Made by a program: the position numbers and the translations under genes. 64,000 nucleotides of DNA from Sphingomonas sp. SCN 67-18 (GTDB taxonomy: Bacteria > Pseudomonadota > Alphaproteobacteria > Sphingomonadales > Sphingomonadaceae): contig NZ_MEFG01000020.1 in NCBI RefSeq assembly GCF_001724715.1, forward strand, positions 1-64,000, written 5' to 3'. Below, one piece after another: positions 1 to 64,000 of this stretch (position 1 is its first letter; each line of letters begins with the position of its first letter). The notes beneath the pieces are model-generated. The model made no database searches and was not told the DNA's origin. It worked only from the letters and a program-made list of their open reading frames with translations.

Positions 1-210
1 CGCGATGTAGTCGCCGGCGCGTTCGCCGACCCGTTTCCACGCGCCGCCGACCTCGGGACCGTCCTCGTCGTCGAGGTGGACGCGGTAGTCGGGCGCGTTT
101 TCGGCGTCGCCCGGATCGAGCGTTACGAGCACGATCTGCTCGTCAATGCCGAAATACCGGGCACGGCCCGCGTAACCGTTGGCGGTGGGTTCAAAGATAT
201 TCGTCGGCAT
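1..210 (-). CDS. DUF736 family protein (partial, runs off the left edge)
   Basis: The visible 70 residues start MPTNIFEPTANGYAGRAR and go on with a beta-rich pattern ending PEVGGAWKRVGERAGDY. This matches small DUF736 proteins that lie beside traF in alphaproteobacterial ICEs and conjugative plasmids. Their function is unknown; a single-strand or nucleic-acid-binding role has been guessed from context only. The ATG at 208-210 overlaps the end of the traF-like gene by 20 bases, so translation is probably coupled. The C-terminus is cut off by the window. A second, more divergent DUF736 gene lies at 9353-9652 in the same element. Confidence 0.7.
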   Translation of the reverse strand, partial: MPTNIFEPTANGYAGRARYFGIDEQIVLVTLDPGDAENAPDYRVHLDDEDGPEVGGAWKRVGERAGDYIA

Positions 211-769
211 GGCCGATCTCCTTGGCTTCGGGGGTTGAAGGGATTTGCGACGGCGCGCGCAGCCAAACCGGCGTGGCGCGGCCGATGACGGCAGAGGCCG
301 GAAGCGGGCCGAAATAGCGGCCGTCCAGACTGTCGGGGACGGACGGATTGAGCAGGAATATCTCGCCGGGCTTGAGCGTGCGGCATCCCTGCCAAACCGG
401 CAGCGGGCGGCCCTGGCCGTCACGCGCGCGAGCGATGGCGACGGGCCGGGCATCGACGCTCACCACGGCGCCCACGCGACACACGCGCTGTCCGGCCTTG
501 GCCGCGACATGCTTCAGCAACGGCACGCTTTCGGGCAGATAGCCGCGCACCGACAGCCAACGCGCGAGGTGGTCGGGCGGCGCGACGGCGACCAACGCGC
601 CGATGGCCGGATCGCGGTTGGCGTGGATGCGGTAGAGTCCGATGGGCGCGCTGGCGCTGGCGTTCCAGATGATGCGCGGGCGCGGATCGGCGATGGCGAC
701 GGCGACGAACGACGCCGCCGAGACGGATGCGGCGATGATCGTCGCGATGGCGTAGCGGCGGCGCATCAT
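191..769 (-). CDS. traF: TraF-type S26 family signal peptidase
   Basis: 192 residues. An N-terminal membrane segment (about residues 5-27) is followed by the S26 serine pattern NASASAPIGLYRI, where the Ser before the PIG turn is the likely nucleophile. A second conserved block is LKHVAAKAGQRVCRVG, with the Lys/His region of the Ser-Lys dyad. The C-terminal part holds LLNPSVPDSLDGRYFGPLP, the GDNRxxSxDSRxxG-like box in its TraF form. Relatives process or cyclise conjugative pilins in the periplasm. The ATG at 769 overlaps the DUF2840 stop (ATGA), which favours it over a longer upstream reading. The product probably serves the transfer apparatus whose other genes lie left of the window. Confidence 0.85.
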   Translation of the reverse strand: MMRRRYAIATIIAASVSAASFVAVAIADPRPRIIWNASASAPIGLYRIHANRDPAIGALVAVAPPDHLARWLSVRGYLPESVPLLKHVAAKAGQRVCRVGAVVSVDARPVAIARARDGQGRPLPVWQGCRTLKPGEIFLLNPSVPDSLDGRYFGPLPASAVIGRATPVWLRAPSQIPSTPEAKEIGHADEYL

Positions 770-1353
770 CCCTCGATCTCCCGGCGCTTGAGCCAGGCGC
801 GATGACGCTCCATCGTGTAAGGGCGCGGCTGGTGGCCTGCGGCGATCCGGTTGTGGACGTGCCGCCAGTGATCGGCCGCCGCGTCGCACGGATCGACCCC
901 GGCCGCCTCCGCCGCGTCGATCGCGGCGAGCACCTGGCTGACCTTCGGCCAACTCTCGACGTGCAGGAGGATGTCGCCGCCCGGCCGCACGAAGGACAGC
1001 GTCGTGTAAGGTTCGCCCGGCGCGACCGCGCGCACCACGTCGATGCGCGAGGCGATCGTGCCATAGTCGTTCGCCGTCCAGCGGACGAAGGCAAAGATCG
1101 CGCCGGGCCGGAAGCTCACCACGCGCGTTCGCCGCGTGAGGATGCGGTCCTGGGCGATGCGGCCGAAGCGTATCCAGTGCTCCAGCTTCTTCTCGATCCA
1201 GGTCAGTTCGACTTCGGTCAGGTGCGAGGCGGAAGCCCGCGCCGTTGGCACTGTCGGCGTGCGGGCGGCCTGCGCCCGCTCCGCCGCCTGCCGGCGCAAC
1301 GCTTCGGAAAAGGCGCTGAAGTCTATGCGCTGCGGGCGCGCGGGATCGCTCAT
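766..1353 (-). CDS. DUF2840 domain-containing protein
   Basis: 195 residues. The N-terminal tail is Arg/Ala-rich; the conserved core starts near ELTWIEKKLEHWIRFGRI and includes FAFVRWTANDYGT, VVRAVAPGE and GGDILLHVESWPKV. This is the DUF2840 family, found almost only next to traF and parA in alphaproteobacterial ICEs and plasmids; no biochemical role is established. It overlaps the methyltransferase stop by 4 bases (ATGA) and the traF start in the same way, so it sits inside a translationally coupled transfer operon. Confidence 0.85.
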   Translation of the reverse strand: MSDPARPQRIDFSAFSEALRRQAAERAQAARTPTVPTARASASHLTEVELTWIEKKLEHWIRFGRIAQDRILTRRTRVVSFRPGAIFAFVRWTANDYGTIASRIDVVRAVAPGEPYTTLSFVRPGGDILLHVESWPKVSQVLAAIDAAEAAGVDPCDAAADHWRHVHNRIAAGHQPRPYTMERHRAWLKRREIEG

Positions 1354-2690
1354 CGTTCGTCTCCGGTCATGTCGAGGGATGCGCGCCCGAGCGCGAGGTC
1401 GAGGGCGGCTTCGGTGCGCAGGATAGCGCGGCCGATGGCTTCGGGGATTTGCGGGAGAACGGCGTCGCCGAACGCCTCGACGATCAGGCTGGCCGCAGCC
1501 GTCCCCTTGCGACCGCCGAGCGCAATGCGCGTGCCAGCCACCCAGGGGGATAGCCCATCATCCAGCCGTAAGTGACGGGCAAGGCCGCCGTTCCAGTCAG
1601 CCCATGGCTCCGCAGCATCGTCGCCAAGGCCCGCGCTCCCGCCCATTTGTCCGGCGCGCGATCCGTCATCGCGCCATCCATCACCGCGTCCATCGTCGGC
1701 GATTTCCTCCGGTCGTAGGCCGGACTCCAGCCGTCCATCCGGGCGTCGCGCTTCGTGGGGGTCGGCAGGAGTTCCGCCGCATGGCGCAGCAGATTCGGCG
1801 TGTCGATCTGCGCCTTCGCGCCGTTCGCCCGCCGTCCCGTCTCGATCTCCCGCCGGTTCAATCTCCGGCCGCCATTCGGTTTGACCGGCGTCGGCATCAT
1901 GCCCGCGTGGCGGCTGGCATGGCCCTGCAACTGGCTCAATACATCGCCCCGGCCACCGCGTTCCGCATCCGACTTGCGCGGCGTCGCCAGGATCATGCGG
2001 AGCGGCCAGGTCGACCCCGCGCCGCTGCCCGCGCCGTCCGTCATCCCGTCCGTCGCCATCGGGGTCGGCAGCTTCTTCTCGCGGAACAGGTCGAACAGAC
2101 CCGATGCCTTCATCGCCTTGCGCGCGCCCGATCCACCCTCCAGACGGATGCCTTCCTGCTGGGATTGCGAGACTGGTGTCGGCAAGCTGGCGGGGGTCGT
2201 AGCCGATAAGCCATGACCGCTTGCGGACATGGTTGGCGCCGACATTGTCAGCACCCACCACGCACGGTTCGCAGGCGTAGCCGAGCGCCTCCAACTCGCC
2301 GAGCACCCGGTCAGCGCCGCGAGTTCGGAGATTAGCGCTGTTGTCAAAAGCACACCAGCGAGGGCGGCAATCCCGCACGAGCCGGACGGCTTCGAGGTAG
2401 AGGCCCGAGCGTTCCCCGTCGATCCCGCGCCCCTTCGTGTTGGCGCTGGAGATGTCCTGGCATGGCGGCGATCCGACGATGATGTCGGGGAGCACCCCAA
2501 GGTCGGAAAGAAGTCGAGCTGCCGTGAGGGCGCGGACGTCCTCGTAGAGTCGGACATGGGGGTTGTTCTCCGCGTAGAGGATGCGCCGCCATTCGATGAT
2601 CTCGCAGGCGGCGATAGTGACGAAGCCGGCACGGTGGAGGCCGAGCGACCAGCCGCCCGCCGCGGCGCTGAACAGGTCGAGCGCGCGCAT
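1350..2690 (-). CDS. DNA (cytosine-5-)methyltransferase
   Basis: 446 residues from the ATG at 2690. C5-methyltransferase motifs are clear: motif I MRALDLFSAAAGGWSLGL near residues 1-18 (SAM binding), motif IV GSPPCQDIS near 73-81 with catalytic Cys77, a degenerate motif VI FDNSANLRTRG near 115-125 (usual ENV replaced by DNS), motif VIII ANHVRKRSWLIG near 152-163, and a C-terminal motif X AFGDAVLPQIPEAIGRAI. The 170-380 target-recognition region is low-complexity in this frame (repeated ADPDGDGR-like segments). Another frame of the same DNA encodes LPTP repeats and MMGYPPGW, also known in phage C5-methyltransferases. The start shares one base with the PP-loop gene stop. It may protect the element from restriction or modify its own DNA. 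Confidence 0.85.
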   Translation of the reverse strand: MRALDLFSAAAGGWSLGLHRAGFVTIAACEIIEWRRILYAENNPHVRLYEDVRALTAARLLSDLGVLPDIIVGSPPCQDISSANTKGRGIDGERSGLYLEAVRLVRDCRPRWCAFDNSANLRTRGADRVLGELEALGYACEPCVVGADNVGANHVRKRSWLIGYDPRQLADTSLAIPAGRHPSGGWIGRAQGDEGIGSVRPVPREEAADPDGDGRDDGRRGQRRGVDLAAPHDPGDAAQVGCGTRWPGRCIEPVAGPCQPPRGHDADAGQTEWRPEIEPAGDRDGTAGERREGADRHAESAAPCGGTPADPHEARRPDGRLESGLRPEEIADDGRGDGWRDDGSRAGQMGGSAGLGDDAAEPWADWNGGLARHLRLDDGLSPWVAGTRIALGGRKGTAAASLIVEAFGDAVLPQIPEAIGRAILRTEAALDLALGRASLDMTGDER

Positions 2691-3838
2691 CACTCGCACA
2701 GCCCATATTCGCTGTCGCAGCGCAGGCCGTGCTCGTCGGCCTCGCGCTGCTCCCGCGCGATGAACAGGTCGTAGTTCCGGCCGCCCCGGCTGGTGCGGGA
2801 CCATGCGATCGCTTTGTCGATGGTCGCCCGGCCGTGATCGGCGGGATCGCCGGGAACGGTCGGCGCGGGCAGTAGCGATGCCGGCGCTCCCGACACGGCG
2901 GAACGGCGCGACACGAGGCTGACCAGCCGCTCCCATTCCCGCACCCGGTCCACCTCGGCGGGGAAGCGCATGGTCCAGGCGCGCAGTTCACGCTTGCGCA
3001 CCATGATGTAGGTCGAGCAACCGACGCGGCTCATTCCCATCGTGTAGAGCGGGTTATGCTTGAGACCGTGGCGCTCGGAAATGGCGAAGGCGTCGGCCGC
3101 CGACCAGCGGAAGATGGGCCGGTAGAGCACCTGTCGGGCGCCGGAGGGATGCCGCTTCGACTGGATGGGCGGCTTCTTCGCCCGCGCGTGGCTCTCGTCG
3201 GCCCGCTCGCCGATCCAGTCGATGATCGGCAGCCCCGCGTCGAGCAGCGGGCGCTTGCGGTGCATCATCGGGATCAGTTTGGTTTCGTCGGTGCAGAAGC
3301 GCGTCTTGGTGCCGGGAAACCGGCCGTGCAGCATCGCCATGTCGAGGAACGGGATGCCGGTGGGATGGAGCAGCGCGATCGCGCGCTCGATCAGGGGATC
3401 GGGAACCGGGGGCGAGACCAGGACGGGACAATCGCACCCGGCCATCCACTCGGCTCTGGTGATCGTGCCTGCCTGCCACGCGGCGCGGCGCTGGTTGCAC
3501 GCGCCCTTATGGCGCGTCCGGCGCTTCTCCTTCGACCATTCCTCGCGCAGTATCGCGCGCTTGCGGGCGAAGGCTGCCGCGTCGGTGAGGCCCGGCACGT
3601 CGTTCGCCGACACGATCTCGATGCGCAGGCCGGTGCGCTGCCGGAGCCAGTCGTCGAGATAGGCGATGTGGTCGAGCGTGATCGGGTTCTCGTGGCCGTT
3701 GTCGGCGGCGAGGAAGCGGGGCGCGAGATTGCCGAACGCGGTGAGCCCCTTGCGCTCGATCCGCTCGACCATCTTGCAGAGGACGGCCTGGCTGTCCTTG
3801 CCGCCCGAGATGCTGCCGAAGTGTTGGACGGCGATCAT
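2690..3838 (-). CDS. PAPS-reductase/ATP-pyrophosphatase (PP-loop) family protein
   Basis: 382 residues from the ATG at 3838. The PP-loop SISGGKDSQAVL lies at about residues 9-20, the signature of enzymes that adenylate a substrate with ATP. Further conserved pieces include the ADNGHENP block, RFCTDETKLIPM, YRPIFRWSAADAF and GCSTYIM. Cysteines in GAC, GCDC, FCTD and GCST could bind metal or Fe-S. Relatives include PAPS reductases, phage PAPS-reductase-like proteins and DndC of the phosphorothioation system. True assimilatory function is unlikely because no cysteine or sulfate genes are near. It overlaps the TGT-like gene (ATGA) upstream and the C5-methyltransferase downstream by 1 base, so the three are probably one functional cassette. 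Substrate unknown. Confidence 0.8.
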   Translation of the reverse strand: MIAVQHFGSISGGKDSQAVLCKMVERIERKGLTAFGNLAPRFLAADNGHENPITLDHIAYLDDWLRQRTGLRIEIVSANDVPGLTDAAAFARKRAILREEWSKEKRRTRHKGACNQRRAAWQAGTITRAEWMAGCDCPVLVSPPVPDPLIERAIALLHPTGIPFLDMAMLHGRFPGTKTRFCTDETKLIPMMHRKRPLLDAGLPIIDWIGERADESHARAKKPPIQSKRHPSGARQVLYRPIFRWSAADAFAISERHGLKHNPLYTMGMSRVGCSTYIMVRKRELRAWTMRFPAEVDRVREWERLVSLVSRRSAVSGAPASLLPAPTVPGDPADHGRATIDKAIAWSRTSRGGRNYDLFIAREQREADEHGLRCDSEYGLCE

Positions 3839-4476
3839 GGCCGGCGCCCCGCGATCCAGCCTTCGATGTCCGGCTGGCGCCGGGCGAGATCGAGCCGTGG
3901 CAGGGCGGACGCGAAGCGCGAGACCCCCGAGCCGTCGAAGCTGTCGGCTCCCGCCGCGGCGCAAAGCCGGATGCGCCGTGCGGTATTGACGCGGCCGACA
4001 TGGCAGAGGGCGCCACGCTCATGCGCGAGCCGCGCCCATGCCGCCATCGTCGACACTTTCCACGGCGTATCGCCGCCGACGAAGATACCGATCTCCGGGC
4101 CGACAAGGGCGGCGATATGCCCCGGCTCCATGCCGTTCTGGACGGCGAGCATGTAGCGCGCACCGCGAAGGCCGGGCCGACCCCGCAGCGTGTCCAGCCA
4201 GCCGAGCGAGAAGCGCAGCGATACGAGGCCGCCCGCCACGATGTCGGGCAGCACGATCCAGTCGGCGCCCGGCCCGAGCAGCGCCACCGCCTTGTCGAAC
4301 GCGGGGACGTCGAAAGCCTCGCCGTGCTGGAAAGTCGACCATGCGCCGTTGTCGAGGGCGTAGCGGAAACGCTCGGGGCGCAGTGGCCCCCTGGCCGAAA
4401 CCATCAAACGCCAGTCCGCTCGGCGCAGGGCGTCCAGATTGCGGCGCGTGCCGGTGCGGGACGCGTAGCCGATCAC
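3835..4476 (-). CDS. tRNA-guanine-transglycosylase-like (DpdA-like?) protein
   Basis: 213 residues with a GTG start at 4476. Conserved-looking blocks are FRYALDNGAWSTF, DWIVLPDIVAGG, YMLAVQNGMEP, IGIFVGGDTPWK and HVGRVNTARRI followed by GADSFDGSG. This pattern of Asp-containing strand ends in a TIM-barrel-like order resembles short queuine tRNA-ribosyltransferase-like proteins of phages and ICEs. DpdA, the DNA transglycosylase for 7-deazaguanine, belongs to the same superfamily. I cannot assign the base exchanged or whether DNA or RNA is the target. It is first in the overlapping operon running to traF. An AT-rich palindrome lies just upstream at 4510-4528 and may control it. Confidence 0.5.
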   Translation of the reverse strand: MIGYASRTGTRRNLDALRRADWRLMVSARGPLRPERFRYALDNGAWSTFQHGEAFDVPAFDKAVALLGPGADWIVLPDIVAGGLVSLRFSLGWLDTLRGRPGLRGARYMLAVQNGMEPGHIAALVGPEIGIFVGGDTPWKVSTMAAWARLAHERGALCHVGRVNTARRIRLCAAAGADSFDGSGVSRFASALPRLDLARRQPDIEGWIAGRRP

Positions 4477-4509
4477 CGGCCGCCATCCACAACGCGAATC
4501 CGCGTTAGC

Positions 4510-4528
4510 AAGAATACGAAGTATTCTT
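4510..4528. promoter_or_regulatory. Perfect 19-bp palindrome in an AT-rich island
   Basis: AAGAATAC-GAA-GTATTCTT has 8-base arms and a 3-base centre. It stands in the only AT-rich patch (about 4505-4552) of this GC-rich region, upstream of the GTG start of the TGT-like gene and beyond the iterons. It could be an operator for the transfer/modification operon, a partition site or part of a replication origin; the sequence alone does not decide. Confidence 0.55.
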
Positions 4529-4593
4529 TTATATTAGCATAGTTAGAGGGGCGGCGTTTTCGCGAGGATTTCTGCGGCTTTGCGAGGCGCGAG

Positions 4594-4657
4594 CGTTCCC
4601 GATAGTCCGACTCTGGCGTTCCTGATCGTCCGAGTCCGACCGTTCCTGATAGTCCGT
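4594..4657. repeat. Three iteron-like direct repeats downstream of repA (candidate oriV)
   Basis: Three near-identical 17-mers start at 4594, 4617 and 4641, with the pattern CGTTCCYGATMGTCCGW. Spacings of 23 and 24 bases put them on the same DNA face. They lie between the repA stop (4661) and the AT-rich palindrome. Iterons plus a nearby AT-rich stretch are the classical layout of a RepA-dependent replication origin. Functional replication of the element is inferred, not shown. Confidence 0.7.
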
Positions 4658-4660
4658 GTC

Positions 4661-5554
4661 TCACAGCCAGTTCTCCACAGGCTTGAGACCGACGCGGCGC
4701 ATGGCGGCATCGAGAGGATCGACAGGAAGGGGGGCGAAGTTCAGCCGGTCGCGGCCAAGCGCATGTTCGAGCGTGAGGACGTAGCCGGGAAGCGGTTGGC
4801 GGGCGACAATGGCGCGCAGCTCGAACGCGAAGCGGCGGAGCGGCGAAAGCACGCCCGATTTCATGTAGAGGTGCGGGATGTCGAAGCTCCAGCCGCCTTC
4901 CTGCCGTCCGCCATGCTTGCGGACGATGCGGTAGAGCCAGCGTTCCAGGCCGCCGGTCAGGTCGAAGTAGGTGCGGTCGATCGTCAGCACGAGCGCGCGG
5001 TCGAGCACGCCGGCATAGAACCAGTCGGGCAGGATCAACTCGATGCCGAGCGCGCGGCCATTGCCGTCCGCCAGCTCGCGCCATTCGTTGATCCATGAGA
5101 AACGATGGCGCCGCCGCTGGTGCTGTTGACGGATCGAGGTCGCGACGGTGGTGGATTGCAGGCGGTCGAGCGCGGCTTTCAGCCGCTCGTAGCTTGCCTT
5201 GCCGGTGCCGCGCCGGGTGAACGCCAGTATCTCGTGCGGCGTCGTCACCATGAGGCGCGAGGTCGGCCGCCCGGCGTCGCGCGCTTCAATGAGCTGGCTC
5301 GCCGCCCAAATCAGCACATCGGCGTCCCAAATAGTCGCCATGCCATGCTCAGGCACCGCTTCCACGGAAATCCATGTCGCGCCCATGCGGAAGTCGATCG
5401 GCGTCACGCGCCTGGTTTTGGCGAGGCTGAAGAACGGCCAGGCCATCAAGTCCTGAGCATCGCGCGGCGCGAGGTCGCCGGGGACCGAGCGGAACAGCTC
5501 AAGCTGCGCGCGTTCCAGGCCCGGCCGGCCACTACGGGGGAGAGTTGCGGCCAT
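4661..5554 (-). CDS. repA: Replication initiator protein A (RepA/RPA family)
   Basis: 297 residues. The protein shows the pattern of plasmid/ICE replication initiators: DLMAWPFFSLAKTRR near residues 35-50, MATIWDADVLIWAASQL, ILAFTRRGTGKASYERLKAAL (helix-turn-helix region) and TYFDLTGGLERWLYRIVRKH. Such initiators bind iterons and start rolling or theta replication of plasmids; in ICEs they let the excised circle replicate. Three iterons lie immediately downstream, which supports the call. The ATG at 5554 follows the AlpA-like stop by 6 bases, so the two are co-transcribed. Confidence 0.85.
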   Translation of the reverse strand: MAATLPRSGRPGLERAQLELFRSVPGDLAPRDAQDLMAWPFFSLAKTRRVTPIDFRMGATWISVEAVPEHGMATIWDADVLIWAASQLIEARDAGRPTSRLMVTTPHEILAFTRRGTGKASYERLKAALDRLQSTTVATSIRQQHQRRRHRFSWINEWRELADGNGRALGIELILPDWFYAGVLDRALVLTIDRTYFDLTGGLERWLYRIVRKHGGRQEGGWSFDIPHLYMKSGVLSPLRRFAFELRAIVARQPLPGYVLTLEHALGRDRLNFAPLPVDPLDAAMRRVGLKPVENWL

Positions 5555-5560
5555 GAGCAG

Positions 5561-5827
5561 TCAGCGCCGGACGCAATCGGCGGGCAGACGCTTGGCGGGA
5601 TAGACGATGCCGTTACCCGGATCGGAGGTCGAGCGGCGGGTGCCGAGCGCCGCCCAGGCGTCGAGGTCGTCGATCGCATAAACGATGCGGCCACCGAGTC
5701 TGCGGAACACCGGCCCGGTGCCAAAGCAGCGATGTTTCTCCAGGGTGCGTGCCGATAGTCCGAGATGGATCGCCGCGTCGGGCGTCTTGAGATAGCGTGG
5801 CGTTGCGGCGGCAACAGGCTCGGTCAT
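5561..5827 (-). CDS. AlpA-like helix-turn-helix (MerR-type excisionase) protein
   Basis: 88 residues. The core YLKTPDAAIHLGLSARTLEKHR is a winged helix-turn-helix of the excisionase/AlpA type, followed by FRRLGGRIVYAIDDLDAW, the standard wing motif. Such proteins act as recombination directionality factors or activators of element genes. The ATG at 5827 has a strong AGGAGG ribosome site 6 bases upstream. It precedes repA by 6 bases; this AlpA-RepA pair is common in sphingomonad ICEs. Confidence 0.85.
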   Translation of the reverse strand: MTEPVAAATPRYLKTPDAAIHLGLSARTLEKHRCFGTGPVFRRLGGRIVYAIDDLDAWAALGTRRSTSDPGNGIVYPAKRLPADCVRR

Positions 5828-5946
5828 GATGATCCTCCTGGTGACGGTCGGCCCCGAAAAGCGGGGTCGGCGGACAGGAGGCGATGGTGGCGAATTGGCC
5901 CCTATGCGGAGAAGGGACACCGCCGGGGGCGGCGGAAATGTCCCCC

Positions 5947-6726
5947 TCAGCCGCCGTGCAACAGGCGGATATAGCCGCCGTCGCGCAGTTCGACGGCTTC
6001 CTTGATCCAGCGGCTGATGCGTTTGCGTTCGCGGCTTTCGACCCATTCGGCGGCATTGAAGTCGCGGACTTCGCCGTCGATCAGCGTCGCGGCCAGCTCC
6101 CTGCGGCTGGCGCCCGCATGATGGCCGTCGAGCACTTGCAGGAGGGTAAGCAGGTGCTTGCGTCTGAATGGAGATGGCCGCATTCCCGGGGGGCCGGTCG
6201 CAACGCCATTCAGTCGGCGGCACAGGCGCACGGCCGAAGCGAGGCGAGCGAAGGAATCGGAACCGATAGGCAACATCATGGCCATCGGTTGATTGGGTGA
6301 GCCCCAGATCCAGAGATATTCATCGCCGCTGTTGTCGGCGAGGATAAGATGGAGAAAGCCGTCGATCTTCATGCGTCCGCGAACCGCGCCGAGAGTCCGC
6401 AGATCAAAAGCAGGTCCGGCCCCCATGCCGGGCAGGGCGGGCGCCAGAACGACGCTCGCTGGCGAAAGGTCGGGCCGTGCCACGGCGAGCTTCCGATCGT
6501 AGGCAGCAGAAGGCGCGGCATGGAAACTGATCCCCCAGCGCCGCACCAGCCTCGCCGTGGCGTCATCGGCGCTGATCGCGCCCTGCTTCACCTTGCGGAG
6601 CGTTCGGGCGTAGTCGGAGCGATAGCGGGTGTTACGGCTCAAATAGCCGATAGCGATGTCGGCATATTGCAGCGCGTCGTCCCCGGCTTCGTCCGGGGGC
6701 GCGCGCCAGTCCCTCTCAGGCGGCAT
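5947..6726 (-). CDS. DUF2285 domain-containing putative regulator
   Basis: 259 residues. The N-terminal third (DWRAPPDEAGDDALQYADIAIGYLSRNTRYRSDY) is the regulator-like domain found in front of DUF2285. The C-terminal third from about residue 165 (RLCRRLNGV, LLTLLQVLDGHHAGASRRELAATL, RKRISRWIKEAVELRDGGYIRLL) is DUF2285, a likely DNA-binding fold. These proteins recur with AlpA and RepA in alphaproteobacterial ICEs; some relatives are thought to regulate transfer. It is 119 bases upstream of alpA and in the same direction. Confidence 0.8.
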   Translation of the reverse strand: MPPERDWRAPPDEAGDDALQYADIAIGYLSRNTRYRSDYARTLRKVKQGAISADDATARLVRRWGISFHAAPSAAYDRKLAVARPDLSPASVVLAPALPGMGAGPAFDLRTLGAVRGRMKIDGFLHLILADNSGDEYLWIWGSPNQPMAMMLPIGSDSFARLASAVRLCRRLNGVATGPPGMRPSPFRRKHLLTLLQVLDGHHAGASRRELAATLIDGEVRDFNAAEWVESRERKRISRWIKEAVELRDGGYIRLLHGG

Positions 6727-6890
6727 TGCAACCCTCCCAAGTATGGCTCTCTGCGGAGCGCGAAGGGAGATGTTCCCGCCCGACCGATTTCGGAGAAGTC
6801 CTGCAGGAAGGGCGACCGTATAGGGGATTTAAGCCAGCGTTTCGGGAGGGGTTTCAGGATTTCGGCCGCGCTCCCGGCCCGATTCGATGG

Positions 6891-7148
6891 CTATGATGAA
6901 CGCAAATAATGCCGATAACCCATCTCGGTCATCCACCGCGCGCGGGCGAGGTGCGAGTCATAGGTCAGGCGCGCGCGTTCAGGCTCGGCGATCGGATCGA
7001 TCCCGAAAGTGATGCGAACGGCCTCCTGCCAATCAGCGTTTTCCGCTGACGCGTCGAGTAAGCGCCAATAGGTGCGGTGATGGCGTTCGTCATACTCGGT
7101 TACGTCTGGTGTATTGGGAGCCCGATCGTTGAATGTGGTCGCTGCCAT
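6891..7148 (-). CDS. Conserved hypothetical ICE protein (85 aa)
   Basis: A small charged protein with no membrane segment or signal. Its middle (YDERHHRTYWRLLDASAENADWQEAV) and end (YDSHLARARWMTEMGYRHYL) look helical. I recognise it only as a type of small protein seen next to DUF2285 regulators; no function can be given. The gene is separated by 164 bases from the DUF2285 gene downstream and reads in the same direction. Confidence 0.6.
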   Translation of the reverse strand: MAATTFNDRAPNTPDVTEYDERHHRTYWRLLDASAENADWQEAVRITFGIDPIAEPERARLTYDSHLARARWMTEMGYRHYLRSS

Positions 7149-7286
7149 CGCCTTGCTCCGGCTTCAGCCGTTCCCCCCGGAACTCGCCGGCCACACGCTA
7201 TACACCATAATGGACCGACGTAATCGCGCCATCTTGGCTATGGCGTGATGATGGAATGGGGATAACAGAAAGAACGTCGGCGCTCT

Positions 7287-7538
7287 TTACTTGCGTGATT
7301 TCTCCGCCGCGCCGCGCATGAGCATGATGCCTTCGCCTCGCTCCGAATCGAAAAAGACGATTCCCGCAGCCTCCAATGCCTTGACCACTTGATGACGGGT
7401 ATCCTCGCGCACGGGCAGATCATTGGCGGATTCAAGGCGTTTGAGCGCGGTCAACGCGACAAGGGCCTCGTCGGCAAGCATCTCCTGAGTCCAGCCGAGA
7501 AGCGCACGAGCGGCCCGCACTTGGCGGGAAGTAATCAT
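7287..7538 (-). CDS. XRE-family helix-turn-helix regulator
   Basis: 83 residues. RQVRAARALLGWTQEMLADEALVALTALKRLE is a canonical helix-turn-helix of the XRE family at residues 5-37. The tail HQVVKALEAAGIVFFDSERGEG is the usual C-terminal extension of short XRE proteins in rhizobial and sphingomonad elements. It probably binds a local promoter and represses element genes. It lies between the methyltransferase gene and the DUF2285 block. Confidence 0.85.
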   Translation of the reverse strand: MITSRQVRAARALLGWTQEMLADEALVALTALKRLESANDLPVREDTRHQVVKALEAAGIVFFDSERGEGIMLMRGAAEKSRK

Positions 7539-7779
7539 GCACGATCACGTTCACGAGGTCGGAGCTATACGCCATGAAAACGACTATTATAGTCGCTTTG
7601 GTATAGGGTCGAACATGATCGCGAGCCGGGCGTAAGCCCGGCGAGCGCGCACAATCCGGCCGCGCGGACCTACAGGACGCGCGGCCGCCGCCGATCCAGC
7701 CAAGGTCGCGCCCGCTGCGTGGGCGGGCGCCGGATGATGCCGATGGACGGGCGGCCTATGCGGCCGCCCCTCCCTGTCG

Positions 7780-8427
7780 CTACGCGGCAAGCCGCTTGCT
7801 GGCGGTGTGGTAGTGGCCGTTATCCAGCTCTATGCCGGTCCAGTCGCGCCCGAGGCGCTGGGCTGCCGCCAGAGTCGAACCGCTGCCGCTAAACGGGTCC
7901 AGCACGAGGTCGCCCGGCTGCGTGAAAGCCTCGATCAACGGGGTGAGCGCCTCGATCGGCTTTTGCGTGGGGTGCAGGCGGTTGCCCGAATACGGAAAAT
8001 CGAGCACATCGGGGATGGGACGCGCGGGGCGTGCCGGATTGCCCTTTGCGAGCAAATAAGCCTGTTCGTGCTGATAACGGAGAAAGCGGGACGACGACGC
8101 ATAACGCTTGCGGAACACAAGATGCCCGACGACGCGGAAACCCGCCGCTTTCCATGCGTCCATGAAAAGGTCGATCTTGTTCCAGCCATAGAAGGAAACC
8201 GCGAAACCGTCATCTTTCAGGACGCGGTGCATCTCGCGGAACGCCGGATACAGCCACCGGCCGTTATCGTCGTTCGCCACCTTGCGGCCCTGGCGGTCCT
8301 GATAGCGGGTCACATAGGGCGGATCGGTCAGAATGAAGTCCACCGTGCCGGTATCGAAAGCCTGCATCACGTCGATGCAATCCCCGTTGAAGATCACATT
8401 GCGGGGAGCCTGTGCATTGCTGGTCAT
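7780..8427 (-). CDS. Site-specific DNA methyltransferase (N6-adenine or N4-cytosine)
   Basis: 215 residues. Motif IV DFILTDPPYV is near residues 31-40 (catalytic DPPY) and precedes motif I LVLDPFSGSGSTLAAA near 185-200, the SAM-binding loop; this order places it in the beta class. HPTQKPIEAL before motif I is motif X. DPPY favours adenine-N6, but N4-cytosine cannot be excluded. No restriction gene is adjacent, so it is an orphan methylase, possibly for anti-restriction or regulation of the ICE. Confidence 0.9.
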   Translation of the reverse strand: MTSNAQAPRNVIFNGDCIDVMQAFDTGTVDFILTDPPYVTRYQDRQGRKVANDDNGRWLYPAFREMHRVLKDDGFAVSFYGWNKIDLFMDAWKAAGFRVVGHLVFRKRYASSSRFLRYQHEQAYLLAKGNPARPARPIPDVLDFPYSGNRLHPTQKPIEALTPLIEAFTQPGDLVLDPFSGSGSTLAAAQRLGRDWTGIELDNGHYHTASKRLAA

Positions 8428-8900
8428 GTTTCAAATCCTTTGGGTCTGAAGTTCAGCGAAGCGGAACGCCGCGCCTGAACTTCTGCCCGTCGGCGAGACT
8501 GGGGTAGCAAGGCGCCAGACAAGTCTTGGGCACCGTGGAATAAATGGAGGGGACCCGCTTGCGGGGAGCGGGCCGTTTATGCCGCGAAAGGCCCGAGAGT
8601 TTTCTTGTGCCGCGCGAGGGCTTGTCCTTAGCAACGATCGCGCCGCCCAGCGGCGCGCGCAAACGATGTCCGCATCGCGGCATTATCGGCGGGCTCAGCC
8701 CGCTATTCTACCGCGCGAGCGCGTCACGGCCGACCGGGACGCAGCTCTCATTCTCGGGGCGTTGCGGGGTGTCCCCGCAGAAGGGGTAGCGGGGGACCGC
8801 AAGGGCGCCCGGTCAGGGGAAGGCTTTCCCCTCCGTCCTTCTCGGCTCTTGGTCCTGAAGCAAACGAGGTTGAGCGAAATCCTTTGCGAAAAACAGGAAA
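8428..8900. other. Stretch without a supported gene
   Basis: About 470 bases between the DNA methyltransferase start and a terminator. Open frames here have no recognisable motif, no good ribosome site and the Arg/Pro-rich content typical of GC-rich shadow frames. The segment may hold the promoter of the methyltransferase. Several short GC-rich inverted repeats are visible but none is clearly a known structured RNA. Confidence 0.5.
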
Positions 8901-8924
8901 CGTCCCGCCATCGCTGGCGGAACG
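8901..8924 (-). terminator. Rho-independent terminator after the 67-aa gene
   Basis: A 10-base stem with one mismatch (CGTCCCGCCA and TGGCGGAACG) and a TCGC loop, followed on the minus strand by TTTCCTGTTTTTC. It closes the small gene at 8963-9166. A closely similar hairpin lies at 9318-9345. Confidence 0.65.
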
Positions 8925-8962
8925 CTCTCACGGTCAGTCGACTTTCATCTCGACCTTGCCGA

Positions 8963-9166
8963 TTATTCCTCAATCTCGATTCTGAGGACTCTGTCCCATG
9001 GAAGGCCAAGCGCCACATGCTCTTGCTTGACCGCAAGGACAATTCCCAGCCGGTCGACGGCGACAAGGACGGCCTCCTCATATGTTTCGTCCAGCGTTGT
9101 GACGTTGACGGCGGCGATACCAGATTCGGCCAGCACCAGGCGGAGATATTCGAGCATCATGTTCAT
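8963..9166 (-). CDS. Small hypothetical ICE protein (67 aa)
   Basis: Starts at the ATG at 9166 with the ribosome site AGGAAAGG just upstream. The sequence MNMMLEYLRLVLAESGIA, then LDETYEEAVLVAVDRLGIVL and LGLPWDRVLRIEIEE, predicts a compact alpha/beta protein. No family is recognised. The leader and the 3' flank are near-copies of those around the DUF736 gene at 9353-9652, and directly after its stop the DNA still encodes KVEMKVD followed by a stop, resembling the DUF736 end FELKVD. It seems to have been placed into a duplicated DUF736 cassette. Confidence 0.6.
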   Translation of the reverse strand: MNMMLEYLRLVLAESGIAAVNVTTLDETYEEAVLVAVDRLGIVLAVKQEHVALGLPWDRVLRIEIEE

Positions 9167-9317
9167 CCTTTCCTGCCTCGGGGCCGCGCCCATCGCAGCC
9201 TCATGGCGGTTCGGGGATCGGGGACGTTCGGCGGCGCACCGCTGCTCGGGGTTCCCGTCGCGCGATGGGGTGGCCGATGCGGTTTCGCCCGTCGCAGATC
9301 CTTTGTCGGAAATTGAA

Positions 9318-9345
9318 AGCGCCCCGCCATTGCTGGCAGGGCGCT
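9318..9345 (-). terminator. Rho-independent terminator after the DUF736 gene
   Basis: A 12-base stem with one mismatch (AGCGCCCCGCCA and TGGCAGGGCGCT), TTGC loop, followed on the minus strand by TTCAATTTCC. It ends the DUF736 transcript and is a diverged copy of the hairpin at 8901-8924. Confidence 0.65.
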
Positions 9346-9352
9346 CTTGCGG

Positions 9353-9652
9353 TCAGTCGACCTTCAGTTCGAACTTGTCGGTTGTCTCGGTCGAGACAAG
9401 CCGAAGATGAACATCTGGCGCCAGGACCGGATTGAGTTTGAGTGAAGCGTAAGGCTTTCCGTCCTTGGCGGACTTGAGCCAGCCGACGCCGAATTCGATA
9501 CTCTCGTTATCGGCGGCAACGATGCGATAGTCGGGCGACTTGTCGCTTGCCTTCTCGTCGATCCGAAGGATTTCCACCTTCTCGCTGGCGCCGAAGAACC
9601 GGATTTCGCCGTGGAAGCCGCGATCGGTTGCCTTGAAGTTTCCGCAGATCAT
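9353..9652 (-). CDS. DUF736 family protein
   Basis: 99 residues. It starts MICGNFKATDRGFHGEIRFFG and shows the DUF736 pattern: EKVEILRIDEKASDKSPDYRIV, then EFGVGWLKSAKDGKPYASLKL and a C-terminal DKFELKVD. The family is restricted to ICEs and plasmids; its molecular role is not established. ATG at 9652 has AAGGAATGACGAC before it. It is the last element gene before the tRNA-Gly attachment region. A second member of the family begins at 210. Confidence 0.85.
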   Translation of the reverse strand: MICGNFKATDRGFHGEIRFFGASEKVEILRIDEKASDKSPDYRIVAADNESIEFGVGWLKSAKDGKPYASLKLNPVLAPDVHLRLVSTETTDKFELKVD

Positions 9653-10123
9653 GTCGTCATTCCTTTCTTGCCTCGGGACCGCGCCCCTCGCGGCCTCGAT
9701 GGCTGTCGCCCGGACGAAGGACGACCGGCCCGCACCCGAAGGGCGGAACGAAGTGGCAGGCGGCGACGAGCGGCTTTTTTGTTTCGCGATGCAAAGCCGG
9801 CTCGTCCGGCGGCGGAAAAAAGTTGCTCGACGCTGTTGCGGGAAGGCGGGCGGGCTTCGACCAGACAAGCCATTGGAGAGGCCGTGAGGGGTGCGATCCC
9901 GTGCAAGAATGATGAGAGTGGCAGAAGAGCCTGTGGCAGCTTTGCCGCCGCTGGGTGGGGCTTTGCTATTGAGGCTCCGCTGTCTGAGGTCGAGCATGAC
10001 AGGTCGCGGCTAGAGGAGCCCCGGCAAGCCTAAGTCAGCTGAAGGGCATCGGCCGCGTGCAACGAAAATGTTGGTTGGACGTGCGCTGGTCATCAACCGA
10101 TCGAGCGTTCACGACGGCAACTC
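9653..10123. other. Gene-free end region of the element
   Basis: Between the DUF736 start and the tRNA-Gly attachment region I see no supported gene on either strand. The part next to the gene (9653-9700) repeats the leader of the 67-aa gene. The rest probably holds promoters or integrase/excisionase arm sites. There is no integrase gene here, unlike many tRNA-targeted elements. Confidence 0.5.
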
Positions 10124-10145
10124 GGTGGACACCAGGTGGACACCA
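10124..10145. repeat. Tandem 11-bp direct repeat near the attachment site
   Basis: GGTGGACACCA occurs twice without a gap, 66 bases from the tRNA-Gly 3' end. Short direct repeats at this distance resemble arm-type sites of tyrosine integrases. The repeat could also be a chance feature. Confidence 0.4.
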
Positions 10146-10210
10146 ATGCATTTCGAGTCCAGCCCGCCTTTGGCGGCCGCCATCTAACCTACTGATTTTC
10201 TTGAAGTTTT

Positions 10211-10285
10211 TGGAGCGGGCGAAGGGATTCGAACCCTCGACCCCAACCTTGGCAAGGTTGTGCTCTACCCCTGAGCTACGCCCGC
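10211..10285 (-). tRNA. tRNA-Gly (GCC)
   Basis: Read on the minus strand it begins GCGGGCGTAGCTCAGGGG and ends CGCCCGC, then T and CCA. The seven-base acceptor stem GCGGGCG/CGCCCGC is perfect, the anticodon loop carries GCC and the T arm holds GGTTCGAATCC. The CCA is encoded (10211-10213). The 3' end faces the element, so it is the likely integration target, and the tRNA remains intact. Confidence 0.95.
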
Positions 10286-10442
10286 TCTGGCGCTGGCCCG
10301 GATCAATGTCTCGGGCAGGTGAGGGGCGGCAGCTAGCATCGTTCGGGCAGGGGGGCAAGCCCTGCGCACTCCTTTTCCGCCGGGGCTTGGCAGCACGGCT
10401 GCTCACCCCACATAAGGGCGTCATCGGACAAGGAGCAGACGA

Positions 10443-11354
10443 TTGGCCAGCCTCGGATTGAGCAGCGCGGAACGCGAAGCGCTGGAGACCTTCAAGCGCG
10501 ATGTGATCGAGCCTTCGATGACATCGCTGGTGATCGTGGATTTCTGGGCGGAATGGTGCGGCCCGTGCAAGGCGCTTGGCCCGGTGCTGGAAAAGGTCGC
10601 CGCCGACTATGCCGATCGCGGCGTCATCCTGTACAAGATCGACGTGGACAAGGAGAAGGTGATCGCCGCGCAGTTCCGCGTGCAATCCATCCCCACCGTC
10701 TATGCCGTGTTCCAGGGCCAGATCGTTGCAGACCTCACCCCCGCGCGCACCGAGTCGCAGGTATCGCAGATGCTTGACCAGCTGTTGAAGCAGTTGCCGG
10801 TGTCCGGCGCGGCGCAGCAGCTGGAGGCGGATATCGCGCCGCTGCTGGCGATGGGCGAGGAGGTGCTGGCCACGGGCGATTCGGAACGGGCGTTCGGCAT
10901 ATTCTCGCAGATCGTGGAGATCGCGCCGGAAGATCCGGCCGCGGTGTCGGGCCTTGCCCGCGCCCTCACCGGCCTTGGCCGGACCGAGGAGGCGACGGCG
11001 CTGCTCGACGCCCTGCCCGAGGATGCGGCGAAGAATGCGGCGGTGGCGCGGGCGCGCAGCGCGATCACGCTGGCGGGGGAAGCCCGGCCGGTGGACGATC
11101 TTGCCGGGCTGGCCGCGCGCGTCGCCGCGTCGCCGGATGATCTGGATGCGCGTTTCGAGCTGGCCGGCGGCCTGATGGCGGCGGGCGACCGCGACGGCGC
11201 GGCGGACGCGCTGCTCGACATCATCGCCCGCGACCGCGACTGGAACGAGGGCGCCGCGCGCAGCCGCCTGCTCACGCTGATGGAGGTCGTCGGGCTGGAA
11301 GACCCGTGGGTGTCGGCCACGCGCCGCCGGCTGTCCGCCATCCTGTTCACCTGA
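10443..11354 (+). CDS. Thioredoxin-domain co-chaperone with TPR tail (YbbN/CnoX-like)
   Basis: 303 residues. Residues 10-115 form a thioredoxin fold with intact WCGPC at 38-42 and the cis-Pro segment SIPTVYAV. Residues 120-300 are TPR-like helices (VLATGDSERAFGIFSQIVEIAPEDP and others). E. coli YbbN has the same architecture and aids protein folding; here both cysteines are present, so redox activity is possible. Start is TTG at 10443 with AAGGAG 8 bases before it; no ATG fits as well. Its stop overlaps the next start by one base (TGATG), so it forms an operon with the LON-domain and Trm112-like genes. Confidence 0.9.
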   Translation: MASLGLSSAEREALETFKRDVIEPSMTSLVIVDFWAEWCGPCKALGPVLEKVAADYADRGVILYKIDVDKEKVIAAQFRVQSIPTVYAVFQGQIVADLTPARTESQVSQMLDQLLKQLPVSGAAQQLEADIAPLLAMGEEVLATGDSERAFGIFSQIVEIAPEDPAAVSGLARALTGLGRTEEATALLDALPEDAAKNAAVARARSAITLAGEARPVDDLAGLAARVAASPDDLDARFELAGGLMAAGDRDGAADALLDIIARDRDWNEGAARSRLLTLMEVVGLEDPWVSATRRRLSAILFT

Positions 11355-11977
11355 TGGCGGCGGCGCACACCCGGCTATCCATCTTCCCGCTGGGCGGAGC
11401 GCTGCTCTTTCCCCGGATGCAGTTGCCGCTGCATATCTTCGAGCCGCGCTACCGCGCGCTGGTGAGCGACGCGATGGCGCGCGACCGGCGGATCGGCATG
11501 ATCCAGCCGCGCGGCCCGGGCGAAGCCGCGCCGCTGTTCGATATCGGCTGCGTCGGGCGGATCGCCCATGTCGAGGCGCTGGACGACGGGCGCTACAATA
11601 TCGTGCTGGAAGGCGTCGCGCGGTTCCGCCTGCTGCGCGAGATCGACGTCACGACCCCGTTTCGCCAGATCGAGGCTGAACTGCAGCCGGATGGCGAGGC
11701 CGCGCCGCTCGCGCTCGCCCGCCGCGCCTCGCTGGAAACCGAATCGCGCCGCTTCGCGCAGGCGCAGGGCTATGCGGTGGATTGGGAATCGGTGGCGCGG
11801 CTGGACGACGAGGCGCTGGTCAACGGCATCGCGCAGATCGCCCCGTTCGACAATGCGGCCAAGCAGGCGCTGCTGGAAGCAGACGGGCTGGACGACCGCG
11901 CCGAGCTGATCATCCAGCTGATGCAGTTTTTCGGCCGGCGTCAGGGCGACGGCGACGATCCGGTGACGCTGCAATGA
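11354..11977 (+). CDS. LON peptidase substrate-binding domain protein
   Basis: 207 residues. It begins [30 protein letters not shown], the hallmark of the N-terminal domain of Lon, and carries [29 protein letters not shown]. There is no ATPase or protease domain, as in other stand-alone members, whose role is unclear. ATG at 11354 overlaps the thioredoxin-TPR stop by one base and its own stop overlaps the Trm112-like start by 4 bases. Confidence 0.92.
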
Positions 11978-12165
11978 GCCTGCCGCCCGATCCCGCGCTG
12001 CTGGCGCTGCTGGTCTGCCCGGTCACGCGCGCGCCGCTGCGCTATGTTGCCGCGGCGAACGAGCTGATCTCAGACGCCGCCGGGCTGGCCTATCCGGTGC
12101 GCGGTGGCATCCCCGTCCTGCTGGTCGAGGAAGCGCGGCCGCTGGCGCGGAATCGCCAGGACTGA
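11974..12165 (+). CDS. Trm112/UPF0434 family small protein
   Basis: 63 residues: [16 protein letters not shown], then [21 protein letters not shown]. This is the Trm112-like (YcaR) zinc-ribbon-related fold, here with only one Cys in the first knuckle. In eukaryotes Trm112 activates methyltransferases; the bacterial role is not settled. It ends the operon that began with the thioredoxin-TPR gene (ATGA overlap). Confidence 0.9.
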
Positions 12166-12180
12166 CCGGCGATCCGGCCT

Positions 12181-13389
12181 TTAGACCCGCAGACCCTGCA
12201 GCAATTGCGGCAGATCGCCGCTTTCGCCCCGCGCCTCGGCCATGAAGCGGTGCTTGAGCGGCGCGATGCGCTGGACCGCGCCCAGCCCGAAGCGGCGCAC
12301 CGCCGCCGCCGTCCTGCCCGGCAGGCCGAACAGGCGGGTCAGCCCGTCGGTGGACGCCGCCACCATCAGCGTGTCGAGCGCGCGCCAGCGTTCATAGCGG
12401 GCCAGCAATTGCGGGTTGCCGGTGTCCAGGCCGATCCGCACGCCCTCCACCAGCACCTCGGTGAGCGCGGCGACGTCGCGGAAGCCGAGGTTCAGGCCCT
12501 GTCCGGCAATGGGATGGATGCCATGGGCGGCATCGCCGACCAGCGCCAGCCGGTCGCCGGTGATCTTCGCGGCATGGTGGAAACCCAGCGGATAGCTGGA
12601 GCGCGGGGCAAGCAGCCTCAGCCCGCCCAGCATGTCGCCCATCCGCTTCTCCGCCTCGGCCAGGAAAGCGCGTTCGGACAGGGCGAGCATGGCGGGCGCG
12701 TCCGCCGCCTTCACCGTCCAGACGATGGCGGATCGGGTGCCGGGCAGCATCGGCAGGATGGCGAACGGGCCGGCGGGGTAGAAAATCTCATAGGCGACAT
12801 TGCCGTGCGGGCGTTCATGCTCGATCGCCGCGATGATCGCGACATGATCGTAACGCCAGCGCGCCACCGTGATGCCGGCGGCGGCGCGGGTGGGCGAATT
12901 GCGCCCCTCCGCCCCCACCAGCAGCGGCGCGCGCCGTTCCCGCCCGTCGTCCAGCAGGATGCGGACGCCGCTTTCGTCGCGCACCGTCTCCACCGCGCGC
13001 GCCGGCATCAGCAGCTCGATATCCGGGCAATCGCGTGCGGCGGCGTGCAGCGCGGCGCGCAGCTGGCGGTTCTCGAACATGTAGCCGAGCGGCCCTTCCG
13101 CGTCGGTCGGCTCGAAATCCAGCCCGCCGGGGGCCAGCCCGTCGCTGACCCGGATCGTCTGGATGGGGCAGCCGAGCCCGTCCAGCCGCGCGCCGACGCC
13201 GATCGCGTCCAGCATCCGCCAGCTTGCGCTGGCCACCGCCGATGCGCGGCCGTCGAAACCGGGGGCCAGCACGGCGGCGGGATCGGCCGGGTCGACCACC
13301 ACGCTTTTCAGCCCGTGGGTGGCGAGGGCGAGGGCCAGCGTCAGGCCCACCAGCCCGCCGCCGAGGATGATCGCGTCATTCTGCTCCAT
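12181..13389 (-). CDS. FAD-dependent ubiquinone biosynthesis hydroxylase (UbiH/UbiF/VisC family)
   Basis: 402 residues. N-terminal Rossmann motif AIILGGGLVGLTLALALA (residues 6-23) binds FAD; the second FAD motif GDRLALVGDAAHGIHPIAGQGLNLGFRD is the family signature. The family adds hydroxyl groups to the benzoquinone ring of ubiquinone precursors. Which position is modified cannot be read from sequence; alphaproteobacteria often use one broad enzyme (UbiL/UbiM types). It is convergent with the Trm112-like gene, 15 bases apart. Confidence 0.9.
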   Translation of the reverse strand: MEQNDAIILGGGLVGLTLALALATHGLKSVVVDPADPAAVLAPGFDGRASAVASASWRMLDAIGVGARLDGLGCPIQTIRVSDGLAPGGLDFEPTDAEGPLGYMFENRQLRAALHAAARDCPDIELLMPARAVETVRDESGVRILLDDGRERRAPLLVGAEGRNSPTRAAAGITVARWRYDHVAIIAAIEHERPHGNVAYEIFYPAGPFAILPMLPGTRSAIVWTVKAADAPAMLALSERAFLAEAEKRMGDMLGGLRLLAPRSSYPLGFHHAAKITGDRLALVGDAAHGIHPIAGQGLNLGFRDVAALTEVLVEGVRIGLDTGNPQLLARYERWRALDTLMVAASTDGLTRLFGLPGRTAAAVRRFGLGAVQRIAPLKHRFMAEARGESGDLPQLLQGLRV

Positions 13390-13556
13390 GCCCGCCGTCC
13401 TATCGCAATCGCGGCCGGGAACCTAGAGGGCGCGCCCGGCCGATGCCGCCAGACTCTTGACGCGGACTCCGCGACCCGCGATTGTGGCGCGGTGGAACAT
13501 TTCGCGCACAAATGCGCCGTGTTCCGGGGAAACGACCCGCGATGGGGAGCCGCGTG

Positions 13557-15851
13557 ATGGCATCACAAACGCCCGCATGGCGGGATTCGGTCAAGCGGGG
13601 CGCGCTGCGCAGCGGCGCGCTGGCGGGCGCGGTGACGCTGTTGATCGGCACCGTGCTGCTGGCCCTCGCCCTGCTCAGCTACCGGCCCAGCGATCCGTCG
13701 ATGAACACCGCCGCCGCCGGCCCCGCCCGCAATCTGGTGGGCGCGCCCGGCGCATGGAGCGCGGATTTCCTGCTCTGGGTGTTCGGCCCGGCCATCGGCC
13801 TGCTCATCCCCCTGCTGCTGTTCATGAGCCTGCGGCTTTGGCATGACCGGCCGGCCGGGCGCTGGCGGCGGACCATTCCGCAGGCGCTGGGTGGAATCGC
13901 GCTGATCGGCATCGCGCTGGCGCTGGCCATAGGCGGCGCGGTCAGCGGCCTGCCGGGCGGCCTTGGCGGGGCGATCGGCATCGTCGGCGCTGGCATTGCC
14001 GATTGGGCGCTGGCGCCGATCCCCGATCCGCGGATTCATTTCTGGTCGCGCATCGCGCTGCTCGCCGTCGTCGCCATCGCCGGGCTGGTGGTGTGGGCGA
14101 AAAGCCTGGAACTGGACGAGATCGAGCGCGGCTGGTTCGTCCGCCGCCGGGCGGACGATGCGGACGATCTGTTCGCCGATGCCGAACCGCCGGCCGCGGT
14201 GGAGGTGCGCGCGCCCGTGCCGCGCCCCGCCGCCCCCGCCGAGCCGAAGCAGCGCCCGGTGATCGCGGACCGGGCCGCCGCCCCGGCCAACGCATCGCGC
14301 CAGAAGCGGGAACGGCAGGCATCGCTCGACCTGCGCGACAATTATACCCTGCCCAAGCTCGACCTGCTGGTCCCGGCGCCGCCGTCCAGCGGCGTGACGA
14401 TCGACAAGGCGGGGCTGGAGCGCAACGCCCGGCTGCTGGAATCGGTGCTGGACGATTTCCACGTCAAGGGATCGATCGTCGAGGTCCGCCCCGGCCCGGT
14501 CGTCACCATGTACGAGCTGGAACCCGCCGCCGGCATCAAGGCCAGCCGCGTCATCCAGCTGGCCGACGATATCGCCCGCAACATGTCCGCGCTGTCGGCC
14601 CGCGTCGCCACCATTCCGGGGCGGACGGTGATCGGCATCGAGCTGCCCAATGCGCGGCGCGAGGCGGTGGTGCTGCACGAGCTGATCGAATCGCAGGCGT
14701 TCGAGGACCAGAACGCCCACCTGCCGCTGATCCTGGGCAAGAACATCGCCGGCGATCCGGTGATCGCCGATCTGGCGCCGATGCCGCACCTGCTGGTGGC
14801 GGGCACCACCGGCTCCGGCAAGTCGGTGGGGCTGAACTGCATGATCCTCTCGCTGCTCTACCGGCTGACGCCCGAGCAGTGCCGGATGATCATGATCGAC
14901 CCCAAGATGCTGGAACTGTCCAGCTACGAAGATATTCCCCACCTGCTCGCCCCGGTCGTCACCGATCCGCCCAAGGCGGTGCGCGCGCTCAAATGGGCGG
15001 TCGAGCAGATGGAGGAACGCTATCGCATGATGGCGTCCATCGGCGTGCGCGGCCTTGCCAGCTTCAACGACAAGGTGCGCGCGGCCAAGGCCAAGGGCCA
15101 GCCGCTCGGCCGCCGCGTGCAGACCGGCTATGACGCGGAGACCGGCCAGCCGGTCTATGAGGAAGAGCAGCTGAGCTACGAGCCGCTGCCCCAGATCGTC
15201 ATCATCGTCGACGAGCTGGCGGACCTGATGATGACCGCCGGCAAGGAAGTGGAATTCCTCATCCAGCGGCTGGCGCAGAAGGCGCGGGCGGCGGGCATCC
15301 ACCTCATCATGGCGACGCAGCGCCCCTCGGTCGACGTCATCACCGGCGTCATCAAGGCCAACCTGCCCACCCGGATCAGCTTCCAGGTCACCTCCAAGAT
15401 CGATTCGCGCACCATATTGGGCGAACAGGGGGCCGAGCAGCTGCTGGGCAAGGGCGACATGCTCTACATGCCCGGCGGCAAGCAGATCGCTCGCGTCCAC
15501 GGCCCCTTCGTGTCGGATGAGGAGGTCCGCGCCGTGGCGGACCATTGGCGCGCGCAGGGCAAGCCCGATTATGTCATGGCCGTCACCGAGGAACCGGCGG
15601 ACGGCGGCTATACGCTGGAAGGCGCGCCGACCGGTGACGACAGCCCGGAGGACCAGCTCTACCGCCGCGCCCTGCAGATCGTGGCGGAAAGCCAGAAGGC
15701 GTCGACCAGCTATGTCCAGCGCCAGCTGCGCGTCGGCTATAACAGCGCGGCGCGGCTGATCGAGCGGATGGAGCAGGAAGGCATGGTCGGCCGGCCGGAC
15801 CATGTCGGCCGCCGCGAGGTGCTGATCGATACCGACGGCCACGCCATCTGA
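13557..15851 (+). CDS. ftsK: DNA translocase FtsK
   Basis: 764 residues. Four membrane segments lie in the first 200 residues, then a short Pro/Ala-rich linker, then the motor: Walker A GTTGSGKSVGLN near 416-427, Walker B IVIIVDELADLMM near 545-557, and a C-terminal winged-helix gamma domain (SYVQRQLRVGYNSAARLIERMEQEGMVG) that reads KOPS sites. The protein sits at the division septum, pumps DNA and activates XerCD at dif. ATG at 13557 is preceded by GGGGAG; longer upstream reading is possible but lacks this support. Confidence 0.95.
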   Translation: MASQTPAWRDSVKRGALRSGALAGAVTLLIGTVLLALALLSYRPSDPSMNTAAAGPARNLVGAPGAWSADFLLWVFGPAIGLLIPLLLFMSLRLWHDRPAGRWRRTIPQALGGIALIGIALALAIGGAVSGLPGGLGGAIGIVGAGIADWALAPIPDPRIHFWSRIALLAVVAIAGLVVWAKSLELDEIERGWFVRRRADDADDLFADAEPPAAVEVRAPVPRPAAPAEPKQRPVIADRAAAPANASRQKRERQASLDLRDNYTLPKLDLLVPAPPSSGVTIDKAGLERNARLLESVLDDFHVKGSIVEVRPGPVVTMYELEPAAGIKASRVIQLADDIARNMSALSARVATIPGRTVIGIELPNARREAVVLHELIESQAFEDQNAHLPLILGKNIAGDPVIADLAPMPHLLVAGTTGSGKSVGLNCMILSLLYRLTPEQCRMIMIDPKMLELSSYEDIPHLLAPVVTDPPKAVRALKWAVEQMEERYRMMASIGVRGLASFNDKVRAAKAKGQPLGRRVQTGYDAETGQPVYEEEQLSYEPLPQIVIIVDELADLMMTAGKEVEFLIQRLAQKARAAGIHLIMATQRPSVDVITGVIKANLPTRISFQVTSKIDSRTILGEQGAEQLLGKGDMLYMPGGKQIARVHGPFVSDEEVRAVADHWRAQGKPDYVMAVTEEPADGGYTLEGAPTGDDSPEDQLYRRALQIVAESQKASTSYVQRQLRVGYNSAARLIERMEQEGMVGRPDHVGRREVLIDTDGHAI

Positions 15852-15943
15852 GGGCATGGCGGCTGAACGGGCGGGAACGGCAGGGTTCACGCATCATTCA
15901 AGCGCAATGCGCCAGCAGGCGGGCGAACAAGCGGAGTGAAGGA

Positions 15944-16570
15944 ATGTTTCGTCTCATTGCCCTGGCCCTTGCGGCCGCGCCGGTTGCCGCCCTTTCGCTC
16001 GCGGCGGCCCCGGCGGCGGCGCAATCGTCCGATCTCGCCCGGGTTTCGGACCATCTGCGCGCGGTGGAGACGATGACCGCCACGTTCACCCAGACCGACC
16101 GGGCCGGCAAGGTGCTGACCGGCGAGCTGAGCCTGAAACGGCCGGGCAAGGTGCGCTTCCAATATGAAAAGGGCGTGCCGCTGCTGATCGTCGGCGACGG
16201 CAAGGCGCTGACCATGATCGACTATCAGGTGAAGCAGGTCTCCCGCTGGCCGATCGGCAATTCGCCGCTGGGCGTGCTGCTCGACCCGTCAAAGGACCTG
16301 TCGCGCATCGCCCGGGTGGTGCCGACCGACGACGACCGCATCCTGAGCATCGAGGCGCGCGACCCCAAGCATCCGGAATATGGCCGGATCACGCTCATCT
16401 TCGCGCGCGTGGCCAGCGCCCCGGCGGGGCTGATGCTGCAAGGCTGGGTGGCGCTGGACGCGCAGAACAACCGCACCACCATCCGGCTCGGCAATCAGCG
16501 GTTCAACGTGCCGGTGTCCGATGGAACGTTCCGCTGGAACGATCCACGGCCGCGGGCGGGCGCACGTTAA
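15944..16570 (+). CDS. lolA: Outer-membrane lipoprotein carrier LolA
   Basis: 208 residues with an Ala-rich signal peptide of about 26 residues ending AAAQ. The body SDHLRAVETMTATFTQTDRAGKVLTGELSLKRPGKVRFQYE is the LolA pattern; later RITLIF and LQGWVALDAQ fit the half-barrel. It ferries lipoproteins from LolCDE to the outer membrane. The ftsK-lolA order is conserved in alphaproteobacteria. A probable 6S RNA and exonuclease III follow. Confidence 0.92.
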   Translation: MFRLIALALAAAPVAALSLAAAPAAAQSSDLARVSDHLRAVETMTATFTQTDRAGKVLTGELSLKRPGKVRFQYEKGVPLLIVGDGKALTMIDYQVKQVSRWPIGNSPLGVLLDPSKDLSRIARVVPTDDDRILSIEARDPKHPEYGRITLIFARVASAPAGLMLQGWVALDAQNNRTTIRLGNQRFNVPVSDGTFRWNDPRPRAGAR

Positions 16571-16581
16571 CGGTCTCGTTC

Positions 16582-16737
16582 ATATTGGCGACAGGTAGGA
16601 CGCGCTAGGAACGGCTTTGCGGACGTGAGGTGCCGGGCGGGATTTCCCCCCTGTTACTCGCCGGGAACCACCAGCGCCCGCCAGCGTGACGAACGCTAGT
16701 TTGGCCCCCGTTCCATGCCCCCGGAGCGGGGGCCTTT
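16582..16737 (+). ncRNA. ssrS: Probable 6S RNA (SsrS), boundaries approximate
   Basis: The gap between lolA and the exonuclease III gene has no gene. It holds a sequence able to form a long hairpin: CGGGCG near 16635 pairs with CGCCCG near 16676, and TTCCC pairs with GGGAA inside, leaving a C/T-rich central bubble. It ends in a Rho-independent terminator. From memory, 6S RNA is annotated between lolA and xth in several alphaproteobacteria. The ends and the family call were not tested with a covariance model. Confidence 0.45.
16717..16737 (+). terminator. Rho-independent terminator
   Basis: GCCCCCG-GAG-CGGGGGC followed by CTTT. An alternative outer pairing GGCCCCCG (16703-16710) with CGGGGGCC is possible. 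It would end the lolA or 6S transcript before exonuclease III. Confidence 0.7.
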
Positions 16738-16831
16738 ACGTTCCCGGCTGAGCCTCCCGGCCCCGCGTCGTCTCCGCCCCGGCCGCGCCTGCCCCCTTGG
16801 TTCCGCACCCAACCCCGGCTAATGCCGCTCC

Positions 16832-17626
16832 ATGCCCCAGTCCCTCAAGATCGCATCCTGGAACATCAATTCGGTCCGCGCGCGGATCGACATCGTCGAA
16901 CGCTTCCTGCGCGAGCAATCGCCGGACATATTGTGCCTGCAGGAAACCAAGGTGGTGAACGACATCTTCCCCGCGCAGATGTTCCGCCAGCTCGGCTACA
17001 CCCACCAGATCCTGCACGGCCAGCCCATGCACCACGGCGTCGCGATCATCAGCCGCGTGCCGGTGCACGAGGACGACCGGCTGGACTGGCAGGCCAATGG
17101 CGAGGCGCGCCATGTCGGCGTGCGGCTGGACAACGGGCTGAGGCTGGAAAATGTCTATGTGCCCGCCGGCGGGGATATTCCGGACCGCGCGCTCAACCCG
17201 AAATTCGGCCAGAAACTCGATTTCCTGGAACGGATGATCCAGTGGTCGGGCGCGCTGGCGGCGCCGACGCTGCTGGTTGGCGATTTCAACATCGCGCCGC
17301 TGGAAAGCGACGTGTGGAGCCACAAGCAGCTGATCAACGTGGTCAGCCATACGCCCGTCGAGGTGGAGACGCTGGCCCGGCTGCAGGCGGCACACGGCTG
17401 GGTCGATCTCGGCCGCCGCTTCGTGCCCGCGCCGGAACGGCTCTATACCTGGTGGAGCTACCGCGCCCGCGACTGGGCCGAATCGGATCGCGGCCGCCGG
17501 CTCGACCATATGTGGGCCAGCCCGGCGATCGCGGACAAGGCGGTGGCGCACCATGTCTGCGAACCCTGCCGCGGCTGGCTGAAACCGTCCGACCATGTGC
17601 CGCTGATCACCGAATTTGCCTTTTGA
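16832..17626 (+). CDS. xthA: Exodeoxyribonuclease III
   Basis: 264 residues. Family motifs in order: KIASWNINSVRARI (Asn metal ligand), LCLQETKV (Glu metal ligand), LLVGDFNIAP (Asp/Asn), and RGRRLDHMW plus the C-terminal KPSDHVPLI (Asp-His pair). It is an AP endonuclease and 3'-5' exonuclease of base-excision repair. The length is normal for the XthA family. It is downstream of the candidate 6S gene and 123 bases before clpB. Confidence 0.95.
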   Translation: MPQSLKIASWNINSVRARIDIVERFLREQSPDILCLQETKVVNDIFPAQMFRQLGYTHQILHGQPMHHGVAIISRVPVHEDDRLDWQANGEARHVGVRLDNGLRLENVYVPAGGDIPDRALNPKFGQKLDFLERMIQWSGALAAPTLLVGDFNIAPLESDVWSHKQLINVVSHTPVEVETLARLQAAHGWVDLGRRFVPAPERLYTWWSYRARDWAESDRGRRLDHMWASPAIADKAVAHHVCEPCRGWLKPSDHVPLITEFAF

Positions 17627-17693
17627 GCGATCCCCGCGCCATCACTGGCCGGCGGCGCGATCGCATCGGCCGTGGAATCTGACGCTGCCGGCC

Positions 17694-17721
17694 CTTGTGT
17701 TGCCAAATAGCCACACCATAT
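17694..17721 (+). promoter_or_regulatory. Possible RpoH-type heat-shock promoter of clpB
   Basis: CTTGTG at 17694-17699 and CCATAT at 17716-17721 are 16 bases apart and 29 bases before the clpB ATG. This resembles the alphaproteobacterial sigma-32 consensus (CTTG and CYTATNT). ClpB is a standard sigma-32 target. The match is partial. Confidence 0.4.
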
Positions 17722-17749
17722 CGGCGGCAACGAACTTCAGGGACGTGGC

Positions 17750-20329
<2,580 letters not shown>

Positions 20330-20379
20330 TTCCGCGCCGGGGGCGGGACCGCGTTCCGCCCCGCCGACAACCGGAACCG

Positions 20380-21894
20380 CTAATAGGGCCGGGCGACATC
20401 GAAGGCGACGGTGAGGCGGTGGCCGCGCGCGAACGGGCGTGTGCCATGCCACATCCAGGATGGGAAAAGCACCAGCCGACCCGGGCGAGGCTCGATGATC
20501 CGCGTCGCCGGCAGGTCGAGGCCGAGCGCCGCCTGCGGTTCGTTGAGGGTCAACCAGCCCGCATCCGCCGGTTCGTCCGCCGCGCGATCCGGCAAGGCCA
20601 GATAGAGCGCCGAACTGATCCAGCCTTGCGGGTGGACATGATTGGCATGATGGCCGCTGCCGGAAAGACGGACGGACCAGCTGCCGGAAAAACGGATGCG
20701 GCGGTCCCGGCTCGCGGACAGCAGGGGATGGACGGGATCAGGCGCCGGTAAAGCCCGGACATGCGCCCCCACCGCCTGGACGACAGCGCTCCGCAGCGCC
20801 CGGATCGTCGGGTCGATGCGACTGAGCAGGGGGCCGTCCGTCTGGGTACCGCCACGCACGGACTGGTCCAGATAGGTGCCGGCAGTGCGATGCAGCCGGT
20901 CGAGCGTCGCCGCGACCTCAGCGAGCGGGGGAAGCAAGGGCGCGATATCGACCACGCTCACCATGGCGGGATCGCCCACCAGCCACGACAGACGGGGATC
21001 GCCCGTCATCCGCCAGGCAAGCGCGGCATAGGGCCAGGCGGCCGTGGCGCGGTGACCGCCCGCACCGATCTCCCGGTCAATCAGCACCTCTGCTGCGGCG
21101 GGCCGGCCGGTCCGCAAAAGATGGCGCACCTCCCATATCGCCAGCTGGTGGCGACTGTCGGGCGGCAAGGCATCCAGCAGCGCGTCGGCGCGCATGCCCT
21201 CCCCCGTCTCGATGGCGGCGATCGCCCGATAGTCGGCGAGGTCTGCCGCCATTATTCCCGCCTTGCCGGCGCGGTCGATGCTGACGACCAACGCCGGATA
21301 ATCCTCACGCCGGACATGCAGGTCGAACAGCGCCCGCCACAAGGCCGGCTTCCCGGCCTGTTGCCCGATGGCCCGCTCCAAAGAGGCGGCCACATCCTTC
21401 TTCCCCATCAGCGCCCGCAACTGGGCGAGCTGGCTATGCCCCTGTTGCCAAAGGGGGACCTGTTCGAGGATTCGGTCCAGTTCCGCCTCGGCTTCATCGC
21501 CCTTCCCGGCCGCCCAGCGGGCCCCGGCAAGGCCGATCAGCACATCTCCGTTGGGAGGGCCGAGCCGGCTTGCCGCCTCGAACAGGGAAACCGCATCCAG
21601 CCCCGCCTCGAACGCCACCCGCGCCCGGCCATGGGCGATACCCGCATTCTCCGGCGCCAGCCGGGCGGCCTGCGCAAAGGCGTCAAGCGCCGCGCCATGC
21701 TCGTCAAGCGCGCGCCACAGCAGCGCCGCCCACTGCCAGAGGATGGGCGCCACCGTCTGCCGTGCTGCCGCCATGAGATGGGGCAGGGCCGCATCCTCCT
21801 CGCCCTCCTTCAGGGCGAGTTCGGCAAGATCGCACAGTCCGTCGATATCGCTTCCCAGCCGTCTGACATCCTCCAGCCGGGCCGCGAACGTCAT
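20380..21894 (-). CDS. TPR protein with C-terminal 2OG-Fe(II) oxygenase domain
   Basis: 504 residues. About the first 300 are TPR-like helix pairs (for example AGIAHGRARVAFEAGLDAVSLF). The C-terminal 100 residues match the putative 2OG-Fe(II) oxygenase family: H419/H421 in NHVHPQGW, then LYLALP, PGRLVLFPSWMWHG with H483, and R493 in the 2-oxoglutarate-binding HRLTVAFDV. The substrate is unknown; TPRs suggest a protein or peptide. Its ATG overlaps the stop of the Asp-hydroxylase gene (ATGA), and it is the last gene of the three-gene operon. It is cytoplasmic, with no signal peptide. Confidence 0.8.
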   Translation of the reverse strand: MTFAARLEDVRRLGSDIDGLCDLAELALKEGEEDAALPHLMAAARQTVAPILWQWAALLWRALDEHGAALDAFAQAARLAPENAGIAHGRARVAFEAGLDAVSLFEAASRLGPPNGDVLIGLAGARWAAGKGDEAEAELDRILEQVPLWQQGHSQLAQLRALMGKKDVAASLERAIGQQAGKPALWRALFDLHVRREDYPALVVSIDRAGKAGIMAADLADYRAIAAIETGEGMRADALLDALPPDSRHQLAIWEVRHLLRTGRPAAAEVLIDREIGAGGHRATAAWPYAALAWRMTGDPRLSWLVGDPAMVSVVDIAPLLPPLAEVAATLDRLHRTAGTYLDQSVRGGTQTDGPLLSRIDPTIRALRSAVVQAVGAHVRALPAPDPVHPLLSASRDRRIRFSGSWSVRLSGSGHHANHVHPQGWISSALYLALPDRAADEPADAGWLTLNEPQAALGLDLPATRIIEPRPGRLVLFPSWMWHGTRPFARGHRLTVAFDVARPY

Positions 21895-23051
21895 GGCGCG
21901 GCCGGCGCGTTCGCCGCATCGCTGCCGATCAATGCGGCCACCGCTTCACGCTCGATCTCGCTCAGGTCCGGGTGCCAGAGATCGAAGATCAGGACGACGC
22001 GAAGCCGATCGCTGGGGTTCATCGCCTCATGTTCGATGGTGTCGTCGAATACGAATGCCTCACCCCGCCGCCAATGCCGCGTTTCCGCGCCGACGCGAAA
22101 CCAGCAGCCCTCGGGAACGATCAGCGGCAGGTGGCAGACCAGGCGGGCATTGTTGACGCCGACATGCGGGGGAATGGCGGTTCCCGGCGCGAGCAGCGAG
22201 AACATCGCATTGGGAGAAGCGCCGTTGATCCCCGGCTGCGGCACCAGATCGAGCAGGGCCAGCGTTCGCGGGCAATGCCGGACATTGGCCTCGACCGGGC
22301 GGCCATTGCGCAGCAGGTGGATGGCCGTCCAGTCCGGGTTGCGGTTCAGCGCCTGCCACTGCCGCAACGGCTGGTGCGCGGCATATTGGATATAAGGGAC
22401 CAGTTCCGCACGCTCGGCGGCCATCACCGCATCCAGTTCCGCCGCGATCGTCCCGGTTTCCGCCTCGATCGCCGCCAGCCAGGGGAACGGGCTGCGCGGG
22501 TGGAATTCGCGCTCCCGCAGGCCGGGAAAGCTGAAATGGGTGGGCTCGCTATGATAGGGCCGCGTGCGGCGCAGGGCGTTGCTGCGAAACCGGGCGATGC
22601 GCGCGCGCTCGTCCGCGCTGGCGCGCTGCTCCGCATCCGCCATGCCAGCCGCCCACCGGGCCTCCCGTGCGTCCAGCCAGGCGGCGTGACGGCGCTCGCC
22701 CTCGGCCAGCACCTGAAGAATCTGGGGCGGCAGCGGATCTTCAGGCCGCTGGGCGATGGCATGGCCCCACGCCTCGCCCGCGCTCGGTTCGCCAAGCCGG
22801 TCGAGCAGGCTGGCACGCAGCAACAGCGCGGTGAAATCGAGCGGTGCGATCGCAAGGGCGCGGTGCACCGCCTCCAGCGCCGCACGGGGCTGGCCGGCGG
22901 CGCGGCAGATGCCGGCGAGCTTCATCAGGATGGCCGCGTCGTCCGGACCGGCGCGCGCCGCCTCGTCCAGCAGTTTCGCCGCCTGACCGAAATCATGAGA
23001 CGCCGCGGCCCGGTCCGCTTCCGCGAGCAATGCGGGCCGCGACGCCGTCAC
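21891..23051 (-). CDS. TPR protein with Asp/Asn beta-hydroxylase-like domain
   Basis: 386 residues. Residues 1-110 are TPR-like (AAKLLDEAARAGPDDAAILMKLAGICRAAGQPRAAL). The C-terminal domain is the aspartyl/asparaginyl beta-hydroxylase cupin: H296 in IPPHVG, R303 and H307 in NNARLVCHLPL, then GEAFVFDDTIEHEA with H341, and DRLRVVLIFDLWHP. This fold uses Fe(II) and 2-oxoglutarate. Peptide hydroxylation is the family's known chemistry; the target here is unknown. It overlaps both neighbours by 4 bases. Confidence 0.85.
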   Translation of the reverse strand: MTASRPALLAEADRAAASHDFGQAAKLLDEAARAGPDDAAILMKLAGICRAAGQPRAALEAVHRALAIAPLDFTALLLRASLLDRLGEPSAGEAWGHAIAQRPEDPLPPQILQVLAEGERRHAAWLDAREARWAAGMADAEQRASADERARIARFRSNALRRTRPYHSEPTHFSFPGLREREFHPRSPFPWLAAIEAETGTIAAELDAVMAAERAELVPYIQYAAHQPLRQWQALNRNPDWTAIHLLRNGRPVEANVRHCPRTLALLDLVPQPGINGASPNAMFSLLAPGTAIPPHVGVNNARLVCHLPLIVPEGCWFRVGAETRHWRRGEAFVFDDTIEHEAMNPSDRLRVVLIFDLWHPDLSEIEREAVAALIGSDAANAPAAP

Positions 23052-25069
23052 AGGCTGTAGCCGAATTTCTCAACCCATGGCTGCAGGGTTGGCAGGATCG
23101 GTTCGAGATGACGGCGATAGCGTTCCCACCGGCCCGCCGCGCGCTTGTAGATCGGCTCGACGACCTGAGCATAGCTGGCCGTGGTGATCAGCCCCCGCGC
23201 CTTTGCGGTGGCGCGATGATCGAGCGCCGCATCGTGCCAGTCCAGCCCCAGGAAATCGAACAGCGGCCGCACCTCCGCCTCCACATCCTCGATCAGCCGC
23301 TCATAGACGATGGTGTGGACGTTGAGCGGGAAAAGCGCGCGCGCCCGCTCCCAATGCTGGAAGGTCAGGTCGTAAAAGGCCGCCGCGTCCTCCAGCCGGA
23401 GAAAATTCGACATCGCATCGTTAAGCCGAAAATTGCTCATGAAGCAGCTGAGCAGCACGTCGCACGGATGGCGGAGCGCGAGGATGAACCGCGCATTCGG
23501 AAAGAGCCGCTGGATCAGCACCGCCTTGCTCAGGAACAGCGGCGATTTGTCGACCAGCATCTTCGTCTCGTCGAAGGGCGCGGGGGCAACCCTGGCGATC
23601 TCCTCGAAATAATGGGCGCGCGCGTCCGCCACGCCGGCGGCATCAAGCGCCGGCAAGGCAGCCGTACCGCCGATCCGCTTGTCGACATGGTTGAGCGGCG
23701 GCTGCTCCTCCAGCACGAGCGTGCCGGGATGGCCCATCAGGATGGTGTCGAGCAGGGTGGTGCCGGATCGGGGAAAGCCGATCAGGAATACCGGATCGGC
23801 GCGATCTTCCGCGGCTGGAACGGCAGGCCAGCTGGCCGCCCAGTCCCGCGTCATCAGCGACAGGTCGGCGCTGAGCCGGTCGCGAAGCGTGGCGGCCCGT
23901 TCCAGCGGCCGGGTCGGCGACGCGGCATGGAGCTGATTGGTAGCAGTGAACGCCGCGAACGCCTCGTCGGGGTGCCCCAGCCGGTCGAGCACCAGCCCGC
24001 GCAGATGCAGGGTCCGTTCCGGTTCCACCGCCTCCGGCACCCGCGCGAGGCAGGCCAGCGCTTCCTCATAGCGCTTGGCGCGCCGGTGTTCGAACGCGCG
24101 AATGAAGGCCAGCGGGCCCTCGTCAATGCCATTGGCCTCGGCCAGGGCGATCAGCGGCGCAAATTCATCTTCGCGATTGGCATGTTCATATTGGACGGCG
24201 AGGCCGAGATAGGCATCGGTCATCGCCGGATCGCCCGCGATCGCCCGGCGGAAAGCCTGCTCGGCGTCAGCGACGCGATTGACCAGCCCGCATTCGATGC
24301 CGAATTTGAGCTGGAGATTGGCGTTGTCCGGGTCCCGCAGGATCGCCTGCTCAAGCGCCGGCATCGCCTCGTCGTGTCGCCCCTCCTTCTTGTACTGGAC
24401 GTACAGTTCATGGAGCGCGCGGGCGTCCTCGGGGAACGTCTCCGCCGTCTCGCGCAGCACCGCCTCCGCCTCATCCGCCCTGCCGACGGATCGCATCGCC
24501 ACCGCCAGGTTGAGGCGTGTCGGCGGTGCGAGAGGATTCAGCGCCGCCGCCTTTTCCAACGCCTCGACACTGCCCTGCAAATCACCCGTGGCGGACCGGG
24601 CATTGCCCAGATTGTTCAAGCTCTCGAAATCGTCCGGCGCGCGGCTGACGACATGCTCATAAGCCTGGACGGCATCGTCGAACCGTTCCAGCGACTGGGC
24701 GAGGAAACCGCGATAGCGCGCGATGCGAAGCGAAGGATCCGCAAGGGCGCGGTCCAGCCCGGCGACATCGAGCGCAGCGGCAAGATCGCCCTTGTCGATC
24801 AGCACCGCGATCAGATTGCAGGCGATGGTCGCGTCGTCCGGCCGCCGCTCATGGGCCGCCGCGAGATGCCGGGCCGCACCGTCAAAGTCATTCTGGCGGG
24901 CCAGCACCATGCCCAGAAATGCATTGAGCGCCACCGCATCGCCGCCGGCGGCCAGAGCCGCCTGAGCCACTGTCCGCGCGCGGGCGATATCACCGACCTG
25001 TACGGCGGCGACGGCCTGCTTCAACGCATCGGCGGTTCGGGTATCGAGCATGGACGCTGCCGCCATCAC
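23048..25069 (-). CDS. TPR-sulfotransferase fusion protein
   Basis: 673 residues. Residues 1-380 carry about nine TPRs (clear examples: SLNNLGNARSATGDLQGSVEALEKAAALNP and NANLQLKFGIECGLV). The C-terminal domain is a PAPS-dependent sulfotransferase: 5'-phosphosulfate loop FLIGFPRSGTTLLDTIL near 428-444, and the 3'-phosphate-binding ILALRHPCDVLLSCFMSNF near 526. This type is related to tyrosylprotein sulfotransferases, so a protein or peptide acceptor is plausible. The gene is 63 bases downstream of a strong terminator that separates it from the TonB receptor. It is the first gene of the triad. Confidence 0.88.
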   Translation of the reverse strand: MMAAASMLDTRTADALKQAVAAVQVGDIARARTVAQAALAAGGDAVALNAFLGMVLARQNDFDGAARHLAAAHERRPDDATIACNLIAVLIDKGDLAAALDVAGLDRALADPSLRIARYRGFLAQSLERFDDAVQAYEHVVSRAPDDFESLNNLGNARSATGDLQGSVEALEKAAALNPLAPPTRLNLAVAMRSVGRADEAEAVLRETAETFPEDARALHELYVQYKKEGRHDEAMPALEQAILRDPDNANLQLKFGIECGLVNRVADAEQAFRRAIAGDPAMTDAYLGLAVQYEHANREDEFAPLIALAEANGIDEGPLAFIRAFEHRRAKRYEEALACLARVPEAVEPERTLHLRGLVLDRLGHPDEAFAAFTATNQLHAASPTRPLERAATLRDRLSADLSLMTRDWAASWPAVPAAEDRADPVFLIGFPRSGTTLLDTILMGHPGTLVLEEQPPLNHVDKRIGGTAALPALDAAGVADARAHYFEEIARVAPAPFDETKMLVDKSPLFLSKAVLIQRLFPNARFILALRHPCDVLLSCFMSNFRLNDAMSNFLRLEDAAAFYDLTFQHWERARALFPLNVHTIVYERLIEDVEAEVRPLFDFLGLDWHDAALDHRATAKARGLITTASYAQVVEPIYKRAAGRWERYRRHLEPILPTLQPWVEKFGYSL

Positions 25070-25131
25070 CAGAGTTCAACCTCGCCTTTTGAGCCGATCG
25101 GTTCCGCCGATGCAATCCGCCAGACAAAAAA

Positions 25132-25161
25132 GGGGCGGCTGGTCGTGAAACCAGCCGCCCC
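25132..25161 (-). terminator. Strong Rho-independent terminator after the TonB receptor gene
   Basis: A 12-base perfect stem (GGGGCGGCTGGT and ACCAGCCGCCCC) with a six-base loop, followed on the minus strand by TTTTTTGTC. It ends the receptor transcript 22 bases past its stop. The TPR triad downstream therefore depends on read-through or on its own promoter in 25070-25131. Confidence 0.85.
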
Positions 25162-25182
25162 GCGAAAGATCCGCTGAAGATC

Positions 25183-28100
25183 TTAGAAGTCCAGCGTGAC
25201 AGACGCGTAGATGTACCGACCCAGCGCGTCATAGGTCGCCGGATAGGTGTTGCCGTTGCACGGACCGGTCGGGCACAGGTTAGAGCCGTCACGGATCGCG
25301 CTGCCGGAAGTAACCAGCGGCGGCTGCTTGTCGAGGATGTTATTCGCGCCCAGGCGGAAGGTGTAGTGATCACCGATCGACACCGTGGTCGCCAGGTCGA
25401 AATAGCTCTGCGCCTTGATGTGCAGGCCCGGGTTGAAGTTGAAATCACCGTGCAGCGACTGGCTGTCGTCCAGCGTTTCCGCCGAAACCTTGCCGATATA
25501 GCGCCACTGCAGCGAGAGCCCGATACCGTTCGACATCTGGAACGACGTGCGCATCTTGTGCCGCCACTTCGGCAGCATCGCGCCGCCCGCCGTGGTGCCG
25601 CCCGCGCTGCAGACCGGGCCATAATAACCGGCGCAGTCATACACTTCGGTGATGCCGTTGTTGACCTGATACTTGTCCAGATAAGTACCGATGAAGCTGA
25701 GCGACAGCGTGCCGGCATCGCCGATCGGCCGGCTGTACGCGCTGTTCACTTCGATACCCTTGGTGCGGACCTGGCCCTGGTTGGTCGGGATATTGTCGAC
25801 ATAACCGCCCGGGGTCAGCCAGAGCGAGCCGGCGGCATCGCGATGGATGAGGCCGCACGACACCGGCGTGACGGTCGCCGTGGCATTGAGCACGCAGTCC
25901 TTCAGGATCGCATCCTGGGCCGGCGGCTGAATGGCGTCCTTCAGCTTGATATCGAAATAATCGACCGTCAGCGAGAAGCGCGGCAGGAAGCTCGGCTGAA
26001 GCACGATGCCCACCGTCTTCGTCGTCGCCTTTTCCGGCGTCAGGTCCGGGTTGCCGCCGATCAGGCCGTTATACTGACCAGCCGGGTTGGCCGTCGTGCC
26101 CTGGCCGACCGTGAAGCCCTGGGCAAGGCAGCCATAGTTGGTCGCGGTGATCGGCGCGCCGGCGCACGGATCGCTGGCCCCGTTGAGGCCGACCGTCGGC
26201 GTTGCGAACAGCTCCTGGATGTTCGGGGCGCGAACCGCCCGGTTGTACGAACCGCGCAGGCGGATGTCGCGGATCGGCGCGAATTCCAGAGCCAGCTTAT
26301 AGGTATCGGTATCATATTTCCGATCCGCGCTGGTCTTGTAGGAAGACCGACGATAGCCGCCGCTGAAGGTCAGGTCATAGAAGAAGCTGTCCTGAACCAG
26401 CGGAACCCGGGTTTCACCGAAGAACTCGTAAACCCGGAAGTTGCCGGACAGCGGCAACGTCGCACCGCCCTGGCCGGTCAGGTCACCCGTCTGGAAGGCG
26501 TTGTCGGTCTTGAGTTCCAGCGATTCCTTGCGCCATTCGAAGCCGAAGTTGACGGCGACTCCGTCCTCCGCCCAGGGCGTCTTGAAACCATATTCGCCAA
26601 GCCTGCCGGTGAACGAAGCGTTGGCCACCTGTTCGGATGTGTGCCCCTTCTGGAAGCCCGTCGCCGAGAGATAGGCGATCTGCTCCGGAGTCACGGCGCC
26701 CGCGCCGCCAAAGACGTTGAACGGCACGCAGCTCGGATCGCTGCCGTCGATGACCGAGCGGCAGACGACCTGACCGAAGGTGGCGCTGCCGGGCCGGTCA
26801 TCGGTGAACGCGTTCAGCGCACGGGTCAGACGGGCGACCGAGAACTCGTTCGAATAGACCTGCGAATAGTTCGACCGGCCGTACTGATAATAGGCGTCAT
26901 AGGTCCAGGCATTGCCCAGATTGCCCTTGCTGCCGAACACCGAACGGAAGTTGGTGTGCTGCAGATCGGAAAGGCGCGGGCCGCCCTCCACGTTGCGACG
27001 CAGCAGCTGCATGAAGCCCTGCTGGTACACATTGCCCTGCGAATCGACGAAATCGATCGGCGGAGCAGCAGGATTCGGATTATATCCGGCGGCAACCGCG
27101 GTCGGGAACGTGCCGATATAGCCGTTGATCAGGTTCGGCGCCGCGCAGATGACATCATGCTGCGCACCCGACATCAGCGGGTTGTCGCAGTTGATCGTCA
27201 GCGTGTTGCCGAAGTCGCCGGACGGCGCGATCTGGGCGACCGTGCGGTCGTCCATGAACATGAACTCGAGATACGGCTTGATCGAATCGTTGATCTCGTA
27301 ATTCGCGAACAGACCGGCGGTATAGCGCTCGTCCGGGCGCTGATAATGGTTGGTCGGCGCGAAATTGTACCGCGTCGTGGTGTTCTCGAAACCGCCACCG
27401 GGCAGGAAGGTGTAAACCGTCGAAGACGCGGTGTTGAGCGTGGGATCGAAAACGATGGCCGTACCCGACGAGTTGGTGAGCGAACCGCCGCAATTCGGCG
27501 CGCCGCCGCCGGTGTTCTGCACCACGCAGGCGCTGTAGTCGCGCTTGGACTGGAGCACCGCATTGGCCTTGCGATAGCCGGCATAGGCGACGATGTGGCC
27601 GCGGCCATCGTCGAACGCCGCGCCGAACGCCGCAGTCACGTCAACCGTGCCGCCGTCCGTCACATTGCCGTCCGGATAGCCGAATCCGCGCGCATCGAGC
27701 AGCGCCGGCGTCAGCTTGTTGCGGTTGTTGTGCTGGAAGAAGCTGTACTGGCCATCCACGCGGAAGCCCGTGAAGTCCGTATCGAGCTTGAAGTTGACAA
27801 CGCCGGACACGGCGTCGGCGCCGTATGTCGACGAGGCGCCGCCGGTCAGCACTTCGACCGACTTCAGCAGGGCGGCCGGGATCATGTTGATGTCGGCGGC
27901 CGAACCGCCGGTGGGGCTGGGATCGCCCGGCAGCAGACGGCGGCCGTTGACCAGCGCCAGCGTGCGCGTGGTGCCGAGGCCGCGAAGGTCGACCGATGCC
28001 GTGCCGTCCGCGCCGTTGGCGAGGGTCGAGGCCTGGCTGGCATAGACCGACGGCAGCGAGTTGAGCATGTCCTCAACCTTGGTCGTGCCCTGCAGCTTGA

Positions 28101-28308
28101 TGTCCTGGCTCGAGATCACCGTGACGGGAGCCGCGGACTCCAGATTGGCCTGCGGAATGCGCGAGCCGGTGACGACGATTTCCTCGGGTTGAGCCTCTGT
28201 AGCACCCGCAGCGGCCGCGTCCTGGGCCATGGCCGGCGCCGCCACGAGCAGCGCACAGGTGAATACGGTGGATGCGAGCAACTGATCGCGTAAACTCTTG
28301 TTTATCAT
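25183..28308 (-). CDS. TonB-dependent outer-membrane receptor
   Basis: 1041 residues. A 28-residue signal peptide ends AAPAMA|Q. The TonB-box-like segment EEIVVTGSRIPQANLE leads into a plug (KVEDMLNSLPSVYASQ, LVNGRRLLPGD, VEVLTGGASSTYGADAVSGVVNF) and a long beta-barrel ending in Phe (YASVTLDF). Cys pairs occur in extracellular-loop regions (for example near SACVVQNTGGGAPNCGG). The substrate is unknown. The ATG at 28308 is preceded by AGGGGAC. It is adjacent to the TPR-enzyme triad but terminated before it. Confidence 0.95.
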   Translation of the reverse strand: MINKSLRDQLLASTVFTCALLVAAPAMAQDAAAAGATEAQPEEIVVTGSRIPQANLESAAPVTVISSQDIKLQGTTKVEDMLNSLPSVYASQASTLANGADGTASVDLRGLGTTRTLALVNGRRLLPGDPSPTGGSAADINMIPAALLKSVEVLTGGASSTYGADAVSGVVNFKLDTDFTGFRVDGQYSFFQHNNRNKLTPALLDARGFGYPDGNVTDGGTVDVTAAFGAAFDDGRGHIVAYAGYRKANAVLQSKRDYSACVVQNTGGGAPNCGGSLTNSSGTAIVFDPTLNTASSTVYTFLPGGGFENTTTRYNFAPTNHYQRPDERYTAGLFANYEINDSIKPYLEFMFMDDRTVAQIAPSGDFGNTLTINCDNPLMSGAQHDVICAAPNLINGYIGTFPTAVAAGYNPNPAAPPIDFVDSQGNVYQQGFMQLLRRNVEGGPRLSDLQHTNFRSVFGSKGNLGNAWTYDAYYQYGRSNYSQVYSNEFSVARLTRALNAFTDDRPGSATFGQVVCRSVIDGSDPSCVPFNVFGGAGAVTPEQIAYLSATGFQKGHTSEQVANASFTGRLGEYGFKTPWAEDGVAVNFGFEWRKESLELKTDNAFQTGDLTGQGGATLPLSGNFRVYEFFGETRVPLVQDSFFYDLTFSGGYRRSSYKTSADRKYDTDTYKLALEFAPIRDIRLRGSYNRAVRAPNIQELFATPTVGLNGASDPCAGAPITATNYGCLAQGFTVGQGTTANPAGQYNGLIGGNPDLTPEKATTKTVGIVLQPSFLPRFSLTVDYFDIKLKDAIQPPAQDAILKDCVLNATATVTPVSCGLIHRDAAGSLWLTPGGYVDNIPTNQGQVRTKGIEVNSAYSRPIGDAGTLSLSFIGTYLDKYQVNNGITEVYDCAGYYGPVCSAGGTTAGGAMLPKWRHKMRTSFQMSNGIGLSLQWRYIGKVSAETLDDSQSLHGDFNFNPGLHIKAQSYFDLATTVSIGDHYTFRLGANNILDKQPPLVTSGSAIRDGSNLCPTGPCNGNTYPATYDALGRYIYASVTLDF

Positions 28309-28544
28309 AAAAAGTCCCCTTCTGGGCAAGCGCCTCATCGCTGTTTTCAATGCGACATTTTCGCTCAATCGAACGTCCCATCGCGTTCGCTATGGCCGCG
28401 ATCTATGGTATCTGGCGCGCGATTGGCAATCATGCGTGACAGGTTGGATGCGATATACCAAGTCTCTGTCTCCCAATTGTCACACCCCCTTTGCCGTCGG
28501 AATTCCGGCGCGGATCGAACGGGCGAAAGAGATTAGGAGTTGAA

Positions 28545-29072
28545 ATGAGATCGAAATATCACGCTTCGCTGATCGCTCTCGGCAGCCTTGTCCTCCTGCC
28601 GGCGGCGGCGCACGGGCAAGACCGCGCATCAACCCACATCGATGCACTTGGCCAATGCCGGGCCCTGTCGGACAGTGTTGCCCGGGCCGCCTGCTACGAT
28701 CGAGCCTATGATGCGTTAATCGCGGCGCGCGACAGGAAAGAAGTGATGATCGTCGACCGCGAAGCCGTTCGCGAAGCCCGGCGGGGGCTGTTTGGCCTGA
28801 ACCTGCCTTCGCTCAAGCTGTTCGGCGGAAAGGACGGCGGTGACGAAGAAGAAGTCAGCGAAATCGAATCAACGATAAGAAGCGCGACGTCCGGCTCCGG
28901 CGGAGAATGGATCATCACGCTGGTGGACGGCGCCCGCTGGCGACAGATCGACGACAAATTCCTGATGCCGCCGAAGCAGGGACAAAGCATCAACATTCGC
29001 AAGGGCACGTTCGGCGCCTACATCGCCAGGGTCAACGGCAAGAACGGAATCAAGGTCGTCCGGCTGAACTGA
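28545..29072 (+). CDS. Secreted hypothetical protein between two TonB receptors
   Basis: 175 residues. Signal peptide of about 23 residues (LIALGSLVLLPAAAHG|Q). A Cys pair lies in LGQCRALSDSVARAACYDRAYDAL, then a charged middle with a GGDEEEVSEIE stretch, and a beta-rich C-terminus (GGEWIITLVDGARWRQ, then GTFGAYIARVNGKNGIKVVRL). I recognise no named family; such proteins are annotated hypothetical in sphingomonads. It is divergent from one receptor and convergent on the other. ATG at 28545 has AGGAGT upstream. Confidence 0.75.
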   Translation: MRSKYHASLIALGSLVLLPAAAHGQDRASTHIDALGQCRALSDSVARAACYDRAYDALIAARDRKEVMIVDREAVREARRGLFGLNLPSLKLFGGKDGGDEEEVSEIESTIRSATSGSGGEWIITLVDGARWRQIDDKFLMPPKQGQSINIRKGTFGAYIARVNGKNGIKVVRLN

Positions 29073-29126
29073 TCTCCTTCCCTGCGTCAAGATTACAGAC
29101 GGTAATTGGCTCGAGCCGATATGAAA

Positions 29127-29154
29127 AAGGGGTGGAGCATGCGCTCCACCCCTT
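29127..29154. terminator. Bidirectional terminator
   Basis: AAGGGGTGGAGC-ATGC-GCTCCACCCCTT is a perfect 12-base stem, with A-rich DNA on the left (T-rich on the minus strand) and CATTCA on the right. It lies between the convergent secreted-protein gene and the second receptor. Confidence 0.85.
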
Positions 29155-29180
29155 CATTCAACTTTCGGTCAACTCCGATA

Positions 29181-32078
29181 TCAGAAGCGCACCTGCGCTC
29201 CGACATAGAGGCGACGACCGAACGGATCATACACGTCCGCCGCGGTTTCCGTCCCGGTCGGAGATCCAGTGAACGGCGTTCCCGGAAGGAAGGGAGGCCG
29301 GCTCTGGAACAGGTTGTCCACACCAATATAGAGGGCGAAACGACGATCTTCACCGATGTCGTAACGCAGCTGGATGTCATGATACCAGCGGTCGCCCACA
29401 CTGTTCAGCGGGGCGGCATCCGGATCGTCGATCAGATCCAGATCGCCGATAACCTTGCTGAGGTAGGTGACCTGCCAGCTCGCCGTGAACCCATCCAGTA
29501 TATAGGCCGCGCGAGCGGTGCCCTTATGCTCGGAAAGTCCCACGGTGCCGGCAAAATCACGAACCGGGGCCGACGGGTTGGCCTGGTTCTTGAAGTTGAT
29601 CAGATAGGTATAGTTGCCCGTCAAATCCAGCCGATCATTGCCGAACAGGCCGAGACCGCGTGAATAACGCATCCCGAAATCGATACCCTTGGTACGCAAG
29701 GTCGAAATGTTGATCAGCTGATCGTTAACCGTCGTCACGAAACCCGTGTTGGCATTACGGATGACGTTATCGCAGAAATCATCCAGCCCGGTCAAAAGGC
29801 ACTGTTCGATCGAAAGATTACGACCAACGGTGCCGATTGCCTTGTCAACCTTGATATCGAAATAGTCGATGGTCAGGCTGAATCCGGGCAGTTGCTGCGG
29901 CGTGATGACCGCACCCAGGGTGATCGTCTTCGCGGTTTCTTCGCTCAGATTGGGATTGCCGCCAACGAAGCCGTTAATACCCTGAATATCGGCCAGGGTA
30001 TATTCGAACTCGCCATTGTTGGTGATCGCGTTCGCGATCCCGGGAATGGCGCGACATGCCGTATCGATGGCTGCATCACGTCCGGTTTGAGGGCCCGCAG
30101 TGACGCCGTCGCACGGATCATTGACCCCCGCGAAGGTTTCCGACGGAGCGGACGCGAATTCCGAGATGTTCGGAGCACGGTTCGCCTCGGCATAGACGCC
30201 ACGCAGACGCAGCCCGCTGACGGGCTCCCATTCCGCACCCGCGTTCCAGCTGAACACGCCGCCGACGGTGCCCTGGCTGTAGTCGGAATAGCGCGCGGCG
30301 CCGGTCAGCCCGAAATAATTGAAGAAGGGCTTGTCCCGCAGCAACGGCACATTCACTTCGCCAAAAGCTTCCCAGACATGGAACTGACCCACGGTATCGG
30401 GAATCTGGTTGCCGGAGTTGCCGCCCGTGTTGGTCAGAATGTCGAGATCGTCGACGCTCTTTTCCTTGCGGTATTCACCGCCGATGGCGACGCCCAGGTC
30501 GCCGGCCGGCAGAGTGATCAGGCTACCTTGAAGGCTGGCCGAAACCACGTGCTGTTCGTTGGTGATGCTCTCCGATTTCGGCACCACGGCGCGGACATAG
30601 GCCGAAGCTTCCGGGCTGGCCGTGCCGAAGCCGAAGAGGTTGATCGGCTGGCAGCCCTCGGCAACCGCCGCTTCGCTGCGGCAAACGATCGTGCCATCGG
30701 GCAGTTCGATCGAGTCGAGCGCATTGCGGTAGCGGGCGTTGTCGATATCTTCGCTCGAAGTCCGGTCCTTGAAGTGACCGTAGACGTAGCTGACTTCGTA
30801 GCTCCACTTGTTGGTCACATCGCCGCGCAGACCCGTCGCAACCCGCCACGTGTCACGCGCATTGTTGTTGGACCTGTCGAACACCTCGTTCTGACGACGC
30901 CGGAAACCGAGCGACGTAATCGGATTCGCGATGCCGGCCGGCGTCAGATTATAGGCGTCGACCTGATCGCGAACCGCCTGAGGCAGGAACGCGTTGGTGA
31001 TCGGGATACCGATATTTCCCGGGCTCTGATCATAAATGTCGGTATTCGCCAGAGCCAGCGGCTCGATCTGCGAGCTTGAGCGAACCCGGGCATAGGTCAC
31101 TTCGGCAAAGGCGCGAATGTGATCGTTGACCTCGTAATTGAAGATGCCGCTGGCGAGATAACGCTCGATCGGAGTGGAAATCCTGCGCACCGCATTTCTG
31201 TTGAAGCCGGCGCCACCACCCGCAATCACGTTATTGTTCGTGTCGAACGAGAACAGGCTACCGCCGTTGAATCCATTGACGGCGGCGCCATCGGCGTCGA
31301 ACAGCTGGAACCGACCCTGGGGAGAGAAGGAGCTGTAGGCCGCCGGACCGCAAAGGTCATAAAAGCAGTCCTGGCTCGAAATCGCCCGCTTCCGCGAAAG
31401 CAAGCCGGTATCCTTGTCGTAAGAGAAGTTACCGATGAAGGACCCTCTATCGTCGGAGCCGAAGGTGGTCCCAGCCGTCAAGCTTGCGAAATAGCGCGGG
31501 TTATCTCCGTTGTCGGTGATGTTGTACTGCGCCCGGGCCTGAATGCCGTCAAATTTATCCTTGAGGATGAAATTGACCACGCCCGCGATCGCGTCGGAAC
31601 CGTAAACGGCGGACGCGCCGCCCGTCACGACTTCAACGCGGTCGATGAAATCGGTCGGAATGTTGTTGAGGTCGACCGACGACGATCCGGCCAGACCGGC
31701 GATGAACCTACGGCCGTTGACGAGAACCAGCGTTCGATCGGATGCGAGGTTGCGCAGGTTGACGGTCGCCACGCCGTTCCCCGACGTGAGAAAGTTCGTG
31801 TTCGTGCGGCTGCTGCCAATGCCGACCTGCGGAAGTTCCTGAAGAACATCCTGCACGTTGACGGCCGCATCCCGCTGAAGTTCTACCGAACCGACGACAG
31901 CAATCGGGGTAATCGACTCCAAATCGGGGCGCGCAATACGCGATCCGGTAACAACAATCGTCTCATCTTCATCCTGAGGAGCCGGCGCAGCATTCTGTGC
32001 AAGCGCGGGCATTGCGAGTACGGCCGAACTTATTATCAGCGTTGTTGCCAATAGTCGCTGGCGTAGCAAATTTTTCAT
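29181..32078 (-). CDS. TonB-dependent outer-membrane receptor
   Basis: 965 residues. Signal peptide to about residue 27 (VLAMPALA|Q), TonB-box-like DETIVVTGSRIARPDLE, plug with VNVQDVLQELPQVG, LVNGRRFIAG and VEVVTGGASAVYGSDAIAGVVNF, and a C-terminal barrel ending YVGAQVRF. It is a diverged homologue of the receptor at 25183-28308 (same plug layout, FDIKVDKAIG against FDIKLKDAIQ near the barrel end). Substrate unknown. The long gap upstream (32079-32456) probably holds its promoter. Confidence 0.95.
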   Translation of the reverse strand: MKNLLRQRLLATTLIISSAVLAMPALAQNAAPAPQDEDETIVVTGSRIARPDLESITPIAVVGSVELQRDAAVNVQDVLQELPQVGIGSSRTNTNFLTSGNGVATVNLRNLASDRTLVLVNGRRFIAGLAGSSSVDLNNIPTDFIDRVEVVTGGASAVYGSDAIAGVVNFILKDKFDGIQARAQYNITDNGDNPRYFASLTAGTTFGSDDRGSFIGNFSYDKDTGLLSRKRAISSQDCFYDLCGPAAYSSFSPQGRFQLFDADGAAVNGFNGGSLFSFDTNNNVIAGGGAGFNRNAVRRISTPIERYLASGIFNYEVNDHIRAFAEVTYARVRSSSQIEPLALANTDIYDQSPGNIGIPITNAFLPQAVRDQVDAYNLTPAGIANPITSLGFRRRQNEVFDRSNNNARDTWRVATGLRGDVTNKWSYEVSYVYGHFKDRTSSEDIDNARYRNALDSIELPDGTIVCRSEAAVAEGCQPINLFGFGTASPEASAYVRAVVPKSESITNEQHVVSASLQGSLITLPAGDLGVAIGGEYRKEKSVDDLDILTNTGGNSGNQIPDTVGQFHVWEAFGEVNVPLLRDKPFFNYFGLTGAARYSDYSQGTVGGVFSWNAGAEWEPVSGLRLRGVYAEANRAPNISEFASAPSETFAGVNDPCDGVTAGPQTGRDAAIDTACRAIPGIANAITNNGEFEYTLADIQGINGFVGGNPNLSEETAKTITLGAVITPQQLPGFSLTIDYFDIKVDKAIGTVGRNLSIEQCLLTGLDDFCDNVIRNANTGFVTTVNDQLINISTLRTKGIDFGMRYSRGLGLFGNDRLDLTGNYTYLINFKNQANPSAPVRDFAGTVGLSEHKGTARAAYILDGFTASWQVTYLSKVIGDLDLIDDPDAAPLNSVGDRWYHDIQLRYDIGEDRRFALYIGVDNLFQSRPPFLPGTPFTGSPTGTETAADVYDPFGRRLYVGAQVRF

Positions 32079-32456
32079 GGAATCACCCTTGTTTGATTAA
32101 GTGACGATCCAAATCAAGTTGGCATCTGTCACTTATTGATCACTCCTTCCACGCGGTGGAGCTATCGACGGGTGATGAAGCGCTAGAAAAATAGTGTAAA
32201 GCTTGTCGCTGGCGAGGCGAGTGATTTACAAATCGATGTAACTTATATGCAACACGGAAATTCGGCGAGTTCGCAGCGTGATGCGTCATCGGTGGATGGC
32301 CCGCAGCGCGCCAGGCTCAGCCGCAATCCGTGATCTTGCCGAGTCCCCGGCGACAGGGCTCTCCTCGCGAGCCTGATCGGCGCGGAGTCGGATAAGATTC
32401 CCGAAAAATCGTGCTGACGCAAATCCTTGGTGGTCAGGCAATCCTGCCCATGCCGT
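32079..32456. other. Intergenic region upstream of the second receptor
   Basis: 378 bases with no supported gene. It is AT-richer than its surroundings (about 32180-32250), as is common for promoters of TonB receptors. I see no convincing Fur box or known riboswitch, and no clear -35/-10 pair that I would defend. Confidence 0.5.
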
Positions 32457-33359
32457 CTAGTTGCCGCCAGCCCGCTCCATCGCCCCCGCCAGCAGTTGCG
32501 GGTCGATGCGGGCGTCACGCCATTTGAGCGCCCAGTGAAGGTGGGGGCCGGTCGAGCGGCCGGTGGCGCCGATCGCGCCGATGGTCTGGCCGCGGCGCAC
32601 CTGCTGGCCTTCGCGCACGTCGATTCTCGACAGGTGGAGGAAGGCGCTGTTCAGGCCCATGCCATGGTCGACGATCAGCAGATTGCCTTCCAGTGTGAAG
32701 GGTTTTTCCGTGGCAAGCACGACGACGCCGTCCGCCGGGGCCACGATGGGCGTGCCCGTCGCGCCGGCGATGTCGACGCCGGAATGATAGGCGCCGGGCT
32801 GGCCGCGATAGATGCGCTGCGAGCCGAAGACGCCGCTGATCCGCCCTGTGGCCGGCCAGAGGAAGCGTTGCCGCCAGCCCTCGCTATGCGCCATCACCGC
32901 GCGGGCGGCGGTGATGCGGGCCACCTCGGGCGCGCGGATCCGCTCGAACTCGGCGCTGGGCGTGCCGGCGCGCAACGCCACGTCGACCCGCTCGACCTGC
33001 CAGGCGCGCGCGGCCACCACCAGCCGCTCGCTCACCGTCCGCCCGTTGGCGAGCGTCGCCACCAGCTGCGCCTCCGCCTTGCCGTCGCGGTCGAAGGCGA
33101 TGACGAAGCGGTCGTCGGCGTCGAGGGCGATCGGCCGGCCGTCCAGCGCCAGCGCGCGGGTGTGGCTGGGCGCGGTGCCGATCACCATGCCGCCCTGGGT
33201 GATCGCACCTTCAAAGGAGAAGCCGGGGCGCACCGGCGGCTCGGGCGCGCGCTCGGCCGGCGCGGCCTCCGGCTCGGGCGGGGCGTGGGGAACCGCGGCG
33301 CAGCCCGCGACCAGCAGCAGGGCAAGCCCCGCGCCCGCACGCCGCGCCATCGCCGTCAT
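32457..33359 (-). CDS. M23 family metallopeptidase (lipoprotein)
   Basis: 300 residues. Signal with lipobox LVAGC (Cys about 20), then a Pro/Glu/Ala-rich spacer, then an Ig-like middle. The LytM domain shows YHSGVDIAGATGTPI (His and Asp ligands) and GPHLHWALKW (HxH). It probably cleaves peptidoglycan peptides, or activates amidases if catalytically inert; all metal ligands look intact. ATG at 33359 overlaps the DUF2093 stop (ATGA). Confidence 0.9.
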   Translation of the reverse strand: MTAMARRAGAGLALLLVAGCAAVPHAPPEPEAAPAERAPEPPVRPGFSFEGAITQGGMVIGTAPSHTRALALDGRPIALDADDRFVIAFDRDGKAEAQLVATLANGRTVSERLVVAARAWQVERVDVALRAGTPSAEFERIRAPEVARITAARAVMAHSEGWRQRFLWPATGRISGVFGSQRIYRGQPGAYHSGVDIAGATGTPIVAPADGVVVLATEKPFTLEGNLLIVDHGMGLNSAFLHLSRIDVREGQQVRRGQTIGAIGATGRSTGPHLHWALKWRDARIDPQLLAGAMERAGGN

Positions 33360-33556
33360 CCGTTCAGGGCCGCGCGGGTCGCGATTTCCGGCGTGGCATA
33401 GGCTTCCTGCCGCTCGACGCTCCAATAGCGCAGCAGGTCGAGCGGAATCCGCTCGCCCGATACCGCGCAGACGACATGATCGCCATGCGACAGCACCCGG
33501 AAGCCGTTGGCCATATAATGCAGCCGGGCCGCTTTTCCGTTGGGGGACATCAACAT
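33356..33556 (-). CDS. DUF2093 domain-containing protein
   Basis: 66 residues: AARLHYMANGFRVLSHGDHVVCAVSGERIPLDLLRYWSVERQEAY is the DUF2093 family, a short cytosolic protein conserved in alphaproteobacteria beside xseA. The single Cys may bind metal. Function unknown. It is co-directional with xseA (36-base gap) and overlaps the peptidase gene. Confidence 0.9.
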   Translation of the reverse strand: MLMSPNGKAARLHYMANGFRVLSHGDHVVCAVSGERIPLDLLRYWSVERQEAYATPEIATRAALNG

Positions 33557-33592
33557 GGGCGCATATTCCTGCGGTGGAGATTGACGGGCGAT

Positions 33593-35047
33593 TTACAGAA
33601 GGCTCGGCTGGGCCGGTCCGTCCCCGTCATAGGTCCGCCCGCCGCCGCGCTCAACCCGCACGTCGACGGTGCCATCGGCGAATTGCAGGGTCAGCGCCCC
33701 CGCCGCGCGCGCGGCGTCGGCATTGCCCGCCATCCGGCCGGACGGCCGCTTCGTCACCCAGGCATAGCCGCGCGACAGCGGCCGGCGCGGGTCGAGCGAC
33801 TGGACCAGCCGGGCCAGCCGGTCCAGCCTGTCGCCCGCCTCGGCCAGCGGCCGGGTGAGCAGCTGCGGGCGCAGCCGGGCGGCGGTCAGCCGGTCCTGCG
33901 CGCGGGCGAGGCGCTGGTTGAGCAGCGCGGGGCGCAGCGCCGCACCGGCATGGGCCAGGTCGCCGCGCGCGTCGGCCACCCGCTTGCCCAGCCCGCGCCG
34001 CAGCCGCTCGCCCAGATCGTCAGTGCGCTGGCGTTGTGGGTCGAGCAGCGATGCGGGCGTCGGCAGCAGCCGGGCGAGCGCCGCCAGCCGCTCCGCCCCG
34101 CGCTCCCGGTAACGGCGGGCGCTGCGCTCCATCCGCGCGCCATGGTCGCGCAGCGCGGCGACCAGATCGGCCCGCACCGGCACCGCAATCTCGGCGGCGG
34201 CGGTGGGGGTGGGCGCGCGCACGTCCGCCGCATGGTCGGACAGGGTGGTGTCGGTTTCATGGCCGACGGCGGAGATGATGGGGATCGAGCAGGCGGCGAT
34301 GGCGCGCACCACCGCTTCCTCATTGAAGGTCCACAGATCCTCGATCGATCCGCCACCCCGCGCCACGATCACCAGGTCCGGGCGGGGCACCGGGCCGCCG
34401 GGCGCCAGCGCGTCGAAGCCGTTGATGGCGGCGGCCACCTGGTCGGCAGCGCCCTGCCCCTGGACCAGCACCGGCCACACGACCACGCGGGTCGGGCAGC
34501 GATCCTCCAGCCGGTGCAGGATATCGCGGATCACCGCCCCGGTGGGCGACGTGACGACGCCGATGGTGCGCGGCAGGAAAGGCAGCGCCTGCTTGCGCGC
34601 TCCGTCGAAAAGCCCCTCGGCGGCCAGCTTCGCCCTCAGCTTTTCGAACAGCAGCATCAGCGCGCCTTCGCCGGCCAGCTCCAGCCGGTCGATGACGATC
34701 TGATATTTGGAACGGCCGGGATAGGTGGTCAGCTTGCCGGTGGCGATCACCTCTATCCCGTCCTCGGGGCGGAAGGCGAGGCTCGCCGCCGTGCCCTTCC
34801 ACATCACCGCGTCGATGACGGCGCGATCGTCCTTCAGCGCCAGATAGACATGGCCGGACGCGGCCCGCTTGAACCCCGAAATCTCGCCGCGCAGCCGGAC
34901 ATGGCCGAAGCGTTCCTCCACCGTCCGCTTCAACGCTGCGGACAGTTCCGACACCGTCTGCGCGGGCGCGTTGTCGCCGGGGGCTTCGTCGGCTAACAGC
35001 CGGCCCGCGGCGTCGAATGCCGGTGAATCGATCGGAGGAACGGCCAT
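33593..35047 (-). CDS. xseA: Exodeoxyribonuclease VII large subunit
   Basis: 484 residues. N-terminal OB-fold ([28 protein letters not shown]), catalytic middle with [22 protein letters not shown] and [32 protein letters not shown], and a C-terminal helical part ending in the [13 protein letters not shown] element. The enzyme degrades single-stranded DNA with XseB, which is not in the window. The start ATG (35047-35045) shares two bases with the divergent purD ATG; its SD would be AGGAC inside purD. Confidence 0.95.
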
Positions 35048-36341
35048 GAATGTCCTGCTGCTTGGGTCCGGGGGGCGCGAACATGCGCTGGCGTGGAAAC
35101 TGGCGCAATCGGACGGGCTGGACAAGCTGTTCGCCGCGCCGGGCAATCCGGGCATCGCCGATCATGCCGAATGCGTCGCCCTCGACCCGCTGGACCCGCG
35201 CGCCGTGGTGGCGTTCTGCACCGCCAACGCCGTCGGCCTGGTGGTGATCGGACCGGAAGGCCCGCTGGTCGCCGGGGTGGCGGACAGCCTGCGCGCGGCG
35301 GGCGTCGCCGTGTTCGGCCCCGGCCGGGCGGCGGCGCAACTGGAAGGGTCAAAGGGCTTCACCAAGGATCTGTGCACCCGCGCCGCCATCCCCACCGCCG
35401 GCTATGCGCGGGCGACGTCGCGGGAAGACGCCCTCGCCGCGCTCGGCGGTTTCGGGCTGCCGGTGGTCATCAAGGCGGACGGGCTGGCGGCCGGCAAGGG
35501 CGTCGTCATCGCGGAAAGCCGGGCGGAGGCAGAGGCCGCCATCGCCGACATGTTCGCCGGGTCGTTCGGCGATGCCGGCGCCGAGGTGGTGATCGAGGAA
35601 TTTTTGACCGGCGAGGAAGCGAGCTTCTTCGCGATCACCGACGGGGTGACGGTGGTCCCGTTCGGATCGGCGCAGGATCATAAGCGGGTGGGCGACGGCG
35701 ATGTCGGCCCCAATACCGGCGGCATGGGCGCCTACAGCCCCGCCCCGGTGCTCACCCCCGCGCTTGAGGCGCGGGCGATGGCGGAGATCATCGCGCCCAC
35801 CGTGGCGGCGATGGCGGCGGCGGGCACCCCTTATTCCGGCGTGCTCTATGCCGGGCTGATGCTCACCGCCGAGGGGCCGAAGCTGATCGAATATAATGCC
35901 CGCTTCGGCGACCCGGAATGCCAGGTGCTGATGATGCGGATGGAAGGGGACCTGCTGGCCCTGCTCCTCGCCTGCGCGGAGGGGCGGCTGGCCGGGGTGG
36001 CGGCGCCCCGCTTCGCCGGCACCAGCGCGCTGACCGTAGTGATGGCGGCGCACGGCTATCCCGGCAAACCCGAAACGGGCGGCGCGATCCAGGGCATAAA
36101 GGCGGCCGAGGCCGGCGGCGCGAAAGTCTTCCAGGCGGGCACGGCGCTGGCCGGGGCGGGGCTGGCCGGGGCGGGGCTGGTCGCCAGCGGCGGCCGGGTG
36201 CTCAACGTCACCGCGACCGGCGGCACCGTCACCGAGGCGCAGGCGCGCGCCTATCGCGCGGTGGACGCCGTCGATTTCCCGAGCGGCTTCTGCCGCCGCG
36301 ACATCGGCTGGCGCGAGGTGGCGCGCGAGGCCGGGGCATAA
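35046..36341 (+). CDS. purD: Phosphoribosylamine-glycine ligase
   Basis: 431 residues. [19 protein letters not shown] at the N-terminus, the ATP-grasp core ([49 protein letters not shown]) and [13 protein letters not shown] near the active site. It makes GAR in purine synthesis. A 15-bp tandem duplication near 36147-36176 adds [10 protein letters not shown] in the C-terminal region. Its GGAGG ribosome site is inside the first codons of divergent xseA. No partner gene is adjacent. Confidence 0.95.
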
Positions 36342-36445
36342 CCGCCCGCGCCGCCCGCCGCTGCACCCACCGGCCGGCGGACACAGGCTCTGGACACTCC
36401 GCCTCGATCGATTAGGGTCTGCCCCTCAGGAAAATGGAGGGCGCG

Positions 36446-37159
36446 ATGGCGGAGAACTGGTGGCTGATCGTTGTGGTTGTGCTGGTGATCGGGATCGGCC
36501 TGTGGTGGCTGGTCGGCCGATCCGGCACCCAGGCCGCGCCGCCGGCCGAACGCAAGGCGGAAGATCGCCCGGCCCCGCCCCCCGCCGCGCTGGCCCGCGA
36601 GCCAGACCCCGTCATCGTGCCGCCCAAGGCGGTGGAAACGCCCCGGGCGCCGGTCGCGGCGCCCGCCGCCCCGGCCGCCCCGGCCGCCAGGGCAGCGCCG
36701 AAGAAGGCCGCCGCTCCCAAGGCCGCGCCGAAAACCGCACCCGTGACAAAGGCTCCAGCGGCAAAGGCTCCGGCGGCAAAGGCCGCTCCCAAAACCGCCG
36801 CCAAGGCGAAGGCCGCGCCCGCCGCCAAACCGGCTGCGGCGCCCAAGGCAGCGCCGAAACCCGCGGCCAGGGCGGCCGCCAAGCCCAAGGCCGCGCCGAA
36901 ACCCAGGGTGGAAGCGCCGGACGATCTGCTGCTGCTCAAGGGCGTCGGCCCCAAGGTCGCGGCGCTGCTGGCGGCGGAAGGCGTCACCCGCTTCGCCCAG
37001 ATCGCGGCGTGGAGCGATGCGGATCTGACCGCCATCGACGACAAGCTGGGCACCTTCAAGGGGCGTCCCGCGCGCGACAAATGGGTCGAGCAGGCCGGTT
37101 ATCTGGCAAAGGGCGACCGGGCCGGGTTCGAGGCGAAGTTCGGCAAGCTGGAGGGCTGA
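36446..37159 (+). CDS. Membrane-anchored helix-hairpin-helix protein with Lys/Ala/Pro-rich linker
   Basis: 237 residues. A membrane segment (WLIVVVVLVIGIGLWWLV) is followed by about 130 residues of Ala/Pro/Lys-rich repeats such as PKAAPKTA, then a C-terminal domain DDLLLLKGVGPKVAALLAAEGVTRFAQIAAWSDADL of the HhH type (as in LSU-L21p-like or poly-HhH proteins). Many sphingomonads encode such a protein; its function is unknown. The start at 36446 is chosen because GGAGGGCGCG precedes it. Confidence 0.8.
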   Translation: MAENWWLIVVVVLVIGIGLWWLVGRSGTQAAPPAERKAEDRPAPPPAALAREPDPVIVPPKAVETPRAPVAAPAAPAAPAARAAPKKAAAPKAAPKTAPVTKAPAAKAPAAKAAPKTAAKAKAAPAAKPAAAPKAAPKPAARAAAKPKAAPKPRVEAPDDLLLLKGVGPKVAALLAAEGVTRFAQIAAWSDADLTAIDDKLGTFKGRPARDKWVEQAGYLAKGDRAGFEAKFGKLEG

Positions 37160-37190
37160 CGGCCCGCCGCGCCCCGCGCCGTTCAGCGCC

Positions 37191-38501
37191 TCAAGCGCCC
37201 GGCGCGGGCGCGACCAGCAGCTTGTCGATCTTGCGCCCGTCCATGTCGACGATCTCGAAACGCCAGCCCTGTTCGGTGAAATGCTCGCCGACCACGGGCA
37301 GGTGGCGCAGCACCGACAGCGCATAGCCCGCCGTCGTCGCATAATCGCGGTCCTCGGGCAGGCGGATGTCGAGCCGCTCGGCCAGCGCGTCGGCGGACAT
37401 GGATCCGGAGACGAGCAGGCTGCCGTCCTCGCGCTCGACCAGCGCCGGATCGCTGCCGACATCCTGGTCGGACGCGAATTCCCCGGCGATGGCGATCAGC
37501 AGGTCCGCCGGGGTGACGATGCCTTCCAGATGGCCATATTCGTCGTTGACCAGCACCATCGGCACCTCGGCGCGGCGCAGCGCGTCCAGCGCGTCCATGG
37601 CGTCCAGCTGGTCCGGGATCACGGTGACGCTGCGCATCAGCGCGCGCAGGTCTATCGCCCGTCCCTCGAACAGCGCGGCGGCAATGTCGCGCGCCTGGAC
37701 CACGCCGACAATCTGGTCGACCGAGCTTTCCGCCACCGGCAGGCGGGTGTGGGCGGTGGCCAGCAGCCGCTCGCGGATGGTGGCGGCCGGCGCGTCCGCG
37801 TCCAGCCAGTCGATCGCGGTGCGCGGCGTCATCACCTCGCGCACCGGCCGGTCGGCCAGGCGGACGACGCCGGAGATGATGGCGCGCTCGCTCTCCTCGA
37901 TCACGCCGGACTTGCTGGCCTCGGCGACGATCAGGTGCAGTTCCTCGGCCGTCACCTGGCTGTCCGATTCGCGCTTCATGCCGAGCAGGCGGAAGATCAG
38001 CGCGCTGGACCGGTCGAGCAGCCACACGAAGGGCGCGGTCAGCCGCGCCAGCCACAGCATCGGCACCGCCACGATGGCGGCGATCGGCTCCGGCTTGCGC
38101 AGCGCGAACTGCTTGGGCACCAGCTCGCCCACGATCAGCGACGCATAGGTGGTCAGCACGATCACCACGACAAAGCCGACAGTGTCCGCCTTGTCCGCCG
38201 GAACGCCCAGAATTTCCAGCCGCGCGCCCACCGGCCCGCCCAGGCTGGCGCCCGAATAGGCGCCCGCCAGAATGCCGATCAGGGTGATGCCGATCTGCAC
38301 GGTGGAAAGGAACTTGCCCGGGTCGGCCGCCAGCTCGATCGCGGAACGCGCGCCGCTGCGGCCCAGCTTGGCCATCGCCTGCAACCGCTGCTTGCGGGCG
38401 GAAACGATCGCCAGTTCCGACATGGCGAACACGCCGTTCAACGCGATCAGCGCCAGGATGATGGCGACGTCGGACCAGGGGAAGGGGGGAATGGGCTGCA
38501 T
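37191..38501 (-). CDS. CNNM/CorC (hemolysin C) family membrane protein
   Basis: 436 residues. N-terminal DUF21/CNNM domain with about four membrane segments (ILALIALNGVFAMSELAIVSARK), then two CBS motifs (MTPRTAIDWLDAD and MVLVNDEYGHLEGIVTPADLL) and a C-terminal CorC_HlyC domain. Relatives act in Mg2+/Co2+ handling. It is convergent with the HhH gene (31-base gap). Hemolysin in the old name is misleading. Confidence 0.9.
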   Translation of the reverse strand: MQPIPPFPWSDVAIILALIALNGVFAMSELAIVSARKQRLQAMAKLGRSGARSAIELAADPGKFLSTVQIGITLIGILAGAYSGASLGGPVGARLEILGVPADKADTVGFVVVIVLTTYASLIVGELVPKQFALRKPEPIAAIVAVPMLWLARLTAPFVWLLDRSSALIFRLLGMKRESDSQVTAEELHLIVAEASKSGVIEESERAIISGVVRLADRPVREVMTPRTAIDWLDADAPAATIRERLLATAHTRLPVAESSVDQIVGVVQARDIAAALFEGRAIDLRALMRSVTVIPDQLDAMDALDALRRAEVPMVLVNDEYGHLEGIVTPADLLIAIAGEFASDQDVGSDPALVEREDGSLLVSGSMSADALAERLDIRLPEDRDYATTAGYALSVLRHLPVVGEHFTEQGWRFEIVDMDGRKIDKLLVAPAPGA

Positions 38502-38647
38502 GGCGGCTACCGCCCCTTTGGCCCGAATCTGTCCGCTTCACAACAGTGCGATCATGCTGCGTTCACTTCGGATGCGGAACAAGCGGCGGCGAGAATGGTT
38601 TTCGTGGGGTGTCGGCCGTGGGCCGAACAGTGAAAAGGGACACCGAG

Positions 38648-39328
38648 ATGATGATGAGCACCAGGATTTCCGGTTTCGCCGCCATCGCCATGCTGATGGC
38701 GACCACCGCCTGCACCACTGACCCGGATACCGGCAACCAGCGCGTGTCGCGCGCCGCCATCGGTGGCGTCGCCGGCGCGGTGGGCGGCTATCTGCTGGGC
38801 GATCTGGTGGGCGGCCGGCACGACCGCACGGAGAAGATCGTCGGCGCGGGCATCGGCGCGCTCGCCGGCACCGGCGTCGGCCTCTACATGGACAAGCAGG
38901 AGCGCGAGCTGCGCCAGCGCACCGCCGGCACCGACATCGACGTGACGCGCGACGGCGACAATCTGGTGCTCAACATGCCCTCCGGCATCACCTTCGCCAC
39001 CGACCAGTCGTCCATCCAGCCGCAGTTCCGCGAGACGCTGGACAAGGTCGCCTCGACGCTGGCCGAATATAACCAGACCTATATCGACGTGTACGGCCAC
39101 ACCGATTCGGACGGCAGCGACAGCTATAATCAGGGCCTGTCGGAACGCCGCGCCGGCTCGGTCGCCGATTATCTCACCATGCGCGGCGTCCAGTCGGCGC
39201 GGATCGCGACCCGCGGCTTCGGCGAAAGCCAGCCCGTCGCCAGCAACGCCACGGCGGAAGGCAAGGCGGCCAACCGCCGCGTCGAGATCCGCATCGTCCC
39301 GGTCACGGAAAACGACCTGCGCAGATAA
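38648..39328 (+). CDS. OmpA family lipoprotein
   Basis: 226 residues from the first ATG. A signal peptide with lipobox-like TTAC (Cys near residue 20) is followed by a glycine-zipper (AAIGGVAGAVGGYLLG, GAGIGALAGTGVGLYMD). The C-terminal OmpA domain (IDVYGHTDSDGSDSYNQGLSERRAGSVADYL, AEGKAANRRVEIRI) binds peptidoglycan. It probably tethers outer membrane to cell wall. Start could also be at the next two in-frame ATGs (38651, 38654). Confidence 0.9.
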   Translation: MMMSTRISGFAAIAMLMATTACTTDPDTGNQRVSRAAIGGVAGAVGGYLLGDLVGGRHDRTEKIVGAGIGALAGTGVGLYMDKQERELRQRTAGTDIDVTRDGDNLVLNMPSGITFATDQSSIQPQFRETLDKVASTLAEYNQTYIDVYGHTDSDGSDSYNQGLSERRAGSVADYLTMRGVQSARIATRGFGESQPVASNATAEGKAANRRVEIRIVPVTENDLRR

Positions 39329-39420
39329 ACGACCCGCGCGGATCATTGCCGGCGGCCCCGGCCCGCCCGCCTGTCCTGCCCCCGGCAGGCCGGGCGGGAC
39401 AGCAGGCCGGTGCTGCCCCC

Positions 39421-39873
39421 TCACCTGCGCGCGTTGAAGAAATCCTTCAGCAGCGCGGCGGATTCGGCCTCGCCCAGCCCGGCATAAAGCTCCGGGCGGT
39501 GGTGGCAGGTCGGCTGGGTGAAGATCCTGCCGCCATGCTCCACCGCGCCACCCTTGGGGTCGGGCGCTGCATAATAGAGGCTGGCGATGCGGGCATGGGC
39601 GATCGCCCCGGCGCACATCGCGCACGGCTCCAGCGTCACCCACAGGGTGCAGCCGGTCAGCCGTTCCGCGCCCAGCCGCCGCGCCGCCTCGCGGATCGCC
39701 AGCATCTCGGCATGGGCGGTGGGGTCGTTCAGCGCGCGGGTGGCGTTGGCCGCCGTGGCGACGATCATATCGCCCTTCATCACCACCGCGCCCACCGGCA
39801 CCTCGCCCGCCGCCGCCGCGTCGCGGGCCAGCGAAAGGGCAAGGCGCATCGGCTCTGGCAGCGGAAAGCTCAT
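39421..39873 (-). CDS. tadA: tRNA adenosine(34) deaminase TadA
   Basis: 150 residues. Zn/catalytic motifs DPTAHAEMLAIREAA (His and Glu) and TLEPCAMCAGAIAHARI (PCxxC) define the TadA fold; it converts A34 of tRNA-Arg(ACG) to inosine. Start ATG at 39873; a GTG/ATG further upstream would add a Ser/Cys-rich tail without support. It is downstream of the Pmp3-like gene, same strand. Confidence 0.95.
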   Translation of the reverse strand: MSFPLPEPMRLALSLARDAAAAGEVPVGAVVMKGDMIVATAANATRALNDPTAHAEMLAIREAARRLGAERLTGCTLWVTLEPCAMCAGAIAHARIASLYYAAPDPKGGAVEHGGRIFTQPTCHHRPELYAGLGEAESAALLKDFFNARR

Positions 39874-39904
39874 CCCCGCGCGATGATCGCCGGCCGCCGC
39901 CGCG

Positions 39905-40090
39905 TCAATGGGCGACGAGCAGGGCGAACAGCGCGTAGAGCAGCCCCGGCACGAAGCCGAGGCAGGTGAGCGCGACGGCAATCCAGAAATCGCGCCCGAT
40001 GCCGCGATCCAGATAGACGCCGAGCGGCGGCAGCGGCAGCGCGGCCGCCACGGCCCACGGGCTGACGGGGCGGCGCGGGGCGACGGTCAT
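39905..40090 (-). CDS. YqaE/Pmp3-like small membrane protein
   Basis: 61 residues with two membrane segments: [47 protein letters not shown]. The PPLGV and [11 protein letters not shown] motifs are those of the UPF0057/Pmp3 family, linked to membrane potential and stress. It overlaps the 86-aa gene (ATGA) and ends 32 bases before tadA. Confidence 0.9.
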
Positions 40091-40347
40091 TCGCCGCCCT
40101 TCTTCACCTCCACCGTCGGCACGGTGACGGTTTCGTTGCTGGTGACGATTTTGGGCACCTCCACCGTCTTGTCGGTGGTGCCCACCTCCACCTTGGCGAC
40201 ATCGGCTTCGAACGCGGGCAGCTGCCCGCCCTCGATTCGCGGCAATTTCGCCTCGCGCGTCTGGTTGAAATCGACATAGCCGAGCGCGATCGCGGCGATC
40301 AGCGCCAGAATGACGATCGCCAGCAGGGTGAGTATGAACCTCTTCAT
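40087..40347 (-). CDS. Single-pass membrane protein (86 aa), hypothetical
   Basis: One membrane segment ([23 protein letters not shown]) and a periplasmic tail with a repeated [15 protein letters not shown] / [10 protein letters not shown] pattern. The Val/Thr pattern suggests a beta hairpin. No family name is recognised. ATG at 40347 has GGAGAAGG upstream; it overlaps the Pmp3-like gene by 4 bases. Confidence 0.7.
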
Positions 40348-40506
40348 CGGCCTTCTCCCTTTGGCCTGACACGGCCCTTGCGGAAGAACGAACCGGGTTG
40401 CAGGGAGTTTCATCGGCGCAACGATCCATCCCCTTGGTTGACGAACCGCCCGCTTCGCGTTATCCGCCGCCACTTTCCGGGCAACCCGAATTCAGGACGA
40501 TCAATC

Positions 40507-40797
40507 ATGTCGCGTATTTGCGAACTGACCGGCAAGGGCCGTCAGGTGGGCCACAATGTTTCCCACGCCAACAACAAGACCAAGCGCACTTTCCTGCCCA
40601 ACCTGCAGAATGTGACGCTGATGTCCGACGGGCTGGAACGCAGCGTCAAGCTGCGCGTGTCGACGCACGGCCTGCGCTCGGTCGAACATGTCGGCGGCCT
40701 GGACAACTGGCTGGCCAAGACCAGCGAAGACAAGCTGAGCCTCAAGGCCCGCCGCCTGAAGCGCGAGCTGGCCAAGAAGACGGCCGCAGCCGCCTGA
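40507..40797 (+). CDS. rpmB: 50S ribosomal protein L28
   Basis: 96 residues beginning [20 protein letters not shown] and [16 protein letters not shown], the L28 signature, with a basic C-terminal tail typical of alphaproteobacteria. It lies divergent from the 86-aa gene. A 14-base perfect hairpin follows at 40839-40878. Confidence 0.97.
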
Positions 40798-40838
40798 TCT
40801 TTCCCCGAAAGCGCCGCACCGCGCGCTTTCAGGACATG

Positions 40839-40878
40839 CATCGGCCCGCGCTTCCGCACCGGGGAGCGCGGGCCGATG
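40839..40878. terminator. Stem-loop between convergent rpmB and esterase-like gene
   Basis: CATCGGCCCGCGCT and AGCGCGGGCCGATG form a perfect 14-base stem with a 12-base loop. There is no strong T tract, so it may work as a bidirectional terminator or mRNA 3' stabiliser. Confidence 0.6.
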
Positions 40879-40904
40879 GCGTTTGCCGGCCCTGCTTGCG
40901 GGCC

Positions 40905-41876
40905 TTAATCCAGCGCGAACTGCATCAGCAGGCTGCGCTGGATGCCGTTGAGATTGTCGTCGGAGGCGATCCACAGCAGCGTCCGCCCCGATTCGCGCGT
41001 CACCGCGATCGCCTCGAAATTGTCGACGTTCAGCGGCCGCGCCAGCGTCGCGATCTCGCCTTCCGTCAGCACCGCGCCATGCCGGATCGCGCGGGGGTCG
41101 AGAATCGCCAGCTTGGCGGAAAAACCGTCGGGAAAGCCGAAGCGCCGGTAGAGCGCGACCAGCCGGCCGTCCGGCAGTTCGGCCGCGTCGGTGATCCGGT
41201 ATCCCGCCGGGCGCTGATATCCGAACAGCACCGGCGGCCGCCTGTCCACGGTGGGATCGCCGGGAAAGAGCAGCGCCGCCGTCGACCCGCGCGGCCCCCT
41301 GCCGCCTTCCGAAAAGACCAGGAACGCGCCGGAGCGCAGCCGCACCATCGCCTCCGCCCCGCTATTGTCCGGCCAGTCGAGCATCGCGCCGGGGCGGGCG
41401 CTCGCCTCGCCCGCCAGCAGGTCCGGCCCATAGCGCCAGATCTCGTTCCACCGCTCGAACGCCACCCAGGATTTTCCTGAAACGGGATCGAAGACGAAGG
41501 CTTCCGAATCGCGGTCGCGCTTTTCATAGCCGCGCCCGGGGCCGTCCTTCAGGTCGCCGAAGCGGACCTGGCTGACCGCGCCGCCCGCCCCCAGCCGGAA
41601 ATCGACCACCCCGCCCGCATCGCTGATGAAGCGAAACCGGTCGCCGTTCACCGCCATGGCGGAAAAGCCGCCGAACGCACGATCCCGCCCGCGCAGCCGC
41701 CAGCCCTGGACATAGCGGAGCGCGCCGACCCGCACCTGCGCCGGATCGTCCGGGTTGAGCGGGATCGCGGTCGCGGTGACGCGGGTGTCGCGGCCCAGCA
41801 TCGGCCGCGCCCCCGGCCCGGCATAATCGCCGACGCAGACCAGCAGCAACAGCAGGGAAAAAGGCCAGCGACGCAT
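40905..41876 (-). CDS. Esterase-like (phytase-related) secreted protein
   Basis: 323 residues. A signal-like N-terminus (RWPFSLLLLLVCVG) and repeating beta-propeller-like motifs (FGGFSAMAVNGDRFRFISDAGG, EAFVFDPVSGKSWVAFERWNEIW, ITDAAELPDGRLVALYRR, NFEAIAVTRESGRTLLWIASDDN) match the esterase-like activity of phytase family (PF13449 type). Substrate unknown. It stands convergent with rpmB. Confidence 0.85.
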   Translation of the reverse strand: MRRWPFSLLLLLVCVGDYAGPGARPMLGRDTRVTATAIPLNPDDPAQVRVGALRYVQGWRLRGRDRAFGGFSAMAVNGDRFRFISDAGGVVDFRLGAGGAVSQVRFGDLKDGPGRGYEKRDRDSEAFVFDPVSGKSWVAFERWNEIWRYGPDLLAGEASARPGAMLDWPDNSGAEAMVRLRSGAFLVFSEGGRGPRGSTAALLFPGDPTVDRRPPVLFGYQRPAGYRITDAAELPDGRLVALYRRFGFPDGFSAKLAILDPRAIRHGAVLTEGEIATLARPLNVDNFEAIAVTRESGRTLLWIASDDNLNGIQRSLLMQFALD

Positions 41877-42021
41877 CGCCCGCCCTTCTAGCGGGCTTTT
41901 CCCGTTAAGGAAGCAGGCCCCGAAGATGAACGGCGGCTAACATCCGCGTTCAGCCACGCCTCAAGCGAATCGCTGCATAACCCCTTCATCGACCAAACAC
42001 AGGGCGATGAAGGAGACGACC

Positions 42022-42435
42022 ATGATCAAGCAGCTCACCACGTTCGGCGCCGCCATTGCGATGGGCGCCATGGCAATCATCCCGACCGCCTCGGCATCGG
42101 CCCAGAGCGGCTATTATAACGGCGGTTACTACCAGTCGGCGCGCGGCGACTATTATCGCGGCGACCGCTACGACCGCTACCAGCGGGGCGACCGCTACCA
42201 GCGCGGGGACCGCTATTATCGCGGCGACCGCTATCGCGGGGATCGCGGCTATTACCGGGGCGAGCGCTGCGACAGCGGCACCGGCGGGACCATCATCGGC
42301 GCGATCGCCGGCGGCCTTCTGGGCCATGAAGTGGCCGGCCGCCGGGGTGACCAGACCGCGGGCGCGATCATCGGCGCGGGCGTCGGCGCCCTCGCCGGCC
42401 GGGCCATCGACCGGTCCGACAGCCGCCGCTGCTAA
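42022..42435 (+). CDS. Glycine-zipper protein with Tyr/Arg repeats
   Basis: 137 residues. Signal peptide (IKQLTTFGAAIAMGAMAIIPTASASA|Q), then a Tyr/Arg/Asp-rich stretch with about six YRGDR/YQRGDR repeats, and a glycine-zipper 2TM domain (GGTIIGAIAGGLLGHEVAG, GAIIGAGVGALAGRAIDRS). It is probably in the envelope. The second ATG (42022) is preferred because AAGGAG lies 6 bases before it; the first ATG at 42007 has no such site. A strong terminator follows at 42481. Confidence 0.85.
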   Translation: MIKQLTTFGAAIAMGAMAIIPTASASAQSGYYNGGYYQSARGDYYRGDRYDRYQRGDRYQRGDRYYRGDRYRGDRGYYRGERCDSGTGGTIIGAIAGGLLGHEVAGRRGDQTAGAIIGAGVGALAGRAIDRSDSRRC

Positions 42436-42480
42436 GCGGACAGACAGGCTTTCCCTTGCGTAGCGTATCGAGGGCGGCGG

Positions 42481-42506
42481 GAGCCGGGATCGCAGGATCC
42501 CGGCTC
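42481..42506 (+). terminator. Rho-independent terminator of the glycine-zipper gene
   Basis: GAGCCGGGATC and GATCCCGGCTC with a four-base loop, followed by TTTGT. It marks the last chromosomal feature before the prophage. Confidence 0.85.
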
Positions 42507-42525
42507 TTTGTCGTTGTGGCTTGCG

Positions 42526-42549
42526 GTGCCGGTGTAGCGGGACAAAACG
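42526..42549. repeat. Left prophage end: 7-bp duplication plus inverted repeat
   Basis: GTGCCGG (42526-42532) recurs at 48865-48871. It is followed by TGTAGCGGGACAAAACG. The part GCGGGACAAAACG matches the inverse of the right end with one mismatch. This fits a transposition insertion with target-site duplication. Palindrome CTTGGACAAG lies 26 bases in. Confidence 0.5.
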
Positions 42550-42603
42550 TTTCGGAGTCTTGGACAAGACAATTTGGAGCACTCCGAAGCGGCGAACCCG
42601 CCT

Positions 42604-43404
42604 TCATGGGCTGCTGATAATCAGTTCGCGCGCCGGCGTCACCTTACCGCTCAGTCGGTAGTTGAGCGCCACCTCTTCGATCGTGAAGCCGGCGAACAAT
42701 GAGCGGATCATTGGAACGTCGTTGATGGACAGGATAAAGCGGCCCTTCAGGCCCGCTAAGAGGGTTCTAAGCTGCTCGAAATCGGCCACTGAGAAGACGC
42801 CTGGGCCGTAATCCTCCTCCCCGCCGACATAGGGCGGATCGAGATAGAAGAGCGCGCCTGGGCGATCATAGCGCCGTATCAGCTGGGCGTAGGGCAGGCA
42901 TTCGATGTGGACGCCGCAAAGCCGATCGTGGGCGGCTTCCAGCATCGGGACCAGCTTGGTCAGGTCGAACCGCGCTGGGCCGGTGCGCGTGACGCCGAAG
43001 TTCCGGCCGGAGACCTTGCCCCCGAACGCCTGGCGCTGGAGGTAGAGGAAACGCGCTGCGCGTTCGACGTCGAGCAGGGTGGACGGATCGACGCGCATCA
43101 GCCGATCAAATTCGGCACGGGTGGACAGCTGCCATTTCAGGACGTCGAGGAACGGCTGGTAGAGGCGTTGCAGGATGCGAAAGAGCGTCGTCACGTCGCC
43201 GGATATGTCGTTGATGACCTCGACCTTCGGCCGGCGATCGCGGCGGAAGAATATGCCGCCCATGCCGACAAAGGGTTCGGCATAGAGATCATGCGGGATC
43301 CGGCCGATCATCTCGACCAGCTGGCCGGACAGGCTGCGCTTTCCGCCGCGATAGCCAGCAAGGGTGCGAACCGGATCGACCGGTTCGAGGTGGTAACTCT
43401 CCAT
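42604..43404 (-). CDS. D12-class DNA adenine methylase (Dam-like), prophage
   Basis: 266 residues from ATG at 43404 (a GTG at 43458 would add 18). Motifs: YRGGKRSLSGQL and AEPFVGMGGIFFR (SAM binding, motif I), LFYLDPPYVGG (motif IV), plus INDISGDVTTLF. The D12 family makes N6-methyladenine, usually GATC or a phage site. It is the last gene before the prophage end, where phage Mu has its DNA-modification gene mom. Confidence 0.85.
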   Translation of the reverse strand: MESYHLEPVDPVRTLAGYRGGKRSLSGQLVEMIGRIPHDLYAEPFVGMGGIFFRRDRRPKVEVINDISGDVTTLFRILQRLYQPFLDVLKWQLSTRAEFDRLMRVDPSTLLDVERAARFLYLQRQAFGGKVSGRNFGVTRTGPARFDLTKLVPMLEAAHDRLCGVHIECLPYAQLIRRYDRPGALFYLDPPYVGGEEDYGPGVFSVADFEQLRTLLAGLKGRFILSINDVPMIRSLFAGFTIEEVALNYRLSGKVTPARELIISSP

Positions 43405-43542
43405 TGTCAATTTCACCGTAGACAGCCCCTGCCGGTACCGGCCGGGGGAACTGATCACAGCCGCGCGGCCGTGAGAGGTGCGGGTGCCTGCCCGCGATTT
43501 GGGGCGTTGGCGCGCCCCAGTCTCCCTCGCTCCGGCCGAACG

Positions 43543-44088
43543 TCAGCCCGGGGCGGTCGGCCAGGGTGTCGCAGCCGCCCGTTCATCGCCATCCGCCAGC
43601 GCCTTTTCGATGATGCCGGGCAGATCGCGCAGCGCCTGGCGATGCGCCGCCCAGAGCTTGCGTTTCGCCGCCGCCATTGCGTCCGGCAGCTGGGTCCAGT
43701 CCGTCGCGGCCAGTTCGCGATCGCGACGCCGGCGCAGCGCTTCAAGCTGTTCCTCGATCGACAGCGTCGGGTCGGCGGACTGGGGACTGCCGGAAGCATC
43801 GGCAACGATCACCTGGCCGTCGCTGACCGCTTCCATCAATTCCGCATGGCGCTCGGCCGAGATCGCCACGGCGTCGATGGGGATGAGGCAGGCGGGGTTG
43901 GCGATAGTCACATCCGTCATGGGCACATCGTCGCCCAGGACCGCGTCGTCCACGGTGCCGGCAATGCCGAGCATCCGATCCACCTTCTGGTCATCGGTCA
44001 ATGCAGGCTGCTGGACGATGATCATCCGTTCGCCGTGAATGGCCTCATCATAGAAACCCATGGTCGATGGGCTGAAGAATATTCTCAT
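43543..44088 (-). CDS. Phage tail fibre assembly-like protein
   Basis: 181 residues. MRIFFSPSTMGFYDEAIHGERM at the start, then IPIDAVAISAERHAELMEAVSDGQ and ERDRELAATDWTQLPDAMAAAKRK towards the end, are typical for small tail-fibre assembly (chaperone) proteins. There is an inserted segment (ALTDDQKVDRMLGIAGTVDD) before the usual core. It follows the gpT::tail chimera by 11 bases; the fibre gene itself is gone. Confidence 0.8.
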   Translation of the reverse strand: MRIFFSPSTMGFYDEAIHGERMIIVQQPALTDDQKVDRMLGIAGTVDDAVLGDDVPMTDVTIANPACLIPIDAVAISAERHAELMEAVSDGQVIVADASGSPQSADPTLSIEEQLEALRRRRDRELAATDWTQLPDAMAAAKRKLWAAHRQALRDLPGIIEKALADGDERAAATPWPTAPG

Positions 44089-44099
44089 GGGTGCCTCCC

Positions 44100-44237
44100 T
44101 TAATAGCCGAGCGCGAACCAGTTGACGGCTGAAGAGCTATCGAGCGCGCTGTAGATCGAGATGCTGCCGAGCCCGCGCGTGAAGGCGGCGTTGAAGCCGA
44201 CGCCGGCCGTGCGGAGATTTTGAGCATTGATATCCAA
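44100..44237 (-). CDS. 45-aa chimera: gpT (major head) N-terminus joined to tail-protein C-terminus
   Basis: TTG start with AGGAG 8 bases upstream. Residues 1-24 (MDINAQNLRTAGVGFNAAFT and the next four) resemble the start of Mu-like major head protein gpT, which normally exceeds 280 residues. The end (SISIYSALDSSSAVNWFALGY) looks like a tail protein end and precedes the tail-fibre assembly gene as expected. A deletion is the simplest cause. It lies 17 bases after the capsid cement part, as gpT does in phages. The gene product is probably without function. Confidence 0.55.
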   Translation of the reverse strand: MDINAQNLRTAGVGFNAAFTRGLGSISIYSALDSSSAVNWFALGY

Positions 44238-44254
44238 GTGAGTCTCTCCTGGGC

Positions 44255-45514
44255 TTAACGGATGCCGATGCGGACCCAGACGCCCTGGGCGTCCACATCC
44301 ACGATCTTGCCGGCGATCGAGCGGGTGCTGCCGCCCGACGTCTTGGCGACGGTCGCGTCGTCCACGACGTAGCAATCATTGCCGACGTCGGCGGCGGTGA
44401 TCAGATCGCCGGACGCGCTATTGGCGTAGCGATAGACGCCGGGCCGGACGTCGACGAAGAGCGCGCCATCGGCGCCCGGATTGACCACGGTGGACTGCGC
44501 GCGTCCGTCTGCCTTGAGCGTGGTCGAAACGGACCCGGGCACTGCAAAGCCGGTTGCGGTGAGGCAAACCAGGCCCCCGGCGTAGATGGTGGTCGCGCCT
44601 TTCACCGGGCGGCGGAAGGTATCGGAGGCGCTGGAGAGCAGCTTATATCCTGCCGGCAGCATGCCTTTCAGGGTGGCGAGAGCGCCCTTTTTCTCGGCCA
44701 GCCCCATCCGTCCGAAGGTGCCGACGAACGCGCTGAGCCGCTTGTCCTCGGGCCGAGGCTTGGGCTTCTGCAAGAGCGTCGAGACGGCCTCGCCGACGCT
44801 CTTGGCGTGGCCCTGAATTAACAGGTCGACAATATCGCGCTGCTCGCGCGCATCGCGTTTCGCCAGCGCTCGCAGCTGCGTTGCGTTCGAAGCCACTGGA
44901 TGGCCGCGAAGCTTCTCAATGAGGGCGGGCGATATCCGGCGATAGATCAGCAAATCGTTGCGGATCGTGCGTTCTGAAAGGCCGATGCTCTCGCCCAGCT
45001 GGGCATCAAGCCCGTATGCGTCGGCAATCGTTGCCGACGCATCCACCGCAGCCGCATCCAGATCCTTTTTCCACCGCGCATTGGCGGCGATCGACTGCGC
45101 GGAAGCATGAGGTTCCAGGCCGGCGCGCGTGCGCAACAACTGGTGAGCCTCGGCCACAAATGCCGCCCGATCCATCGGGTCAAGGTTCTTACGCCACAGA
45201 TTTTCGGAGATTTCACGCATGCGGCGATGCGCAAGGCTGGCAGATACCACCCGTGCTTCGATATAAGCTATCTCGGCCAACTGCGCGCCACGGACGCGGT
45301 GGGCGCCCGCGACCAGGCGCCAGCCGCTTTTACCAGGCAGCACACAAACTTCGATCGGCGTCTGCTGGCCCTCGCGAACCATGACTTGACCAAGTGCAGC
45401 CGCCCAATTTTCGTCGATCGGCCGCAGGCGCTCACCGATTTCAATGTCATAGACCGGGATGATCAGGATTTCGCCGGCCACGTCAGGCTCGACCGCGATC
45501 GGTTGAGACGCCAT
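44255..45514 (-). CDS. ParB-like protein fused to phage capsid cement protein
   Basis: 419 residues. Residues 1-290 are a ParB-like phage protein: N-terminal ParB domain (IPVYDIEIGERLRPIDENW, GWRLVAGAHRVRGAQL) and a helical C-terminal part ending FVGTFGRMGLAEKKGALATLKGMLPAG. From about residue 295 to the end (IYAGGLVCLTATGFAVPG, VDVRPGVYRYANSASGD, YVVDDATVAK, GKIVDVDAQGVWVRIGI) it is a DUF2190-type capsid decoration protein. These two are early and late genes in Mu-like phages; an in-frame deletion near 44630 has joined them. Whether it is made is unknown. The start overlaps nothing but follows the Ner-like stop by 2 bases. Confidence 0.8.
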   Translation of the reverse strand: MASQPIAVEPDVAGEILIIPVYDIEIGERLRPIDENWAAALGQVMVREGQQTPIEVCVLPGKSGWRLVAGAHRVRGAQLAEIAYIEARVVSASLAHRRMREISENLWRKNLDPMDRAAFVAEAHQLLRTRAGLEPHASAQSIAANARWKKDLDAAAVDASATIADAYGLDAQLGESIGLSERTIRNDLLIYRRISPALIEKLRGHPVASNATQLRALAKRDAREQRDIVDLLIQGHAKSVGEAVSTLLQKPKPRPEDKRLSAFVGTFGRMGLAEKKGALATLKGMLPAGYKLLSSASDTFRRPVKGATTIYAGGLVCLTATGFAVPGSVSTTLKADGRAQSTVVNPGADGALFVDVRPGVYRYANSASGDLITAADVGNDCYVVDDATVAKTSGGSTRSIAGKIVDVDAQGVWVRIGIR

Positions 45515-45516
45515 GT

Positions 45517-45798
45517 CTAGCGCGCCTCCGCATTTAGACGATGCAACCCGACCGTTTGTGGCTTATTGCCAACAACTGTTGTTAGCCGATGATAGTGCGA
45601 GGACACACGTTGCAGCGGAATGTCGAGTTCACTGGCAATCGCCTCGGCTGCCGCGCGCGATGGGCGGCCAATGAGAACCTGCGACACCGAACGTTCACCC
45701 AGCCCGCGCGCCTGCTCGAAAGCCGCGAGAGAGCCGAATTTCATTCGCAGCTGTGCCTTAATCTCTTCGGGGTGAAGAGGGGCGATTGCGTCCAACAT
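45517..45798 (-). CDS. Ner/Nlp-like phage DNA-binding protein
   Basis: 93 residues. HPEEIKAQLRMKFGSLAAFEQARGLGERSVSQVLIGRPSRAAAEAIASELD is the winged helix-turn-helix of Ner/Nlp regulators, which in Mu shut off early and repressor transcription. It starts 56 bases from the divergent repressor GTG with two operator palindromes in between, and a third related palindrome (AACAACTGTTGTT) lies inside its own gene near 45568. The ParB-like gene follows. Confidence 0.8.
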   Translation of the reverse strand: MLDAIAPLHPEEIKAQLRMKFGSLAAFEQARGLGERSVSQVLIGRPSRAAAEAIASELDIPLQRVSSHYHRLTTVVGNKPQTVGLHRLNAEAR

Positions 45799-45811
45799 GT
45801 CCTAAACCCTT

Positions 45812-45848
45812 CCCAACATTTGTTGGGATTAAGACAACAAATGTTGGT
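45812..45848. promoter_or_regulatory. Paired palindromic operators of the prophage switch
   Basis: CCCAACATTTGTTGGG (45812-45827) and CAACAAATGTTG (45835-45846) are two copies of one 12-base site in opposite orientation; centres are 21 bases apart, two helical turns. They lie between the divergent Ner-like and repressor starts and so probably bind one or both regulators. Confidence 0.7.
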
Positions 45849-45854
45849 CGTCAA

Positions 45855-46259
45855 GTGACTGATGCTGTCTCCAAATTTGGGGATCGATTGCGCGATTCCT
45901 CGAAAGACGCGGGTTTTCCCACTGTGGCGGCGCTGGCGCGCCGACTGAATATTGTCGAGCAGACACTATCTAACTATTGGAAAGGTAAGAGGTTCGCGCC
46001 GGCGGACCTACTGTTTGAAATCGCAGACGTGTTAAGCGTCAACCCGAGATGGCTTGTGACCGGATTCGGTGAGCGGCAGCTTCCGCCCGAGCTAACATCG
46101 AATTACGAAGATGATGTTGCCGCGTTGATCCATGATTTTAGGAGCATGGAGAGTTGGCAAAGGGCCGCTTTACTCAGCATGGCAGGAACGATCCGAGGCA
46201 GAAACGTGATCGATATAGAGGACGTTCGGCGTGGAGCTTTCAAGAATGAGCCTAATTAA
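45855..46259 (+). CDS. XRE-type phage repressor
   Basis: 134 residues, GTG start at 45855. Helix-turn-helix in FPTVAALARRLNIVEQTLSNYWKGKRFAPADLLFEIADVLSVNPRWLVTGFG, followed by a short C-terminal tail (DDVAALIHDFRSMESWQRAALLSMAG). No LexA-type peptidase domain, so not RecA-cleavable by that route. Placed as the c repressor of the Mu-like prophage, divergent from the Ner-like gene. The following lipoprotein gene overlaps its 3' end by 14 bases. Confidence 0.8.
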   Translation: MTDAVSKFGDRLRDSSKDAGFPTVAALARRLNIVEQTLSNYWKGKRFAPADLLFEIADVLSVNPRWLVTGFGERQLPPELTSNYEDDVAALIHDFRSMESWQRAALLSMAGTIRGRNVIDIEDVRRGAFKNEPN

Positions 46260-46677
46260 GTCGTCAGTCGTCCTCGCAAGCATGGTGATGATTGCTGGTT
46301 GCGGCCAGGTCGCTGATCCGTCGAGCGCGGAGATAGTTCAAATCGATAAAAACGGTGCCATGGAGCTGCTCACCACCGCACAGGTCGAGGCCGCCAAAGC
46401 CGCCGTGCTGAAAGAGCCGTGGGCGACCGACGTCCATTTCCGCGAAAATCAGTTCGTGCGCGAATGGCAGGTCACGCGCGTCGGCGCCGACCAATCCGAA
46501 TTCGGACGAGCGGAATTTGTCTGCATGACGCTGGCCGATGCCGGCGTGCGCGACGATCGCACAGAGGTCTGGATCCTGGACGATCAGGCGGCGCGCAACG
46601 CCGGCGGCGTCGATGTGATCCAAAAGGCCGGACGCGGTGGCGTTCGCTGCGCGACCGGCGCGCACATGACGGGTTAA
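46246..46677 (+). CDS. Prophage-encoded lipoprotein (143 aa), function unknown
   Basis: Signal peptide with lipobox MIAGC (Cys19). The mature part has a Cys pair (EFVCMTLADAGV and GGVRCATG) and a beta-rich body; no family is recognised. ATG at 46246 lies inside the repressor 3' end in another frame, so it is likely expressed in lysogeny. Phage lipoproteins often block superinfection; that is inference here. Confidence 0.7.
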   Translation: MSLIKSSVVLASMVMIAGCGQVADPSSAEIVQIDKNGAMELLTTAQVEAAKAAVLKEPWATDVHFRENQFVREWQVTRVGADQSEFGRAEFVCMTLADAGVRDDRTEVWILDDQAARNAGGVDVIQKAGRGGVRCATGAHMTG

Positions 46678-46690
46678 AAAGACGTTGACG

Positions 46691-46711
46691 ACTACATGAT
46701 ATCCATGTAGT
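46691..46711. promoter_or_regulatory. Palindrome upstream of the prophage end genes
   Basis: ACTACATG-ATATC-CATGTAGT has perfect 8-base arms and is AT-rich. It lies between the lipoprotein gene and the 144-aa gene, so it is an operator or terminator candidate. Confidence 0.5.
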
Positions 46712-46776
46712 TAATGTGCATCGGTCCGAGAGGCCGATCAGGCGCCCCCGGCCACCATCAGGGGAGGAGACGACAA

Positions 46777-47211
46777 ATGGCCAAATACACCATCAAGCAT
46801 GTTTGCGGGCATGAGCAGGTCCACAATATAGACGGCCGCGAAGCCGATCGTCACGCCAAGCGCAACTGGCTCGATACAACTGACTGCTCCGACTGCTACC
46901 GCGCCGCGCGCGATGCCGACCTGATCCGCGCCAACGAAGGCCTGCCAACCCTGACGGGCAGCGAAAAGCAGGTGTCCTGGGCGATGGCGATCCGGGTCAA
47001 GCTGCTCCCCCGCCTGGACGCGGAAAAGGCGGCGCTGATCGAAGCCGCCAAGAGCGATGACGTCCGCGCCATCGTACACGCCAAGGCCGCCAGGATGCGG
47101 GCGATGCCCAGCGCGCAATATTGGATCGACCGCGAAACCCTGCGCGACTTTGATGGCCGCCTGCGTCGCCTCGTCGTTGCGCAGTTGACCAAGCAGCAGG
47201 AGGCCAAATGA
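46777..47211 (+). CDS. Phage protein with N-terminal zinc-ribbon-like motif
   Basis: 144 residues. YTIKHVCGHEQVHNIDG and DTTDCSDCYRAA together give C-H and CxxC ligands of a zinc knuckle, as in small phage proteins. The rest is helical (PRLDAEKAALIEAAKSDDVRAIVHAKAARMRAM). No function known. Strong GGGGAGGA site before ATG 46777. First of four overlapping genes. Confidence 0.65.
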   Translation: MAKYTIKHVCGHEQVHNIDGREADRHAKRNWLDTTDCSDCYRAARDADLIRANEGLPTLTGSEKQVSWAMAIRVKLLPRLDAEKAALIEAAKSDDVRAIVHAKAARMRAMPSAQYWIDRETLRDFDGRLRRLVVAQLTKQQEAK

Positions 47212-47810
47212 GCCGCGCCAGCAAAGCCGCCCTTGCGCCCCAGCCGGCCGAGCGGCTGCTGGGGTCGCAATATTGGTGCGGCGACTCATCACGCCACGAT
47301 GATTTCGCGGCGCGCGTCGCCCGCGCGATCAATACCCCAGATCGGGTGGCGCGCGGGGCAGGCTCCACAGGCAGGATGCACGCGGCATTCGGGCAGCGCT
47401 ATTATGACGGCGGCGGTGGAGTCCGCTACTATCGCCCGTGGTGGGGTGGTCTGCGGCTCAATAGCGTCCGCAGACCAACGGGGCATGAGGAGCTGCTCAT
47501 GCCGCAATGGCTGGACGATGGCCGCATCCGCCTGGGCCTCTCGATCCCGGTTTACCACGGGGAGATCGAGGGCAAGGCAACGCGGGTCGATCGGGTCGAG
47601 GCGGACGTAACCGCCGGGGCGCAACTGGTGCGTTGGGCCAACGGGATATGGTGGCTGCATCTTGTCGGCGGGGCCGGTGCGCGCTGCTATGTCGGCCGGG
47701 CGATCCAGGGCGGCGTTGCCTGGCAAGACGCCGCCCACATCTTCGCGCTACTGGACCCCATTCATGTCGGGGCGGGTGTTTCGATCCACGCCATCGGCGG
47801 CGACGAATGA
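47208..47810 (+). CDS. Hypothetical prophage protein (200 aa)
   Basis: Globular, with no signal. Segments RPTGHEELLMPQWLDDGRIRLGLS and WANGIWWLHLVGGAGARCYVGRA suggest a beta-rich fold. I do not recognise it. It overlaps the preceding gene and the following gene by 4 bases each (ATGA), so it belongs to the same unit. Confidence 0.6.
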   Translation: MSRASKAALAPQPAERLLGSQYWCGDSSRHDDFAARVARAINTPDRVARGAGSTGRMHAAFGQRYYDGGGGVRYYRPWWGGLRLNSVRRPTGHEELLMPQWLDDGRIRLGLSIPVYHGEIEGKATRVDRVEADVTAGAQLVRWANGIWWLHLVGGAGARCYVGRAIQGGVAWQDAAHIFALLDPIHVGAGVSIHAIGGDE

Positions 47811-48301
47811 GTGATACGCGCATGACCGCCGGACGCAACCCCTATCTTTGGCTCCAGACGATCGGCGGCGGCACAGGCGACCAGATCGATCCAGTCAACA
47901 TCCCGGCCGATCGCATCGCCATGGCGCGCGGCGCGATCGATATGGCGCTCAAGGCCGGCGAGGATGGCGCGCTGATCCCGCAACGGCTGGGCGTCCGCCT
48001 GCGCGCCACGGCAGAGCGCCGCCGGCTGCTGCTCACCCTGCTTGGCCGCGACGGCGCACCGCTGGTGACGATCGCGGTCGCCCCGCGCGATCGTGACGGC
48101 GCGAAACTGTGGCCGATGATGGCCAAAGCGGCGGCAGACCAGGGGCAATCCATGTCGTTCGCCCGGCCGCGTGAGCCGTGGGCGGTGGTGCTGGCCTACA
48201 CGTCCGTCATGCAGTTTGCCGGCACGGGCGATGTGGCGTGGCTGCCGATGATCGAGGCAGAGCTTGCCTGCGCCTGGCTGGAGATGATCCGCGATGACTG
48301 A
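47807..48301 (+). CDS. Hypothetical prophage protein (164 aa)
   Basis: Starts MSDTRMTAGRNPYLWLQTIGG; the middle (LRATAERRRLLLTLLGRDGAPLVTIAVAPR) is beta-rich and the end (EAELACAWLEMIRDD) helical. No family recognised. Overlaps both neighbours (ATGA; 8 bases with the XRE gene). Confidence 0.6.
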   Translation: MSDTRMTAGRNPYLWLQTIGGGTGDQIDPVNIPADRIAMARGAIDMALKAGEDGALIPQRLGVRLRATAERRRLLLTLLGRDGAPLVTIAVAPRDRDGAKLWPMMAKAAADQGQSMSFARPREPWAVVLAYTSVMQFAGTGDVAWLPMIEAELACAWLEMIRDD

Positions 48302-48509
48302 TGCTCCCGACCGATCAAAAAGCGATCTCCCGCCCCTAGCCGTGGCTCTTAAGGCATACCGCGCCCGCCATGGACTCACCCAGCGCGAATTTGCCGCTCT
48401 CGTTCATGTCCCAGCCGCGCGGATCCGTGATTTCGAACAGGCCGGACTTTCGCCCGACACGCATTTAGCCAAGGTTGCCGCTTGGGCGCTGGATGCGGCG
48501 GGCGAATAG
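48294..48509 (+). CDS. Small XRE-type helix-turn-helix protein
   Basis: 71 residues: LAVALKAYRARHGLTQREFAALVHVPAARIRDFEQAGLSP is a classic XRE helix-turn-helix. It ends the four-gene unit at the repressor-proximal end of the prophage and could regulate it. Confidence 0.8.
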   Translation: MTDAPDRSKSDLPPLAVALKAYRARHGLTQREFAALVHVPAARIRDFEQAGLSPDTHLAKVAAWALDAAGE

Positions 48510-48848
48510 TAAAAAATTGGTCCCAGTTTGGGGTCCCAGTTCAAGCCGGCGCGTCGTAGTTTATCGTTATTTTTCAATGACAGCCCAGTTCCGGCGTCGG
48601 TTTTTACGCAACGGCCCACTTTCCAAGGCTTGCCGGCGGGGATTTCGACCATACGCCCGCCTAAGAACCCTCTGAACCGCCGGTTTTGCGCCGCTAAGGG
48701 GCGTATAAGAGCTTAGGGCGCTTGACGCCCCCGACTCCGGCCGCTCTTGTCCAAGCCATGTCTAAATGCGCCGAGACTCTAGACAGAGGTCCGAAGCGCC
48801 GATTTTTGGGGAATGGCCCATGCGATGGCGCAAAACCGACGAAAATCC
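48510..48848. other. Gene-free end of the prophage
   Basis: About 340 bases with no supported gene. It holds a palindrome CTTGTCCAAG (48746-48755), which is the inverse complement of the CTTGGACAAG at 42559-42568 near the other end, and GTCCGAAGCG-type words shared with the left end; these may be transposase-binding sites. Confidence 0.5.
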
Positions 48849-48871
48849 CGTTTTATCCCGCCTTGTGCCGG
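48849..48871. repeat. Right prophage end: inverted repeat plus 7-bp duplication
   Basis: CGTTTTATCCCGCCTT at 48849-48864 is the inverse of the left terminus with 12 of 13 core matches. GTGCCGG at 48865-48871 repeats the left flank. The exact cleavage base is uncertain because the last 4 bases of the two ends differ. Confidence 0.5.
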
Positions 48872-48910
48872 TCAATCCCGGGCACTCCAGATATCAGTGT
48901 CCTCTAACAG

Positions 48911-48983
48911 CCGGCCCTCTCCCCCGCCCGGCCTCCCGATCCAGTATCACGCTGTCGGGAGGCTGGGTGGGGGAGAGGGCCGG
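48911..48983. repeat. Long imperfect inverted repeat before cobT end
   Basis: CCGGCCCTCTCCCCC at 48911-48925 pairs with GGGGGAGAGGGCCGG at 48969-48983, and GCCCGGCCTCCCGA with TCGGGAGGCTGGGT inside. The stem is about 29 bases with a 15-base loop. It lies just past the cobT stop, so it may terminate transcription from cobT, or be a remnant of a small mobile hairpin. Confidence 0.6.
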
Positions 48984-49013
48984 TGCGGCGAACCAAGCAA
49001 TAACCAACCCCCG

Positions 49014-50840
49014 CTAGGCTTCCTCGAACAGCCCGGCCAGCTGCTCCACCATCGTGCCGCCCAGCTGCTCCGCATCCATGATCGTCACCGCGCGCGCATA
49101 ATAGCGGGTCACGTCATGGCCGATGCCGATGGCGCACAGCTCCACCGGCGACTTGTTCTCGATCCAGTGGATCACCTGGCGCAGATGCTTTTCCAGATAG
49201 GTGCCGGAATTCACCGACAGCGTCGAATCGTCCACCGGCGCGCCGTCGGATATGACCATCAGGATGCGCCGCTCCTCGGGCCGGGCGATCAGCCGGTTGT
49301 GCGCCCACAACAGCGCCTCGCCGTCGATATTCTCCTTCAGCAGCCCTTCGCGCATCATCAGGCCCAGCGATTTGCGGGCGCGGCGCCACGGCTCGTCGGC
49401 GCGCTTGTAGATGATGTGGCGCAGGTCGTTCAGCCGCCCGGGGCCGGGCGGGCGACCGGCGGCAAGCCAGTGCTCGCGCGACTGGCCGCCCTTCCACGCG
49501 CGGGTGGTGAATCCCAGTATCTCCGCCTTCACCCCGCACCGCTCCAGCGTGCGGGCAAGGATGTCGGCGGAAATCGCCGCGATCGAGATCGGCCGGCCGC
49601 GCATCGATCCGCTATTGTCGATCAGCAGCGTCACCACCGTGTCGCGGAAATCGGTGTCGCGCTCATTCTTGTAGCTCAGCGAATGGGCCGGGTTGATGAC
49701 GACGCGCGCCAGCCGGGCGGCGTCCAGCAGCCCCTCCTCCTGGTCGAAATCCCAGCTGCGGTTCTGCTGCGCCATCAGGCGGCGCTGCAGGCGGTTGGCA
49801 AGCTTGGTGACGGCGCCCTGCAGGTGGACGAGCTGCTGGTCCAGATAGGCGCGCAGCCGGGTCAGCTCGTCATCGTCGCACAGCTCGCCCGCGGTCACCA
49901 CCTCGTCGAAGCGGGTCGTCCAGCTGCGATAGTCGAATTGCGGGCCGACCTCGGCCGGCGGCCGGTTGGGGCGCACCGGCATCATGCCGTCCTCGCCATC
50001 GTCGCCGACATCGCTGGAGCCGTCGGACATGCGGTCGTCCTGGCCCTGTTCGCCGTCGCCCTCGCCGTCGCTGTTGTCGGCCTCGGCGCGGGCGTCCACC
50101 TCGCCCTCCATGCCGGAGGCGGCGTCATTGCCCTCGCCGTCCTCGTCGCCCTCGCTCTGGTCCTCGCCCTCGTCCTCCTCGCCCTGCTCGCGGGCGTCGT
50201 CGGGCGCAACCTCGCCGTCGACCAGCTCCAGGTCCTCCAGCAGGCGCTTGGCCAGCCGGGCAAAGCCGTCCTGATCGTCGATCGCCAGCGCCAGCCCGTC
50301 CAGCTCGGCCCCGGCCTTTTCCTCGATCCAGCCGCGGATCATGGCCAGCCCCTCGCGGGCGGCGGCGGGCGGGGCAAGCCCGGTCAGCCTTTCGCGCACC
50401 AGCAGGCCGACGGCGGTGGAAATCGGCACTTCCTCCCGGTTGCGGGCGCGGGTGATGGGGTCGGCGCGCACCCGCACGTCCAGCGCGCGGGCCAGATTGT
50501 CGCGCACCCCGTCCATGCCCTTGCTGCCCAGCGCCTCCACCCGCGCCTGCTCCGCCGCGTCGAACACCGCCCGGGCGACGGCGTCTGCGGGGGCGGCCTT
50601 GTTGTGCAGCACCGCGTCATGGTGGCGCAGGCGCAGCGCGAAGGCGTCGGCAAAGCCGCGCGCCTCCGCCACCTGATTGGCGGGCAGCCCGCGCGCGGGC
50701 ATCGGCACCTTGATGTGCTTGCCGGACGCCGCCGGGGTATCGGCGGTGTAGGCAAGCTCCACCTCCGGCTCGTGCGCGATGGCGCGGGCCGCGCCGCCCA
50801 GCACCTGGCGAAACGCCTCCAGGGGTGTCTGTTCGGCCAC
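49014..50840 (-). CDS. cobT: Cobaltochelatase subunit CobT
   Basis: 608 residues, GTG start at 50840 with AAGGCGGGC before it; longer reading upstream is unsupported. N-terminal helical domain, an acidic Asp/Glu-rich linker (residues about 215-290), and a C-terminal VWA domain with [14 protein letters not shown] and [11 protein letters not shown]. CobT with CobS and CobN inserts Co2+ into hydrogenobyrinic acid a,c-diamide. CobN is not in the window, and CobST alone also occurs in bacteria lacking B12 synthesis. Confidence 0.95.
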
Positions 50841-50847
50841 GCCCGCC

Positions 50848-51855
50848 TTAAGCCGCCTTGCCGACCACGCTCTCGGGCAGGTCCGTGCCGAACACGCGCT
50901 GATAATATTCGGCCACCAGCGTGCGCTCCGCCTCGTCGCACTTGTTGAGGAAGGAGAGGCGGAAAGCGAAGCCGACATCGCCGAAGATCAGCGCATTCTG
51001 CGCCCAGGTGATCACCGTGCGCGGGCTCATCACGGTCGATATGTCGCCGGCAATGAAGCCCTGGCGGGTCAGGTCGGCCACCTTGACCATATTCTCCACC
51101 ACCTTCTTGCCTTCCGGCTTGTCATATTCGCCGGATTTGGCGAGCACGATCTGGGCCTCCACGGCGGCGGGCAGATAGTTGAGCGTGACGACGATGTTCC
51201 ACCGGTCCATCTGGCCCTGGTTGATCTGCTGGGTGCCGTGGTACAGGCCGGACGTGTCGCCAAGGCCCACCGTGTTGGCGGTAGCGAACAGGCGGAACCA
51301 CGGGTTGGGGCGGATCACCCGGTTCTGGTCCAGCAGGGTCAGCTTGCCCTCCGTCTCCAGCACGCGCTGGATGACGAACATCACGTCCGGCCGGCCGGCG
51401 TCATATTCGTCGAACACCAGCGCCGTCGGCGTCTGCAACGCCCAGGGCAGCAACCCTTCGCGGAATTCGGTGATCTGCTGGCCGTCCTTCAGCACGATGG
51501 CGTCGCGGCCGACCAGGTCGATGCGGCTGATGTGCGCGTCCAGGTTGATGCGGATGCACGGCCAGTTCAGCCGCGCCGCCACCTGCTCGATATGGGTGGA
51601 TTTGCCGGTGCCGTGATAGCCCTGCACCATCACCCGGCGGTTGTGGGCGAAACCGGCCAGGATCGCCAGCGTGGTGTCGGGGTCGAAGACATAGGCGGGG
51701 TCCAGGTCCGGCACCCGCTCGTCCGCCTCGCTGAACGCGGGCACCTGCATGTCGCTGTCGATGCCGAACAGGGCGCGCGCGCTGACCATCTTGTCCGGCG
51801 CGTCCATCACCGTGTCGGCACGGCTGTCGGGCTGGGTGTTGGGAATATCGGCCAT
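50848..51855 (-). CDS. cobS: Cobaltochelatase subunit CobS (AAA+ ATPase)
   Basis: 335 residues from ATG 51855 (a GTG at 51861 is possible). Walker [17 protein letters not shown], Walker [15 protein letters not shown], sensor [14 protein letters not shown]. It forms a ring ATPase with CobT. cobT follows after 7 bases, so they form one operon. Confidence 0.95.
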
Positions 51856-51974
51856 CGTCACTCTCTTCCTGTCCGTGCGGGCGTGCCCGCCAAAGCCCTT
51901 TCATCCCTTGCGCGCCAAAAGAAAAGGGGGCGATTGCCCGCCATGGCTGAAAGAACGACCCCAAAGCCGCGGGC

Positions 51975-52556
51975 TCAGGCGAAGGCGGGGGCCGATTTCA
52001 GCTGCGCATAGGCGGCGATCACCTCCTGCAGCGCCTTTTCATGGCTGCGATCGCCGCCGTTGCGGTCGGGGTGATAGCGGTGGAGCAGGTCGGCATAGCG
52101 GCGGCGCAGGGCGCGGCGGTCCGCATCCGCGCCCAGCCCCAGCGTGGCCAGCGCCTTGCGGTCCGCGCCGGAAAGCGGCCGCCCGTCCGCCCGCTGCGGC
52201 TCCGCCTTGCGGCCGAAGCGCGCGCCGATGGCGTCCAGCGGGTCGATGAAGTCCGCCCAGCGCGGGCCGGGCGATCCGTTGGCGGCAAAGGCCCGCGTCT
52301 CGCGCGCCCAGCCGGCAAAGGGGCGCTGCTCCGCCTCGATCTCCGCACTGCTCATCCCGCTGAAATAATTATAGCCGGCGTTGAATTCGCGGACATGGTC
52401 CAGGCACAGCCAGCGCCAGGGGCGCGGCCCTTCCCCCCCGTCCTCGGCCCGTTCCGCCGGCGCGCGGAATTCCCCGGCTTCGGCGCAGCCGGGCACGGCG
52501 CAAGGCTCTTCGCGCGGGACGCGACCATGGAAACGGGGGGATCGGGGGCTTGTCAT
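51975..52556 (-). CDS. J-domain protein (DnaJ-like)
   Basis: 193 residues. The C-terminal J domain has the HPD motif in LHRYHPDRNGGDRSHEKALQEVIAAYAQLK. The N-terminal part has CAVPGCAEAGEF and WRWLCLDHVREFNAGYNYF, a Cys/His cluster that may bind zinc. It is a co-chaperone of unknown client, next to cobS-cobT as in many alphaproteobacteria. Divergent from bolA. Confidence 0.9.
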   Translation of the reverse strand: MTSPRSPRFHGRVPREEPCAVPGCAEAGEFRAPAERAEDGGEGPRPWRWLCLDHVREFNAGYNYFSGMSSAEIEAEQRPFAGWARETRAFAANGSPGPRWADFIDPLDAIGARFGRKAEPQRADGRPLSGADRKALATLGLGADADRRALRRRYADLLHRYHPDRNGGDRSHEKALQEVIAAYAQLKSAPAFA

Positions 52557-52585
52557 GCTCGTCTTTCGCCAGCAGACATGGGGCC

Positions 52586-52864
52586 ATGACGAACAAAGGT
52601 CCAGTGCAGCGCGCCATGGAAGAGCTGCTTTCCGCCGCCTTTCCCGACGCGCAGTTCACCCTCAGCAACGACAGCGCGAAGCATCACGGCCATGCGGGAG
52701 ACGACGGCAGCGGCGAATCGCATTTCAGCCTGTCCATCCTGTGGGCGGGCTTTGCGGGCCAGAGCCGCGTCGCGCGCCAGCGGGCGGTGAACAAGGCGCT
52801 GGGCGACATGCCCGGCAACCGCGTCCATGCGCTGGCCATCCAGGCGCGGGCACCGGGAGAATAA
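52586..52864 (+). CDS. bolA: BolA family protein
   Basis: 92 residues: GPVQRAMEELLSAAFPDAQFTLSNDSAKHHGH, then GSGESHFSLSILWAGFAGQSRVARQRAVNKAL, the BolA fold with conserved His for Fe-S/glutaredoxin binding. Start ATG 52586 has no ideal ribosome site; an upstream start at 52550 is less likely. Pirin gene follows 2 bases after the stop. Confidence 0.92.
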   Translation: MTNKGPVQRAMEELLSAAFPDAQFTLSNDSAKHHGHAGDDGSGESHFSLSILWAGFAGQSRVARQRAVNKALGDMPGNRVHALAIQARAPGE

Positions 52865-52866
52865 AG

Positions 52867-53739
52867 ATGACGGACATGCAGGTCATAACCCCCTCGTCGC
52901 ACGATCTCGGCGCCTTTGAGGTGCGGCGCACGCTGCCGGACAAGGCGCGCACCATGGTCGGCCCCTTCATCTTCGTCGACCAGTTCGGCCCCGCCCATTT
53001 CGACATCGGCCGGGGCATGGACGTGCGCCCGCACCCGCACATCAACCTGGCAACCGTCACTTACCTGTTCGAAGGCGCGATCGACCATCGCGACAGCCTG
53101 GGCACGCATGCGACGATCAGGCCGGGGGCGTGCAACCTGATGACCGCCGGGCGCGGCATCGTCCATTCGGAGCGCACCCCGCCGGCCGAGCGCGCCGCCG
53201 GATCGCCGATTTCGGGGATGCAGACCTGGCTGGCGCTGCCCGACGGGATGGAGGAGATCGCCCCCGCCTTCGAACATGTCGCGCGCGACGATCTGCCGCT
53301 GATCGAGGATGGCGGGGTGTCCGCCCGCGTCATCATGGGCAGCCTGTGGGGCGCGACGTCGCCGATCACCCAGCATGCCGCCACCATCTATGCCGACATC
53401 ATGATGAACGCGGGCGCGGCCATGCCGATCGCGGCGGAGGCGGACGAGCGCGCGGTGCTGGTGGCGCTGGGCGACGCCAGCCTGGATGGCGAGCCGCTGG
53501 CCCGCTACAGCCTCTACATCCTGCAGCCCGGCCGGGCGATGACGCTGCGCGCGACCAGCGACGCGCGGGTGATGCTGCTGGGCGGCGAGGCGTTCCGCAC
53601 GCCGCGCCACGTGTGGTGGAATTTCGTCAGCGCCTCGCGCGAACGCATCAACCAGGCCAAGCATGACTGGAAGGACGGTCGTTTCCCCCTTGTGCCGGGC
53701 GACGACAAGGAGTTCATCCATTGCCGGAAATCCCCTTGA
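52867..53739 (+). CDS. Pirin family protein
   Basis: 290 residues. Cupin metal site in RPHPHINLATVTYLFEGAIDHRDSLG (His ligands) and AGRGIVHSERTPPAER; second cupin with LMLLGGEAFRTPRHVWWNFVSAS-like end. Bacterial pirins bind Fe or quercetin and may regulate metabolic enzymes. No partner is suggested by its neighbours beyond BolA and a hydrolase. Confidence 0.92.
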   Translation: MTDMQVITPSSHDLGAFEVRRTLPDKARTMVGPFIFVDQFGPAHFDIGRGMDVRPHPHINLATVTYLFEGAIDHRDSLGTHATIRPGACNLMTAGRGIVHSERTPPAERAAGSPISGMQTWLALPDGMEEIAPAFEHVARDDLPLIEDGGVSARVIMGSLWGATSPITQHAATIYADIMMNAGAAMPIAAEADERAVLVALGDASLDGEPLARYSLYILQPGRAMTLRATSDARVMLLGGEAFRTPRHVWWNFVSASRERINQAKHDWKDGRFPLVPGDDKEFIHCRKSP

Positions 53740-53752
53740 CCGTGAGCCATCC

Positions 53753-54655
53753 ATGACCCTTCGCCAGCAGCGTTTCACCTTGCCCACCGGCGTCGAACTG
53801 GACGTCACTCTGGGCGGGCCGGACGATGCGGAAGCGATCATCTTCCTCCACGGCTTCCCGGAATCGGCGCGGACCTGGCGACACCAGCTGGCCGCGCTTT
53901 CCGGCCGCTATCGCGTCGTCGCGCCGGACCAGCGCGGCTTCGCCCGCTCGTCCAAGCCCGAAGGGGTGGACGCCTATGCCACCGACCGGCCGGTGGCTGA
54001 CCTGATCGCGCTGGCCGACGCGCTGGACATCGGCCGCTTCACCCTCGTCGGTCACGACTGGGGCGGGGCGGTGGCCTGGCTGGCGGCGCTCTCCCACCCC
54101 GAACGGGTGGCGCGGCTGGCGATCGTCAACGCGCCGCACCCGCAGATCTTCCAGCGCACGCTGATCGACGACCCGGCCCAGCGCGCCGCCTCCCAATATA
54201 TGAACGCGTTCCGCAACCCCGCGATCGAGGACCATATATTGGGGATGACCCTGCCGGTCTTCTTCGACACCACTTTCGCCAACCATGTCGACGCCGCCGC
54301 CATCGACCCGGCGGAACGGGCGATCTATCTCGACCAGTGGGGCCAGCCCGGCGCGCTGACCGCGATGCTCAACTGGTACCGCGCCTCGCGCATCGTCGTC
54401 CCCGCCATGGGCGAGGCGGCGGCCCGCCCCGCCTTTATCGACGCGCCCTTCCCGCGCCTCGCCATGCCGGTGCTGGTGGTGTGGGGCATGAACGACAAGG
54501 CCCTGCTCCCCTGCCAGCTCGACGGCCTCGACGCGCTGATCGACGATCTCACGCTGGTGCAGGTGGACGCCGGCCATTTCGTGCCCTGGGAAAACCCCGA
54601 CGCGGTGACCGGCGCGCTCCGCGCCTTCATCGCCAGCCGCCCCATCGCCGCCTGA
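53753..54655 (+). CDS. Alpha/beta hydrolase (epoxide-hydrolase-like)
   Basis: 300 residues. HGFPESARTWRHQL, VVAPDQRGFARSSKP, the nucleophile elbow VGHDWGGAVAWLAA (Asp nucleophile) and the C-terminal GHFVPWENP with the catalytic His. The Asp in GHDWGG fits epoxide hydrolases and haloalkane dehalogenases. Substrate unknown. Its stop overlaps the LtrA start by one base (TGATG). Confidence 0.88.
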   Translation: MTLRQQRFTLPTGVELDVTLGGPDDAEAIIFLHGFPESARTWRHQLAALSGRYRVVAPDQRGFARSSKPEGVDAYATDRPVADLIALADALDIGRFTLVGHDWGGAVAWLAALSHPERVARLAIVNAPHPQIFQRTLIDDPAQRAASQYMNAFRNPAIEDHILGMTLPVFFDTTFANHVDAAAIDPAERAIYLDQWGQPGALTAMLNWYRASRIVVPAMGEAAARPAFIDAPFPRLAMPVLVVWGMNDKALLPCQLDGLDALIDDLTLVQVDAGHFVPWENPDAVTGALRAFIASRPIAA

Positions 54656-55836
54656 TGGCATCCGCCCGCGCCCGCCTGTTCCGCAAACGCGGCGAGGGCG
54701 GCCACCAGCCGGTCACTTTCATCGAATTGTTCTTCGACCTGGTGTTCGTCTTCGCGATCACCCAGCTGTCGCACGGCCTGCTCGATCATCTGACGCCGCT
54801 CGGCCTCGCCCAGACGCTGCTGCTCGCCTTCGCGGTCTGGTGGGCATGGATCTACACCAGCTGGGTCACCAACTGGCTTGATCCGGATCATCCGCTGGTT
54901 CGGCTAGTGCTGCTGGCGCTGATGCTGATCGGCCTCGGCATGTCGACCTCGCTGCCCCGCGCCTTCGGCGATGGCGGCATGGCATTCGCGCTCAGCTACG
55001 TCGCGCTGCAGCTGGGCCGCTCGCTGTTCATGCTCTGGGCGCTCAGGTCGGTGAACCCCGCCAACCACCGCAATTTCATCCGCATCACGCTGTGGCTGTC
55101 GCTGTCCGGCCTGCTCTGGATCGGCGGCGCGGCGATGGACGGCGGCGCGCGGATGGCATTATGGATCGCCGCCGCCGCGCTTGAGTTCATCGGACCGGCC
55201 ATGGCGTTCCGCGTGCCGGGGCTGGGCCGCTCCTCCACGGCCGACTGGAACGTGGCGGGCGGCCACATGGCCGAACGCTGCGCGCTGTTCATCATCATCG
55301 CGCTGGGCGAGGCGATCGTCGTCACCGGCGCGACCTTCTCGACGCTGGCGAAGGACGCCGCCACCACCGCCGCCTTTCTCGCCAGCTTCTCCGGCAGCGC
55401 GGTGATGTGGTGGATCTATTTCGACAGCGGCGTCCACCGGGGCAGCGACCGCATCGCCCATTCCGACGATCCCGGCCGGATCGCGCGAATCGCCTACACC
55501 TATTTCCACCTCCCGATCGTGCTGGGCATATTGATCGTCGCGGTGGCGGACGAGCTGGTCCTCTCCCACCCGCTCGGCCATGTCTCGCCCAGCCTGGCGT
55601 GGACGGCCATCGGCGGACCGGCGGTGTTCCTGTGCGGCACCATGTTGTTCAAACAGGTCATCGCCAACCGGTGGCTGCCGCTGCCGCCACTGTCCCACCT
55701 GGTCGGGCTGGCGCTGCTCAGCGGAATCGCGCTGGTGCACGGCAGCTTCAGCCCCGTCGCGCTCAGCATCGCCACCACCGGCGCGCTGGTCGTCGTCGCG
55801 CTGTGGGAATATCGGGCGCTGCGCACGCCCGCCTGA
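54655..55836 (+). CDS. Low temperature requirement A (LtrA) family protein
   Basis: 393 residues. About 12 membrane segments; starts HQPVTFIELFFDLVFVFAITQLSHGLLDHL and includes ERCALFIIIALGEAIVVTGATFS, both LtrA signatures. LtrA was named for cold growth in Listeria; biochemical role is unknown. In operon with the hydrolase. Confidence 0.88.
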   Translation: MASARARLFRKRGEGGHQPVTFIELFFDLVFVFAITQLSHGLLDHLTPLGLAQTLLLAFAVWWAWIYTSWVTNWLDPDHPLVRLVLLALMLIGLGMSTSLPRAFGDGGMAFALSYVALQLGRSLFMLWALRSVNPANHRNFIRITLWLSLSGLLWIGGAAMDGGARMALWIAAAALEFIGPAMAFRVPGLGRSSTADWNVAGGHMAERCALFIIIALGEAIVVTGATFSTLAKDAATTAAFLASFSGSAVMWWIYFDSGVHRGSDRIAHSDDPGRIARIAYTYFHLPIVLGILIVAVADELVLSHPLGHVSPSLAWTAIGGPAVFLCGTMLFKQVIANRWLPLPPLSHLVGLALLSGIALVHGSFSPVALSIATTGALVVVALWEYRALRTPA

Positions 55837-55889
55837 TCGCGGCGGCTATCCTTGCTCCATGGCGCAATGGTGCGTAAGGCCCGTGCGCC

Positions 55890-56552
55890 ATGGCCGAACC
55901 CGTCATCATCGCCGTTCCCAAGGGACGAATCCTCGAAGAGGCTCTGCCGCTGCTCGCCCGCGCCGGCATCACGCCGGAACCGGCGTTCGGCGATCCGGAC
56001 AGCCGGGCGCTGCGTTTCGCCACCAATCATGCCGATATTTCGCTGATCCGCGTCCGCGCGTTCGATGTCGCCACCTTCGTCGCGCACGGCGCGGCACAGA
56101 TCGGCATCGTCGGGTCGGACGTGCTGATGGAGTTCGACTATTCGGAGCTTTACGCGCCGGTGGATCTCGGCATCGGCCGCTGCCGCATCTCCATCGCGGA
56201 ACCCGCCGCGCTCGCCGCGTCGGATGATCCGCGCCGCTGGAGCCACGTCCGCGTCGCCACCAAATATCCCGCCCTCACCCGCCGCCATTTCGAAGCGCGC
56301 GGCATCCAGGCGGAATGCGTCAAGCTGAACGGCGCGATGGAGCTTGCCCCGCTGCTGGGCCTGTCCGGCCGGATCGTCGATCTGGTCTCCTCCGGCCGCA
56401 CGCTGAAGGAGAACGGGCTGGTCGAGGTGGAGGTGATCGCCGAGGTGTCTGCCCGGCTGATCGTCAACCGCGCCGCCTTCAAGACGCGCGCCCGGCGCAT
56501 CGGCCCGCTGGTCGATGCGTTCCGCGCCGCCGTGCGGCCGGACGGCGCCTGA
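55890..56552 (+). CDS. hisG: ATP phosphoribosyltransferase (short form)
   Basis: 220 residues. [40 protein letters not shown] and [13 protein letters not shown] are HisG motifs. Lacks the C-terminal regulatory domain of long HisG, so it is the short form that needs HisZ; hisZ is not in the window. First step of histidine synthesis. hisD follows immediately. Confidence 0.95.
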
Positions 56553-56553
56553 C

Positions 56554-57843
56554 ATGGCGCTGCGCCTCAACGCCGGAGACGCGGGCTTCCCCACCGCCTT
56601 CGCCGCGCTGGTCGATGCCCGGCGCGAAAGCGATCCGGACGTCTCGCGCGATGTCGCGGCCATCCTCGCCGCGGTGCGTTCTGGCGGCGACGCGGCGCTG
56701 GCCGATTACACCCGCCGCTTCGACCGGCATGATCCGGACGCCACCGGATGGACGGTGAGCGCCGCCGAGCGCCGCGCCGCGCTGGACGGGCTCGCCCCGG
56801 AGCTGCGCCGCGCGCTCGATCTCGCGGCCGAACGCATCACCGTCTATCATGAGGCGCAACGGCCCGCGGACAGCGACCGTATCGACGCCAGCGGCGTCCG
56901 GCTGGGCGCGCGCTGGCGGGCGGTGGACGCGGCCGGCCTCTATGTGCCGGGCGGGCGCGCCGCCTATCCCAGTTCGCTGCTGATGAACGCCATTCCCGCG
57001 CGGGTGGCCGGGGTGCGGCGGCTGGCCATGGTCACGCCCACGCCGGGCGGCGCCATCAACCCGCTGGTGCTGGCGGCGGCGGAAATCGCCGGCATGGACG
57101 AGATCTGGCGGGTCGGCGGCGCGCAGGCGGTGGCGGCACTGGCCTATGGCACCGGGCGCATCGCGCCGGTGGACGTCATCGTCGGCCCCGGCAATGCCTG
57201 GGTGGCGGAGGCGAAGCGCCAGCTGTTCGGCGTGGTCGGCATCGACATGGTGGCCGGACCGTCGGAGATCGTCGTCGTCGCCGACGGCGCGAACGATCCG
57301 GACTGGATCGCCGCCGATCTGCTCAGCCAGGCCGAGCATGATCCCACCAGCCAGTCCATCCTGTTCACCGACGACGCCGGTTTCGCCGACGCCGTGGTGA
57401 TGGCGGTGGAGCGCCAGCTGGGCGCGCTCGCCACCGAGGCGACGGCGCGGGCAAGCTGGGACGCCAACGGCGCGGTCATCCTGCTGGGCGCGCTGATCGA
57501 CGCCGCGCCGCTGATCGACCGGCTGGCCCCGGAACATCTGGAACTGGCGGTGGCCGATCCCGATCCGCTGTTCAACGCCGTGCGCCATGCCGGGTCGATC
57601 TTCATCGGCCGCCACACCCCGGAAGCGGTGGGCGATTATGTCGGCGGGCCCAACCATGTGCTGCCCACCGGGCGGCGGGCGCGCTTCTCGTCCGGCCTGT
57701 CGGTGCTCGATTTCATGAAGCGGACCAGCTTCCTCGCCTGCGACGCCGCCTCCATCGCGCGGATCGGCCCGGCCGCCGTCGCCCTGGCGGAGGCGGAGGG
57801 CCTCCCCGCGCACGCCCGATCCGTGGCAGAAAGACTAGCATGA
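56554..57843 (+). CDS. hisD: Histidinol dehydrogenase
   Basis: 429 residues. GLYVPGGRAAYPSSLLMNAIPARVAGV, RVGGAQAVAALAYGT, VDVIVGPGNAWVAEAKRQLFG, and DLLSQAEHDPTSQS are family motifs; the zinc and catalytic His/Glu around QAEHD and APEHLEL are intact. Last two steps of histidine synthesis. It starts 1 base after the hisG stop and overlaps nusB by 4 bases. Confidence 0.97.
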   Translation: MALRLNAGDAGFPTAFAALVDARRESDPDVSRDVAAILAAVRSGGDAALADYTRRFDRHDPDATGWTVSAAERRAALDGLAPELRRALDLAAERITVYHEAQRPADSDRIDASGVRLGARWRAVDAAGLYVPGGRAAYPSSLLMNAIPARVAGVRRLAMVTPTPGGAINPLVLAAAEIAGMDEIWRVGGAQAVAALAYGTGRIAPVDVIVGPGNAWVAEAKRQLFGVVGIDMVAGPSEIVVVADGANDPDWIAADLLSQAEHDPTSQSILFTDDAGFADAVVMAVERQLGALATEATARASWDANGAVILLGALIDAAPLIDRLAPEHLELAVADPDPLFNAVRHAGSIFIGRHTPEAVGDYVGGPNHVLPTGRRARFSSGLSVLDFMKRTSFLACDAASIARIGPAAVALAEAEGLPAHARSVAERLA

Positions 57844-58301
57844 CCAGCCGTTCGAAATCCCGTTCCGCCGCGCGGCTCGCCGCCGTGCAGGCGCTTTACC
57901 AGATGGAGATGGAGGGCACGGCGCTGGCCGTGCTGCTCCACGAATTCCACAATCACCGGCTGGGCGCGACGATCGAGGATGTCGAATATGCCGATGCGGA
58001 AATCGATTTCTTCGACGATCTGGTCGGCGGGGTCGACGCCCGCCGGGCGGAGATCGACACGCTGATCACGGGCAGGCTGGCGGAGGGGTGGAGCCTCGCC
58101 CGGCTCGACCGGCCGATGCGCCAGATCCTGCGCGCCGGGGCCTATGAACTGCTCGCCCGGCCGGACGTGCCCACCGCCAGCGTGATCAGCGAATATGTCG
58201 ATGTCGCCCACGCCTTTTACGACAAGCGGGAAACCGGCTTCGTCAACGGCCTGCTCGACGGCATCGCGAAAGCGGTCAGGGCCGGGGCGGCCAGGGGATG
58301 A
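57840..58301 (+). CDS. nusB: Transcription antitermination factor NusB
   Basis: 153 residues. [19 protein letters not shown] at the start, [57 protein letters not shown] in the C-terminal part. NusB with NusE binds boxA in rRNA. It is coupled to hisD (ATGA) and precedes thiL, as is usual in sphingomonads. Confidence 0.95.
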
Positions 58302-58326
58302 ACCCGGCGCGCGCCGGAGCGGCCGG

Positions 58327-59241
58327 GTGAGCCGCGAAAGCGCCTTCATCGACTCGCTGCGCGCCATCGCCACCCATCCGGCCGCGCGCGGCCTCGCCGA
58401 CGACGCGGCTGTGCTGGGCGATCTGGTGCTCACCCACGACATGATCGTGGAGGGCGTCCACTTCCTCCCCGCCGATCCGCCCGCCGACATCGCCTGGAAA
58501 CTGGCGGCGGTGAACCTGTCCGATCTCGCGGCCAAGGGCGCGACGCCGCTGGGCGCGCTGATCGGCTATGGGCTGACCGGCGACGCGGCGTGGGATGCGG
58601 CCTTCGCCGCCGGGCTGGCGGCGGCGCTGGACCAATTCGGCCTGCCGCTGCTGGGCGGCGATACCGTCAGCCTGCCGGCGGGGGCGCCCCGCACGCTGGG
58701 GATGACCGCGATCGGCCGTGCGCCGCCGGGCGGCGCGCCGGCGCGGTCGGGCGCGCGGGCGGGCGACGGGCTGTTCGTCACCGGGACGGTCGGCGACGCC
58801 GGGCTGGGCCTCGCCATGGCGCAGGGCAGGCTGGAAGGGCCGGCGGCGCTCGGCGACGCCTATCGCCGGCCGGTGCCGCTGATCGCCGCCGGGCAGGCGC
58901 TCGCCGCGCAGGTCAGCGCGATGATGGACGTGTCGGACGGGCTGCTGATCGACGCCGCGCGCATGGCGGACGCCAGCGGCCTCGCGCTGCGGGTGGATCT
59001 GGACCGGGTGCCGCTGTCCCCCGCGCTTGTCGCCGTCAGCGGCGGCGGCCGGGCGGCGCGGATCGCCGCCGCCACGGCGGGCGACGATTATCAGCTGCTG
59101 TTCGCCGCCGCCGCCCCGCCCGCGGGCCTGCCCTGCCCGGTGACGCGGATCGGCGCCTTCTCCGCCGGGCGCGGGCTCAGCCTGTGCGATGCGGGCACGC
59201 CGGTCAGCCTGCCGGACCGGCTGGGTTATCTGCACGATTGA
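58327..59241 (+). CDS. thiL: Thiamine-monophosphate kinase
   Basis: 304 residues, GTG start at 58327. [26 protein letters not shown] (substrate/Mg site) and [10 protein letters not shown], then [23 protein letters not shown] and AGDDYQLLF are ThiL motifs. It makes thiamine diphosphate. It starts 25 bases after nusB. A longer upstream start is possible but has a Ser/Thr-rich shadow content. Confidence 0.95.
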
Positions 59242-59358
59242 CCGAAAGAACAAGCCGGGCGGCAAGTGCTTGCCAGAGGTCGTGTCAACCGTATAGCCTC
59301 CCGCCCGAACTGGCGTGATCGCTCTATCCGCCGGTGCAACAGGGGAGGGAAAAGCCCG

Positions 59359-61473
59359 ATGATCGTCGTCCAAATCGCCATTGTGTGCGGCCTGGTGGCC
59401 GTGCTCTATGGCATCATTACCAGTCGTCAGGTGCTCGCCGCATCGGCGGGCAACGAAAAGATGCAGGATATCGCCGCCGCCATTCAGGAAGGCGCGCAGG
59501 CTTATCTCGGCCGCCAATACCGCACCATCGCCATCGTCGGCGTCGTCGTGGCGGTGCTGGTCGGCTATTTTCTCGGCCTGACTTCGGCCGTCGGCTTCAT
59601 CATCGGCGCCGTGCTGTCGGGCGTGACCGGCTATATCGGCATGAACGTGTCGGTCCGCGCCAATGTCCGCACCGCGGAGGCCGCCCGCAACTCGCTTCAG
59701 TCCGGCCTCACCGTCGCCTTCCGCGCCGGTGCCATCACCGGCATGCTGGTGGCCGGGCTGGCGCTGCTCGCGATCGCGGTGTTCTTCTGGTATCTGACCG
59801 GCCCGTCCGGGCTGCAGCCGGACAACCGGGTGGTCGTCGACTCCCTTGTCGCGCTGGCCTTCGGCGCGTCGCTCATCTCCATCTTCGCCCGTCTGGGCGG
59901 CGGCATCTTCACCAAGGCGGCCGACGTCGGCGCCGATCTGGTCGGCAAGGTCGAAGCCGGCATTCCCGAGGATGACCCCCGCAACCCCGCCACCATCGCG
60001 GACAATGTCGGCGACAATGTCGGCGACTGCGCCGGCATGGCGGCGGACCTGTTCGAAACCTATGTCGTCACCATCGGCGCCACCATGGTGCTCACCGCGC
60101 TGCTCGTCACCGGCGTGGCCAGCGAGACGCTGTTCGCGCTGATGTCGCTGCCGCTCGCCATTGGCGGCGTGTGCATCCTGACGTCGATCATCGGCACCTA
60201 TTTCGTCCGTCTGGGCAGCAGCCAGTCGATCATGGGGGCGCTGTACAAGGGCTTCCTCGTCACCGCCGTGCTGTCCATCCCGGCGCTCTATTATGTCACC
60301 GGCCGCACGCTGGGCGATCTCGACACCGTCATCGGCGCCGATCTGGCGGGCGAAGGCGGCTTCACCGGCATGGCGCTGTTCTGGTCGATGATGGTCGGCC
60401 TGGCCGTCACCGGGCTGCTGGTGTGGATCACCGAATATTATACCGGCACCGGCTATCGCCCGGTCCGCTCCATCTCCAAGGCGTCGGAGACCGGGCACGG
60501 CACCAACGTCATCCAGGGCCTCGCCGTCTCGCTGGAAGCGACCGCGCTGCCCACGCTGGTGATCGTCGTCGGCATCATCGTCGCCTATCAGCTCGCCGGG
60601 CTGATCGGCATCGCCTTCGCCGCCACCGCCATGCTGGCGCTGGCCGGCATGGTCGTCGCGCTCGACGCCTATGGCCCCGTCACCGACAATGCCGGCGGCA
60701 TCGCCGAAATGTCGGGGCTGGAAGACGAGGTCCGCACCCGCACCGACGCACTCGATGCGGTCGGCAACACCACCAAGGCGGTCACCAAGGGCTATGCCAT
60801 CGGCTCCGCCGGGCTGGCCGCGCTGGTGCTGTTCTCCGCCTACACGACGGACCTCAGGCTGTTCTTCCCTGATCTCCAGGTCAGCTTCAGCCTTGAAAAT
60901 CCCTATGTCATCGTCGGGCTGCTGCTCGGCGCGCTGCTGCCCTATCTGTTCGGGGCGATGGGGATGACCGCGGTCGGCCGCGCCGCCGGTTCGGTGGTGG
61001 AGGAAGTCCGCGCCCAGTTCCGCGACAATCCGGGCATCATGGCCGGCACCAGCCGCCCCAACTATGCCCGCACCGTGGATCTGGTCACCAAGGCGGCGAT
61101 CCGCGAGATGATCCTGCCCTCGCTGCTGCCGGTGCTGGCGCCGATCGTCGTCTATTTCGTGATCAGCGGCGTCGCCGGCCAGGCGGAAGGCTTCGCGGCG
61201 CTGGGCGCGCTGCTGCTCGGCGTGATCGTCTCCGGCCTGTTCGTCGCCATCTCGATGACCTCGGGCGGCGGCGCATGGGACAACGCCAAAAAATATATTG
61301 AAGACGGTCATCACGGCGGCAAAGGCAGCGAAGCCCACAAAGCGGCCGTGACCGGCGATACGGTGGGTGATCCCTACAAGGACACCGCCGGCCCCGCCGT
61401 GAACCCGATGATCAAGATCACCAACATCGTCGCGCTGCTGTTGCTCGCGGCGCTGGCGCACGCGGCGCTCTGA
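59359..61473 (+). CDS. hppA: Membrane H+-pumping inorganic pyrophosphatase
   Basis: 704 residues with about 16 membrane segments. Active-site motifs [38 protein letters not shown] and [13 protein letters not shown], plus [17 protein letters not shown] at the end. The [16 protein letters not shown] block has Lys at the position that marks K+-independent enzymes. It couples PPi hydrolysis to proton export. Start ATG 59359 follows GGGGAGGGA. A strong terminator follows. Confidence 0.96.
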
Positions 61474-61497
61474 CCGACGCCGCATAAGCCGGGATCA

Positions 61498-61530
61498 GGC
61501 CCCGTCCGGAACCGTCCGGGCGGGGCCTTT
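61498..61530 (+). terminator. Rho-independent terminator of hppA
   Basis: GGCCCCGTCCGGA and TCCGGGCGGGGCC pair with one mismatch around a 4-base loop, followed by TTTTCC. Confidence 0.85.
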
Positions 61531-61607
61531 TCCATGGCCCGCTTTTCTTTTTCCCGGCGCGGCGCTATTGCGGCGCGAATTTTCCGCTCATTGGATCGAG
61601 GCTGTGC

Positions 61608-61826
61608 TTGGCTAAGGAAGAACTTCTGGAAATGCGCGGACAGGTGGTTGAGCTGTTGCCCAACGCCATGTTCCGCGTGAAACTTGAAAACGATCACGAG
61701 ATATTGGGGCATACCGCCGGCAAGATGCGCAAGAACCGCATCCGCGTGCTGGTTGGCGACGAAGTGCTCGTCGAACTCACGCCTTATGATCTGACCAAGG
61801 GTCGGATTACCTATCGTTTCAAATAG
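61608..61826 (+). CDS. infA: Translation initiation factor IF-1
   Basis: 72 residues: [39 protein letters not shown] and [10 protein letters not shown], a complete OB-fold IF-1. The start codon is TTG (61608). No in-frame ATG could encode the conserved MAKEE start, so the TTG is required. It is the first gene of a block with maf, RNase G and yacG. Confidence 0.95.
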
Positions 61827-61838
61827 ACCGGGTTGGGC

Positions 61839-62411
61839 ATGCGCCTGATCCTCGCTTCCGCCAGCCCCCGCCGCCTCGACCTGCTGGCGCGGATCGGGGT
61901 GACGCCGGACGCGATCGACCCCGCCGATATCGACGAGACGCCCCTCGCCGCCGAACTGCCGGCGGCGCACGCGCGGCGCATGGCGGCGGAAAAGGCGGCG
62001 GCGGTCGCCCCGCGCCATGGCGGCGCGCTGGTGCTGGCCGCCGACACGGTCGTCGGGGTCGGCAGGCGCATCCTGCCCAAGGCGGAGGACGAAACGACGG
62101 CGCGGCGCTGCGTAGAGCTGCTTTCCGGCCGCCGCCACCGCGTGCACAGCGCGGTCACGCTCGTCGACGCGGACGGCCGGGCACGGCATCGGCTGTCGAC
62201 CAGCATCGTCACCTTCAAGCGGCTGGGCGCGGCGGAGATCGACGCCTATCTGGCCAGCGGCGAATGGCGGGGCAAGGCGGGCGGCTACGCCATTCAGGGC
62301 CGCGTCGAGGCGCTGGTCCGCGCGCTCGCCGGCAGCCATTCCGGCGTGGTCGGCCTGCCGCTGTTCGAAACCCGCGCGCTGCTCGCCGCGGCGGGCTATC
62401 CGCTTGGCTGA
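61839..62411 (+). CDS. maf: Maf family nucleotide pyrophosphatase
   Basis: 190 residues. RLILASASPRRLDLLARIGV (phosphate loop), ETPLAAELPAAHARRMAAEKA, ADTVVGVG with the catalytic Asp, and GYAIQGRVEAL. Hydrolyses non-canonical nucleoside triphosphates. ATG 61839 is preferred; a TTG at 61833 adds two residues. Overlaps the RNase gene by 8 bases. Confidence 0.94.
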   Translation: MRLILASASPRRLDLLARIGVTPDAIDPADIDETPLAAELPAAHARRMAAEKAAAVAPRHGGALVLAADTVVGVGRRILPKAEDETTARRCVELLSGRRHRVHSAVTLVDADGRARHRLSTSIVTFKRLGAAEIDAYLASGEWRGKAGGYAIQGRVEALVRALAGSHSGVVGLPLFETRALLAAAGYPLG

Positions 62412-63408
62412 ATGGCTTTACGAAGCCGGCATCGGTGAATGCCGCGCCGCGCTGGTCAGCGACGGCAGGATCGTCGAGGCGCAGATCGAGCGGGATGAAT
62501 CCGGCGCGCGCGCCGGCGCGGTGTGCGACGCGCGGCTGACCCGGCTGCTCATCCCCGGCCGGCGCGGGATCATGACGCTGGAAGGCGGCGAGGAGGCGCT
62601 GATCGAACCGATCCCCGCGGGCCTCAGCGAAGGCGCGGCGGCGCGCATCGTCGTCGTCCGCGAACGGATTCCCGAACCCGGCCGGGCCAAGCTCGCCACC
62701 GTCCGCCCGGCCCCGCCCGGTGCGACGCCCGCCCCCGGCCACGATCTGCTCGCCCGCATCACCATCAGCGGCCATCCCGTCGCCCGCCTCCAGCCTTTCG
62801 GCCCCGACCGGCTGGAGCAGGCCGGATGGAGCGAGCTGATCGAGGAGGCGGCCAGCGGCGACAGCGGCTTCGACGGCGGGTCGCTGCGTATTTTCGTCAC
62901 GCCCGCGATGACGCTGATCGATGTCGACGGCGCGGGCGACGCCTCGGCGCTGGCGGTCGCCGGGGCCGCCGCCGCCGCGCGCGCCATCGTCCGGCTGGGC
63001 ATCGGCGGATCGATCGGCATCGACCTGCCGACCGTGCCGGATCGCGCCCGCCGACAGGCTGCCGATGCGGCGATCGACGCGGTGCTGCCACAGCCGTTCG
63101 AGCGGACGGCGGTGAACGGTTTCGGCTTTGTGCAGATCGTGCGCCGCCGGACGCGGGCCTCGCTGATCGAAACGGTGCAGGGCGATCCGGTGCTGACTGC
63201 CGCGCTCGCCCTGCTGCGCCGCGCGGAGCGGACGGACGGGCCGGGGGAGCGCGTGCTGGTCGCCGCCCCCGCAATCGTCGCCCGCATCGAGGCGCAGCCG
63301 CACTGGATCGAAACCCTCTCCCGGCGGGCGGGCGCGCCGGTCGCCTTGCGGGCGGAGCCGGGGCGGCCCATATCGGCGGCCTATGTCGAAACGCGCCCTC
63401 TCCGCTGA
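62404..63408 (+). CDS. Ribonuclease E/G-type protein (short)
   Basis: 334 residues, TTG start at 62404. It follows the RNase G plan in part: VRERIPEPGRAKLATVRPAP, ITISGHPVARLQPF, LRIFVTPAMTLIDVDGAG (DNase I-like metal site Asp), DLPTVPDRARRQAAD and GFGFVQIVRRRTRASL. It lacks the C-terminal scaffold of RNase E and is shorter than E. coli RNase G (489 aa), as is usual for this infA-maf-linked sphingomonad type. Probably in RNA turnover. Confidence 0.85.
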   Translation: MAEWLYEAGIGECRAALVSDGRIVEAQIERDESGARAGAVCDARLTRLLIPGRRGIMTLEGGEEALIEPIPAGLSEGAAARIVVVRERIPEPGRAKLATVRPAPPGATPAPGHDLLARITISGHPVARLQPFGPDRLEQAGWSELIEEAASGDSGFDGGSLRIFVTPAMTLIDVDGAGDASALAVAGAAAAARAIVRLGIGGSIGIDLPTVPDRARRQAADAAIDAVLPQPFERTAVNGFGFVQIVRRRTRASLIETVQGDPVLTAALALLRRAERTDGPGERVLVAAPAIVARIEAQPHWIETLSRRAGAPVALRAEPGRPISAAYVETRPLR

Positions 63409-63577
63409 CTGCCCGCTTTGCGGCGCGCCCGCATCTGCCGTCCACCGCCCCTTTTGCGGTCAGGGATGCCGGGACCGGGACCTGCTCAACTGGCTGGGCG
63501 AAGCCTATCGCGTGCCGGGGCCGCAAAGCGATGGCAGCGATGCCGATCATGCTGAAAACGGGCTGGACAGCGAATAG
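63383..63577 (+). CDS. yacG: DNA gyrase inhibitor YacG (zinc ribbon)
   Basis: 64 residues. CPLCGAPASAVHRPFCGQGCRDRDLLNWLGEAYRVPG has the CxxC and CxxxC zinc ligands and WL motif of YacG, which binds GyrB. It overlaps the end of the RNase gene by 26 bases in another frame. tRNA-Phe follows. Confidence 0.92.
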   Translation: MSKRALSADCPLCGAPASAVHRPFCGQGCRDRDLLNWLGEAYRVPGPQSDGSDADHAENGLDSE

Positions 63578-63622
63578 CCAGCCCCCCTATAGGCGCTCAC
63601 TCGCCATGCCGCGCATGGCCGT

Positions 63623-63698
63623 GCCCAGGTAGCTCAGTTGGTAGAGCATGCGACTGAAAATCGCAGTGTCGGCGGTTCGATCCCGTCCCTGGGCACCA
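63623..63698 (+). tRNA. tRNA-Phe (GAA)
   Basis: GCCCAGGTAGCTCAGTTGG at the 5' end and CCTGGGC at the acceptor 3' strand pair perfectly; the anticodon loop is CTGAAAA with GAA. Discriminator A and CCA are encoded (63695-63698). Length 76. Confidence 0.95.
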
Positions 63699-63835
63699 CT
63701 CTCCTTCCATCCGCGATATCGCTGATCCGCACGCGCCTGCCATGGGCGAAGGCCCTGCAAGATGTGCCGTTCTGACCCGGTTGGCGGACTGGCCCGCCTG
63801 GCTGGCGCACGGCGAGTTCCAAAGGGCCGCACGCC

Positions 63836-64000
63836 ATGCTACCCGACGCGATCGGCGTGAAGGCGGGGAGCCCGGACGGCATGGATGCGCTATTCGCCCG
63901 GGAATCGGGCGAGATCGAGAATGCCTTCCTGGCGGCGCCCTTTGCCGAGGGCGGGTGGGACGCGGCGCTGCGCCTGTTTGCAAGCCGGACCCGCTCGGCG
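63836..64000 (+). CDS. Start of an unidentified protein (possible regulator), cut by the window end
   Basis: 55 codons from ATG 63836 (MLPDAIGVKAGSPDG, then MDALFARESGEIENAFLAAP and WDAALRLFAS) with AAGGG upstream; a second ATG at 63881 could be the start. The composition is that of a real protein. The segment recalls the N-terminal sensor part of LuxR-type regulators in sphingomonads, but too little is visible to be sure. Confidence 0.4.
   Translation, partial: MLPDAIGVKAGSPDGMDALFARESGEIENAFLAAPFAEGGWDAALRLFASRTRSA

Follow-up and report, generated by a model that had tools for sequence, protein, structure and literature searches.

TPR-fused sulfotransferase, beta-hydroxylase and 2OG oxygenase genes beside a cysteine-rich TonB receptor in Sphingomonas: candidate modifiers of a surface receptor or its exported partners

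Analysis of a 64,000-nucleotide stretch of DNA from Sphingomonas sp. SCN 67-18 (hereafter the window) revealed three genes for putative protein-modifying enzymes, S, H and O, next to the gene of a TonB-dependent receptor, T1 (Table 1). The three lie on one strand, with 4-bp overlaps at both the S/H and the H/O junction. An earlier note on this DNA had read both overlaps as ATGA; this holds for H/O, but S/H reads GTGA, since H is listed with a GTG start. T1 is on the same strand and ends 113 bp upstream of S. A second receptor gene, T2, is separated from T1 by E, a small gene on the opposite strand.

Table 1. Genes and features of the receptor-enzyme locus, in positions of the window.
Feature	Position	Strand	Description
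S	23048..25069	minus	673 aa; TPR array and TPST-like sulfotransferase domain (23231-23794)
H	21891..23051	minus	386 aa; TPR and aspartyl/asparaginyl beta-hydroxylase domain (21969-22460)
O	20380..21894	minus	504 aa; TPR and PF13759 2OG-Fe(II) oxygenase domain (20398-20682)
T1	25183..28368	minus	TonB-dependent receptor; a Sec-type signal peptide (by eye) comes after the likely true start, an ATG at 28308
Cys-pair stretch of T1	25258..27528	minus	seven pairs: 281/293, 394/408, 536/547, 735/747, 825/838, 912/920, 1032/1037
Terminator-type hairpin between T1 and S	25132..25161	minus	13 pairs, then TTTTTT
E	28491..29072	plus	small exported protein, 193 aa, divergent from T1; likely start ATG at 28545
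T2	29181..32078	minus	second TonB receptor, 35% identical to T1; transcription unit separate from that of T1

S contains many TPR matches and a Sulfotransfer_3 domain (PF13469, 1.9e-32), and the nearest solved relative of this domain is protein-tyrosine sulfotransferase 2 (TPST2; 7e-14), in agreement with the earlier proposal of an enzyme close to the tyrosylprotein sulfotransferases. In 28 rows of relatives G431, R434, S435, G436, T438, E455, K508 and R533 are invariant and S541 is nearly so. Alignment to TPST2 placed all of these but K508 in what we take to be the PAPS loop, the catalytic Glu and the 3'-phosphate-binding region. TPST1 and TPST2 are the nearest solved relatives of the domain and share with it the PAPS-loop residues and, where the EE position aligns, a Glu, but they are Golgi enzymes not known to carry a TPR array, whereas S starts with a long one. 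RaxST of Xanthomonas, which sulfates the exported peptide RaxX, is likewise a bacterial TPST-like enzyme; unlike the trio of the window, it is not known to have a TPR, hydroxylases or a TonB receptor partner.

In O, a TPR match (2.3e-11) is joined to a 2OG-FeII_Oxy_5 domain (PF13759, 2.4e-20), and H419, H421, H483 and R493, presumably the HxH...H...R iron and 2OG residues of this family, are invariant in 32 rows of relatives. PiuC and YbiX are also 2OG oxygenases whose genes adjoin those of siderophore TonB receptors, but they belong to another Pfam family and are not known to have a TPR or partners like S or H.

H has weak TPR matches (best 5.6e-6) and an Asp_Arg_Hydrox domain (PF05118, 2.2e-44), and its nearest solved relative is human AspH (1e-25). 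H296, R303, H307, H341 and R351, aligned to human AspH, are invariant in 32 rows of relatives. These domain matches and invariant residues bear out the earlier view that all three enzymes are TPR-fused with intact active sites. The AlphaFold model of H (pLDDT 93.6) aligned to structure 6yyy over 377 columns (E 1e-17), with a whole-chain TM-score of only 0.48 and an rmsd of 14. The predicted model has the TPR-plus-oxygenase architecture of human AspH, with the two modules, in our reading, probably set at another angle than in 6yyy. The TPR of human AspH is required for protein hydroxylation, and the known substrates of the enzyme contain disulfide-bridged loops (PMC6817910). H resembles human AspH in its TPR and oxygenase, its two-His iron site and further active-site residues; it differs in that human AspH is an ER membrane protein acting on EGF-like domains, while H shows no anchor or signal peptide and has receptors as neighbours.

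We found 80 loci of close relatives of H, 57 of which have 6.5 kb of context and served for the main neighbourhood count. Among these 57, a TonB receptor was present within 6.5 kb at 51, S at 37, O at 35, and all three at 31; without the context cut, a receptor was found at 66 of the 80. When 118 genomes were searched starting from T1, at least one enzyme was found at 14 of 17 T1 loci. The other three had no enzyme nearby, yet of the 14 Cys positions their receptors kept 11. The enzymes are exchanged beside a single receptor clade: when 82 T1-like receptors were placed on a FastTree tree, the presence of H, S and O beside the receptor changed 7, 8 and 13 times, respectively. Enzymes and receptor recur together across Sphingomonadales, and H with a receptor is also found in Caulobacteraceae, Nitrospirillum, Oxalobacteraceae and Nevskia. 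The grouping of enzymes and receptor is not due to chance. The earlier note had named lack of joint conservation as a refutation of its hypothesis; in this neighbourhood search enzymes and receptor do recur together. No description of the trio system was found in the open-licence literature searched; the earlier note likewise knew of no described pathway with this trio.

TPR-sulfotransferases elsewhere also lie beside receptors. PF13469 matches occur in 99 of the 118 Sphingomonadales genomes, and a receptor was nearby in 19 of 20 sampled loci, compared with 6 of 19 among the control regions (p = 4e-5). One control locus (L226) proved to be the T1 locus of genome G094 and was omitted from the Fisher tests of S and O against controls; with it included, the S comparison is against 7/20 controls (p = 1e-4) and that of O gives p = 0.056. 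The gap between receptor and sulfotransferase was at most 300 bp in 16 of 18 sampled S loci, and in the window's own genome the PF13469 genes adjoin a receptor in 3/3 cases.

It could be argued that the substrates of the enzymes are various proteins of the cytoplasm and that the link to the receptor is regulatory or accidental. Of 27 H genes sampled across the order, 14 had no receptor within 6.5 kb, and such receptor-less H genes adjoin unrelated genes, with uvrD-type helicases at three loci (neighbours annotated in part, 20 proteins). However, the receptor association survives rearrangement and holds separately for S, and we regard this explanation as very unlikely. T2 did not serve as a negative control, as its relatives were near O or H at 5 of 13 loci (own locus included). 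The genes xseA, purD and clpB and those of the M23 peptidase and ABC transporter, considered as members of the system, look like common chromosomal surroundings.

T1 contains the plug and barrel domains of TonB-dependent receptors (PF07715 and PF00593). Its model (pLDDT 79.6) has 22 barrel strands, as counted from the model secondary structure, with PfeA as the best fold match. In 82 relatives five of its Cys pairs are near-invariant, 394/408 is present in most and 1032/1037 in 38. Among receptors not like T1, the median Cys count was 8 for the 35 within 4 kb of H or O and 4 for the 48 others (p = 2e-8, uncorrected for ancestry). Of 52 receptor-enzyme junctions in relatives, 51 have a hairpin like that after T1. 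Hairpins also follow receptors without a downstream enzyme (76 of 88 receptors overall), and a plain terminator scan of the region gave no excess (3 found, 5.5 expected by chance). With ancestry controlled, none of the receptor columns with Tyr, Asp or Asn tracked S or H (79 and 310 column tests, in which only 8 and 7 independent pairs gave little power); plain Fisher tests had given strong hits, but these were confounded by ancestry, and the tree-aware pair test gave nothing usable. The motif CX[DN]X4[FY]XC, which we take to be the EGF-type substrate motif of AspH, is not enriched in the receptors, being found in 6 of 82 T1-like ones, and occurs in 0 of 51 proteins of SP, the small exported family described below.

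The explanation that we tentatively favour over the others is that S, H and O work in the cytoplasm as protein modifiers guided by their TPRs, with T1, possibly also T2, as the main client. By eye, no signal peptide was seen on any of the three. Ahead of Sec export, the receptor precursor, still unfolded, would be bound by the TPR arrays. H would then beta-hydroxylate Asp or Asn, O would hydroxylate a further residue, and sulfate would be added by S to a hydroxyl group, most likely that of Tyr, all within Cys-bracketed segments of the receptor that would become disulfide-stapled surface loops. The hairpin after T1 may pass only little transcription, so that catalytic amounts of enzyme would serve an abundant receptor. 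With its loops modified, the receptor could differ in ligand binding or escape recognition by phages and bacteriocins. The neighbourhood counts, the exchange of enzymes beside one receptor clade, the Cys contrast, the hairpin and the precedent of human AspH speak for this reading. Against it stand the failure to find an acceptor residue, the rarity of the EGF-type motif, the three T1 loci without an enzyme and the H genes that have no receptor nearby. A further point against it is that disulfides normally do not form in the cytoplasm, whereas the substrates of human AspH are disulfide-bonded. A peptide imported through the receptor, offered earlier as a client, is not supported: such import would end in the periplasm, and by eye no signal peptide is visible on the enzymes.

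The earlier note had also supposed a secreted partner of the receptor, and such proteins do exist. E shows a conserved C-x11-C-x-D, W and R, the two Cys, D, W and R being kept in 63-64 of 64 rows. It was found at 46 of 80 H loci, all of these among the 63 that have a T1-like receptor, as well as at 6 of 11 T1 loci and 6 of 20 O loci, but at 0 of 20 S loci and in 1 of 20 control regions, that one being an accidentally hit T1 locus; 41 of 54 copies are divergently upstream of T1. This showed that E belongs to the locus. A further exported two-Cys family, SP, was the third group of our small-ORF search (the largest, at 71 loci, was a chain of low-complexity shadow ORFs and was discarded). SP lies at the end of the cluster in many relatives, at 38 of 80 H loci and 4 of 11 T1 loci, but at 0 of 20 S and 0 of 20 O loci and in 1 of 20 control regions, the same T1 locus as for E. 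It is absent from the locus of the window, where the stops of O and clpB are about 50 bp apart.

E and SP, nearly as frequent as S and O, are rival clients to the receptor. The substrate would then be the small Cys-bracketed protein, and the receptor would bind or take up the modified protein or complex. The frequencies of E and SP, the presence of E in the window, mostly divergent from T1 among relatives, and the 14 of 47 order-wide SP matches that have a match to T1, H or O at a distance of up to about 6 kb all speak for this. However, both profiles were built partly from the loci then counted, both families are lacking at the general S loci, and among 27 order-wide H loci E was found at 6 and SP at 5. 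The single SP copy of the own genome is distant, with no receptor or enzyme near. Of the other 33 SP matches, 26 were covered by 20 regions; H, S and O were absent from all of these, and a receptor was present in 2. E or SP as substrate is the main alternative to the receptor, although we consider it doubtful.

Another possible substrate is a peptide or small metabolite that the enzymes would tailor and that, once secreted, would come back through T1, much as in those lasso-peptide systems that include tailoring enzymes. In a published Pontixanthobacter cluster table (PMC10040529), lasso B2, a sulfotransferase, an aspartyl beta-hydroxylase and a second sulfotransferase have close cluster numbers, which in our reading would suggest adjacency, and in one genome (G005) 87 bp separate a short PF05118 match from one to lasso B2. 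Nevertheless, the own genome has no lasso B2 (PF13471) match at E 1e-5, recurring transport and peptidase families are less frequent (M23 peptidase at 11 of 80 H loci, ABC transporter protein at 7 of 80), and the TPR arrays point toward protein substrates. No lasso genes were present among 20 neighbour proteins from L041, L046, L061 and L072, which belong to the six H loci with full context but no near receptor. Such tailoring is unlikely in our opinion. At L061 a TonB receptor sits just past the 6.5-kb limit. A parallel with halogenases beside TonB receptors was also considered; literature searches gave no support, and a word search of one halogenase paper (PMC5945002) did not find the word TonB.

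If the receptor is the main client, E would act as an exported partner of its finished form, as would SP at the loci that have it. With somewhat more reserve, we suggest that the locus could be one version of a modular kit, in which a disulfide-rich class of TonB receptors is combined with swappable TPR-guided enzymes of the cytoplasm (an Asp/Asn hydroxylase, a second 2OG hydroxylase and a Tyr sulfotransferase) that decorate its surface loops before export, at a ratio set by the conserved hairpin, and with E and SP as partners or further clients. The trio beside a cysteine-rich receptor suggests that these bacteria may chemically modify their own surface receptors or exported partners of these. 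To our knowledge, protein sulfation and hydroxylation of this sort are known mainly from animal secretory proteins. If the reading is true, bacteria would sulfate and hydroxylate their own outer-membrane receptors or the exported partners of these, and there would be a reason both for the common PF13469 genes of Sphingomonadales and for their receptor neighbours. Such modification would then matter for the range of ligands and for how the cells evade phages and bacteriocins. Bacterial AspH- and TPST-like enzymes have lacked an assigned role, and the trio locus supplies defined candidate clients for them.

Our analysis showed that the genes of the window locus lie on the minus strand in the order T1 (a TonB receptor), S (a TPR-sulfotransferase), H (a TPR-AspH hydroxylase) and O (a TPR-2OG oxygenase), with S/H and H/O each overlapping by 4 bp. 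The clpB stop is convergent with O and about 50 bp behind it, and a second receptor, T2, sits beyond the small exported protein E as seen from T1. The closest relatives among the studied loci are from Sphingopyxis (80% identity for T1, 83% for H). The own genome contains one match to PF05118, one to PF13759 and three to PF13469; the other two PF13469 genes (L152:8840-13091 and L153:3-2973) adjoin TonB receptors of other classes.

Features of the window locus and of SP, a second family of small exported proteins
Feature	Position	Strand	Description
T1	28368-25183	minus	TonB receptor; 113-bp gap before S
S	25069-23048	minus	Pfam: TPR + Sulfotransfer_3
H	23051-21891	minus	Pfam: TPR + Asp_Arg_Hydrox
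O	21894-20380	minus	Pfam: TPR + 2OG-FeII_Oxy_5
E	28491-29072	opposite to T1	small exported protein in front of T1
Hairpin	25132-25161		13 pairs and a T run, directly 3′ of T1
SP	L010:12656-13051; L013:5469-5723; others		concentrated near T1/H/S/O clusters

Alignments indicated that the relatives of H retain both iron histidines and further active-site residues, those of O the HxH...H...R set, and those of S the PAPS-loop residues, Glu, Lys and Arg. The predicted model of H (pLDDT 93.6) aligns with human AspH across the TPR and oxygenase parts (TM-score 0.48, rmsd 14), the modules standing at a different angle. According to PMC6817910, the TPR of human AspH is required for EGF-like domain hydroxylation and its substrate loop is disulfide-bridged. 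TPST2 is the closest solved structure to the S domain, and the TPR array of S is closest to designed TPRs and O-GlcNAc transferase. No signal peptide was seen on S, H or O when their sequences were judged by eye.

A scan with H found at least 557 relatives, and the best 80 loci were examined with a neighbourhood limit of 6.5 kb. A receptor matching the T profile was found within this limit in 66 of the 80. Full context was available for 57 of them, of which 51 had the receptor, 37 S, 35 O and 31 all three; the remaining six had no receptor, S or O within 6.5 kb, and in one of these (L061) a receptor lies just past the limit. Arrangement and strand differ (T-S-H-O, T-H-O-S, divergent H, H-H pairs). 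In two complete genomes (L037 and L058) the H and O frames are in pieces, as is the receptor frame in L037; this may reflect cluster decay or errors in the sequence. Two open frames, each about 875 aa long and with two AspH domains, occur at G090:C40:35659-37389, where O and S matches share the contig, and at G036:C256:1975-3474. A stand-alone small 2OG-Fe(II) oxygenase (PF13640; L078:11109-11771), whose family is also present in L013, L017 and L076 (four H loci), is perhaps an additional member of the S/H/O kit.

Among 27 TPR-type H genes hand-picked from PF05118-type matches across the order Sphingomonadales, a receptor lay no more than 6.5 kb away in 13 cases, and none lay within this distance in the other 14 (L144, L146-L148, L150, L151, L154, L155, L158, L161, L163, L167, L168 and L170). 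The partly annotated neighbours of these 14 are unrelated genes, and uvrD-type helicase genes adjoin the TPR-AspH genes in L154, L158 and L168.

S and O were also sampled on their own. For S, 20 TPR-sulfotransferases were taken at about every third of the first ~65 best-scoring PF13469 matches listed, skipping sites near contig starts, and about 6 kb was fetched either side. A receptor was present for 19 of the 20 (truncated at the end of the stretch in one case), and the single stretch without it was shortened by a contig end. For O, the first 20 listed TPR-type genes with long open frames were taken, passing over four that either had been examined before or lay close to where a contig begins; two of these four are in receptor loci. 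Of the 20 taken, 14 had a receptor. As controls, 20 stretches at preset positions on ten large contigs were used; 7 contained a receptor, one of these being an accidental T1 locus. Leaving this locus out, the comparison with controls gave p=4e-5 for S and p=0.026 for O; with it included (S, p=1e-4; O, p=0.056), the association of O by itself is borderline. Where the receptor ORF was long (18 S loci), at most 300 bp separated it from S in 16, and it lay on the same strand in 14.

We used T1 as a query against 118 Sphingomonadales genomes (E 1e-150 or better), so that selection was independent of H. The search gave 17 loci in 16 genomes, the own locus counted, and 14 had at least one of H, S and O nearby (for ten, this was read from the fetched sequence or the window itself; for four, it was judged from T1 and H match coordinates). 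The three without are two loci in G013 and one in G024. Beside 82 T1-like receptors, the enzyme sets were HOS 38, H 14, HS 11, HO 8, OS 5, O 3 and none 3, H being over-represented because most of these loci were found through it. A FastTree tree of the 82 receptors shows 7 changes in the presence of H, 8 for S and 13 for O.

A plain scan of the region gave 3 terminator-like sites versus 5.5 in shuffles, so the number by itself is uninformative. A hairpin similar to that behind T1 was found at 51 of 52 receptor-to-enzyme junctions of relatives, mostly 20-40 nt past the receptor stop. With a stricter 10-pair stem, it was found behind 76/88 receptors, versus 1/59 S, 2/90 H, 1/50 O and 5/400 random segments. 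Across the L005-L083 junctions, a strong terminator-like hairpin stands behind most TonB receptors and almost never behind the enzymes. Because receptors without enzymes also have it, we can only infer that it acts as an attenuator. The enzymes may instead have a separate weak promoter; a promoter scan of the region gave chance-level results.

Five Cys pairs are near-invariant in the T1-like receptors (80-82 of 82), while Cys 394 and 408 are present in 71 and 57, and the 1032/1037 pair in 38. In the predicted T1 model (pLDDT 79.6; 22 barrel strands by our count), whose closest fold match is PfeA, strand alternation would place all seven Cys pairs in extracellular loops. The Cys count of T1 (15) is the highest among the 29 receptor ORFs recorded for its genome, with some partial or repeated records included; the T1-like median is 14. 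With T1-like receptors excluded, the median was 8 Cys where H or O lay no more than 4 kb away (n=35) and 4 where neither was near (n=48; p=2e-8, not corrected for relatedness).

The profiles of E and SP were built partly from loci later counted here. E relatives were found in 46 of the 80 best H loci, all of them belonging to the 63 loci that have a T1-like receptor, and in 6/11 T1, 6/27 order-wide H, 6/20 O and 0/20 S loci and 1/20 controls (the accidental T1 locus). Copies of E are divergent upstream of T1 in 41 of 54 cases (median distance 175 bp). Of 64 aligned rows, 63-64 keep two Cys together with D70, W150 and R191. E had no Pfam match and only weak sub-cut-off NCBIfam matches, such as VasI for one relative. 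SP likewise matched nothing in Pfam and has C, G, C and W as its invariant pattern. It was found in 38/80 best H, 4/11 T1, 5/27 order-wide H, 0/20 S and 0/20 O loci and 1/20 controls (the same locus). It is missing from the window locus, is found behind O in the Sphingopyxis relatives L005, L007 and L010, and has one distant member in the own genome, on contig C27 (L233:9666-10007). The 118 genomes gave 47 SP matches in 28 genomes, 14 of which, judged by coordinates, have a match to T1, H or O no more than ~6 kb away; 20 stretches covering 26 of the other 33 contained no H, S or O, and two had a receptor.

At G005:C1:2788729-2789603, a gap of 87 bp separates a short match to PF05118 from one to lasso-peptide B2. 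Relatives of H may therefore take part in tailoring lasso peptides. In a table of PMC10040529, lasso, sulfotransferase and hydroxylase gene clusters carry close numbers. Each of the enzyme families is known already; no description of receptor-linked sulfotransferases or AspH enzymes was found in titles and abstract starts of the open-licence papers searched, among which the receptor-linked kit appears to be undescribed.

As for the client of S, H and O, the recurrence of E and SP weakens the case for the receptor, and one of these proteins is the second candidate, though an unlikely one. A returned peptide or metabolite ranks third and is quite improbable. The H genes without a receptor (14 of the 27) and the unfavourable redox conditions for disulfides in the cytoplasm also weaken the case for the receptor. 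A test of receptor residues against enzyme presence gave no result, and the receptors show no enrichment of the EGF motif; both count against the receptor as client. Nevertheless, we tentatively rank the receptor precursor first, because no other partner is as constant as the receptor, around which the enzymes are exchanged, because the enzyme architecture fits protein substrates, and because Cys-bracketed loops, the type of segment on which human AspH works, are abundant in these receptors.
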